A stretch of DNA of 38,682 nucleotides from Acidobacteriota bacterium (GTDB lineage: Bacteria > Acidobacteriota > Vicinamibacteria > Vicinamibacterales > UBA2999): positions 1 through 38,682 of the forward strand of contig QHWQ01000096.1 of assembly GCA_003222635.1 (NCBI GenBank). The letters run 5' to 3'. Below are positions 1-38,682 of this stretch, piece after piece; within the stretch, counting starts at the first letter, position 1; each line of letters opens with the position of its first letter. The translations under genes and the position numbers were made by a program. The notes beneath the pieces are model-generated. The model made no database searches. It saw only the letters and a list, made by a program, of their open reading frames with translations, and was not told where the DNA came from.

Positions 1-358
1 ACGGCGGATCCAGCAGGATCAGATCGAACGCGGAAGCAGGCGCGTCGAGCGCGGCCACAAGATCCGCGCACTGAATAGTATAGCCTTGCTCGACGCCGCA
101 GGCCCTGAGGTTCTCCTCGATCAACGCCGCCGCGCGGCGATGGCTCTCGATGAAGGTGACGTGCGCGGCGCCGCGGCTCAACGCCTCGATGCCGATGGCG
201 CCCGTGCCCGCATAGCCATCGACCACACGCGCACCCTCGACGCGCGGCGCCAGGATGTTGAAGAGCGTCTCGCGCAGCTTGTCCGAGGTGGGGCGAAGGC
301 CCTCCCACGTCGGAGCGTTCAGGCGGCGTCCCTTGAACCGTCCGGCGATCACGCGCAC
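1..358 (-). CDS. rsmD: 16S rRNA (guanine-N2)-methyltransferase RsmD, partial
   Basis: Methylates G966 of 16S rRNA in the small subunit, using S-adenosylmethionine. The visible 119 codons begin with the family signature VRVIAGRFKGRRL. They then show RPTSDKLRETLFNIL, the SAM-binding loop VVDGYAGTGAIGIEALSRGA (about residues 42-61) and, at the window edge, LILLDPP, the start of the catalytic (N/D)PPY motif. The 3' part lies outside the window. The start is a GTG sharing one base with the recG TAG stop, which fits translational coupling with recG. A second GTG two codons on is possible, but the family normally begins M-R-V-I-A-G. The family identity is secure. Confidence 0.9.
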   Translation of the reverse strand, partial: MRVIAGRFKGRRLNAPTWEGLRPTSDKLRETLFNILAPRVEGARVVDGYAGTGAIGIEALSRGAAHVTFIESHRRAAALIEENLRACGVEQGYTIQCADLVAALDAPASAFDLILLDPP

Positions 359-2445
359 TACCCGACCTCAATCAACCCAAATTGATCCTGCCAGCGCTGC
401 TGCACGAACTGCAGGAGCTCGCCCGACAGGCCCCGTTCGTCGACGAGCGCGCGCGCCTCGCGATGCGCCGCTTCCATGATGTCGCGATCGCGCACGAGAT
501 CGCCGGTGCGCAGCGCCGGCAACCCTGACTGCCGCGTGCCGAAGAAGTCGCCCGGCCCGCGCAGCTCGAGGTCGCGCTCCGCGATCACGAATCCGTCGCT
601 CGTGTCGGCCATCGCCTTCAGCCGCTCGCGCGCATCATCGGTCCACGGCGCCTGATACAGCAGGATGCAGTGCGACTCCCACTCGCCGCGGCCGACGCGG
701 CCGCGCAGCTGGTGCAGCTGCGACAGCCCGAAGCGTTCCGCGTGCTCGACGACCATGATCGACGCGTTCGGCACATCCACGCCGACTTCCACGACGGTCG
801 TCGACACCAGGATGTGGATGTGTCCTGCCGAGAACGCGTGCATCACCTTGTCCTTCGCATCCTGCTTCATGCGTCCATGCAGCAGCGCGACGCGATACGC
901 GGGAAAGATCTCCGTCTGCAGGTGGTCGGCCATCTCCGTCGCCGACTTGAGATCGATCTTCTCGGAACCCTCGATGAGCGGATAGATGATGTACGCCTGA
1001 CGGCCCGCATCGAGCTGCGCGCGAATCAGCTGATAGATCTCGTCGCGGCGTGATTCGGGTTTCACCCACGTGCGCACCGGCTTGCGTCCGGGTGGCAGAT
1101 CCGGAATCTTCGAGACGTCGAGCTCGCTGTAGTCGGTGAGCGCGAGCGTCCGCGGGATCGGCGTCGCCGTCATCAGCAGCACGTCGGGCCGCAACCCTTT
1201 GGCACGAAGCGCCGCGCGCTGCGCGACGCCGAAGCGATGCTGCTCGTCGATGACGACGAGCCCCAGCTTGTGGAACTTGATCGATTCCTGCACCAGCGCG
1301 TGCGTGCCGACGATCAGGTTCGTCGTCCCGCGCTCGATGTGCGCGTGCAGCGTGTGTTTCTTCAGCCCCGGCGTGCTGCCGGTCAGCATGTCCACGCGGA
1401 AGCGCGACTGCGAAAGCAGCCGCGCGATGTTGCCGAAATGCTGCGCCGCGAGGATTTCCGTCGGCGCCATGAACGCCACCTGCAGGCCGTTCTCCATCGC
1501 GACGATCGCCGCCAGCAGCGCGACGATCGTCTTGCCGGCGCCGACATCGCCCTGCAGCAGACGATGCATCGGCTCCGGCCGCAGCATGTCCTCGACGATG
1601 TCCTTCAGCGACTGGCGTTGGCCCGGCGTCAGCTTGAACGGCAGGATCTTCGCGGCGGACGCGCGAATGCGATCGTCGACTTTCGGGACGTACGGCTTGA
1701 GCTCCATGCTCGTCGCATGGCGCCGCCACGCGTGGCCGATCTGAAAGAGGAAGAACTCCTCGAAGATCATCCGCCGCTGCGCGGGCGTGCGGAACGCATT
1801 CAGCTCCTCGACCTCCGCTTCGTTCGGCGGGAAGTGCGCCTCCTCGAGCGCGACGCGCCGCGGCACGAGCTGGAGGCGCGCGCGGATATCCGTCGGCAGC
1901 AGGTCAGCAATCTCCGACGGAAGTTGATCGAGCGCCTGCCGCACCATCCGCCGCTGCATGTTCGGCGTCACCGTGCCGGTCTTCTCGTAGAACGGGACGA
2001 TGCGCGCCGTCTTGACCGATTCGAGCTGGTCGGACATCAGCTCGTACTCGGGGTTCATGAAGTGCAGCCCCGTCGAGTCGAGCTTGACGTCGCCGAAGAT
2101 CACGACCGCGAGATGCGGCTTGAGGATGTCCTGCAGGTACGGCTGGTTCATCCACGTGCAGCGGATCGCGCCGCTGCTGTCGCCAATCACCGCGTGAAAG
2201 ATCTTGAAGCCGCGACGCCGCGTGATCGCCAGCTGCGAGCTCTTGATGTCGCCAAGCACCGCCGCACGCATCCCCGGCCGAAGGGAAACAATCGGCTGCA
2301 TGTGGCTGCGGTCTTCGTAGCGGAATGGAAGCCTGTAGAGCAGGTCCTCGACGGTCACGAGGCCCGCGCGTTTGAGGTCCGCGGCTTTTCGCGGACCTAC
2401 GCCCTTGAGGAACTGAAGCGGAGTTTCCAGCGTGTCACTGGACAA
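358..2445 (-). CDS. recG: ATP-dependent DNA helicase RecG
   Basis: Branch-migrating helicase that remodels stalled forks and Holliday junctions. The protein is 695 residues, the usual family length. An N-terminal helix-hairpin-helix-like stretch (TPLQFLKGVGPRKAADLKRAGL, residues 8-29) leads into the OB-fold wedge domain. The helicase motor follows: Walker A GDVGAGKT near residue 300, the DEQHRFG Walker B box, the MTATPIPRTLAL motif, and the C-terminal QLRGRVGRG motif. An in-frame TGA directly precedes the TTG at 2445, so TTG is the first possible start. It overlaps the end of the upstream secreted-protein gene by 11 bp, and rsmD follows with a one-base overlap, suggesting one leftward operon. 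Confidence 0.95.
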   Translation of the reverse strand: MSSDTLETPLQFLKGVGPRKAADLKRAGLVTVEDLLYRLPFRYEDRSHMQPIVSLRPGMRAAVLGDIKSSQLAITRRRGFKIFHAVIGDSSGAIRCTWMNQPYLQDILKPHLAVVIFGDVKLDSTGLHFMNPEYELMSDQLESVKTARIVPFYEKTGTVTPNMQRRMVRQALDQLPSEIADLLPTDIRARLQLVPRRVALEEAHFPPNEAEVEELNAFRTPAQRRMIFEEFFLFQIGHAWRRHATSMELKPYVPKVDDRIRASAAKILPFKLTPGQRQSLKDIVEDMLRPEPMHRLLQGDVGAGKTIVALLAAIVAMENGLQVAFMAPTEILAAQHFGNIARLLSQSRFRVDMLTGSTPGLKKHTLHAHIERGTTNLIVGTHALVQESIKFHKLGLVVIDEQHRFGVAQRAALRAKGLRPDVLLMTATPIPRTLALTDYSELDVSKIPDLPPGRKPVRTWVKPESRRDEIYQLIRAQLDAGRQAYIIYPLIEGSEKIDLKSATEMADHLQTEIFPAYRVALLHGRMKQDAKDKVMHAFSAGHIHILVSTTVVEVGVDVPNASIMVVEHAERFGLSQLHQLRGRVGRGEWESHCILLYQAPWTDDARERLKAMADTSDGFVIAERDLELRGPGDFFGTRQSGLPALRTGDLVRDRDIMEAAHREARALVDERGLSGELLQFVQQRWQDQFGLIEVG

Positions 2446-3025
2446 TCACAGCCTGTCCGGAGCCAACGTCGATCTGCCGAATCGAGGCCGGGAGCTCGAA
2501 CGGATCGTCAATCTTGACGCCCTGTGGATGGCTCGGCGTCTTCGAGTAATAGCTCACCACTTCCTGCAGGAAGGTCTTCGGCAGCGGCAGACCCGACACG
2601 TCAGCGCTTTCGAGCAGGAACGTGCCGACGCCGTCTTTGGTCCGCAGCGTGCCCGTAACGTTGACCGGCACCTTGCCGCCGACGAGATTCCAGATGTCGA
2701 GAGTGCCGCCGCTCTGCTTCTTCTTCGCGATGGCGTCGAGATCGACAATCGCCTGTCCGGCGAGCCGACCGTTGCCCACGAGCGTCACCTTCGGATCGCT
2801 GACGCCGGCCGGCAGCAGCGGCTTGGCGCTGTAGGCGAACCACGAGTTCAGCTCGGTCTCGCTGACCTGCGTCTTCTTCGTGCCCGCCTTCTGGACGCCG
2901 TCCCCCTGGACGACGATCTGCGCGACCTTGCGCGAGAACAGATCGGCCTGCTGCTTGGAAATCGCGGCCGCGTCGAGCGTGGCGATGGCGAGAATCACAC
3001 CGAAAGTCGCGGCGATTCGGGTCAT
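2435..3025 (-). CDS. Secreted protein of unknown function
   Basis: I do not recognise the family. The 196-residue product starts at the ATG at 3025, not at a further upstream start (3142), because an n-region plus hydrophobic stretch (MTRIAATFGVILAIATLDAAA) forms a convincing Sec signal peptide and GGAG lies about nine bases upstream. The longer frame would also run across the lexA promoter and ribosome-binding site. The mature part is mainly beta-like and ends with a motif-rich segment (PLPKTFLQEVVSYYS, then DDPFELPASIRQIDV). No catalytic motif or lipobox is visible. It precedes and overlaps recG and is divergent from lexA across about 100 bp. A periplasmic or envelope role is only an inference from the signal peptide. 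Confidence 0.75.
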   Translation of the reverse strand: MTRIAATFGVILAIATLDAAAISKQQADLFSRKVAQIVVQGDGVQKAGTKKTQVSETELNSWFAYSAKPLLPAGVSDPKVTLVGNGRLAGQAIVDLDAIAKKKQSGGTLDIWNLVGGKVPVNVTGTLRTKDGVGTFLLESADVSGLPLPKTFLQEVVSYYSKTPSHPQGVKIDDPFELPASIRQIDVGSGQAVIVQ

Positions 3026-3064
3026 GCGGCTAACTCCGGGCTGGCTTTTCGAGTGTAACATCCC

Positions 3065-3094
3065 TTGATTTTCGCCTTCTGTTCGCATTATAGT
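3065..3094 (+). promoter_or_regulatory. lexA promoter with possible LexA-binding direct repeat
   Basis: A TTGATT (3065-3070) and TATAGT (3089-3094) pair with 18 bp spacing forms a sigma-70-type promoter 32 bp before the lexA start. Between the boxes lies TTTC-N7-GTTC (3070-3084). This is a near match to the direct-repeat GTTC-N7-GTTC operator known for alphaproteobacterial LexA. Autoregulation through it is an inference. Confidence 0.5.
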
Positions 3095-3125
3095 CTCGCC
3101 ACCTCGACCGAACAGGAGGAGAAAA

Positions 3126-3731
3126 ATGCTCCCGCTCACCAAACGGCAGCGTGAAATCCTCGATTACCTCAGCGAGTTCATCCAGAACCACGGCTACGCG
3201 CCAAGCCTGGAGGAAATCGGCCGCCGCTTCAACCTGTCGTCGCTGGCAACGGTCCACAAGCATCTGTCGAACCTGCAGGAGAAAGGGTTCATTCGCCGCG
3301 CGTGGAACCGGAGTCGATCGGTCGAGCTCGTACCTGCGCGCGCGGGGGGCCGCGCCCTGGAGCTCCCACTGCTCGGCTTCGTCGCCGCGGGCCACCCGAT
3401 CGAAGCCGTCGCCGGCAGCGAGACGATCGCCGTCCCCGAGACGCTGGCCGGTAAGAGAGACTCCTACGTGCTGCGGGTCAAGGGCGATTCGATGATCGAC
3501 GAGCAGATCCGCGACGGCGACTTCGTCATCGTCGAGGACCGCAAGACCGCGGACAACGGCGAAATGGTCATCGCGCTGCTCGGCGGGACAGACGTGACGC
3601 TGAAGAAGTTCTATCGTGAGAACGGGCGCGTGCGCCTGCAGCCGGCCAATCCGGCGATGCAGCCGCTGATGGTCGATCCCGAGCAGGTGCAGGTCCAGGG
3701 CGTCGTCGTCGGGGTGATGCGGAAGTATTAG
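3126..3731 (+). CDS. lexA: SOS-response repressor LexA
   Basis: Transcriptional repressor of DNA-damage genes, inactivated by RecA-stimulated self-cleavage. The 201-residue protein has an N-terminal winged-helix DNA-binding domain (LTKRQREILDYLSEFI, then APSLEEIGRRFNLSSLATVHKHLSNLQEKGFI, residues 4-56). The S24 peptidase domain follows. The scissile Ala-Gly is visible at A88-G89 (LLGFVAAGHP), the catalytic serine at S122 (KGDSMID) and the catalytic lysine at K160 (TDVTLKKFY). All residues needed for autoproteolysis are present. A strong Shine-Dalgarno sequence (AGGAGGA) lies just before the ATG. It is divergent from the secreted-protein/recG/rsmD group, so the shared 100-bp gap could let LexA influence both sides. 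Confidence 0.96.
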   Translation: MLPLTKRQREILDYLSEFIQNHGYAPSLEEIGRRFNLSSLATVHKHLSNLQEKGFIRRAWNRSRSVELVPARAGGRALELPLLGFVAAGHPIEAVAGSETIAVPETLAGKRDSYVLRVKGDSMIDEQIRDGDFVIVEDRKTADNGEMVIALLGGTDVTLKKFYRENGRVRLQPANPAMQPLMVDPEQVQVQGVVVGVMRKY

Positions 3732-3783
3732 CTCGTTCGTCTAAACAATCCGGCCTCCGCGTTCGTATTCTATCTATAGGCCT

Positions 3784-3800
3784 GCGCCGCGGTGCGGCGC
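3784..3800 (+). promoter_or_regulatory. GC-rich hairpin in the leader of the RND operon
   Basis: Perfect 7-bp arms GCGCCGC and GCGGCGC with a GGT loop lie 40 bases before the efflux operon start and about 50 bases after the lexA stop. There is no T-run, so it does not look like a classical terminator. It could be a leader structure or weak pause site. Confidence 0.35.
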
Positions 3801-3840
3801 GATATAGCGCTTCATACATCCGTTCTTGAAGGGACTCGGC

Positions 3841-5033
3841 GTGCAGTACCGATGGGTAGGCATTTTTTGTCTTGTCGTTGCGGGTTGCAGCGGCGCCGCG
3901 GGCCAGGGGCGCCGCGACGCAGGCCGATCCCCCGCCATAGCTGTCTCAACCGCTCCCGTTCAGCGCATTTCCATCCAGCGGACCGTCGACCTGTCGGGCA
4001 CGCTGATTTCGCCTGACGAGGCCAAGGTCAGCGCGGAAGCGGCAGGCGTCGTTCAGAGCGTTTCCATCAAGCTCGGCGACGAAGTCGTCCGGGGGCAGGA
4101 GCTCGTGCGCCTGGCGCCGCGAGAGCTCGAGCTGGGACTCGAACGCGCGCAGAGCGCGCTGCGGCAAACCGAGGCACAGCTCGGCATGTCCGACGCGGAC
4201 AGCGAACCGCTGCCGGACGACCGCATCGCGGCCATCCGCACCGCCGCCGCCAATCTCGACGACGCTAGGACCCAGAACCAGCGCGCGGAGCAGCTCGCCG
4301 CGCGCGGCCTGCTTGCCGGCGCCGAGGTGGATGCGACACGAACGAAGCTGAAGGTCGCCGAGGCCGCCTACGAATCGGCGATCGAAACGGTCCGCAGTCT
4401 CAAGGCCAGCCTGCAGGATCGTCGTGCCGCGTATCAGCTCGCGCAAAAGAAGGTGAACGACGCCGTCATCCGCGCGCCTATCGCCGGCGCGGTGTCCGAG
4501 CGGCTGGTGCAGCCGGGCGAATTCATCAAGGAAGACACTCCCGTCGTCACGCTGGTGCAGATGGATCCGCTCAAGGTGAGCACGGCGGCCCAGGAGAAAT
4601 ACGCCGGCGTGATCACCGCGGGCCTGCCCATTCAGTTCACCGTCGAGTCGTACCCGAACGACGTCTTCCATAGGCGGATCGTCTCGGTCAGCCCCGCGGT
4701 CGATCAGTCGACCCGCACGTTCGCGGTCGAAGCGGAGCTTCCCAATCCGAACCACAAGCTGAAGCCGGGATTCTTCGCGAAGGGGGTCATCCTGACGCAC
4801 GTCGATGCGAACGTCATCGCCGCGCCCGAGGATGCCGTGTCAACGCTCGCCGGCGTGTCGACGGTGTTCATCGTCGACAACGGCAAGATCAAATCGCAGA
4901 ACGTCACGATTGGCGTGCATCAAGGCAGCCTCGTCGAAATCCTGGACGGCCTGCGCGGCGACGAAACGCTCGCGACGTCGAACCTCAATCAGCTGTCGGC
5001 CGGTGTCGCCGTGACCGCGCGGCGGAGCGCGCC

Positions 5034-5037
<4 letters not shown>
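3841..5037 (+). CDS. RND efflux periplasmic adaptor (membrane fusion) lipoprotein
   Basis: Links the inner-membrane RND pump to an outer-membrane channel. From the chosen GTG start the protein is 398 residues. It begins with a short positive n-region and a hydrophobic stretch ending in a lipobox (LVVAGC), predicting a lipid-anchored periplasmic protein. The order that follows is typical of the HlyD/AcrA family: a barrel-sandwich half (VSAEAAGVVQSVSIKLGDEVVRGQ), a long alpha-helical hairpin rich in A, E, Q and R, the second lipoyl half (VIRAPIAGAVSERLVQPGEFI), and beta-barrel and membrane-proximal domains. A TTG at 3826 is also in frame, but the GTG at 3841 has an AAGGGA site six bases upstream. 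The next gene overlaps by 4 bp (ATGA). No outer-membrane factor gene is nearby. Confidence 0.9.
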
Positions 5038-8147
<3,110 letters not shown>

Positions 8148-8439
8148 CTTCACCATCGTTCCCGATGACCAGCCCGGCGAGCCGCGCACCTACGCGAACT
8201 TCTGCTCCATCGCGCACACGCCGTTCGACTTCACGCTCACCTTCTGCGAAGTGATGCCGCTCTCGGAGAAGGAGCTGCGCGAGGCGGAGGCCGACCACGT
8301 CGTCCGCGCGCCGGTGCGCGCGCGCGTCGTCGTGCCCGTGCAGTTCGTGCCGAATCTCGTGGCGGCGCTGCAGGAGCACATGCGCGTCTTCTCGGAGTCG
8401 TATTCGAACGTCGGCTGGTCCAAGGGACCCGTGCACTGA

Positions 8440-9114
8440 GTGAAATCCGCGAAGACCACGCGGCGGATCATCGACACGCTGGCGCAGCAGCACCCGAACG
8501 CGGACACCGAGCTGAACTACCGCAACGCCTTCGAGCTGCTGGTGGCCACGATTCTCTCGGCGCAATCGACCGACGCGCGGGTGAACATCGTCACGCCCGC
8601 GCTGTTCGGCAAATACGCTGACGCGCGGGCGCTCTCCAAGGCCACCTCCGCGCAGCTCGAGCCGATCATCCTGTCGACGGGCTTCTTCCGTCAGAAGTCG
8701 AAATCGCTCATCGGCATGGCGCAGAAGCTCGTCGCCGAGCATGGCGGCGACGTGCCGGCCGACATGGAGAAGCTGACGACGCTCCCCGGCGTCGGGCGCA
8801 AGACCGCCAACGTCGTACTCGGGCATGCGCTCGGCGTGCCCGGCTTGCCGGTCGATCGCCACGTCCTGCGTGTGTCCAATCGCATCGGGATCGCGGAAGG
8901 CGACGACCCCGTCAACGTGGAACAGCAGCTCTGCAGCCGTCTGCCAAAGGAGCTGTGGACGCTCGCGTCGGACGTACAGATCCTTCACGGCAGACGCATC
9001 TGCAAGCCGAAGCCGCTGTGCGATCAGTGCTCCGTCCGGGACGACTGTGACTATTACCAGCACGTGGTGAAGAAGACGCGTGAACCGAAAAAGGTTCGAA
9101 CAGCTCGTCGCTGA
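8440..9114 (+). CDS. nth: Endonuclease III (DNA glycosylase/AP lyase)
   Basis: Removes oxidised pyrimidines and cleaves the abasic site in base-excision repair. The 224-residue product has the helix-hairpin-helix motif LPGVGRKTANVVLG with the catalytic lysine K121 and the catalytic aspartate D139 in the PVDRHVLRV motif. These match the classical Lys120/Asp138 pair. A C-terminal iron-sulphur cluster motif is present at C188, C194, C197 and C203. Its first spacing is C-X5-C instead of the C-X6-C of the E. coli enzyme, a minor variation. The start is GTG directly after the DUF3467 stop (TGAGTG). The 3' end overlaps the metallopeptidase gene by 35 bp. Confidence 0.95.
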   Translation: MKSAKTTRRIIDTLAQQHPNADTELNYRNAFELLVATILSAQSTDARVNIVTPALFGKYADARALSKATSAQLEPIILSTGFFRQKSKSLIGMAQKLVAEHGGDVPADMEKLTTLPGVGRKTANVVLGHALGVPGLPVDRHVLRVSNRIGIAEGDDPVNVEQQLCSRLPKELWTLASDVQILHGRRICKPKPLCDQCSVRDDCDYYQHVVKKTREPKKVRTARR

Positions 9115-9469
9115 AGCGATTGAACTCATCCCGGCGCGCTTCCGGCGCGAGATGCAGAACATCGCCGTGGTCGTCGAGGACGAACCGGGCGCGGAACTGC
9201 TCGAGGAAATGGAGATCGAGCCACCCGACTCGCTGTACGGCCTGTATCAGGGCACGCCGCTGCCGGAGCGGACGTGGGGCTACGGCAACACGCTGCCGGA
9301 TCGCGTCACACTGTTCAGGAACGTCATCGAAGAAGATTGCGAGACCGAAGACGATGTGCGCGACTGCATCGCGGAAACACTCATTCACGAGGTCGGGCAC
9401 TACTTCGGGCTCAGCGAGGGGGAGATCGAAGAGATCGAGGAGCGCTACTGGCGTGGCGAACGCTCGTAA
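9080..9469 (+). CDS. Zincin-type metallopeptidase family protein
   Basis: A 129-residue soluble protein that resembles the small bacterial minimal metallopeptidase-like family (PF06262 type). The zinc motif HEVGHYFGLSE (H103, E104, H107) is intact and followed by the acidic helix GEIEEIEERYW, typical for the family. Upstream lies a conserved segment with GLYQGTPLPER (about residues 54-64). No signal peptide is present, so a cytoplasmic location is expected. The substrate is unknown. The start is a GTG inside the end of nth, and the 3' end overlaps rsmA by 17 bp. It therefore sits inside a compact repair/ribosome-maturation operon. Confidence 0.85.
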   Translation: MNRKRFEQLVAEAIELIPARFRREMQNIAVVVEDEPGAELLEEMEIEPPDSLYGLYQGTPLPERTWGYGNTLPDRVTLFRNVIEEDCETEDDVRDCIAETLIHEVGHYFGLSEGEIEEIEERYWRGERS

Positions 9470-10244
9470 GCGATTCGGGCAGCACTTCCTCGAGGCCGCG
9501 TGGGTGGCGAAGCTCATCGGCGCGATTGCTCCGACACAGGATCAAACCTTCCTCGAGATCGGCCCTGGCCGAGGCGCGCTGACCCGCCCGCTCGCCGCGC
9601 GCGCCGGCCGCGTCGTGGCCATCGAGATCGATCGCGACCTCGCGGCGTTGCTCGAACGCGAGTCGATCCAGAACCTGCGCGTCCTGCAGTCGGACTTTCT
9701 CGACGTGGATCTTCGCGCGACGCTCGCCGACGAGCGGCGGCCGCTGCGCGTCGCCGGCAACCTCCCCTACAACGTGTCCTCGCCGATTCTGTTCAGGCTC
9801 CTTGGCGCCGCGGACGAGGGTCGGTTTTTCTCCGACGCGACGCTGATGCTGCAGAAGGAGGTGGCGGATCGCCTGGTGGCCAGGCCGGGGCGCAAGGAGT
9901 ACGGGGCGCTCGCCATCCAGGTCACGCTGCTCGCCGACGTCGATCACCTGCTGACGCTTCCGCCAGGCGCCTTCCGTCCGCCGCCGAAGGTCACCTCCGC
10001 CGTCGTTCGCCTCCGCTTTCGCCCGCCGGCCGTCGACGTCGGCGATCCGAAGGTCTTCGAGCGCATCGTCCGCGGGATGTTTCTCCAGCGCCGGAAGACG
10101 GTTGCCAACGCCCTGCGTCCCGTGGCCGACTCGCTCGGCCGCTCCTCCGGCGAACTCCTTGAGCGCGCGCAGGTTGATGGCACGCTGCGCCCTGAAGCGC
10201 TCACGGTCCACGACATCGCCCGGCTCTCGCGAGCTGTGCTATAG
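9453..10244 (+). CDS. rsmA: 16S rRNA dimethyladenosine transferase RsmA (KsgA)
   Basis: Dimethylates two adjacent adenosines (A1518/A1519 in E. coli numbering) near the 3' end of 16S rRNA during small-subunit assembly. The 263-residue protein starts with a GTG in the end of the metallopeptidase gene. The first residues ANARKRFGQHFL are the family hallmark, which rules out the much longer upstream frame. SAM-binding motif I FLEIGPGRG lies at residues 33-41, the acidic loop IEIDRDLAALLE follows, and the catalytic NLPY motif is at N103-Y106 (AGNLPYNVSSPILF). The C-terminal PPPKVTSAVVRL and the helical lid are complete. Overlaps with both nth-side neighbours suggest translational coupling. Confidence 0.95.
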   Translation: MANARKRFGQHFLEAAWVAKLIGAIAPTQDQTFLEIGPGRGALTRPLAARAGRVVAIEIDRDLAALLERESIQNLRVLQSDFLDVDLRATLADERRPLRVAGNLPYNVSSPILFRLLGAADEGRFFSDATLMLQKEVADRLVARPGRKEYGALAIQVTLLADVDHLLTLPPGAFRPPPKVTSAVVRLRFRPPAVDVGDPKVFERIVRGMFLQRRKTVANALRPVADSLGRSSGELLERAQVDGTLRPEALTVHDIARLSRAVL

Positions 10245-10350
10245 TTTTTCTCGCAAGTCGTTGAGCCTTCCCGGTTTTTAGGCCTTTCCCAGCGGCCTGA
10301 ACTGCGCGAGGACGGCTGCTCCGCCCGGAGCGCGTCCCGGCGAATCGTTA

Positions 10351-10376
10351 CGGTAGCGTCCGCGTTTAGGCGGACG
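10351..10376. repeat. REP-like palindrome, single right half
   Basis: CGGTAGC is followed by the hairpin GTCCGC-GTTTAG-GCGGAC (arms 10358-10375). It matches the right half of the paired element at 11971-12026. It lies in the 149-bp gap between rsmA and the ribonuclease J gene, 17 bases before that gene's start. The gap also has a small GCTCC/GGAGC stem at 10318-10331. Confidence 0.8.
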
Positions 10377-10393
10377 ACAAAGCTGGGCTCCGA

Positions 10394-11969
10394 ATGAATC
10401 AGTCCGTGCCGGACGTGTCTCCGGCCACGCTCGAGGTCGTCCCGCTGGGCGGCGTCGGCGAGTTCGGCATGAACATGATGGCCGTGTCGTGGGAGGACAC
10501 CACGATCCTCATCGACGCGGGCGTGATGTTTCCGGAACCCGATCAGCTCGGCGTCGATCTGATCATTCCGGACATGACGTATGTCGAGGCGCGCGGCGAC
10601 AAGGTCAAGGCGCTCGTGCTGACGCACGGCCACGAGGATCACATCGGCGCCGTGCCGCACGTGCTGCCGCTGTTCGACGGCCCGGTGTACGGCACCGCGA
10701 TGACGCTCGCGCTCATCGAGCCGAAGCTCCAGGAGCACGAGATCGACGCGAAGGACCGGCTGAAGCGCGTCAAGCCGCGCGACCGCGTCACCATCGGGCC
10801 GTTCACGATCGAGTTCGTGCGCGTCACGCACAGCATGCCCGACTGCGTGGCGCTGGTCATCACGACGCCGGTGGGCGTGATGATTCACACCGGTGACTTC
10901 AAGATCGATCAGACGCCGATCGACGGCGAGCACTTCGATCTGCACCGGTTCGCGGAGCTCGGCGCGCAGGGCGTGCTGGTGCTGTTCGCCGACAGCACGA
11001 ACATCGATCGCCGCGGCTTCACGGGTCCGGAAATCGAGGTCATCGACGCGTTCGAGGAACTGTTCACGAGCACGCAGGGGAAGCTGGTGGTCGCGACCTT
11101 CTCGTCGAGCATTTACCGGATGCAAGTACTCATCGACCTGGCGGTGCAGTTCGATCGAAAGGTGGCGTTTGTCGGGCGCAGCATCGTCGCAGGGCGAGCC
11201 GCAGGCGGCGCTGCCGCGCATCGCCGTTGACGACCACCGTTGGGTGAAGCTCGGGCCCGACGACACCGTGGTGCTGTCGGCGCGGGCGATCCCCGGCAAC
11301 GAGAAGAAGATCGCGCGCGTCATGAGCCACGTCGCCCGGCGCGGCGCGGATGTCGTCACCGACTCGATGAAGCACGTGCACGTGTCCGGCCATGGCAGCG
11401 CCGAGGAGTTGAAGCTGGTGCTCTCGCTCGTACGTCCGCGCTACTTCGTGCCCGTGCACGGTGAGTACCGGCAGCTCTCGCAGCACGCGCGAATTGCCAA
11501 GCGGGTGATGAGCGGCGCCGAGCACCGGCTGCAGGTGCTGCTCGCGGAGGACGGCGACATCATCCAGTTCGACGAGCGCGGCGCGCGCATCGCGGACAAG
11601 GCGCCCGCGGGCCGCGTGCTCATCGACGTGACGCGCGTCGGCGAAGTGGGTGACGAGGTGCTGCGCGACCGGCGTCACCTCGCGGGCGACGGCGTGGTCG
11701 TTGCCGTCGTCGCGATCAACCGCCAGTCAGGCACGCTGGCGGGCGATCCCGAGATGGTCGCGCGCGGGTTCGTCGTTGGTGAAGGTGAAGGGGAATCGCT
11801 CTTCAAGGATGCGGCCGGCGTGATCGCGGAGTGCATCCAGGCGTCGAGCGTCGAAGAGCGCGGAGACCAGGGACTGATGACCGAGAAGCTGCGCGTCGAG
11901 CTGCGGCGCTTTTTCAAGAAGCGGTCGGGACGACGGCCGCTCGTGCTGCCGGTATTGATGGAGATCTAG
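10394..11969 (+). pseudogene. rnj: Ribonuclease J, broken by internal deletion and frameshift
   Basis: RNase J is a metallo-beta-lactamase/beta-CASP enzyme that matures and degrades RNA. The first frame (10394 to about 11188) carries the zinc motif HGHEDH at residues 78-83, VTHSMPD, HTGDFKID and the beta-CASP ADSTN motif. It then reaches VAFVGRSIV, leaves frame and stops at 11230. The rest continues in another frame with QGEPQAALPRIA, ARAIPGNEKKI, SGHGSAEELKL and PVHGEYRQ and ends at 11969. The segment that normally links GRSM to TGSQGEP (about 40 residues in the family) is missing. The junction is near 11186-11190, and the lost length is not a multiple of three. As written no full enzyme is made. 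Either the gene is truly broken or the assembly lost about 120 bases. Confidence 0.88.
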
Positions 11970-11970
11970 G

Positions 11971-12026
11971 GTCCGGCTAAAGCCGGACACTACCGAGGCA
12001 TCGGTAGCGTCCGCCTTCAGGCGGAC
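11971..12026. repeat. REP-like paired palindromic element
   Basis: Two hairpins are joined by a third stem. The left hairpin is GTCCGGCT-AA-AGCCGGAC (11971-11988) and the right hairpin is GTCCGCCT-TC-AGGCGGAC (12009-12026). CTACCG (11990-11995) and CGGTAG (12002-12007) between them are complementary, so the whole can fold as a cloverleaf. It starts one base after the ribonuclease J stop and ends directly before the GGAGG ribosome-binding site of ftsK. Confidence 0.9.
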
Positions 12027-12035
12027 GGAGGATGA

Positions 12036-14276
12036 ATGGCCGAATCAACCCTCTCGCGGCGGATCAGCGAGTTTCTCGGCGTGGCGCTCTTCGCGCTCGC
12101 GCTGATCTGGCTCATTGCGCTCGTCACCTACGAGCCGACCGATCCCGTGTGGTTTTTCACCACCGACGCCTTGCATCCGCCGGCGAACTTCGTCGGCCGC
12201 GTCGGCGCGTTCCTCTCGGAACTGTCGTTTCAGCTGCTCGGCTACGCCGCGTACCTGCTTCCCGGCGTCATCGCATGGGCGGGCTGGTATTACTTCTGGT
12301 GCCAGCCGTTTGAAGCGATCTACACGAAGGCGATCGGCATCGGCCTGTTCGTCGGCTGCAGCAGCTCGTTCCTGAGCCTCGTGTTCGGCAGCGCCGACGT
12401 CGCCGGCAAGACGTTCGATGCGGGGGGCTCGCTCGGCGCGTGGCTTGGCGCCTGGTTCGCCGAATACCTCAATCGCACCGGCTCCATCATCGTCCTGTTC
12501 ACGCTGATGGTGCTGGCGGTGATCCTCTCGACACAGTTTTCATTCGGGCGGATGTTTGCCAACGCCAGCCAGGGGTCACGCGATCTGTCCGCGCGCGGCG
12601 TCGGCTTCATCCGCGCCTGGCTCGAGGATCGGCGCAAGCAGAAGGCGCGCCGCGAGGTGGTTGCGAAGCATGCGAGAACGGCCGAAGCGGCACAGATCAA
12701 AGAGTCGGCCGGCGAGCAACCCGAGGCGCCGCCAGTCGTCGCCAGGAAGAGGGCCGCACCGATCGCTCCCCCGCTGCCGCTGCCCGACCCCGAGCCGCAG
12801 AAGACGCCGCGCCGGCAGGGCGCGTTCACGCTGCCGCCGCTCTCGCTGCTCGATCCCGCGAAGGCGGAACAGAAGATCGATGAACGGGAGCTGATGGAAT
12901 CTGCGCGGCAGCTCGAGGAGAAGTGCCGCGAGTTCGCCGTCGAAGGACAGGTCGCGCAGATCCACCCGGGGCCGGTCGTCACGACGTTCGAGTTCAAGCC
13001 CGAGGCCGGCGTGAAGTACAGCAAGATCACCAGCCTCGCGGACGATCTCTGCCTGGCGATGCAGGCCGAGTCCGTGCTCATCGATCGCATCCCGGGCAAA
13101 TCGACCGTCGGCATCCAGATCCCGAATCCGAATCGCGAAGCGATTTCGCTCCGCGAGCTGCTGCAGTCGGAAGCCTACGAGCGTTCTTCATCGAAGCTGA
13201 CGCTGGCGCTCGGCAAGACCATCCACGGCGAGCCGTACGTCACCGATCTCGCGACGATGCCGCACCTGCTGATTGCGGGATCAACCGGCACGGGCAAGTC
13301 CGTCGGCTTGAACGCGATGCTGACGAGCATGCTCTACCGCGCGACGCCGGACGATGTGCGGCTGATCATGATCGACCCGAAGCGGCTCGAGCTCGGGATG
13401 TACGAGGAGATCCCGCATCTGCTCACGCCGGTCGTCGTCGATGCCAAGAAGGCGGCGAATGCGCTGCGCTGGGCCGTCCGCGAGATGGAGGAACGCTACA
13501 AGACGCTCGCGGCCGAAGGCGTCCGCAACATCGATCAGTACAACCGCAACATCAGGATGGTGCTCGAGGAGACGGGTAACAAGGATCCCGACGCGCCGAA
13601 GCCGCTCCCCTTCATCGTCGTGGTCATCGACGAGCTCGCGGACCTGATGATGGTGGCCAGCAACGAGGTCGAGGAATCCATCGCGCGTCTGGCGCAGATG
13701 GCGCGCGCCGTCGGCATCCACCTGATCCTCGCGACGCAGCGGCCGTCAGTCGATGTCATCACCGGTCTCATCAAGGCGAACCTGCCCTCGCGCATCTCCT
13801 TCCGCGTGTCGTCGAAGATCGACTCGCGCACGATTCTCGACGGCAACGGCGCGGAGCAGCTGCTCGGCAAGGGCGACATGCTCTTCCTGCCGCCGGCCTC
13901 GTCTCGCTGCATCCGTCTCCACGGTCCGTACATCTCGGAGCAGGAGAGCGCCCGCCTCGCCAGCTTCCTGCGCAAGCAGGGCAAGCCGGTCTTCGACGAG
14001 TCGATCACCGCCGAGGACGAGAAAAGCACGGGTCCGGACGGCGTGCAGTTCGAGAAGGACGACCTCTACGACGAGGCCGCGCGCATTGTCGTCAGCAGCG
14101 GCCAGGTGTCGATCTCGTACCTGCAGCGGAAGCTGCGGATCGGCTTCAGCCGCGCCGCGCGCCTCGTGGACATGATGGAAGCCGAAGGGCTCGTCTCGCC
14201 CGGCGCCGGCGGCAAGCCGCGTGAGGTGCTCGTCGACCGCGGCTATTTCGAGGAGGTCGATGCGCAATTGCGCTAG
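12036..14276 (+). CDS. ftsK: DNA translocase FtsK
   Basis: Septum-anchored double-stranded DNA motor that clears the chromosome terminus at division and activates dimer resolution. The 746-residue protein has an N-terminal membrane domain with about four hydrophobic helices (residues about 15-175). A proline-rich linker (about 215-275) follows, then the RecA-like motor with Walker A GSTGTGKS at residues 415-422 and Walker B VVVIDELADLMM near residue 530. A C-terminal gamma winged helix (VSISYLQRKLRIGFSRAARLVDMMEAEGLVSP) recognises KOPS-type polar sequences. The ATG at 12036 has GGAGG four bases upstream. A second ATG at 12032 is in another frame. The ribosome-binding site immediately follows the paired repeat at 11971-12026. 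Confidence 0.95.
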   Translation: MAESTLSRRISEFLGVALFALALIWLIALVTYEPTDPVWFFTTDALHPPANFVGRVGAFLSELSFQLLGYAAYLLPGVIAWAGWYYFWCQPFEAIYTKAIGIGLFVGCSSSFLSLVFGSADVAGKTFDAGGSLGAWLGAWFAEYLNRTGSIIVLFTLMVLAVILSTQFSFGRMFANASQGSRDLSARGVGFIRAWLEDRRKQKARREVVAKHARTAEAAQIKESAGEQPEAPPVVARKRAAPIAPPLPLPDPEPQKTPRRQGAFTLPPLSLLDPAKAEQKIDERELMESARQLEEKCREFAVEGQVAQIHPGPVVTTFEFKPEAGVKYSKITSLADDLCLAMQAESVLIDRIPGKSTVGIQIPNPNREAISLRELLQSEAYERSSSKLTLALGKTIHGEPYVTDLATMPHLLIAGSTGTGKSVGLNAMLTSMLYRATPDDVRLIMIDPKRLELGMYEEIPHLLTPVVVDAKKAANALRWAVREMEERYKTLAAEGVRNIDQYNRNIRMVLEETGNKDPDAPKPLPFIVVVIDELADLMMVASNEVEESIARLAQMARAVGIHLILATQRPSVDVITGLIKANLPSRISFRVSSKIDSRTILDGNGAEQLLGKGDMLFLPPASSRCIRLHGPYISEQESARLASFLRKQGKPVFDESITAEDEKSTGPDGVQFEKDDLYDEAARIVVSSGQVSISYLQRKLRIGFSRAARLVDMMEAEGLVSPGAGGKPREVLVDRGYFEEVDAQLR

Positions 14277-15837
14277 GGCGGTGGGGTCCGGCTTTAGCCG
14301 GACCTTACTCGTGATTGTCCTCGCCGTTGCGCCCGACGTGTCCGCGCAGACGTCGAACGCCGCGAAACTGCTGCGCGAGGCGGAAGGACGCGAATCCGCG
14401 CTGCGCATGGCGATCGACACGCGCAAGGCCGGCTCCCCCGCCACTCCCCTCCTCGAGCGCGCGCGGACGCTCATCAAGGCGTACGAGGACATCTCGCGTC
14501 TCTTTCCGACCAGCCCGTACAGCGACGATGCGCTGTGGCATGGCGGACTGCTGGCGGCGGACGCGTTCTGGGAGTTCGGACAGGCGGACGAGCGCACAAC
14601 GGCGCTTCGTCTTCTGAAGCTTGTTCCCGCCCGGTTTCCGACGAGCTCGCTCGTGAAGCAGGTCGGCCCGTTAGTGGATCGCCTCAACGCGGCGAGAGTC
14701 GTCGTCGAGCAGACGATGCCGAAGCAGCCGACCGTCATGCTCAAGGCGATTCGCCGCGAGGCACTGCCCGGTGCGATGCGGGTGACACTGGAGCTCGAGG
14801 GCGAAGCGCCGTATCACGACGAAGAGATTGATGGTCCGCCGCGCGTGTTCCTCGACCTGCAGAACACCCGGCCGGCCGTCGCATTGAAGGACGTGACGCA
14901 GACATTCCCGGACGATCTCGTGCGCCAGATCCGCGTCGGCCGTCAGATCGGCACACGCACCAGGGTCGTCCTCGATTTGACGAACGCCGCGCCGCACACG
15001 ACCTACGCGCTCTACAACCCGTATCGCGTCGTCATCGACTTCGCGCGCGAGGCACCGGCGCCGGTCGTCGCCGCGCCCGTTCCGAGCGAGCCGAAACCGA
15101 ATGGCGCCGGCGGGTTTTCCCTTTCACGTCAGCTCGGCCTGGGCATCGGACGCATCGTGATCGATCCCGGCCATGGCGGCCACGATCCCGGCGCGATGAA
15201 CGACGGCCTCAGCGAAGCCGACCTCGTCCTCGATGTTGCGCTTCGGCTCGAGAAACTGCTCCAGCAACATCCCGGCGTTCAAGTGGTGATGACGCGGCGA
15301 TCGAACGTATTCGTTCCGCTCGAAGAGCGAACCGCGATCGCAAATCGCGAGGGCGCCGATCTGTTCCTGTCGATCCACGCCAACGCCAGCGAAGACGACC
15401 GCGCGCGCGGAATCGAAACCTATTTCCTCAACTTCGCGCCGAACCCGGCGGCGGAAGCCATTGCGGCCCGCGAGAACGCCGCCTCGGCCCGCACCATGCG
15501 CCAGCTCCCCGACATCGTCAAAGCCATCGCGCTCAACAACAAGATCGACGAGTCGCGCGACTTCGCGTCGCTCGTCCAGTCCTCGATGATGGACCGGCTG
15601 AAGCGATCCAATAAGAGCGTGAAGGATCTCGGCGTAAAGCAGGCGCCGTTCATGGTCCTCATCGGCGCCACCATGCCGAGCATCCTGGCCGAGATTTCCT
15701 TCCTCACCAACCGCCCGGAGGCGACGCTGCTTCGCGGCGGCGCCTATCGCCAGCAGATCGCGGAGGCGCTTCTCAACGGCGTGATGCGCTACCAGCGGTC
15801 GCTGAAAGCCGCGACGCAAACGATCGCCTCGCAATAG
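14260..15837 (+). CDS. N-acetylmuramoyl-L-alanine amidase with AMIN domain
   Basis: Zinc amidase that cuts the bond between MurNAc and the stem peptide, usually during cell separation. The protein is 525 residues from the ATG at 14260, which overlaps ftsK by 17 bp and has AGGAGG just upstream. A signal peptide (to about SAQT) is followed by a helical segment. An AMIN-type beta domain comes next (about residues 145-265, including PPRVFLDLQNTRPAV and RTRVVLDLTNAAPHTTY). The Amidase_3 domain has zinc ligands and catalytic residues H305 (IDPGHGGHDPG), E319, H373 (SIHANAS) and E478 (AEISFLTN). The signal-peptide residues SGFSRT are encoded by a REP-like palindrome. Pairing with ftsK fits a division role. 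Confidence 0.93.
   Translation: MRNCARAVGSGFSRTLLVIVLAVAPDVSAQTSNAAKLLREAEGRESALRMAIDTRKAGSPATPLLERARTLIKAYEDISRLFPTSPYSDDALWHGGLLAADAFWEFGQADERTTALRLLKLVPARFPTSSLVKQVGPLVDRLNAARVVVEQTMPKQPTVMLKAIRREALPGAMRVTLELEGEAPYHDEEIDGPPRVFLDLQNTRPAVALKDVTQTFPDDLVRQIRVGRQIGTRTRVVLDLTNAAPHTTYALYNPYRVVIDFAREAPAPVVAAPVPSEPKPNGAGGFSLSRQLGLGIGRIVIDPGHGGHDPGAMNDGLSEADLVLDVALRLEKLLQQHPGVQVVMTRRSNVFVPLEERTAIANREGADLFLSIHANASEDDRARGIETYFLNFAPNPAAEAIAARENAASARTMRQLPDIVKAIALNNKIDESRDFASLVQSSMMDRLKRSNKSVKDLGVKQAPFMVLIGATMPSILAEISFLTNRPEATLLRGGAYRQQIAEALLNGVMRYQRSLKAATQTIASQ
14286..14303. repeat. REP-like palindrome inside the amidase signal-peptide codons
   Basis: Perfect hairpin GTCCGGCT-TT-AGCCGGAC, the left-half type of the family. 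It lies nine codons into the amidase gene and is read as SGFSRT. The flanking CTACCG stem is not preserved, so this is a solitary half. Confidence 0.85.
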
Positions 15838-15851
15838 CCCGCGCAGCATCT

Positions 15852-17528
15852 TCACCGCGCGAGGTGGAACGCGCCATCGACGCCGAGCGACGACACCGGG
15901 ATGGACGTCGCCTCCGCGCCGTCCATCGGGAACGTCCAGCCGACGAGCGGCAGCGACGCGAACATCCGCTCGAAGGCCGGCAACGGCTCCGGCGCCGCGA
16001 AGATCAGGAAGTGCTCGCGGCCGCCCACGCTGGTCACGGTCCAATACAGCGGCGTCTTACCTCCCGCCGGCAACCTGACCGGATTGCCCGCCGGGATCGG
16101 ATTGGCGATCTTCTGATTCGGCAGCGGGAACAGCAGGTAGGACTCGCCGTTGTCGTCTTCGTTGACGATGTAGACGTGCGCGGGCTTGGACACTTGAATT
16201 TGCAGCATCAGACGGTCGCCCGGCGCGACGCGATCGCCCGGCCGAAGCTTCGCCGAACGAGCGCCTGACACGCGATAGAGGCCGGCGTCGATGCTGTAGG
16301 TCGCGGCGCTTGCTGTGGGCGCCGCGGCGGCCGGCGATACGGCGGCCGCAACGGTCGGCGGTGCCGCGGGAGCCGTCCATGCACGCGTCGCAAGCCAGTA
16401 CGCCGGTGCGCCGATCACGATCCCCGCGATGATCGCGGCGACCGCCAGCGAGAGGGTACGCGGCGAATCGGGGATCTCTTCGTAGGGCGTTCCAAGAAAG
16501 CTCGCCAGCGCGCGCTCGAACGCGCCCGCGCTCTGAAACCGCTGATGCGGATCCAGATCCAGCGCACGCTCGATCACGCTCACGAACTCGTCCGGCAGCT
16601 CCGGCCGCAGATCGCGCAGATGCGTGCGGATGTCTTTGCCATGCGCCTCGTCGATCGCCGCTCGCGTCTCGCCTTCGACCGGATAGCGGTTCGTGACGAG
16701 ATGGAACAGCAGGACGCCCAGGCTGTAGACATCCGCGGCCTTCGTGCGCCGCGCGCCCGCGAACACCTCCGGGGCCACATACAGGGGTGTGCCGGCGAAG
16801 TCGGCGATCCCGCCGGTGGACGCGCGCAGGATGTCCTGACCGAGATCCTTACCGGCGCCGAAGTCCATGAGGACGGTGCGGCCGCCCTCCTCGCGCATCA
16901 CGTTGTGGGCTTTGATGTCGCCGTGCAGGAGACCGGCGCGATGCACGGCCGCGACCGCGCGGCACAGATCCAGACCGATGTTGGCGGCCTCGCGCGCGCC
17001 GAACATCCCCTGCCGCTGCAGCAGATCTTCGAGCGTGGTTCCGCGCACCAGCTCCATCCACAGGCCGACGCGCCCTTCCACCTGATCGGCGCCGTAGACG
17101 GTGACGACGTTGGTGTGGCGCACGCGTGCCAGCAGGCGGGCTTCCTTGAGCACGCGTGAGACGTTGGACGGGCCGTCGTCGTGGCGCATCAGCTTCAGCG
17201 CGATGTCGCACTGCAGCTTGGTGTCATGGGCCCGGTAGACATCGCCGAACGAGCCGCCGCCGATACGGCCGAGGATCAGGAAGTGCGCCCAGGTGCGCGG
17301 CTCGGAGTCGCGTCGATCGTCGGGATCGACGGTTGTTTCGTTGCTCGGGTTGCTCTCCAGCGCCTCCTGATGAAACTGCGCGATCTTTTCCAGCACCCGC
17401 AGCTCGTCGAGGACCCCGCTCTCGTTGCTGGCGACCTTCCCCGCGAGCTGTTCCCACTCGATCAGCGCACCGTCGCTGATCGAGGAGGCGACCGTGTCCA
17501 GCACGTTCGTGTCACGACCGTCTGACAA
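15852..17528 (-). CDS. Membrane Ser/Thr protein kinase with C-terminal DUF4384-like domain
   Basis: Hanks-type kinase of 558 residues. The N-terminal leader is acidic and helical. The kinase domain (about 83-345) has the glycine loop GRIGGGSFGDVY, ATP-binding lysine K112 (ALKLM), the catalytic loop HGDIKAHNV with D204, DFG at 222-224, and APE at 252-254. All catalytic residues are intact, though the loop reads HGD where RD kinases have HRD. One membrane helix (about 360-381) and an alanine/proline linker lead to an outer domain resembling DUF4384 (ISRVSGARSAK... region with VYIVNEDDNGESYLLFP). The start is TTG, overlapping the sigma-factor gene by 17 bp. The overlap suggests that the kinase acts on, or with, that sigma factor. 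Confidence 0.9.
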   Translation of the reverse strand: MSDGRDTNVLDTVASSISDGALIEWEQLAGKVASNESGVLDELRVLEKIAQFHQEALESNPSNETTVDPDDRRDSEPRTWAHFLILGRIGGGSFGDVYRAHDTKLQCDIALKLMRHDDGPSNVSRVLKEARLLARVRHTNVVTVYGADQVEGRVGLWMELVRGTTLEDLLQRQGMFGAREAANIGLDLCRAVAAVHRAGLLHGDIKAHNVMREEGGRTVLMDFGAGKDLGQDILRASTGGIADFAGTPLYVAPEVFAGARRTKAADVYSLGVLLFHLVTNRYPVEGETRAAIDEAHGKDIRTHLRDLRPELPDEFVSVIERALDLDPHQRFQSAGAFERALASFLGTPYEEIPDSPRTLSLAVAAIIAGIVIGAPAYWLATRAWTAPAAPPTVAAAVSPAAAAPTASAATYSIDAGLYRVSGARSAKLRPGDRVAPGDRLMLQIQVSKPAHVYIVNEDDNGESYLLFPLPNQKIANPIPAGNPVRLPAGGKTPLYWTVTSVGGREHFLIFAAPEPLPAFERMFASLPLVGWTFPMDGAEATSIPVSSLGVDGAFHLAR

Positions 17529-18177
17529 TGGCCATCTCTTTCGCGAGCTTGACGAGCGCGCGGCTTACCGCGACGTGCGCGGCCGCGACCGTCGGTTTTC
17601 CGAGCGCGCGCGCCACCTCTGGATAGGAATATCCAAGCTCGATGCGGGCAATGATCGCCTCGCGATCCGGCGCCTTCAGGCGCAGCAGGGCCGCCTCGTA
17701 GCGCTCGCGCGCCTGGACGCCGATGGCCAGCTCGAAGGGCGACGGCCCCTCGTCCGGACGGTCGGAGGCGAGCGCGTCGGTCGGCCGGCGTTTGGCCCAG
17801 CGGATCTGATCGCAGATCCGGTTGTGCAGCGAGGTGCGGAGGAACGCCTGGAAGGCGCCGTCATGCCGCGGCTCGAACGTGCCGAGGCGCTGCACGACCT
17901 GCGCGAGGGTCTCTTGCACGATGTCGACCGTCTCCATCGCGCCGGCGCGCGCCCACTGTGGCAGGCGGCCATGCGCCCATTTCTGGAGGCGCGGGAGGTA
18001 GCGGGTGCACAGGTCGTTGAGCGCGAGCTCGTCGCCGGCCCGGGCGCGGGCGAGCAACTCCACGGACGTCAAGGCGTTGGTCACCTTGATCGGCGCCGCC
18101 TTTCGAGAGCCCGTGCGTGAAGACACGTAGTCGGCCATGAACGAACCCGGCGCGAATGTCAGAGTTGTGGCGCTCAT
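17512..18177 (-). CDS. ECF-type RNA polymerase sigma factor
   Basis: A 221-residue sigma-70 family protein with only regions 2 and 4. Region 2 is LLARARAGDELALNDLCTRYLPRLQKWAHG through DIVQETLAQVVQRLGTFEP to AFLRTSLHNRICDQIRWAKRR (residues about 41-130). Region 4 is LLRLKAPDREAIIARIELGYSYPEVARALGKPTVAAAHVAVSRALVKLAKEM (about 165-215). In region 2.2, T83 and V84 (METVDIVQET) occupy the site where many ECF factors carry acidic residues. No anti-sigma factor gene adjoins it; a Ser/Thr kinase overlaps its end instead. AGGAG lies ten bases before the ATG, inside the palindrome ACAGGA-AC-TCCTGT (18181-18194). The next ATG is at codon 14. Likely targets are its own operon and the divergent protease operon, by inference. 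Confidence 0.88.
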   Translation of the reverse strand: MSATTLTFAPGSFMADYVSSRTGSRKAAPIKVTNALTSVELLARARAGDELALNDLCTRYLPRLQKWAHGRLPQWARAGAMETVDIVQETLAQVVQRLGTFEPRHDGAFQAFLRTSLHNRICDQIRWAKRRPTDALASDRPDEGPSPFELAIGVQARERYEAALLRLKAPDREAIIARIELGYSYPEVARALGKPTVAAAHVAVSRALVKLAKEMAIVRRS

Positions 18178-18406
18178 GATACAGGAACTCCTGTCTGAGG
18201 TGGGTTGCTGCCATCCCTAACGTCGGCCAGCGGCATTCCTAACACCCCCTCTCCGACACCCTGTAAGAACGCTCCGCGAAGGCCGTTTATTGAATGCAAG
18301 AACGTAATCGGTTGGGGTGTGCCGTGCTAGACTCCGCGGCCTACCCGTCACAACCGATTCGTCGTTCGTCCGCGCTTGTCCGACTCGGCGTCGTTGAAGG
18401 AGGCCT
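18178..18406. promoter_or_regulatory. Divergent control region between sigma factor and protease operon
   Basis: This 229-bp gap must hold promoters for both directions. Read on the minus strand it has two copies of GTTAGGNATG (plus-strand positions 18212-18221 and 18234-18243), starting exactly 22 bp apart, about two helical turns. Rightward, a TAGACT box is present at 18328-18333 but I find no good -35 partner. The SD-spanning palindrome at 18181-18194 belongs to the sigma-factor leader. The exact promoters remain unassigned. Confidence 0.45.
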
Positions 18407-19576
18407 ATGGCGAACCGACCCTGGACTGTTCTCGTGTACATCGTCGCTGACGACGATCGACAACCGGGTGCGGGGCACCCGTCGTTGAACAAGATCGCGG
18501 CCGCTCAGATCGCCGAGCTCTCGAAGACGGCTCGCGAAATGAAGGGACAACCGCTTGTCCTCACCCAGGTCGACTTCACCAACGCTCGTCCGAAGCAGTG
18601 CGTGTTCCCGGACGACTCCTCTGCTGACGCGGCCCGCATCTGTACACCGATTGAAAAGGAGCCGAATTCGGCGAGTCGACGGACCATCGGTGACTTCTTC
18701 AAGTGGGCGGCCGGAGTGCTTCGCGAAAAGGGCATCCAGAACAGCAGGTTTGCGGTCATCTTCTGGGGGCATGCCGCGGGGCCTGCCGGCCTGTTCCGCG
18801 ATCCGGCTCCGGCGAGCACGAATCCTTCGTTGAAGTTGCCCGACCTGAGACGCGCGCTGCAGGACGGTCTGCAATATCTCGGCGCGCGATATTTCGACGT
18901 GGTGATGTTCCAGGACTGCTGGACGAGCTCGCTCGAGGTCGTCTACGAACTGAAGGACGTCGCACGCTACATGGTTGCGTCGCAGGAGATCATCGCGCCG
19001 ATCGAAAAGATCTGGCCGTACACGCTCCTGTTTGAAGAGCTCCTCAAGCCAACATCTCCAAGTCTCGAGATGCTCGACGCGATCGTGGGCCGTCTCGCCG
19101 ATCAGTACGAGAGAAAGATTGCCTTCAGCGGTCTCACGCTGGACGCAGCACCGGGCCTCGCTCTTCCGCTCGCGCGCCTGACCGCCGCCTTGCAGTCGTT
19201 GACGGACGACGAGCGCGAGGCGAGCCGACGGATGATGAGGGAGATGGCCGGTGGCGATCCCGCTCTCATCGACGTTCGCGCGTTCTGCAAGCGGCTGCGC
19301 GATGCGGACATCGTGAAGCAGCAGGCGCTTGCTCTCGAACGCGTCGCCAACACGCTGGTTCGAGCCAGCACCGCGCAAGACGGATCGGGCCTAAGGGGTG
19401 TCAGCCTTTTCCACAGTCCGCCGGATAACGAACGAGACAAGGACGAGAAGAAATCCGTGTTCGCTGATTCAGTGCTGATGTTCGATTACAACGAACTTCA
19501 GCTGAGCGAAGACACAGAAGGTGCCGGAGCAAACTGGAGCGAGGTTGCGTTCGAGAACCGATTCGTCGTCGTGTGA
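18407..19576 (+). CDS. C11-family (clostripain-like) cysteine peptidase
   Basis: A 389-residue clan CD (caspase-fold) protease. The start WTVLVYIVADDD matches the first strand of the C11 family. The catalytic histidine is H122 in FAVIFWGHAAG, and the catalytic cysteine is C171 in FDVVMFQDCWTSSLEVVYEL, equivalent to the WGHG and DACLM-type motifs of clostripain relatives. No signal peptide or membrane segment is visible, so a cytoplasmic location is likely. The C-terminal part (about 210-389) contains helices and ends with an acidic tail. A good ribosome-binding site (AAGGAGG) precedes the ATG. It is the first gene of the rightward operon opposite the sigma/kinase pair, followed by a small protein and a TPR-CHAT protein. 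C11 enzymes commonly cleave after arginine or lysine, but the target here is unknown. Confidence 0.86.
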   Translation: MANRPWTVLVYIVADDDRQPGAGHPSLNKIAAAQIAELSKTAREMKGQPLVLTQVDFTNARPKQCVFPDDSSADAARICTPIEKEPNSASRRTIGDFFKWAAGVLREKGIQNSRFAVIFWGHAAGPAGLFRDPAPASTNPSLKLPDLRRALQDGLQYLGARYFDVVMFQDCWTSSLEVVYELKDVARYMVASQEIIAPIEKIWPYTLLFEELLKPTSPSLEMLDAIVGRLADQYERKIAFSGLTLDAAPGLALPLARLTAALQSLTDDEREASRRMMREMAGGDPALIDVRAFCKRLRDADIVKQQALALERVANTLVRASTAQDGSGLRGVSLFHSPPDNERDKDEKKSVFADSVLMFDYNELQLSEDTEGAGANWSEVAFENRFVVV

Positions 19577-19609
19577 GGTTTTGTCGTTTATCAAAGACGG
19601 GAGGGCTGT

Positions 19610-19774
19610 ATGGCCGTGGATCCGAAAACAGGTGGTCTTGGCATTCCGCCGAAGGCATTAAACGAGCTGGCCGATGCGTTCACGGTGATCGCCAAAATCT
19701 TCAGGAAAATCGCGGCGGAGCAACCGTCACCCGAAGAGGCTCCGGTAGGCGCTGGCCTCAAGAAGCATCCGTAG
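19610..19774 (+). CDS. 54-residue small protein between two caspase-fold proteases
   Basis: A short open frame not resembling any family I know. A GGGAGGG ribosome-binding site lies six bases before the ATG, and the gap after the C11 gene is 33 bases. The peptide begins MAVDPKTGGLGIPPKAL. It has one probable amphipathic helix (residues about 15-36, ELADAFTVIAKIFRKIA) and an acidic, proline-containing tail ending in LKKHP. There is no cysteine and no signal peptide. Codon use is in keeping with its neighbours, and the stop is 21 bases before the CHAT gene start. Position suggests a partner, inhibitor or substrate of one of the proteases. Its lysines and arginines (for example in IFRKIA) would be candidate C11 sites. 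This role is inference only. Confidence 0.7.
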   Translation: MAVDPKTGGLGIPPKALNELADAFTVIAKIFRKIAAEQPSPEEAPVGAGLKKHP

Positions 19775-19795
19775 CGTCATGACCGAGGCGTGCAG

Positions 19796-22700
19796 ATGAC
19801 GCGACCGCGTGCCGTCCTGCGTGCCTCGATTGTCCTCCTCTCGATCTGGGTTTCCCCGGAACAGGCAGCTCCCCAGGGCGACTGCGATCGTGCAAGCACT
19901 ACAGCGATCTTGCAGTGCCTCCTCGAGAATGGCCGGTACGCGGAAGCCGAGGATACGGCACGCCGCTGGCGTGCATCGGTCACCCAGCAGTTTGGAAACG
20001 AATCGGTAGACACCGCTGAAGTCTCGGATTACCTCGTGAAGGCGCTCGTCGGGGGAGGAAAAGGGGGACAGCCCGCGACGCTCGCGCTCGCTGATTCCGC
20101 CGTCAAGATAAGGATACGTCTACGATCCGGGACATCGTCATTGGACGTGTCGCTCGACAACCTGGCGACGGTGTACGTCGAGCATACCTTGGACGGCCTT
20201 GCGCAAGCACTCCTTTCCCAGGAACGTTTCAATGAGGCAAAGAGCGCCCTTGAGCGTTCCCGAACCATTCGTGAACGTAAGAAGAGCTCGTTGCCCGCGC
20301 TCGCACGAACGCTGGCCCTCACAGCGTTGCTCCACAAATACGACGGCCAGTACGCGACAGGCCTCGGCCTCACCGAAAATGCGCTGACACTCCTGAACGC
20401 TGCGGGCCCCCTCCACCCGCATCGATCGACCACGCTGCAAATTCGCGGCGATCTCCTTTTTCTGTCAGGCGACATTGCTGGTGCCGAACGTGCGTGGACC
20501 GATGCCCTTGACGTCGCGCAACGCACGGTGGGCCTGGAACATCCGCTCACGCTGCTGCTCATGCGTGAGCTGGCAGCCTCGGCCAAGGCGGCCGGGAATT
20601 TGCCGCGCGCACGGCAACTGCTCGAAACGGTGGCAGGCCTCGCGAAATCCGCTCTGGCGCGATGTCACCCGGAAACAACCTACGAGTTGAACGACCTGGC
20701 GAATCTGCTCGAGTACGACGGCGACTATCGGCGTTCACGGGCGCTCTACACGGAAGCGCTGTCCATCTCCGAAGAGTGTTTCGGCCGCAGTCATTCGCAA
20801 ACCGCGACGATCGTCCACAACCAGGCAGTCCTGTCGCTGACCACAGGCGATTACGCCGAAGCTCAGCGACTCGAACAACGTGCCCTGCGCATATGGTCGA
20901 CGAATCTCGGCGCCAGGCATCCGTACATCGCGCGTGTCCTGGACGTGCTGGCGGAGATCGCATCCGCGAGAGGAGATGTCGCGGCCGCGGAGAACTTCTA
21001 TAAGCGAGCCCTGGCCATCCGGCAGAAAGCCGGCGGCCCGGATTCTCCCGACGTCGCGTGGACGCTCACCAACCTGGCAACGGTCGCATACGCGGCGGGC
21101 CAGACACGCGTCGCTCTGGATCGCGTCAATGCGGCCACGGCCATCTACGACCGGAACGTGGGCGAGCAGCCTGACCATCGCGCTAACGCCTTTGTGCTTC
21201 GCGGCAAGGCGCTCTTGCGGCGTGGCGAATTCCCGCCGGCGCGCGACAGCTTCAACAGCGCGATAAATGAACGGACCCGCGTCTTCGGAGCGGCACATCC
21301 GCTCACCGCAAGCGCCCGCGCCGATCTCGCGCTCAGCGAGTTCGCTCTCGGATCCGTCAACACTGGCGCTGAGGATGCGCTCGCAGCGGAGCAGGTCGGC
21401 CGCGATCAACTGCGCTTCACGATCCGGTACATGCCGGAGCGTCAGGCGATGGCGTATGCGGCCGCGCGGCCGCGCGGTCTCGATCTGGCGCTGTCGATGG
21501 CAGTCGTTGAGCGATCCCTCGATCCCGCGCGTCTGCTGGACGCTGCAATCCGATCACGCGGTGTCATTCTTGACGAACTCGCGGGAAGAGCTCAATCCGC
21601 CTCTGGTGGCGGGGACCCAGCGCTGGCAGTGCTCGATACCGCCGTGCTCGCGGCCCGCCAGCGATTCGCCACGTTAATGGTGCGCAGTCTCGACGGCGCC
21701 GATGCCGCATCCACGCGGCTTCTCGAGGACGCTCGCCAACAGAAGGAGGATGCGGAGCGGGCGCTCGCGGAACGGAGCGCTGCGGCGAGGGAAGAAACGC
21801 AGCGTGCACAGATCGGGCTCGACGAGGTGCGACGTGCGCTGCCTGCCGGGTCAGCCCTCGTGTCCTTTGTCCGATACGAACGCACGTCGGTCCTGATGCG
21901 ATCGTCACGTCCCACAGTCACGACGAGTGCGTCATACGCAGCCTTCATCACACGTGCGGAGAGCGACGAGGTCCGCTTCATCCCGCTCGGCTCCGCTTCA
22001 TCGCTCGAGCGTCTCGTCGACGCGTGGCGCGCCGAGGCCGGCGGACGCTCGATCGCGACTGGCCTGACGCCGCGCGACGCGGAGCGACGGTACCGAGCGG
22101 CTGCGGCGGCGCTGCGCGCCCGCATCTGGGATCCGCTCGACGCATCATTGGCAGGCGCAACGCGAATCTTCATCGTCCCGGACGCCTCGTTGAATCTCGT
22201 CACCTTCGCCGCGTTTCCCGCGGCGCGTGGCTATCTCGTGGAAACCGGCGTAAGCCTTCACTACCTGACGACGGAACGTGATCTCGTTCGCACGTCCGGA
22301 CCGTCTGGACAGGGACTGCTTGCGCTCGGCGGCCCGTCGTTCGGTGGTGAGACGACAACGCCGCCAGCCGCGGCGGCTCGCGGCTCTGGCTGCGGATCCA
22401 TCGGATCGCTCCACTTTGACGATCTGCCCGGGACCCGCGCCGAAGTGCACGATATCGCGAGCATCTGGGGTAATCCACGCGACGTCGTCGTGCTGAGTGG
22501 CCGCGCCGCAACCAAAGCCGCGCTCACCAGCGCCATCGCGGGGCATCGCGTTGTGCATCTCGCCACGCACGGCTTCTTTCTTAGACCCGAGTGCGAGGCT
22601 GCCCTTCCCACGACGCGTGGTGTCGGAGGTCTCATCAGCGGACGCGCACCCGCAGCCGTCGACAATCCGCTGCTGCTCTCGGGACTTGCTCTCGCCGGAG

Positions 22701-23092
22701 TCAATGCGCTGTCGGGGGCGCGCCAAAGCGACGGCATCCTCAACGCCGAAGAGATCGCCGGACTCAACCTGCAGGGCACCGAGTGGGCGGTCTTGTCCGC
22801 GTGCGACACGGGACTCGGTCAGATCACGGCGGGCGAAGGCGTGTTCGGTCTCCGCCGGGCGCTGCAAATTGCCGGCGTGCACACCATCATCATGAGCCTC
22901 TGGTCAGTCGAAGATCAGGCGACGCGCGAGTGGATGAAGGCGCTTTACGAAGCGCGCCTCGCGCAACGCCTCGACACGCCCGGCGCCGTGCGCGCAGCGA
23001 GCCTGCAGACGCTCCGGCAGCGGCGCGCGAAGGGCCAGAGCACGCATCCGTTCTACTGGGCCGCGTTCGTCGCCGCCGGTGACTGGCGCTAG
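19796..23092 (+). CDS. Exported TPR-CHAT protein (caspase-fold peptidase)
   Basis: A 1098-residue protein with three parts. An N-terminal signal-peptide-like stretch (MTRPRAVLRASIVLLSIWVS, then AAPQG) predicts export. About 600 residues of tetratricopeptide repeats follow, partly of the 42-residue kinesin-light-chain type (for example SPDVAWTLTNLATVAYAAG). After a coiled-coil-like A/E/R-rich segment (about 625-680) comes the C-terminal CHAT domain (about 790-1098). Its catalytic pair is H925 (VVHLATHGFF) and C1003 (VLSACDTGLG), with GEGVFGLRRALQIAGV after it. The ATG at 19796 has GAGG seven bases upstream; a GTG two codons earlier is poorly placed. CHAT proteins are peptidases of the caspase clan, often activated through their repeat domain. 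The gene ends the operon and overlaps a minus-strand gene by 4 bp. Confidence 0.92.
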   Translation: MTRPRAVLRASIVLLSIWVSPEQAAPQGDCDRASTTAILQCLLENGRYAEAEDTARRWRASVTQQFGNESVDTAEVSDYLVKALVGGGKGGQPATLALADSAVKIRIRLRSGTSSLDVSLDNLATVYVEHTLDGLAQALLSQERFNEAKSALERSRTIRERKKSSLPALARTLALTALLHKYDGQYATGLGLTENALTLLNAAGPLHPHRSTTLQIRGDLLFLSGDIAGAERAWTDALDVAQRTVGLEHPLTLLLMRELAASAKAAGNLPRARQLLETVAGLAKSALARCHPETTYELNDLANLLEYDGDYRRSRALYTEALSISEECFGRSHSQTATIVHNQAVLSLTTGDYAEAQRLEQRALRIWSTNLGARHPYIARVLDVLAEIASARGDVAAAENFYKRALAIRQKAGGPDSPDVAWTLTNLATVAYAAGQTRVALDRVNAATAIYDRNVGEQPDHRANAFVLRGKALLRRGEFPPARDSFNSAINERTRVFGAAHPLTASARADLALSEFALGSVNTGAEDALAAEQVGRDQLRFTIRYMPERQAMAYAAARPRGLDLALSMAVVERSLDPARLLDAAIRSRGVILDELAGRAQSASGGGDPALAVLDTAVLAARQRFATLMVRSLDGADAASTRLLEDARQQKEDAERALAERSAAAREETQRAQIGLDEVRRALPAGSALVSFVRYERTSVLMRSSRPTVTTSASYAAFITRAESDEVRFIPLGSASSLERLVDAWRAEAGGRSIATGLTPRDAERRYRAAAAALRARIWDPLDASLAGATRIFIVPDASLNLVTFAAFPAARGYLVETGVSLHYLTTERDLVRTSGPSGQGLLALGGPSFGGETTTPPAAAARGSGCGSIGSLHFDDLPGTRAEVHDIASIWGNPRDVVVLSGRAATKAALTSAIAGHRVVHLATHGFFLRPECEAALPTTRGVGGLISGRAPAAVDNPLLLSGLALAGVNALSGARQSDGILNAEEIAGLNLQGTEWAVLSACDTGLGQITAGEGVFGLRRALQIAGVHTIIMSLWSVEDQATREWMKALYEARLAQRLDTPGAVRAASLQTLRQRRAKGQSTHPFYWAAFVAAGDWR

Positions 23093-23358
23093 CTTCTGAG
23101 ACGCGCGTGACCAGGATCGGTGGGACCGGCCGCGCGATCCTGGGCGCGCTTGCGCAGCACCACCACGAGGCCGACGAGCAAGCCCGCAATCGCCGCGACA
23201 ATCATCACCAGGCCGACAAAGCCGACGGACCCGAGCACGACGTCACCCATCGTGATCTCGCGCGTCACGGGCGGCTGATGGATCGTTTCGATGATGATCG
23301 GCTTGCCGGGCGAGGGGCCCGGCGTCGGCGCGGGCGCCGGGGTTGGCTGCTGGAGCAC
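23089..23358 (-). CDS. Small single-span membrane protein, unknown function
   Basis: An 89-residue product with a proline-rich N-terminus (PTPAPAPTPGPSPGKP). One strong hydrophobic segment (about residues 40-68, VVLGSVGFVGLVMIVAAIAGLLVGLVVVL) is followed by a basic tail (RKRAQDRAA), giving an N-out orientation by the positive-inside rule. I do not recognise the family. The start is a GTG two bases after the aminopeptidase stop, so it is probably translated from the same message. The 3' end overlaps the convergent CHAT gene by 4 bp. It is short but the hydrophobic design argues that it is real. Confidence 0.6.
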   Translation of the reverse strand: MLQQPTPAPAPTPGPSPGKPIIIETIHQPPVTREITMGDVVLGSVGFVGLVMIVAAIAGLLVGLVVVLRKRAQDRAAGPTDPGHARLRS

Positions 23359-23360
23359 GG

Positions 23361-24733
23361 TTATTTCAGATTACCCCACGCGTCCACATCGAGGGCGAGC
23401 TCGACGAGCGTGCGGACGCCGACGCCCGTCGCGCCCTTCGGCTGATACGGCTTCGTCTCTTCCGCCCACGCGGTGCCGGCAATGTCCATGTGCACCCACG
23501 GCAGCTCGCCGGCGAACTCCTTGATGAACAGCGCGGCGCTGATGGCGCCGCCCGCGCGGCCGCCGGTGTTGGTGAAGTCGGCAATCTCGCTCTTCAGCAG
23601 ATCCTTGTAGTCGTCGAACAGCGGCATCGGCCACGATCGATCGCCGGCGCGCTCGCTGGCGCGGCGCACCTGCTCGACCCACTCGGCCGGTCTGCCGAAG
23701 AGCCCGCTCGTCGTCCGGCCGAGCGCGACGACGCACGCGCCGGTCAGCGTCGCGACGTCCACCAGATGCGTGACGCCCAGCGTGCGCGCGTACCACAGCG
23801 CGTCGCCGAGAATCAGACGGCCCTCGGCATCGGTGTTGAGCACCTCGACGGTCTTCCCTTCCGCGCTCGTGAGGATGTCGCCCGGCTTCATCGCCCGGCC
23901 GCCCGGCATGTTCTCGGTGGCGGGAATGACGCCGATGCACGCGATCGGCGCGCGCAGCCGCGACAACGCGGCCATCGCGCAGAGCACCGCGGCGCCGCCG
24001 GACATGTCGTCCTTCATCTTGTCCATGTTGTCGGAGGGCTTGATGGAGATGCCGCCGGTGTCGAAGGTGATGCCCTTGCCGACCAGCACCACCGGCGCCT
24101 CGCCCTTGGCCGCGCCCTGGTAGCGCGCGACGATGAAGCGCGGCGGCTCGGCCGAGCCCTGGGCCACGGCCAGGAACGATCCCATGCCGATCTTCTCGAT
24201 CTGCTTGCGGTCGAGCACCTCAACCTTGAGGCCTTGCTCCTTGCCGAGCTGCTTGGCCTGGTCGGCCAGGTAGGTCGGCGTGCAGTGGTTGCCGTCGTTC
24301 CCTCGTAGTTGGCGAGCACCGCGCCTTCGGCGAGCGCCTGCACCACGCGGTCCAGCGTGATGCCCTCGATCGCGCGGCAGAGGATCGCGATGCTCGTGAG
24401 ACGCCGCTGCCGTGCGAAAAGCCCGCCGATCGTCGCGATGCGGCGGATGCGCTCGGTGGTGATTTCGCGCCGCGGGCCGGCGCCCACCCAGAGAGCGCGC
24501 CGGCTCTTCCAGCTGTCGCCGCCAACCGGCGTCACCAACTGCTCGTACAGCTTGCCGGTGAACTCGCCGCGCTTCCGCGCGGCCGCATATTCGCCGCCCG
24601 AGGCGCGATCCAGGTCCGCCTCGTCGCCCAGCGTGTCGTCGTCGAAGACGGGAATTATCAGGAGATCGGTGTCGAGGTCGCGCGTCTTCCGCGCCGTGGC
24701 CGCCACGGCCGGTGTCTTGTGCACGTCTTGCAT
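23361..24733 (-). pseudogene. pepA: Leucyl aminopeptidase (M17), broken by deletion and frameshift
   Basis: M17 aminopeptidases remove N-terminal residues using two metal ions. The first frame runs from 24733 (ATG; a GTG at 24724 has better-spaced GGAG) through LTSIAILCRAIEGITLDRVVQALAEGAVLANYEG, then goes wrong near 24290-24305. The remainder is in another frame: GNHCTPTYLADQAKQL, the metal/substrate motif VLVGKGITFDTGGISIKP, NMPGGRAMKPGD, the signature NTDAEGRLILGDAL, DVATLTGACVVALG and GGRAGGAISAALF. It stops at 23361. Compared with the family, about 45-50 residues between YEG and the GN-x-x-TPTYLA segment are gone, and the frame changes. All active-site motifs survive in the second part, but the protein as written is interrupted. 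A true mutation or an assembly loss are both possible. Confidence 0.88.
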
Positions 24734-24749
24734 CTCCGCGTTGCAGTCC

Positions 24750-24779
24750 TTGTGGGGCGGACTCGGGGCGTCTTAGAAT
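24750..24779 (+). promoter_or_regulatory. Possible promoter for the PKD-like secreted protein
   Basis: TTGTGG (24750-24755) and TAGAAT (24774-24779) with 18 bp between them, 27 bp before the next gene's ATG. The 73-bp gap also serves the oppositely directed aminopeptidase gene. Boxes are imperfect. Confidence 0.4.
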
Positions 24780-24806
24780 CGAAGGCGCCAGCTCAGAGGA
24801 CCAATC

Positions 24807-25244
24807 ATGACTGACCCACGTCGCGCGCTCTATACGATCGCTGCGCTTGCCGCCGCTCTGGTGGCCTCGGGGCCTCTCTGGGCCGCGCAGCGCGACGCCG
24901 ACAAGAAACCAAGTCTATCACTCAAGGCGAATCCGCCCGCGGGCTTCGCGCCTCTTCGCGTGCACCTCACCGTCGATGTGCGGGGTGGCGCTAACGACTA
25001 CGCCGAGTTCTACTGCCCGACCGTGCAGTGGGACTGGGACGACGGAACGATTTCGGAAAACTCCGAAGACTGCGAGCCGTACGAAGCCGGCAAGAGCACG
25101 ATCCAGCGCCGCTACAGCGCCGACCATACATTCCGCCTCTCGGGCGACTACCGCCTGTCGTTCCGGATCAAGCAGAAGGACAAGGTGATCGCGGCGACCA
25201 CGACCACGCTGACCGTGCGCGCCGGCGCCAACGAAGGCTTTTGA
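24807..25244 (+). CDS. Small secreted PKD-like domain protein
   Basis: A 145-residue protein with a Sec signal peptide (hydrophobic stretch IAALAAALVASGPLWAA, cleavage likely after WAA). A single immunoglobulin-like PKD domain follows. It starts SLKANPPAGFAPLRVHLTVDV, a typical PKD opening, has the characteristic WDWDDGTISEN turn (about residues 75-85), and ends with VTTTTLTVRA-type strands. Two cysteines (in FYCPTVQW and SEDCEPYE) may form a disulphide bridge. PKD domains generally mediate protein-protein or polysaccharide contacts outside the cell. GAGGA sits about six bases before the ATG. It is divergent from pepA and a partner cannot be named. Confidence 0.75.
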   Translation: MTDPRRALYTIAALAAALVASGPLWAAQRDADKKPSLSLKANPPAGFAPLRVHLTVDVRGGANDYAEFYCPTVQWDWDDGTISENSEDCEPYEAGKSTIQRRYSADHTFRLSGDYRLSFRIKQKDKVIAATTTTLTVRAGANEGF

Positions 25245-25245
25245 C

Positions 25246-25340
25246 CATCTTCAATCTGCAATCTGCAATTTGAGCATTGGAAAGATCGCAGGCACGATGT
25301 GCACATCGATACTCAAATAGAAGATTGAAGATTGAAGATG
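25246..25340. repeat. 95-bp inverted-repeat element with internal palindrome
   Basis: Two 29-nt arms (25246-25274 and 25312-25340) are inverted copies that match at 26 of 29 positions. They are built from short CAATCT/AGATTG units. The 37-nt loop holds a perfect 14-nt palindrome, CGATGTGCACATCG (25295-25308). The element begins one base after the PKD-gene stop, and its right end contains the ATG of the next gene. It is AT-rich against a GC-rich background. No coding capacity is seen. Confidence 0.8.
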
Positions 25341-25778
25341 ACCGCGACAGAACAGGTGATGTCGGAGATCCAGGGGCGCGTGCGCGAGCGCGTGCGGGCC
25401 GAGCTCGTGAGGCATGGCGCGTCGGGCGCGCTCGAAGACCCCGCCCTCTTTGCCGAGATCGATGCGCTGCTGCGGACGGCTATCGAGCGGAGCCAGCCGT
25501 CGGCGCTGCTGCTGCCGGAGCTGCTCGGCGATCCCTCGACGTGGCGTCTGGAGACCTCGATCAAGTACCAGACGCATCGCGGCGCCGCCGGCGCGCCGAT
25601 CATCTTCGTCAAGCAGCGCATCCTGATGCCGCTGCTGCGCTGGTTCTACGAGTTCAACCGCGACAACTTCGAGCGGCAGCGCCGGATCAATCAGGTGTTG
25701 TTCGCCTGCGTGCAGGAGCTGGCGATCGAAACGACCCGGTTGCGCCGCGAGCTGCGCGAGCTGTCCGGCCGTCAGTGA
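25338..25778 (+). CDS. Conserved hypothetical protein next to a glycosyltransferase
   Basis: A 146-residue soluble, mainly helical protein. I do not know its biochemical role. Visible features are an N-terminal charged helix (EIQGRVRERVRAELVRHG), a segment ALFAEIDALLRTAIE, then LLLPELLGDPSTWRLETSIKYQTHR. A conserved-looking block IIFVKQRILMPLLRWFYEFNRDNFERQRRINQVLFACVQELAIET precedes a helical tail rich in arginine and leucine. Similar blocks are, from memory, found at the front of sugar- or methyl-transferring enzymes, so a cell-surface polysaccharide role is plausible but unproven. The ATG lies in the right arm of the 95-bp inverted repeat; a TTG two codons earlier is the alternative. The glycosyltransferase follows after 25 bases. 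Confidence 0.65.
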   Translation: MTATEQVMSEIQGRVRERVRAELVRHGASGALEDPALFAEIDALLRTAIERSQPSALLLPELLGDPSTWRLETSIKYQTHRGAAGAPIIFVKQRILMPLLRWFYEFNRDNFERQRRINQVLFACVQELAIETTRLRRELRELSGRQ

Positions 25779-25803
25779 GATCAGTCTGGTTCCCGTTTCA
25801 GGA

Positions 25804-26997
25804 TTGAAACTCGCGTTCGTCGTTCAGCGCTACGGCGCCGGCATCGCGGGCGGTTCGGAAATGCACTGCCGCCACCTCGCCGAGCGCCTCTCATCTCGCC
25901 ACGACGTCGCCGTCCTCACGACGACCGCGCGCGACTACGTCACATGGCAGAACGTGCTGCCCGCGGGCGTGGCCGTCGAGGATGGTGTGCGCGTGCACCG
26001 GTTTCCGATCGCGCGGCCGCGCAACCTCAAGGCGTTCGCCGATCTCAGCGACGAGGTATTCGATGATCTGGGCTCGACGCCAGATCGCGAGGAGGAATGG
26101 TTTCGCGCCAACGGACCTGATGCGCCCGCGTTGCTCGAGCATCTTCGCGCGCACGGGTCGGAGTACGACCTCGTGCTCTTCTGGGCGTTTCGCTATGCGC
26201 CGAGCTATTTCGGCCTGCCGCTCGTCGCGGATCGCGCGATTCTCGTGCCGACCGCGGAAGAAGATCCCGCCGTCGAGCTCGACGTGCTGCCAGAGTATTT
26301 CGCGCGTGCCGCGGGATATCTCTTTCTGACGCCAGAAGAGGAAGCACTCGTGTCCACGCGCGCGGGGCGATCGCTGCAGCCGTCGCGCGTCATCGGCCTC
26401 GGCCTCGAGCCGGAGCGCGATCGGCATCCGTCGCGCGAAGCGCTCGATCGTCTCGGTATTCCCCGCGACTTCGTGCTCTATCTGGGTCGCGTCGATCGCA
26501 ACAAGGGATGCGCCGCGCTTCTCGAATACTTTCAGGAGTACATCGCCGAAGGCGGTGACACGACGCTCGTGCTCGCGGGTCCGTCGACGCTGCCGATTCC
26601 CGAGCATCCGCGGATTCGCGCGCTCGGCTACGTTGCGGACGACGTTCGCCACGCGCTGCTGGCGCATGCGGGCGCGCTGATCGTGCCGTCGCCGTACGAA
26701 AGCCTCAGCATCGTGCTGCTCGAGGCGTGGAATCACGCGACGCTGGCATTGGTCAATGCGTACTGCAAGGTCCTGAAAGGCCAGGTGCAGCGCGCTGATG
26801 GCGGGCTCTACTACCGCTCCTCGCGCGAATTCCAGGAGGCGCTCTCGTGGCTGCTCGCAAACGATGCGGAGCGCCGTGAGCTTGGCGTACAGGGGCTCGC
26901 CTACGTCGAGCGCGAATATCGATGGCCGACCGTGATCGAGCGCGTCGAGAGCCTGCTCGAGGAAGTCAGTCGACGACGGTCAGCGGCACGGGCGTGA
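25804..26997 (+). CDS. Family 4-type glycosyltransferase
   Basis: Retaining GT-B glycosyltransferase of 397 residues, likely transferring a nucleotide-activated sugar during cell-surface polysaccharide assembly. The N-terminal fold begins MKLAFVVQRYGAGIAGGSEMHCRHLAERLS, typical of GT4 acceptor domains. The donor half starts about residue 217 (DFVLYLGRVDRNKG). The nucleotide-sugar motif PSPYESLSIVLLEAW (about 297-311) has the two glutamates of the E-x7-E signature. No membrane helix is present. The start is a TTG (MKLAF is the expected beginning), with AGGA overlapping it. The 3' end overlaps the convergent JAMM gene by 32 bp. Donor and acceptor cannot be named. Confidence 0.86.
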   Translation: MKLAFVVQRYGAGIAGGSEMHCRHLAERLSSRHDVAVLTTTARDYVTWQNVLPAGVAVEDGVRVHRFPIARPRNLKAFADLSDEVFDDLGSTPDREEEWFRANGPDAPALLEHLRAHGSEYDLVLFWAFRYAPSYFGLPLVADRAILVPTAEEDPAVELDVLPEYFARAAGYLFLTPEEEALVSTRAGRSLQPSRVIGLGLEPERDRHPSREALDRLGIPRDFVLYLGRVDRNKGCAALLEYFQEYIAEGGDTTLVLAGPSTLPIPEHPRIRALGYVADDVRHALLAHAGALIVPSPYESLSIVLLEAWNHATLALVNAYCKVLKGQVQRADGGLYYRSSREFQEALSWLLANDAERRELGVQGLAYVEREYRWPTVIERVESLLEEVSRRRSAARA

Positions 26998-27418
26998 GCG
27001 TGTCGCCCGCGAGCGTGTAGGCGGCGATCTGCATGCCGGCTCCGCCCAGCCCGACGATCACGAACACAAAATCACGAAACGCCTGCGCGTTGTCCGTTTC
27101 CGACGGCTCCGGCGTGCCGCGCGGATGCGAATGGTAGGCGCCGATGACGGCGAAATTCTCTGACTGCTGTTCGTTGATGCGGCGGCACCGGCGGATCTGC
27201 GCGAAGTAGTCGACGGGAGAGATCTCGTAGCGCTTCGTCGGCTCCGATGCTCCGTTGCTGCAGGGGATTGCTTCCAGTACGTAGGGTCCGGCTTTAGCCG
27301 GACCTGCCGTTGCTTCAGCCGGACCCTTCCCCACCAGCAATCCGCAGCACTCATTCGGCGCATCGCGGCGCGCGTGCGCGACGATTGCCGTCAGCGCCTC
27401 GCGATCGATGCGTATCAT
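26966..27418 (-). CDS. JAMM/MPN-domain metallopeptidase (Mov34 family)
   Basis: A 150-residue zinc isopeptidase-type protein. The complete JAMM signature is present: E23 (APNECCGLLVG), then H96-S-H98-P, seven residues, S106, two residues and D109 (HSHPRGTPEPSETD). Bacterial relatives process ubiquitin-like or sulphur-carrier proteins such as ThiS/MoaD types, but no such gene is nearby, so the substrate is open. A REP-like palindrome inside the gene encodes AGPAKAGPYV (about residues 37-47), in the variable loop between the first zinc-domain strand and RYEISPVDYF. The ATG at 27418 starts MIRIDREALTAIV; a GTG five codons earlier is possible. The 5' end faces the BrnT promoter, and the 3' end overlaps the glycosyltransferase gene. 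Confidence 0.88.
   Translation of the reverse strand: MIRIDREALTAIVAHARRDAPNECCGLLVGKGPAEATAGPAKAGPYVLEAIPCSNGASEPTKRYEISPVDYFAQIRRCRRINEQQSENFAVIGAYHSHPRGTPEPSETDNAQAFRDFVFVIVGLGGAGMQIAAYTLAGDTLTPVPLTVVD
27286..27325. repeat. REP-like palindrome inside the JAMM gene
   Basis: Hairpin GTCCGGCT-TT-AGCCGGAC (27286-27303), followed by an inverted partial copy GCTTCAGCCGGACC (27312-27325). It lies within coding sequence of the JAMM gene and is read in frame on the minus strand. Confidence 0.82.
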
Positions 27419-27453
27419 TGACTTGGAGTCCACGCGTCTTTACGATATGTAAA
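27418..27453 (+). promoter_or_regulatory. brnTA promoter with operator palindrome
   Basis: TTGACT (27418-27423) and TACGAT (27441-27446) are 17 bp apart, a good sigma-70 promoter. A perfect inverted repeat TTTAC-GATAT-GTAAA (27439-27453) covers the -10 box, as expected for an autorepressed toxin-antitoxin operon. The predicted transcript leader before the ATG at 27459 is only about five to ten bases. BrnA is known to repress its own operon in characterised systems; the site here is inferred. Confidence 0.72.
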
Positions 27454-27458
27454 TACGA

Positions 27459-27740
27459 ATGCAGTTCGAATGGGATGAGGCCAAGAGCCAATCGAACCTG
27501 CAGAAACACGGCCTGAGCTTCGCTGACGCGCCGCTCGTTTTCGACGGCCGGACGTTGACCTTCGAAGACGTGCGTCAGGATTACGGCGAGCCGCGCTATC
27601 TCACCGTTGGCATCCTCGAAGGGCGAGTCGTCATTATCGCCCACACCCTACGCGGAAGCGTGACGCGTATTATCTCGATGAGGAAAGGCAATGCCCGCGA
27701 AACGTTACGTTATCAAGAGCGACTTGAAAAGAGTGGATAG
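27459..27740 (+). CDS. brnT: BrnT family toxin
   Basis: A 93-residue RelE-like ribonuclease toxin of the type II BrnT/BrnA module. Family features are the start FEWDEAKSQSNLQKHGLSFADAPLVF, the RYLTVGILEGRVVIIAHTLRGSVTRIISMRKGNARE core (residues about 46-81), and a basic C-terminal end (RYQERLE). The conserved RIISMRKGNARE block is characteristic. Such toxins cleave RNA and stop translation under stress; activity here is inferred. The start codon follows the promoter very closely without a clear ribosome-binding site. The gene overlaps brnA by 50 bp. The pair is visibly richer in A and T than its neighbours, which suggests horizontal gain. Confidence 0.92.
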   Translation: MQFEWDEAKSQSNLQKHGLSFADAPLVFDGRTLTFEDVRQDYGEPRYLTVGILEGRVVIIAHTLRGSVTRIISMRKGNARETLRYQERLEKSG

Positions 27741-28011
27741 GGTGCGCGAAGAGCGTATTGATTACAGTGATATTCCGGAGCTGGATGACGACGTCTTCAA
27801 ACAGCCGCTTGTCGAGTGGCCGCCGCGGAAGGAGACGATCACGATTCGGGTCGATGCCGATGTCCTGGACTGGTTCAAAAGTGAAGGGAGCGGTTATCAA
27901 ACGCGCATGAACCGTGTCCTCCGGCATTACATGCAGGCAAGCGACCGTAGCCACTTGCAGAAGACAACCACACGTCGACGCTCGAAGCTTCGAGGTGCGA
28001 AACGCCGCTGA
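27691..28011 (+). CDS. brnA: BrnA family antitoxin
   Basis: A 106-residue antitoxin and likely operon repressor. The N-terminal part (DYSDIPELDDDVFKQPLVEWPPRK) should wrap the toxin. The C-terminal ribbon-helix-helix domain is typical: ETITIRVDADVLDWFKSEGSGYQTRMNRVLRHYMQ (residues about 48-82), ending in a basic tail (TTTRRRSKLRGAKRR). The start at the ATG follows AGGAAAGG and lies inside brnT, giving coupled translation. It probably binds the palindrome at 27439-27453. The 3' end is three bases from the convergent thiolase gene. Confidence 0.92.
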   Translation: MPAKRYVIKSDLKRVDRVREERIDYSDIPELDDDVFKQPLVEWPPRKETITIRVDADVLDWFKSEGSGYQTRMNRVLRHYMQASDRSHLQKTTTRRRSKLRGAKRR

Positions 28012-28014
28012 ACG

Positions 28015-29094
28015 TTAGACCTCGATGACCATCGCGATGCCCATGCCGCCGCCGATGCAGAGCGACGCGACTCCCCTGCCGCCCCCCTTCTGCCGCAGCG
28101 CGTAGATGAGCGTCGTCAGCACGCGTGCGCCGCTGGCGCCGATGGGATGGCCGAGCGCGATGGCGCCGCCGCGCGTGTTCACCTTGCTCGCATCCAGCTT
28201 CAGCTCCTTGAGCACGGCGACCGCCTGCACCGCGAACGCCTCGTTCAGCTCGAACAGATCGATGTCGGATGCCTGCAGCTTCGCGCGCTCGAGCGCTCTC
28301 GTCACCGCGGACACGGGTCCCATACCCATGATGGCGGGATCGACGCCCGTCGATGCGAACGAGAGGATCTTCGCGAGCGGCTTGCGTCCAAGCTTCGCGG
28401 CGCGCTCCGCCGTCGCCACGACCACCGCCGCGGCGCCGTCGTTGATGCCCGACGCGTTGCCCGCCGTGACGGTGCCGTCCTTCTTGAACGCAGCCTTGAG
28501 TCCGGCCAGCTTGTCCGCCGTCGTGCCGGCGCGCGGATATTCATCCATGTCGAACGTGATCGGATCGCCCTTCTTCTGTGGAATCTGAACCGGGACGATC
28601 TCCTCCTTGAAGAGTCCGCCTTTGACCGCTGCCTCCGCGCGCCGCTGGCTCTCCGCCGCGTAGGCATCCTGCTCGTCGCGGCTCACGTTGAAGCGGCTGG
28701 CGATGTTCTCGGCGGTGATGCCCATGTGCACGAAGGTGATCGGGCAGGTGAGGCCGTCGGCGACCATCGAGTCGAGGATCTCGTCGTGCCCCACGTGGAC
28801 GACCGACTGCAGGCCGGATCCGCAGACGCGATTGACGGTCTCGCCCGGCACTTCCTGCGGCACCCCCGCTTTGATCGCCGCCTGGCGCGCGACGTTCATC
28901 CCCGCGCCCGCCTGCAGGACGCACCCCATGATGACGTCGCCGAGATCGATCGGCTTGACGTCCGCGCGGCGAATCGCTTCCTTGATGACGATGGCGCCGA
29001 GATCGGCGGCGGAGAAATTCTTGAGCGAGCCGCCGAACGATCCGATCGCCGTGCGGCAGGCGCTGATGATGACTGCGGGTTCGTAATCGGGCAT
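28015..29094 (-). CDS. Acetyl-CoA acetyltransferase (thiolase) with an internal in-frame gap
   Basis: Thiolase that joins or splits acetoacetyl-CoA. The 359-residue product starts at [22 protein letters not shown]. The acylated cysteine is C91 (NRVCGSGLQ), with [16 protein letters not shown] and [14 protein letters not shown] at the end (catalytic His and Cys). A segment of about 35 residues, which in the family links SGLxAVxxAxxxI to the region GHDEILDSM (including the AGGMExMSxAP motif), is missing after V101. The frame is kept. Normal length is about 392. Folding and activity are doubtful as written. A GTG at 29130 inside the repeat element would add [12 protein letters not shown] and is less likely. 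It follows the CoA-transferase genes, fitting acetoacetate use. Confidence 0.85.
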
Positions 29095-29110
29095 ATACAG
29101 TTTGCGGTTG

Positions 29111-29168
29111 GTCCGGCTAAAGCCGGACACTACCGATGACTGACGGTAGTGTCCGCCTTCAGGCGGAC
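29111..29168. repeat. REP-like paired palindromic element
   Basis: Same layout as 11971-12026. The left hairpin GTCCGGCT-AA-AGCCGGAC is at 29111-29128 and the right hairpin GTCCGCCT-TC-AGGCGGAC at 29151-29168. CTACCG (29130-29135) pairs with CGGTAG (29144-29149). It fills most of the gap between scoB and the thiolase gene, abutting the scoB stop codon at 29169-29171. Confidence 0.9.
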
Positions 29169-29816
29169 CTAGAATCGAGCTGGTTCTCCGTCGACATGCA
29201 GCGTCGCGCCCGTCGCCTTCCTGACCGCATCAACGGTGGTGTCCGATGCAATCTCGCGGAGCACGAGCCCTTTCGGCGTCACTTCGATGACCGCGAGCTC
29301 GCTGACGATCATGTTGACGACCTTCGTTCCTGTCAGCGGCAGCACGCATGTCTTCAGGACCTTGTGGCCGCCATCCTTCGTCGTGTGCTCCATCGCGATG
29401 ATGACGCGCTTGGCGCCGGCGACCAGATCCATCGCGCCGCCCATCCCCTTCATCATCTTGCCGGGCACCATCCAGTTCGCGAGGTTGCCTTCCTCGTCCA
29501 CCTCGAGCGCGCCGAGCACGGTCATGTCGATGTGGCCGCCGCGCACCATCGCAAACGAATCCGCGCTGCTGCAGTACGACGTGCCCGGCAGCTCGGTGAC
29601 GATCTCCTTGCCCGCGTTGACGAGGTCGGGATCGATCTCCGACTCCAGCGGATAGGGCCCGACGCCGAGCATCCCGTTTTCCGAATGCAGCGTGATGTCC
29701 ACGCCCGGCGGCACGTAGTTGGCCACGAGCGTCGGCATGCCGATGCCGAGGTTCACGTAATCGCCGTCGCGCAGCTCCTGCGCGATGCGGCGGACGATGC
29801 GTTCGCGCTTGTCCAT
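29169..29816 (-). CDS. scoB: 3-oxoacid CoA-transferase subunit B
   Basis: Smaller catalytic half of succinyl-CoA:3-oxoacid CoA-transferase, which activates acetoacetate with CoA from succinyl-CoA. The 215-residue protein has [21 protein letters not shown] and the active-site glutamate motif [14 protein letters not shown] (E46, the residue that forms the glutamyl-CoA intermediate). [28 protein letters not shown] and [15 protein letters not shown] follow. The ATG begins directly after the subunit A stop, so the two are translationally coupled. The gene continues the aromatic cluster in the same direction; its ketone-body role links to the thiolase gene after the repeat element. Confidence 0.93.
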
Positions 29817-30521
29817 TTAGACGGCCTGTAGCTGGCGGACGGTGCGCCGTTCGATGCGCTTGTCGTAGTGCGCGCCTTTGAGAACGTGCGTGACGAAGAT
29901 GCCCGGCGTGACGATCGCGTCGGGATCCAGCCGGCCCGGCTCGACGATCTCTTCCACTTCCGCGAACGTCACCCTGGCCGCGGTGGCCATCACCGGATTG
30001 AAGTTGCGCGCGGTCTTCCGGTAGATGAGATTGCCTTTCGTGTCGCCCTTGTAGGCCTTGACGAACGCGAAGTCGGCGTGGAGCGGCGCCTCGAGGATGT
30101 AGTTGCGCCCGTCGATGACGCGCGTCTCCTTCCCCTCGCCCACCATCGTCCCGTAGCCGGTCGGCGTGAAGAAGCCGCCGATGCCCGCGCCCGCCGCGCG
30201 GATGCGTTCCGCAAACGTTCCCTGCGGGACGAGCGTGTACTTGATCTCGCCCGCAATCGCCTGACGCTCGAACTCCTTGTTCTCGCCGACGTAGCTGCCG
30301 ATGAAGTGCGCGACCTGCTTCGTCCTGACGAGCATGCCGACGCCGAAGTCGTCCACGCCCGGGTTGTTGCTGATGATCGTCAAGTTGCGCGTCCCGCGCG
30401 CGTGCAGCGCCCGGATCAGGTTCTCGGGAAGGCCGCAGAGGCCGAAGCCGCCGCACATGATCGACGCGCCATCGGGAATCTGCGCGACCGCCTCCTCGGC
30501 GCTCTTCAACACCTTGTTCAT
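29817..30521 (-). CDS. scoA: 3-oxoacid CoA-transferase subunit A
   Basis: Alpha subunit of the same CoA-transferase. The 234-residue sequence is typical: IPDGASIMCGGFGLCGLPENLIRAL (residues about 15-39, with the conserved glycine-rich loop), TIISNNPGVDDFGVGMLV, GEIKYTLVPQGTFAERIRAAGAGIGGFFTPTGYGT, and NLIYRKTARNFNPVMATAA. Start ATG at 30521, one base after the prephenate dehydrogenase stop. It is the junction where an amino-acid biosynthesis cluster runs into ketone-body metabolism. Confidence 0.93.
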   Translation of the reverse strand: MNKVLKSAEEAVAQIPDGASIMCGGFGLCGLPENLIRALHARGTRNLTIISNNPGVDDFGVGMLVRTKQVAHFIGSYVGENKEFERQAIAGEIKYTLVPQGTFAERIRAAGAGIGGFFTPTGYGTMVGEGKETRVIDGRNYILEAPLHADFAFVKAYKGDTKGNLIYRKTARNFNPVMATAARVTFAEVEEIVEPGRLDPDAIVTPGIFVTHVLKGAHYDKRIERRTVRQLQAV

Positions 30522-30522
30522 G

Positions 30523-31383
30523 TCAGTGATTATCCTTCATCAACTCCGCGCGCCATTTCGCGGCGGCCGCGAAGATCGCCTCGACGCTGTCCCCGCGCCG
30601 CAGATCGCCGCGGAGCTGCGTCAGGCGCTGGATGAGACAGTCGAGCGCGTCCTCGATCGCATCGGCGTTGGTGAGGCAGATGTCGCGCCACACATCCGCG
30701 GGGCTCGACGCAAGCCGCGTCGTATCCACCAATCCGCGTCCCGCCATGCGCAGCCCGTCTGCCTTCGCGGCGGTGCCGACGGTCTCCATCAGCGCGCTTG
30801 CGGCCAGCTGCGGCAGATGGCTGATGAATGCCATCACGTGGTCGTGATCGTCGGCTGAAAGGATCGATGGCTTGGCACCGAGGCCCCTCACGAATCGCGA
30901 GAGGCGATCGACGGCGGCCGTGGACGCGTGGCCGGCCGGCGTGAAGATCCAGGGACGGCCGGCGAACAGATCAGGACGTGCGAACGCAAAGCCACCGCGC
31001 TCGCCGCCGCCTAACGGATGCCCGCCGACGAAGGTGACGTTCGACGGCAGCGCACGCGCCGCGTTGACGATCTCGCGTTTGGTTCCGCCGACGTCGGTGA
31101 CGGTCCGGCTGAAGCCGGACACTACCGGCACTTGTGACAGGAGCTCGATATTCTGGCGAACGGGCGCCGCCAGAATGATCAGCGACGCGTCAGGCAGTGC
31201 GGCAATGCTCTCGAAGCCGCGCTCGATGGCGCCCGCGCCCACGGCATGCGCAAGCACCGCCTCGGAGTCGACGCCGAACACGCGCGACTGCGGCCAGCGT
31301 TCCCGCACACCCAGCGCGATGGATCCCCCAATCAGGCCCAGCCCGACGATTGCTATCGATTCAAATGGGGGATCGGCAGCCAC
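30523..31383 (-). CDS. tyrA: Prephenate dehydrogenase (TyrA type)
   Basis: Oxidative decarboxylation of prephenate to 4-hydroxyphenylpyruvate in tyrosine synthesis. The 286-residue protein has an NAD(P) loop IAIVGLGLIGGSIALGV (residues about 10-26), the HPLGGGERGG motif and SADDHDHVMAFISHLPQLAASAL (helical dimerisation domain), as in the family. A REP-like palindrome lies in the coding sequence near 31103-31127 and encodes about residues 87-94 (VVSGFSRT), just before VTDVGGTKREIV. The start is GTG, four bases after the DAHP synthase stop. An arogenate-specific activity cannot be excluded. The product feeds on prephenate formed by the chorismate mutase of this cluster. Confidence 0.9.
   Translation of the reverse strand: MAADPPFESIAIVGLGLIGGSIALGVRERWPQSRVFGVDSEAVLAHAVGAGAIERGFESIAALPDASLIILAAPVRQNIELLSQVPVVSGFSRTVTDVGGTKREIVNAARALPSNVTFVGGHPLGGGERGGFAFARPDLFAGRPWIFTPAGHASTAAVDRLSRFVRGLGAKPSILSADDHDHVMAFISHLPQLAASALMETVGTAAKADGLRMAGRGLVDTTRLASSPADVWRDICLTNADAIEDALDCLIQRLTQLRGDLRRGDSVEAIFAAAAKWRAELMKDNH
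31103..31127. repeat. REP-like palindrome inside tyrA
   Basis: Hairpin GTCCGGCT-GA-AGCCGGAC (31103-31120) followed by ACTACCG (31121-31127), the left half of the family. It is in frame in the tyrA reading direction and read as VVSGFSRT. Confidence 0.85.
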
Positions 31384-31387
31384 CTAC

Positions 31388-32434
31388 TTACCGAGCCCAC
31401 CCTCTGCGCGCGACGGGCTCGAGGCAAATGCTACGGCCGATGGCTGGCGCGATGATGCGCAGCTCCGCCATCAGGCGCTCGAACTGCGGCGGATGCATCG
31501 ACTGCGCGCCGTCGCTGAGGGCGCGATCGGGATCGTTGTGGACCTCGATGATCAGCCCATCGCAGCCCGCCGCGACCGCCGCGCGCGCCAGCTGCGCCAC
31601 CATGTCCCGTCGCCCCGCGCCGTGACTCGGATCCGCCACCACCGGCAGGTGACTCAGCTTTTTCACGACCGGAATCGCGGAGATATCGAACGTGTTGCGC
31701 GTCGCGGTCTCGAATGTGCGGATGCCGCGCTCGCACAGGATCACGTCGCTATTGCCGCCCGCGAGGATGTACTCCGCCGACAGCAGCCACTCCTCGATCG
31801 TCGCGGACAGGCCGCGCTTGAGCAGCACCGGCTTATGCGCGTGCCCGAGCTCGCGCAGCAGCGTGTAGTTCTGCATGTTGCGCGCGCCCACTTGGAAGAT
31901 GTCGCAGTACTTGTCGATGAGCGTGATTTGGCTGACGTCCATCACCTCGGAGATCAGCTTCAGGTTGTGCGCGTCGGCCGCGTTGCGCAGCATGCGCAGC
32001 CCTTCCTCGCCGAGCCCCTGGAACGCGTACGGCGAGCTGCGCGGCTTGAACGCGCCGCCGCGCAGGATCTTCGCGCCCGCGCGCTTGACCGCCGCGGCGC
32101 TCGCGTTGACCTGCTCCTCGGTCTCCGCGGAGCATGGACCGGCCATGACGATCACCTCGTCCCCGCCTATCCGCACATCGTCGATCGTGACGACGGTGTC
32201 CTCCGGCTTGAAGGTGCGGCTGGCGCGCTTGTACGGCTCGCTGATGCGCAGCACCTCGTGCACGCCGTCGAGGATCCCGATCAGCTCGGGATCGATCTTG
32301 TGCGCGCCGACGACGCCGAGGACCGTGCGCGTGACGCCCGACGAGCGGTGGACGTCCATCCCCAGCTCGATCAGACGCTGAATGACCGCATCAATCTGCG
32401 CCTCGGTGGCGCGTTCGTTCATCACTACGACCAT
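31388..32434 (-). CDS. aroF: 3-deoxy-7-phosphoheptulonate synthase (DAHP synthase), type I beta with N-terminal ferredoxin-like domain
   Basis: First step of the shikimate pathway: phosphoenolpyruvate plus erythrose-4-phosphate to DAHP. The 348-residue product has an N-terminal regulatory ferredoxin-like domain (MVVVMNERATEAQIDAVIQRLIELG... to about residue 70). The TIM-barrel follows, with IVMAGPCSAETEEQ, GAFKPRSSPYAFQGLG, GARNMQNYTLLRELG and ADPSHGAGRRD. This layout matches the Thermotoga type I beta enzyme. A separate chorismate mutase is encoded just upstream, so inhibition by end products may pass through complex formation. ATG start at 32434. It is in line with the trp genes. Confidence 0.93.
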   Translation of the reverse strand: MVVVMNERATEAQIDAVIQRLIELGMDVHRSSGVTRTVLGVVGAHKIDPELIGILDGVHEVLRISEPYKRASRTFKPEDTVVTIDDVRIGGDEVIVMAGPCSAETEEQVNASAAAVKRAGAKILRGGAFKPRSSPYAFQGLGEEGLRMLRNAADAHNLKLISEVMDVSQITLIDKYCDIFQVGARNMQNYTLLRELGHAHKPVLLKRGLSATIEEWLLSAEYILAGGNSDVILCERGIRTFETATRNTFDISAIPVVKKLSHLPVVADPSHGAGRRDMVAQLARAAVAAGCDGLIIEVHNDPDRALSDGAQSMHPPQFERLMAELRIIAPAIGRSICLEPVARRGWAR

Positions 32435-32444
32435 ATAAGTACTC

Positions 32445-32765
32445 TCACTCTCCGCTTGCGGGACCGAAGTCCCCTCTGGTGGAACCCGATTCGCGTTCTG
32501 CTCGCCGCGCCTCGTCGATGATGCGCTCGAAGATTCGGACCACGGCCTCCGCGGTGAGCGGACCCGCCAGGTCCTGCGCCGACTGCTTGACCTTCTCGAG
32601 CACCTTCTTTTCACGCTCCGGCTGATAGACCGGCATGCCGTGCTCGTGTTTGAGCTTGCCGATTTCGACCGCGCACGCGACGCGGACGTTCAGCAGCCGC
32701 ACCAGCTGGTTGTCGATGACGTCGATGCGCTCACGCAGCTCGTCGATGCTCAGGACTTCAGCCAA
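32445..32765 (-). CDS. Chorismate mutase (AroQ type)
   Basis: Converts chorismate to prephenate for phenylalanine and tyrosine. The 106-residue helical protein has the AroQ active-site pattern: R11 (IDELRERIDVID), R28 (LLNVRVACAVEIGKLK), K37/K39, and R51-E52 (YQPEREKKVLEKV). The start is TTG at 32765, overlapping trpA by 16 bp, with GAGGAG eight bases upstream. The C-terminus is short and hydrophilic (RGDFGPASGE). It lies between trpA and the DAHP synthase gene, feeding the TyrA step downstream. Confidence 0.92.
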   Translation of the reverse strand: MAEVLSIDELRERIDVIDNQLVRLLNVRVACAVEIGKLKHEHGMPVYQPEREKKVLEKVKQSAQDLAGPLTAEAVVRIFERIIDEARRAERESGSTRGDFGPASGE

Positions 32766-33535
32766 CGCACGTACTCCTCTACGCGGGTGTTGAGATCGGC
32801 AGATGTGCCTTCGCGGGCGATCACATCGACCAGCGAGCTTCCAACCACGGCGGCGTCGGCCCAGCGCCCGACCTCGCGCACGTGATCGGGTTTGCTGATG
32901 CCGAAGCCGAGCGCGACCGGCAGGTCGCTGACCCTCCGGATGCGCTCCACCATGTCCTGCGCGCCGGCGGCCAGCGCGTCGCGCGCCCCGGTGACACCGA
33001 GGCGCGAGATCGCATACAGGAATCCGCTGCCAAGCTCCGCGGCCCTGCGCAACCGCTCGTCGGTCGTCGTCGGACTGAGAAGCAGGATTGTATCAATCCC
33101 CCGCTGGGTGAGCATGGTCCGTGACTCGTCGGCTTCCTCGATCGGCAGGTCGAGGATGAGCACGCCATCGACCCCCGCGTCGCGCGCGCGATCGGCGAAC
33201 CGCTCCGACCCGAGGCGCAGAATCGGATTCGCGTAGCTGAAGATGACGATCGGCGCGCGGATGTCGCCGCGGATCGTGCGCAGCAGATCGAGCACGCCGC
33301 TGAGCGTCGTCCCCGAGGCAAGCGCACGCTCCGTTGCCCGCTGAATCACCGGGCCGTCCGCGAGCGGATCCGAAAACGGCACACCGACCTCGAGCACGTC
33401 AGCACCCGCACGATCGAGCGCGCGGAGGATTCCCGCGGTCCGATCGAGATCCGGATCGCCGGCCGTGATGTAGGTCACGAGGCCAGGATGACCGTTCGAT
33501 CGGATGCGCGCGAACGTCTGCTCCAGTCGCGTCAT
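32750..33535 (-). CDS. trpA: Tryptophan synthase alpha subunit
   Basis: Cleaves indole-3-glycerol phosphate and passes indole to the beta subunit. The 261-residue protein shows the family segments [39 protein letters not shown] (catalytic Glu and Asp region), [16 protein letters not shown] and [16 protein letters not shown]. The start ATG overlaps the trpB stop (ATGA), so translation is likely coupled. Confidence 0.95.
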
Positions 33536-34761
33536 TTCATGGCATCCATGACGGTCTGCACGTCCTTGTCGCCGCGACCAGACAAATTGACGAGAACAAT
33601 CGTTCCTGGCTTCAGCGTCGGAATCAGCTGCATCGTGTACGCGATCGCGTGAGACGACTCGAGCGCCGGCAGGATGCCTTCGGTGCGCGCGAGCGTCTTG
33701 AAGCCGTCGAGCGCTTCGGTATCCGTGATGTAGGCGTACTCCGTGCGACCGAGCTCGCGCAGCCACGCGTGCTCGGGTCCAACCGCCGCGTAGTCGAGCC
33801 CAGCCGAGATCGAATGCGTCAGCTCGATGTTTCCCGCTTCGTCTTGCAGGACGTATGTGCGAGTTCCCTGCAGGACGCCGGCGCTGCCGCCGGCGAAGCG
33901 CGCGGCATGGCGGCCAGGCGCGATCTTTTCGCCGCCTGCTTCGACGCCGATCAGACGCACCGATGTGTCATCGAGAAATGCGTCGAAGATACCGATCGCG
34001 TTGCTGCCGCCGCCGACGCACGCGACGACGACGTCAGGCAGGCGGCCCGCCTGTTCGAGAATCTGCGCGCGCGACTCACGGCCGATGACCGACTGGAACT
34101 CGCGGACCATCAGCGGATACGGATGCGGGCCGAGCGCGGAGCCGAGCAGGTAATAGGTATCGTGCACGTTGGCGACCCAGTCGCGCATCGCCTCGTTGAT
34201 GGCGTCCTTCAGCGTCTTGCTGCCGGCCTCGACGCCGTGCACGGTCGCGCCGAGCAGCTGCATGCGGACGACGTTGAGCGCCTGGCGGCGCATGTCTTCC
34301 GTGCCCATGTAGACACGGCACTCGAGGCCAAGCAGCGCGCACGCGGTGGCGGTCGCAACGCCGTGCTGTCCCGCGCCGGTTTCGGCAACGACGCGCCGCT
34401 TGCCCATGCGTTTGGCGAGCAGCGCCTGGCCGAGGGCGTTGTTGATCTTGTGCGCGCCGGTGTGCGTCAGGTCTTCTCTCTTCAGAAACACGCGCACATC
34501 CCCACCCGCCCCACCCGCCGTACCCGCCAAGTTGCGCGCTTCATAGAGCGGCGTCGGGCGGCCCACGTAGTGTTTCAGCAAGCCATCGAGCTCGTCGCAG
34601 AAGGCTTCGTCGTCGCGCGCCGCATAGTAGCCGGCTGTCAGTTCCTCGATGGGCGCGACGAGGGTCTCGGGCACAAACCTTCCTCCGTATGCACCGAAGT
34701 AACCGCGTGCATCCGGATCGCGGCGGCCGAAGGTTCGTTCCTTTGCAGCAGCGGTTTTCAC
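33532..34761 (-). CDS. trpB: Tryptophan synthase beta subunit
   Basis: PLP enzyme that joins indole and serine into tryptophan. The 409-residue protein is full length: [15 protein letters not shown], the PLP-lysine motif [52 protein letters not shown], and the C-terminal [14 protein letters not shown]. It overlaps trpF by 4 bp and trpA by 4 bp. Confidence 0.96.
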
Positions 34762-35378
34762 TTCGTTTCCTCAAACGCAAGGCGCGCGTTCGCAATGAAC
34801 TCCGTCACCTTGCCGAAATCCTTCACGCCCGGCGATGCCTCGACGCCGGACGACACATCCACGCCGAAGGGCCGTACGGCGCGAATGGCGCTCGCGACGT
34901 TGTCGGGCGTGAGCCCGCCGGCAAGCACGATGCGGCGCTTGCTCGCCATCGCCGCGGCCTGCGACCAGTCGATCACCGCGCCCGTGCCGCCGCGACGAAC
35001 CGGATCGATGTTGTCCACCAGCAGCGCTGTCTCCGGCGCCCATGCCTCCGACGCGTACTCCAGATCCCCGAGGGACACCGCGCGAAACACCGGCCAGTCG
35101 AGCGCATCCGCGTAGGCCGGCGGCTCGTCGCCGTGCAGCTGCACGGCCGTCAGCCGCGCCTGTTCCGCCATCGTCCGGATGCGATCGACGGAGTCGTTCA
35201 CGAACACTCCCACGCGCATCACGTGCGACGGCAGCTCCGCGCTGATCTCCGCCGCGCGCTCGATCGACACGCCGCGCGGGCTTCGCGGCCACAGCACGAA
35301 GCCGATCGCCGTCGCGCCCTGCTCCACCGCGTGCAGCGCATCGGTCAGACGCGTGATGCCACAGACCTTCACGAACAC
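34758..35378 (-). CDS. trpF: Phosphoribosylanthranilate isomerase
   Basis: Isomerises phosphoribosylanthranilate to the ribulose form (CdRP). The 206-residue product starts with GTG and the hallmark [26 protein letters not shown] (catalytic cysteine C6 region). AVQLHGDE and the phosphate-binding end [35 protein letters not shown] follow. It overlaps trpC by 10 bp and trpB by 4 bp. Confidence 0.95.
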
Positions 35379-36190
35379 GACTGTCCTCTGACAATGACCC
35401 CCGACCCCATCAATTCGGCGATTGCGTGTGCCGGATCCGGATCCGTCATGAAGCGCTCACCGATCAAAAACGCCTTGTAGCCTGCCGCGGCGAGACGATC
35501 GAGCTCCTCGCGCGACTTCAGCCCGCTCTCACTCACCCCGATAACGCTGCGCGGCATCCGCGCGGCGAGCCTGTCGGACGCTTCGACGTCGACGGTCAAC
35601 GTGCGCAGATTCCTGTTGTTGACGCCAATCACGCGCGCGCCGCTGTCGATCGCTCGCGTCAGCTCCGCCTCCTCATGCACTTCGACCAGCGTCGCGAGAC
35701 CAAGCTCCCACGCGCGCGCCTGCAGCGCGACGAGATTCTTCTGCTCGAGCGCCGCGACAATCAGCAGCACCGCATCCGCACCCGCCGCGCGTGCTTCGAA
35801 CAGTTGGTACTCGTCGACGATGAAATCCTTGCGCAACAACGGCAGTCTGACGCGCGCGCGAACGGCCGTCAGGTGCTCGAGCGAACCATCGAAGAACGTC
35901 GGTTCCGTCAGCACGGAAATCGCCGCCGCGCCACCCTGCTGGTACTGCGTGGCAATACGCACCGGGTCGTAGTCCGCCGCGAGCACGCCTTTCGACGGCG
36001 AACGCCGCTTGCACTCGGCAATCACGTTGATCCGATCCGCCCTGCCGAGCGCGGACTCGAAGCGTTGTCCCCCAGGATTCGCCGTGGCCGCGCGCCGCTC
36101 GAGCGCCGCCCGCGGCCCCTTCTCGCGACGCGTTTCGACGATCCGGCGTGTCGCCCCGACGATTGTGCGCAGTAGATCTGGTGCGCTCAT
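35369..36190 (-). CDS. trpC: Indole-3-glycerol phosphate synthase
   Basis: Closes the indole ring from CdRP. The 273-residue protein has the family features VIAECKRRSPSKG, AAISVLTEPTFFDGSLEHL, LPLLRKDFIVDEYQLFEARAAGADAVLLI, EVHEEAEL, VIGVNNRNLRTLTVD and VSESGLKSREEL. It overlaps trpD by 4 bp (ATGA) and its 3' end reaches into trpF by 10 bp. Confidence 0.96.
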   Translation of the reverse strand: MSAPDLLRTIVGATRRIVETRREKGPRAALERRAATANPGGQRFESALGRADRINVIAECKRRSPSKGVLAADYDPVRIATQYQQGGAAAISVLTEPTFFDGSLEHLTAVRARVRLPLLRKDFIVDEYQLFEARAAGADAVLLIVAALEQKNLVALQARAWELGLATLVEVHEEAELTRAIDSGARVIGVNNRNLRTLTVDVEASDRLAARMPRSVIGVSESGLKSREELDRLAAAGYKAFLIGERFMTDPDPAHAIAELMGSGVIVRGQSCS

Positions 36191-37209
36191 ACCGTCGCCT
36201 CCGCGCGCGAGCTCTCGACCATCTTCTGCAGCCGCTGCTCCGCGGCACCCGAATCGATCGCCGACGCGGCGACCGCGATCCCCTCTTTGATCGTGTCCAC
36301 GCGGCCGGCGACGAACAGCCCAACGCCGGCGTTGAGCAACACCACGTCGCGCCGAGGTCCGCGCGTCCCCGCGAGCACCTCGCGGATGATCGCGGCGTTC
36401 GCGGCCGCGTCACCGCCCTTCAGCGCGGCTGGGTCGCTCTTCGGGATATCGAAATCCGACGGATGCACGTAGAACGTGTTGACCGAGCCGGCACGGCACT
36501 CCGACACCTTCGTGTAGCCGGTCGTCGAGATCTCGTCGATGCCGTCCGCGCCGTGGACGACCCAGGCGCGCCTGGAGCCGAGCATCATCAGCGACCGCGC
36601 GAGCAGTTCGGTGAGCTCCGGCCGCGGCACGCCCACGAGCTGCCGCGTCGCGCCCGCGGGATTGGTCAGCGGCCCGAGCAAATTGAAGGCAGTGCGAATG
36701 CCCAGATCGCTGCGCACCTGCGCCGCATGCTTCATCGCTGGATGAAACGTGCGCGCGAAGAAGAACGCGATACCGGTCTCGCGCAGCGCGCGCTCGACCG
36801 TCGCCGGCGACGCCGCCACGTTGACGCCCAGCGCCTCGAAGACGTCCGCCGATCCACACTGGCTCGAGACCGATCGGTTCCCATGCTTCGCCACCGGCAC
36901 GCCGCACGCCGCAATCACAACCGCCGCGGTCGTCGAGATATTGAAGGTGCCCGAGCGATCGCCGCCGGTGCCGCAGGTATCGAACACGTCGTTGACCGGC
37001 GCGCTCAGCTTCACCGCGTGCTCGCGCATCGTGCGTGCGAAGCCGACGATTTCCGACGGCCGCTCGCCTTTCATGACGAGTCCGGTCAGCAGCGCGCCGA
37101 GCGCGGCCGCGTTCGCCCGCCCTTCCATGACTTCGCGCATCGCCGCGGCCGCCTCGTCTTCGGTGAGGTCCTCGTGGCGCACGACCTTTTCGAGCAGCCC
37201 GGTGAACAT
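36187..37209 (-). CDS. trpD: Anthranilate phosphoribosyltransferase
   Basis: Attaches phosphoribose to anthranilate. The 340-residue protein starts at the ATG at 37209, which shares one base with the trpG stop. The longer upstream frame (to 37542) is the shadow of trpG. Motifs: the phosphate loop DTCGTGGDRSGTFNISTTAAVV (about residues 77-98), AKHGNRSVSSQCGSADVFEALG, HPAMKHAAQVRSDLGIRTAFNLLGPLTNPAG, VHGADGIDEIS. It overlaps trpC by 4 bp. Confidence 0.95.
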   Translation of the reverse strand: MFTGLLEKVVRHEDLTEDEAAAAMREVMEGRANAAALGALLTGLVMKGERPSEIVGFARTMREHAVKLSAPVNDVFDTCGTGGDRSGTFNISTTAAVVIAACGVPVAKHGNRSVSSQCGSADVFEALGVNVAASPATVERALRETGIAFFFARTFHPAMKHAAQVRSDLGIRTAFNLLGPLTNPAGATRQLVGVPRPELTELLARSLMMLGSRRAWVVHGADGIDEISTTGYTKVSECRAGSVNTFYVHPSDFDIPKSDPAALKGGDAAANAAIIREVLAGTRGPRRDVVLLNAGVGLFVAGRVDTIKEGIAVAASAIDSGAAEQRLQKMVESSRAEATV

Positions 37210-37775
37210 CAGAGCTCCAGGAAATTCCGCAGGATGCGCCGGCCCTCGTCCGTCAGGACCGACTCGGGGTGGAACTGCACGCCGTGCACCGGATACGTCG
37301 TGTGACGCACGGCCATGATGGTGTTGTCCTCCTTCGTCCGCGCCGCGACCTCGAGCTCGCCCGGCAGCTTGTCGTTGGAGATCATCAGCGAGTGATAACG
37401 GCCCGCCTCGAACGGCGCGGTCAGACCGGCGAACACGCCCTTGCCGTCGTGCACGACCGTGGACGTCTTGCCGTGCATCGGCGCCTGCGCGCGGCAGACG
37501 ATGCCGCCGTAGACGACGCCAATCGCCTGATGCCCGAGGCACACGCCGAGAATCGGCGTCGTCGGACCGAAGCGCCGGATGACATCCACGGAGACGCCCG
37601 CGTCCTCGGGACGACCCGGCCCCGGTGAGATCACGATCTGCCCGGGCGCCATCGCCGCAATCTCGTCGAGCGTGACCTGATCGTTGCGCCGGACGCGCAG
37701 CGTCGCCCCCAGCTCGCCGAGGTACTGCACGAGGTTGTACGTAAACGAATCGTAGTTATCTATGACAAGGATCAT
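37209..37775 (-). CDS. trpG: Anthranilate synthase component II (glutamine amidotransferase)
   Basis: Supplies ammonia from glutamine to TrpE. The 188-residue class I amidotransferase has VIDNYDSFTYNLVQYLGELG, IVISPGPGRPEDAG, the nucleophile motif GVCLGHQAIG (Cys82 region), and the catalytic His/Glu pair VQFHPESVLTDEG. ATG start directly after the trpE TAG stop, with no gap. It may also serve p-aminobenzoate synthesis, as in some bacteria. Confidence 0.95.
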   Translation of the reverse strand: MILVIDNYDSFTYNLVQYLGELGATLRVRRNDQVTLDEIAAMAPGQIVISPGPGRPEDAGVSVDVIRRFGPTTPILGVCLGHQAIGVVYGGIVCRAQAPMHGKTSTVVHDGKGVFAGLTAPFEAGRYHSLMISNDKLPGELEVAARTKEDNTIMAVRHTTYPVHGVQFHPESVLTDEGRRILRNFLEL

Positions 37776-38682
37776 CTACAAACCTGCCTGTGCCAGTTCG
37801 AGCGCGCGGATGACGCCTCGCGCCTTGTCGCGTGTCTCTTCGTATTCGGCAGCCGGATTGGAGTCCGCGACGATCCCCGCGCCGGCCTGGACGTAGGCGC
37901 GGCCGTTCTCGATCAGCACCGTACGAATCGTGATGCAGAAATCGAGGTTGCCCGCGAAATCGAGATAGCCGACCGCCCCGGCATACGGGCCGCGGCGGCG
38001 ATTCTCGAGCTCCGCGATGATCTCCATCGCGCGCACCTTCGGCGCGCCCGACACCGTGCCCGCCGGGAAACACGCCGCCAGCGCATCGAGCCGGTCGTAC
38101 TCCTCCGCGAGCTTTCCTTCCACGATCGAGACGAGGTGCATGACGTGCGAGTAGCGCTCGAGCGCCATGTAGGTCGGCACCTTCACGCTGCCGTAGGCCG
38201 AGACGCGGCCGACGTCATTGCGTCCCAGATCGACGAGCATCACGTGCTCGGCGCGCTCCTTCTCGTTGCGCTTCAGCTCCTCGGCGAGCCGCACGTCCTC
38301 TTCCTCGCTGCGCCCCCGCGGCCGCGTGCCGGCAATCGGATGCGTTTCGATGCGACGCCCTTCGACGCGCACCAGCATCTCCGGCGAGGAGCCGACGATC
38401 GACCGCCCGCCCATGCGGATGAAATACATGTAGGGTGACGGGTTCACGTGGCGCAGCGCGCGATAGACCGTGAACGGATCCGCGCCGAGCTTGGTCTCGA
38501 ACCGCTGCGAGAGCACCACCTGATAGATGTCACCGGCGGCGATGTACTCCTTCGCCGTGCGCACCATCTCCTCGAAATGCTCGCGCGAGACGTTCGAGCT
38601 GACGTCGATGGGGGACGTGTCGGCGCACGGCGGTTTCGACAGCGGCCGTTCCAGCTCGCGCTCGACGAACTCGATCTTGGCG
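37776..38682 (-). CDS. trpE: Anthranilate synthase component I, partial
   Basis: Converts chorismate to anthranilate with TrpG. Only the C-terminal 301 codons (to the stop) are inside the window; the N-terminal feedback-binding domain lies beyond the right edge. The chorismate-utilising core is well preserved: [129 protein letters not shown], and [16 protein letters not shown]. It abuts trpG with no gap. Any leader-attenuation control upstream cannot be judged. Confidence 0.96.

Follow-up and report, generated by a model that had tools for sequence, protein, structure and literature searches.

To our knowledge, substrates and signals have been identified for few of the bacterial relatives of caspases and separase. 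In RRNPP quorum sensing, peptides of 5–10 residues are cut from a secreted precursor, and the TPR receptors are encoded next door. In the type III-E Craspase (Cas7-11/Csx29/Csx30/CASP-sigma), a TPR-CHAT protein works with an ECF sigma factor (PMC10028731), and conflict systems of the caspase/EACC/TRADD-N kind bring together caspase-fold effectors, variable sensor parts and an ECF sigma gene (PMC8195603). Among C11 peptidases, fragipain, and the doripains with BcpT, cut after Arg and thereby activate a partner protein (PMC9308784). An Asp in the S1 pocket of PmC11 is held responsible for its basic (Arg/Lys) specificity, and C11 enzymes self-process at Lys/Arg (PMC4850288). ECF43 sigma factors, which form pairs with Hanks kinases (EcfP-PknT and EcfK-PknS), have lost the acidic residues (DxxD) of sigma2.2 (PMC13147305, PMC8999054).

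Here we describe a five-gene unit from an Acidobacteriota bacterium (GCA_003222635.1 QHWQ01000096.1:1-38682; this whole stretch of 38,682 nucleotides is called the window). Like Craspase, the unit combines an ECF-type sigma factor with a TPR-CHAT protease at a single locus, and its CHAT protein has a fold match to Csx29; it differs in its predicted exported CHAT protein, its second protease, C11, and its kinase. No Cas7-11 or Csx30 candidate was seen inside the bounded five-gene insertion, as judged from its five genes, and the window sigma factor scored 24.7 bits against the CASP-sigma model, whose cut-off is 100. The ECF43 pairs also have a sigma gene adjoining a transmembrane Ser/Thr kinase gene, with no anti-sigma gene, but the window group keeps D/E-T-x-D-L/I-VQ in sigma2.2 whereas ECF43 factors lack the acidic residues. 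We rejected ECF43 membership of the window sigma factor for this reason (its motif is ETVDIVQE), so that activation by the proven ECF43 phospho-switch cannot be assumed for it. As with fragipain and the doripains, a C11 enzyme may act as the activator of a partner protein; those C11 enzymes stand alone at the surface, whereas in relatives of the window the C11 protein bears a peptide array of its own and is partnered by CHAT. In relatives, short peptide arrays and TPRs are encoded together, an arrangement reminiscent of RRNPP systems, although the window has no array; the candidate receptor would be an exported TPR-CHAT protease, and the precursor would itself be a protease carrying many copies of the peptide. 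Caspase-fold effectors, variable parts and an ECF sigma gene also link the unit to the caspase/EACC/TRADD-N systems, whose description (PMC8195603) does not mention clostripain and in which the C11–CHAT pairing was not found. PADLOC models gave only generic kinase domain matches to the window genes.

All five open reading frames described in a sequence-only reading of this DNA were recovered, with their domains and catalytic pairs (Table 1). The ECF sigma factor and transmembrane Ser/Thr kinase were confirmed by Pfam (PF00069, 5.7e-45, and DUF4384, 1.6e-11, for the kinase); their genes overlap by 17 bp (17512-17528), and a divergent gap of 229 bp (18178-18406) separates them from the C11 gene. 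The C11 protein matched Peptidase_C11 (Pfam, 9.6e-18) and, by profile, clostripain (9cip, 6e-25), and the TPR-CHAT protein matched CHAT (Pfam, 7.7e-63) and many TPRs. Both His/Cys pairs were intact: H122/C171 of C11 in an alignment, and H925/C1003 of CHAT counted from the ATG at 19796 (H927/C1005 from the GTG at 19790). The CHAT His and Cys were invariant among 30 aligned sequences. No convincing terminator was found across the region.

Table 1. Features of the five-gene unit, in window coordinates.
Feature	Coordinates	Strand	Basis or remark
Ser/Thr kinase of Hanks type with a single TM segment and DUF4384 at the C-terminus	15852..17528	-	Pfam
ECF sigma factor, sigma2.2 motif ETVDIVQE	17512..18177	-	Pfam regions 2 and 4, alignment
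GCTAGACT, promoter-like octamer upstream of C11	18326..18333	+	Identical in 4/6 loci
C11 (clostripain-family) cysteine peptidase	18407..19576	+	H122, C171, Gln169; lacks both a signal peptide and a C-terminal array
54-aa small protein, amphipathic helix LNELADAFTVIAKIFRKI	19610..19774	+	Sits in peptide-array position
TPR-CHAT signal-like N-terminus and TPR half	19790..21424	+	In exchanged cassette
CHAT peptidase domain, His/Cys intact, constant part	22097..23092	+	Pfam, alignment, model
Entire five-gene insertion	15838..23088		From amidase stop to stop of convergent 89-aa gene

The borders of the unit were visible in relatives that lack it. On the left an amidase gene ends at 15837, on the right an 89-aa gene and an aminopeptidase gene run from 23089, and exactly five genes lie between the amidase and 89-aa genes in the window. 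In five relatives (G003, G005, G008, G012 and G046) the amidase and 89-aa/aminopeptidase genes are directly adjacent and convergent, and the site is empty; in G012, where the junction was read at single-base level, the amidase and 89-aa genes lie about 12 bp apart. Because the flanking genes directly adjoin in relatives and five genes intervene in the window, the kinase, sigma factor, C11, small protein and TPR-CHAT genes form one block that was gained or lost together. The coupling of these genes proposed from the sequence alone is supported in so far as all five occupy, as one unit, a site that is otherwise empty in relatives. Other genes fill the amidase/aminopeptidase junction in G002 (one unrelated 155-aa gene, in the same genus as the window) and in G014 (several genes; L239 and L238 are loci of this insertion site), so the junction may be an insertion hot spot.

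Conserved adjacency across genera had been named beforehand as a test of the unit. A profile of the sigma factor gave 133 places in 162 genomes of the order, of which about the best 60 were read with their flanks. Six matches exceeded 265 bits (the window, G031, G035, G027, G007 and G120). They come from five genera and two families within a single acidobacterial order, and the kinase–sigma pair faces C11 and TPR-CHAT in 6/6 of them; two of these loci lie in Acidobacteriota KLAP208 (L159, which is locus L058) and RH-27jun17-225 (L162, L059). Among the same roughly 60 best places, none of the matches at or below 265 bits had C11 or CHAT within five genes. The window kinase is 47–55% identical to its counterparts.

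The protease pair extends further than the sigma–kinase pair. A C11 profile found 39 carriers among 396 genomes of the phylum, and in all loci read a CHAT gene lay downstream on the same strand for 25 of 52 C11 genes; these 25 pairs reach other families of the phylum. In distant families the CHAT gene is followed by different sigma-like and anti-sigma-like genes, so the protease pair is the core and the transcription switch an exchangeable part. TPR-CHAT relatives in other phyla had no C11 neighbour, and the C11 profile gave two matches in 26 genomes, most of other phyla, one of them in a giant repeat-domain protein and the other without a readable open reading frame. At L118, L120, L121, L129, L132, L144 and L026, a weakly recognisable sigma-70-like gene and then a membrane anti-sigma-like gene follow CHAT, with a STAS-like gene also present after CHAT in L026 and L129. 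L145 encodes two giant C11 proteins in tandem (1415 and 1422 aa).

Comparison of two loci from one genus, G031 and G027, revealed which parts are exchanged. From the kinase to GCTAGACT, just before C11, the two share 86% DNA identity; no DNA similarity was found over C11, the small ORF or tail, or the TPR half; and 83% identity resumes at about codon 765 of CHAT. Read from the DNA, C11, peptide and TPR half have evidently been swapped as a cassette, with promoter, sigma factor, kinase and CHAT catalytic domain staying in place. The C11 proteins of the six sigma–kinase loci fall in four or more places of the C11 tree. L058 and L026, which belong to different families, have C11 proteins with 45% identity, though the repeat unit differs. 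GC3 of the window kinase (0.855) and sigma factor (0.865) compares with 0.864 for the neighbourhood and is lower in C11 (0.75), the small ORF (0.655) and the TPR half (0.72). Across 23 pairs, C11 distances tracked TPR-half distances (partial r 0.57, p 0.0005) but did not track CHAT-domain distances (0.01); linkage of adjacent DNA could alone explain this co-inheritance.

We found that 16 of the 25 C11-with-CHAT proteins contain tandem arrays of 5–11-residue peptides, towards the C-terminus in most, counting as arrays only tandem repeats beyond those of every shuffle. Such arrays occurred in 7/571 other proteins (p 5e-20) and 6/27 other C11 proteins (p 0.004), and nine of the 25 pairs had no detectable array. 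Units include YVPPYSK, DFPELGTK, EGGPYSGK, FTPPYVK, NNPPWSK, VPPYDVDNK, SRYTDR, SKFGPR and RFADFG. Lys or Arg is present in each unit of 22 arrays, one acidic low-complexity stretch (L143) excepted, against 2.9e-5 expected by composition, a figure that is only a guide because the arrays are partly related by descent. The S1 Asp is kept in 19/22 array-bearing C11 proteins, and a conserved [KR]N motif (KN-P) comes after many of the arrays. Between units of one array, pS ranged from 0.2 to 0.9 and pN from 0 to 0.19, with pN/pS mostly 0 to 0.1. Because synonymous sites vary widely while amino acids hardly change, the unit peptide is evidently held constant by selection inside an array, and it differs between genomes; for the same reason slippage noise was rejected as the cause of the arrays. 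L151 and L152 have nearly identical C11 genes with different arrays. In L118 the C11 has no array and an upstream 812-aa neighbour has Arg-bearing repeats (ESSRDEFARGESSRSEFARG). Array-bearing C11 proteins without a downstream CHAT occur at L122:8251-10143, L124, L126 and L130 (LAGQEGSK, LGGSGSSTR/K), with a divergent kinase-like gene adjoining in L122 and L126. Near sigma–kinase loci, a 455-aa (L103) and a 521-aa protein (L065) carry NIVWGEN or NDDDGGLVWGT tandem repeats.

The window C11 itself has no array, and the 54-aa amphipathic protein stands in the array's place. Its ORF has a good ribosome site (GGGAGGG, 19599-19605) and matches the CHAT gene in codon usage (0.140 versus 0.138 per codon), and the amphipathicity of its best 18-residue helix was beaten by just 3 of 1000 shuffles. 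It had no Pfam match and no recognisable homologue, the sequence search giving noise only (best E 0.036). Two relatives, L024 and L025, have a small ORF in the equal position: the L024 protein has a TM-like segment, and that of L025, whose codon pattern is coding, is an array in the form of a separate small protein. The small protein singled out earlier as a possible regulator therefore marks a real and important slot, since in relatives this slot, or the C11 tail fused to it, is an array of short Lys/Arg peptides.

The window C11 belongs to a different branch of the C11 tree from its five counterparts. It groups with C11 proteins adjoining C14 caspases, several of them fused to nSTAND1 or DUF7379, and Gln169 takes the position of the S1 Asp, two before the Cys, leaving the protein without the residue that marks Arg/Lys specificity in family C11. 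A single-sequence scan of the genome contigs with the window C11 found no relative, and a C11 structure model built from three sequences was too poor for use (pLDDT 43). At L015-L023, where the second C11 branch adjoins C14 caspases, a small Lys-rich ORF (KKTAKKAAK repeats) often lies beside C11.

A hydrophobic signal-like N-terminal stretch was present in nearly all CHAT partners and absent from C11 proteins. C11 thus looks cytosolic and CHAT exported, which makes direct cleavage of one protease by the other unlikely; this possibility, raised in the sequence-only reading, was not borne out, and we dropped direct CHAT processing by C11 as the main model. The model of the window TPR-CHAT protein (pLDDT 85) resembles separase, Csx29 (Foldseek, E about 2e-11) and the anti-sigma factor DdvA, as well as the peptide-holding TPR domains of kinesin light chain and APPBP2; these fold matches are resemblances, not tests.

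Control of the C11 operon by the sigma factor had also been proposed. The promoters lent this little support: the 8-bp GCTAGACT recurs in four of the six, a match that is suggestive at most, since two loci are closely related, and a search of the region found no sigma-70 consensus promoter. The sigma2.2 motif reads D/E-T-x-D-L/I-V-Q-E/D in all six sigma–kinase loci, and the conserved Thr, Thr83, is a candidate phosphorylation site for the kinase. Overall, the sequence-only reading held as to one unit, conserved adjacency and the small-protein slot, and found no support as to sigma control and the processing of one protease by the other; it did not include the peptide arrays, the cassette exchange or the odd branch of the window C11.

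We favour, at a probability of about 0.38, a reading in which a sigma-controlled C11 would release short peptides (in the window, perhaps the 54-aa protein) that are recognised by a matching TPR domain. The membrane kinase would use its outer DUF4384 domain to sense an event at the envelope, and would switch on the sigma factor, which would raise transcription from the divergent promoter. Cytosolic C11 would cut after Lys/Arg, either in its own tail or in the small protein, and free short peptides. Their matching receptor would be the exported TPR domain encoded by the adjacent gene, and binding would either activate the CHAT protease at the envelope or restrain it. Since C11 has no signal and CHAT has one, the peptides would need an exporter across the membrane. 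Against this reading, the window C11 has neither array nor S1 Asp. Because the 54-aa protein replaces the array and this C11 comes from a branch with an altered specificity pocket, the 54-aa protein is itself likely to be the substrate or effector in the window. More tentatively, the loci might form a new bacterial peptide-recognition class in which C11 carries a hypervariable multicopy peptide, self-released at Lys/Arg under sigma control and read by the co-inherited TPR of an exported CHAT protein, with C11, peptide and TPR exchanged as a specificity cassette, like self/non-self recognition systems.

The main rival to peptide release and recognition is inducible self-destruction or defence without a message, which we consider possible but doubtful. 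Infection or envelope damage would lead the sigma factor to raise C11, a membrane-active small protein or tail would be cleaved, and CHAT would attack envelope proteins until the cell dies, the arrays being multi-site activation linkers. This would suit the membrane-prone slot proteins of two loci (the amphipathic helix of the window and the TM-like segment of L024), the place that the window's C11 branch otherwise has beside caspases typical of conflict systems (C14-nSTAND and C14-DUF7379), and the action of TPR-CHAT with an ECF sigma factor in Craspase (PMC10028731). However, no PADLOC defence family matches C11, the small protein or CHAT, and a mere linker leaves unexplained why units are constant inside an array and differ between genomes. 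The array could also be an autoinhibitory or timing tail: C11 would begin by digesting its own repeats, and the end of the tail ([KR]N motif) would tether the enzyme to a partner until cut. The mostly C-terminal placement, the KN-P motif that follows many arrays, the Lys/Arg in each unit and the known self-processing of C11 at Lys/Arg (PMC4850288) agree with such a tail, but the array is a separate protein in L025 and is carried by a neighbouring gene in L118, and we regard this explanation as unlikely.

Less probable still is regulation as in Craspase, with a caspase-fold protease cleaving a sigma regulator and thereby controlling transcription. TPR-CHAT and an ECF sigma factor do share one locus, the fold is similar to that of Csx29, and distant loci have sigma and anti-sigma-like genes after CHAT; yet no Cas7-11, Csx30 or CRISPR neighbour was seen, CHAT is predicted to be exported, and the window has a kinase and no anti-sigma gene. 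That the genes adjoin by chance, or form a housekeeping pair with no shared function, is very improbable: TPR-CHAT relatives of other phyla do lack a C11 neighbour, but 6/6 conservation, unit insertion, cassette exchange and C11–TPR co-inheritance contradict this explanation.

Both the parts and the underlying logic, in which caspase-fold proteases go with a sigma factor, are already known. The C11-array-TPR-CHAT combination is apparently new: among the open-licence papers searched, none combined a C11 peptidase with a CHAT domain or described such a design. In peptide release and recognition as we propose it, a candidate substrate is written into the genome as identical short peptides with a predicted cut site and a candidate TPR receptor adjoining. 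Because the candidate substrate is encoded beside the candidate receptor, substrate, receptor and specificity exchange can be tested directly, using synthetic peptides and purified proteins. Acidobacteriota are abundant, little-studied soil bacteria; if our reading is true, they would have a peptide-based recognition or death system.

Follow-up and report, generated by a model that had tools for sequence, protein, structure and literature searches.

Zymogens are a familiar case of proteases encoded jointly with a peptide of their own that can be cleaved or that blocks them. In clostripain, access to the pocket is gated by a linker that contains Arg sites and is excised when the enzyme is activated (PMC11296011); the Arg specificity of clostripain and of PmC11 is ascribed to an Asp located two residues before the catalytic Cys (PMC11296011). 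In Craspase, the TPR-CHAT protease Csx29 cuts Csx30 and frees its sigma factor (PMC10028731). The locus described here combines a C11 peptidase, a TPR-CHAT protease and an ECF sigma factor, with a small ORF lying between the two protease genes.

The window, that is, the whole stretch of 38,682 nucleotides of a soil bacterium that was analysed, carries on the minus strand a gene for a Ser/Thr protein kinase with a DUF4384 domain (15852..17528; Pfam Pkinase 5.7e-45, DUF4384 1.6e-11) and a gene for an ECF-type sigma factor (17512..18177; Pfam Sigma70_r2/r4_2, and above the cut-off of the NCBIfam sigma70-ECF model), the position of which is conserved in relatives. Divergent from these two genes, on the plus strand, are found those encoding a 389-aa C11 (clostripain-family) peptidase without a C-terminal tail (18407..19576; PF03415, 9.6e-18), the small ORF (19610..19774) and a TPR-CHAT protease (19796..23092; Pfam CHAT 7.7e-63, and TPR_12), whose CHAT His and Cys are invariant across nine aligned orthologues. 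The order kinase-sigma-C11-CHAT is found as well in L051, L053, L054, L055 and L064, with the kinase gene in the orthologous position in all five and the CHAT gene of L064 cut at the contig end. A search with the CHAT-domain alignment as query rendered 80 CHAT loci, among which, in the stretches examined, a C11 match was present only in L065, L066, L078 and L101; these duplicate L051, L053, L055 and L054, respectively, and were counted once, as was L019, which is repeated by L221. No match was found when the genome contigs were searched with the C11 as query. Some other arrangements were also observed. An ORF that by eye looks subtilase-like is located upstream of a close CHAT orthologue (L057:6136-7620), C11 and TPR-CHAT genes are convergent rather than co-directional in L207 (6240-7580 and 2473-6195), and arrays of 26 and 28 copies of an 18-nt unit are present on the strand opposite the CHAT gene in L105 (4998-5466) and L110 (2271-2785), respectively, which are best read as (ALWADT)n, a unit without Lys or Arg.

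The TPR-CHAT protein of the window has a hydrophobic N-terminal segment (signal or anchor), as do 13 of the 13 TPR-CHAT proteins of the set that were examined, whereas the C11 protein begins directly in its catalytic domain, so that the two proteases may act in different compartments or at the membrane.

The ORF at 19610-19774 has no internal stop and translates into a product of 54 aa, MAVDPKTGGLGIPPKALNELADAFTVIAKIFRKIAAEQPSPEEAPVGAGLKKHP. Its ATG lies 33 bases past the C11 TGA stop (19574..19576, plus strand) and its own stop is 21 bases upstream of the TPR-CHAT ATG at 19796 (the ORF-finding program placed that start at a GTG at 19790), in agreement with the first-pass annotation. The ribosome-binding site GGGAGGG assigned to it earlier is indeed present (19599..19605, plus strand), but it is separated from the ATG by four bases (five from the GGAGG core) and not by six. 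The small ORF is in the same frame as the C11 gene, the two starts being 401 codons apart (18407 to 19610), an agreement expected by chance in 1 of 3 cases. Between both coding sequences there are only the C11 TGA, which is the sole in-frame stop, and 11 sense codons; the open frame that contains the ORF is 65 codons long. This arrangement would fit an origin as a relic or by fission.

Several features of the small ORF are those of a translated gene. Its ribosome-binding site is predicted to pair with the 16S tail with an energy of -10.8 kcal/mol, a value matched by 2.1% of 143 gene starts and by 0.36% of 552 spurious ORFs. Codon usage was scored after training on 147 long genes of the same genome (from the window and 20 further stretches), and the log-odds of the small ORF, 0.17, lies at the 47th percentile of the scores that those genes have over their first 54 codons, the mean of which is 0.14; spurious ORFs inside genes average -0.27, and 3.3% of the 552 spurious ORFs attain the score of the small ORF. 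The length of the ORF alone is weak evidence, since an ORF of at least 54 aa appeared in 6.8% of the shuffles of the 219-base gap between the C11 and CHAT genes. AlphaFold2, run on the single sequence, predicts one helix spanning residues 14-37 with block pLDDT up to 97, less certain ends and a mean pLDDT of 77, which bears out the earlier description of the protein as having one helix; a model of the C11 fused to the small ORF product was uninformative, with a pLDDT of 48. This ORF is likely a translated gene, and its translation, codon score, predicted helix and the complementarity between tails and small ORFs described below are the grounds for proposing it as a detached partner of the C11.

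A search with the C11 alignment rendered matches in 39 of 396 genomes of the phylum and in 19 of 193 genomes of the class. After the addition of 40 further C11 neighbourhoods, 47 C11 proteins were counted, 27 of which adjoin a TPR-CHAT gene and 20 of which do not; L019 and L064 were placed among the 27 on account of a TPR frame that runs into the end of the contig and is truncated there, and a number of weak, truncated or extra rows were left out of the set (G349, G298:C36, G269, G537, G491, G356, G158, G112, G069:C196 and G250:C21). The C11 proteins encoded beside TPR-CHAT (27 loci) usually extend into a C-terminal tail, and in many cases this tail contains short tandem repeats. When an array was defined as tandem units of 4-12 residues with a score of at least 11, one was found in 16 of the 27 CHAT-adjacent C11 proteins, in or after the protease domain, and in 6 of the 20 others, a count that excludes L204 (FTPPYVK, score 9), L215 (score 7) and L019 (36-residue repeats, beyond the period limit). 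Examples of the units are DFPELGTK, RFADFG, HWNKDNP, KAGQGNPE, VPPYDVDNK and REVGG and, away from CHAT, KLAGQEGS and LGGSASSTR. Except in close pairs, units from different loci are unrelated in sequence. A Lys or Arg is nevertheless present in the unit of 21 of the 22 arrays, versus 12.8 expected (simulation, P 8e-5, an optimistic value because it includes the close pairs L193/L195, L194/L199 and L218/L219, which are not independent). In the Lys/Arg columns of the arrays 139 positions keep the consensus, with six K/R swaps, two changes to His and one to Gln, and a [VFI]KN motif follows the repeats in several tails that are unrelated to one another. No description of C11 tails with tandem repeats beside TPR-CHAT was found in the open-licence literature by title or abstract. 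With regard to C11 proteins away from CHAT, the sole array without Lys or Arg is the highly acidic repeat (EDEEADDEG) of a 977-aa C11 that is not encoded beside CHAT (L205:6338-9271), and long arrays, KLAGQEGS and LGGSASSTR being examples, are present in the C11 proteins of L193, L194, L195, L199 and L200, beside which no CHAT gene was found in the stretches covered (L199 and L200 are located at contig ends). The C11 gene adjoins that of a kinase in L193 and in L194.

The C11 protein of the window, with no residues past the C11 model, stops at the catalytic domain, as do those of L054 and L064 (tails of 0-8 residues in the three), and a tandem array was sought without success both in the window C11 protein and in the window DNA, the small ORF included. 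In each of these three loci a small ORF with a ribosome-binding site lies between the C11 and CHAT genes, with 54 codons in the window, 98 in L054 and 111 in L064, where the protein is made of seven RGIELK copies with flanks and is encoded in a frame different from that of its C11. The three thus belong to a positional class of detached C11 partners, defined by an ORF with a ribosome-binding site located between a tail-less C11 gene and that of a TPR-CHAT. A small ORF with a good ribosome-binding site was found no further than 400 nt past the C11 stop for three of four tail-less C11 proteins versus two of 23 tailed ones (one-sided P 0.013), with the 400-nt limit having been chosen after a shorter zone missed L054; with that shorter zone the figures are two of four and one of 23, respectively (two-sided P 0.049). 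The fourth tail-less C11, that of L223, has an array inside its core and no small ORF. In the two tailed positives, L055 and L197, the open CHAT frame begins before the C11 stop, so that their small ORFs overlap the CHAT frame. L191 and L209 also encode tail-less C11 proteins, in this case away from CHAT, and no convincing partner was found for them.

In a phylogenetic tree, the window C11 is sister (support 100/99) to standalone C11 proteins encoded without CHAT (L004-L006, L008, L009, L016 and L018). A tiny Lys-rich gene adjoins the C11 gene in nine of nine standalone loci, that is, those of the tree members plus L007, which is only partly readable, and L017. Eight of these genes are convergent with that of the C11 and one is co-directional with a strong ribosome-binding site, and eight of their products could be aligned as a family, with PxGMxGKR followed by AKKAAKK repeats. 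As in the window, a gene for a tiny protein is found beside that of a tail-less C11 in the sister clade (L004-L009, L016-L018), although there it is mostly convergent rather than co-directional and its product has no detectable sequence similarity to that of the window ORF.

The first-pass annotation had proposed a comparison with other genomes as a check of the small protein. A homologue search with the 54 residues in viral contigs, plasmids and 193 genomes of the class rendered no detectable relative, and a search of its own genome with the ORF rendered no homologue. A second match in that genome was rejected because it contains two stops. The other matches, also below threshold, were read as chance: those in plasmids, which correspond to kinases (39.5% identity over 38 residues), and those in L013 and L014, which sit within long open frames, and in G024/L015, in a neighbourhood that by eye is aldo-keto-reductase-like. 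To the eye, K-x-GG-L-G and, in L054, MPKQENK suggested a relationship to the Lys-rich microproteins. It received no support from an HMM built on eight of them, which, run against 31,659 ORFs with E up to 1000, found neither the small ORF of the window nor those of L054 and L064. Similarly, the C-terminal GAGLKKHP was considered as a KN motif by eye and was rejected, since 2824 of 5000 shuffles reach its score. The 54-aa ORF is, in summary, an orphan by sequence and, by position, a member of the tail-or-partner pattern, of which no account turned up in the open literature covered. Its earlier description as a real, protease-linked small protein is backed by codon usage, by the ribosome-binding site and by its positional equivalents, although a homologue was not found.

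As for the protease, the window C11 scores 65.3 bits against PF03415 (cut-off 25.8) and 7.3e-06 against the clostripain-related PDB chain 6n9j, and its catalytic dyad is aligned (FWG[H]AAG and FQD[C]WTSS). At the position of the Asp that determines Arg specificity, however, it has Gln (FQDC). The same position is occupied by Arg in the nine C11 proteins of the standalone clade and by Asp in most of the CHAT-paired ones, with Asn in L055 and L223 and His in L202 and L215 as exceptions; where other C11 proteins have DxC at the catalytic Cys, those of the window and of the standalone clade have a shifted motif, QDC or RDC. Since it is the Asp that sets the Arg preference in clostripain, a cleavage preference cannot be assumed for the window enzyme. 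It had been suggested that basic sites in the small protein would suit a C11 protease; this idea fits the family, with Lys or Arg in nearly every array, but not the window C11, with its Gln in place of Asp. The recurrence of Lys or Arg in otherwise free units, together with the K/R swaps, is the trace that would be expected of a basic-P1 protease. Such a reading would apply to the tailed C11 proteins, which mostly keep the Asp, but does not carry over directly to the window pair.

The small ORF sits where the C11 proteins of most relatives have a tail, and the closest clade has a separate Lys-rich protein. The preferred reading, to which we give about an even chance, is that the small ORF is a genuine gene whose product acts as a separate partner of the C11 protease; such a partner would probably be a pseudosubstrate or a substrate, the candidate roles being those of inhibitor, substrate and peptide precursor. 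Tail and partner alike are most simply explained as a peptide travelling with the protease as pseudosubstrate or substrate. The 54-aa partner could fill the substrate cleft of the C11 as a pseudosubstrate and hold the enzyme idle, to be cut or displaced upon activation of the system. The neighbouring TPR-CHAT protease could act as the switch, and the divergent ECF sigma factor and the kinase would control expression. More tentatively, the acidobacterial C11 proteins paired with TPR-CHAT may constitute a class with fast-changing arrays in which every unit holds a basic residue, carried either in cis, in a tail, or in trans, by a tiny gene. The arrays would serve as pseudosubstrates with multiple sites or as signal peptides that are released, with their processing controlled by TPR-CHAT and the ECF sigma factor; the 54-aa protein would be a repeat-less trans member of that class.

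Other explanations have to be weighed against a C11 partner. The small ORF might be a relic, a C11 tail severed by the in-frame TGA, translated or not, whose function has been lost. Its sharing the C11 frame with a single TGA in between, and its lack of homologues, are in line with this, but the ORF has a strong ribosome-binding site positioned for its ATG together with gene-like codon use; moreover, it lacks the tail motif, the tail-less C11 proteins of L054 and L064 terminate at roughly the same place, and the ORF of L064 is out of the C11 frame. We regard a relic as rather unlikely. It can also be the case that the product is a substrate of the TPR-CHAT protease and not of the C11, namely a small regulatory protein, whose target might be the divergent ECF sigma factor, that is cut in the manner of Csx30 by Csx29. 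The types of parts are the same, TPR-CHAT and ECF sigma (PMC10028731), and the small ORF directly precedes the CHAT gene. On the other hand, Csx30 is a 565-aa protein that binds sigma by its N-terminal domain (PMC10028731), whereas the 54-aa single-helix protein is without such a domain, and the predicted export-like N-terminal segment of the TPR-CHAT protein would part it from a cytoplasmic sigma factor. We consider this possibility unlikely.

Finally, the ORF might serve only the translation of TPR-CHAT, by coupling or as a leader ORF, with no importance attached to the sequence of its peptide, or be a chance ORF. The ribosome-binding site of the CHAT start, 21 nt past the ORF stop, is weaker than that of the small ORF (-5.9), and the gap shuffles mentioned above produce ORFs of such length; the codon score and helix prediction are nonetheless gene-like, and most CHAT-paired loci do without such an ORF, so that we consider this explanation quite improbable. 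If the interpretation of the small ORF as a detached C11 partner and of the tails as its counterparts is true, the recurring constraint would be one Lys or Arg per unit in a hypervariable array, housed in a tail or in a separate gene, and such an array would represent a new way of guarding or reading out a bacterial caspase-fold protease.

The locus can be compared with three described systems. With Craspase/CASP (type III-E: Cas7-11, the TPR-CHAT Csx29, Csx30 and CASP-sigma) it shares the presence, within a single locus, of a TPR-CHAT protein and an ECF sigma factor, but the window sigma factor scores 24.7 bits against the type III-E sigma model NF041236 (cut-off 100), the other components in the window are a kinase and a C11 protease, and the size of the small ORF is not that of Csx30. 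PADLOC gave no match for the window C11, small ORF, CHAT or sigma. The EACC2/caspase conflict systems resemble this locus in combining a constant caspase-fold protease with variable partners, an ECF sigma factor and a TPR protein (PMC8195603); they are, however, based on EACC2 (PMC8195603), a domain absent from the Pfam matches of the window. With clostripain, the window has in common the C11 domain, the His/Cys dyad and the idea of a basic peptide carried along with the protease, and differs from it in having Gln where clostripain has the P1-setting Asp; and the peptide, which in clostripain is an internal linker, is encoded here by an ORF of its own or forms a repeat tail at the C-terminus.
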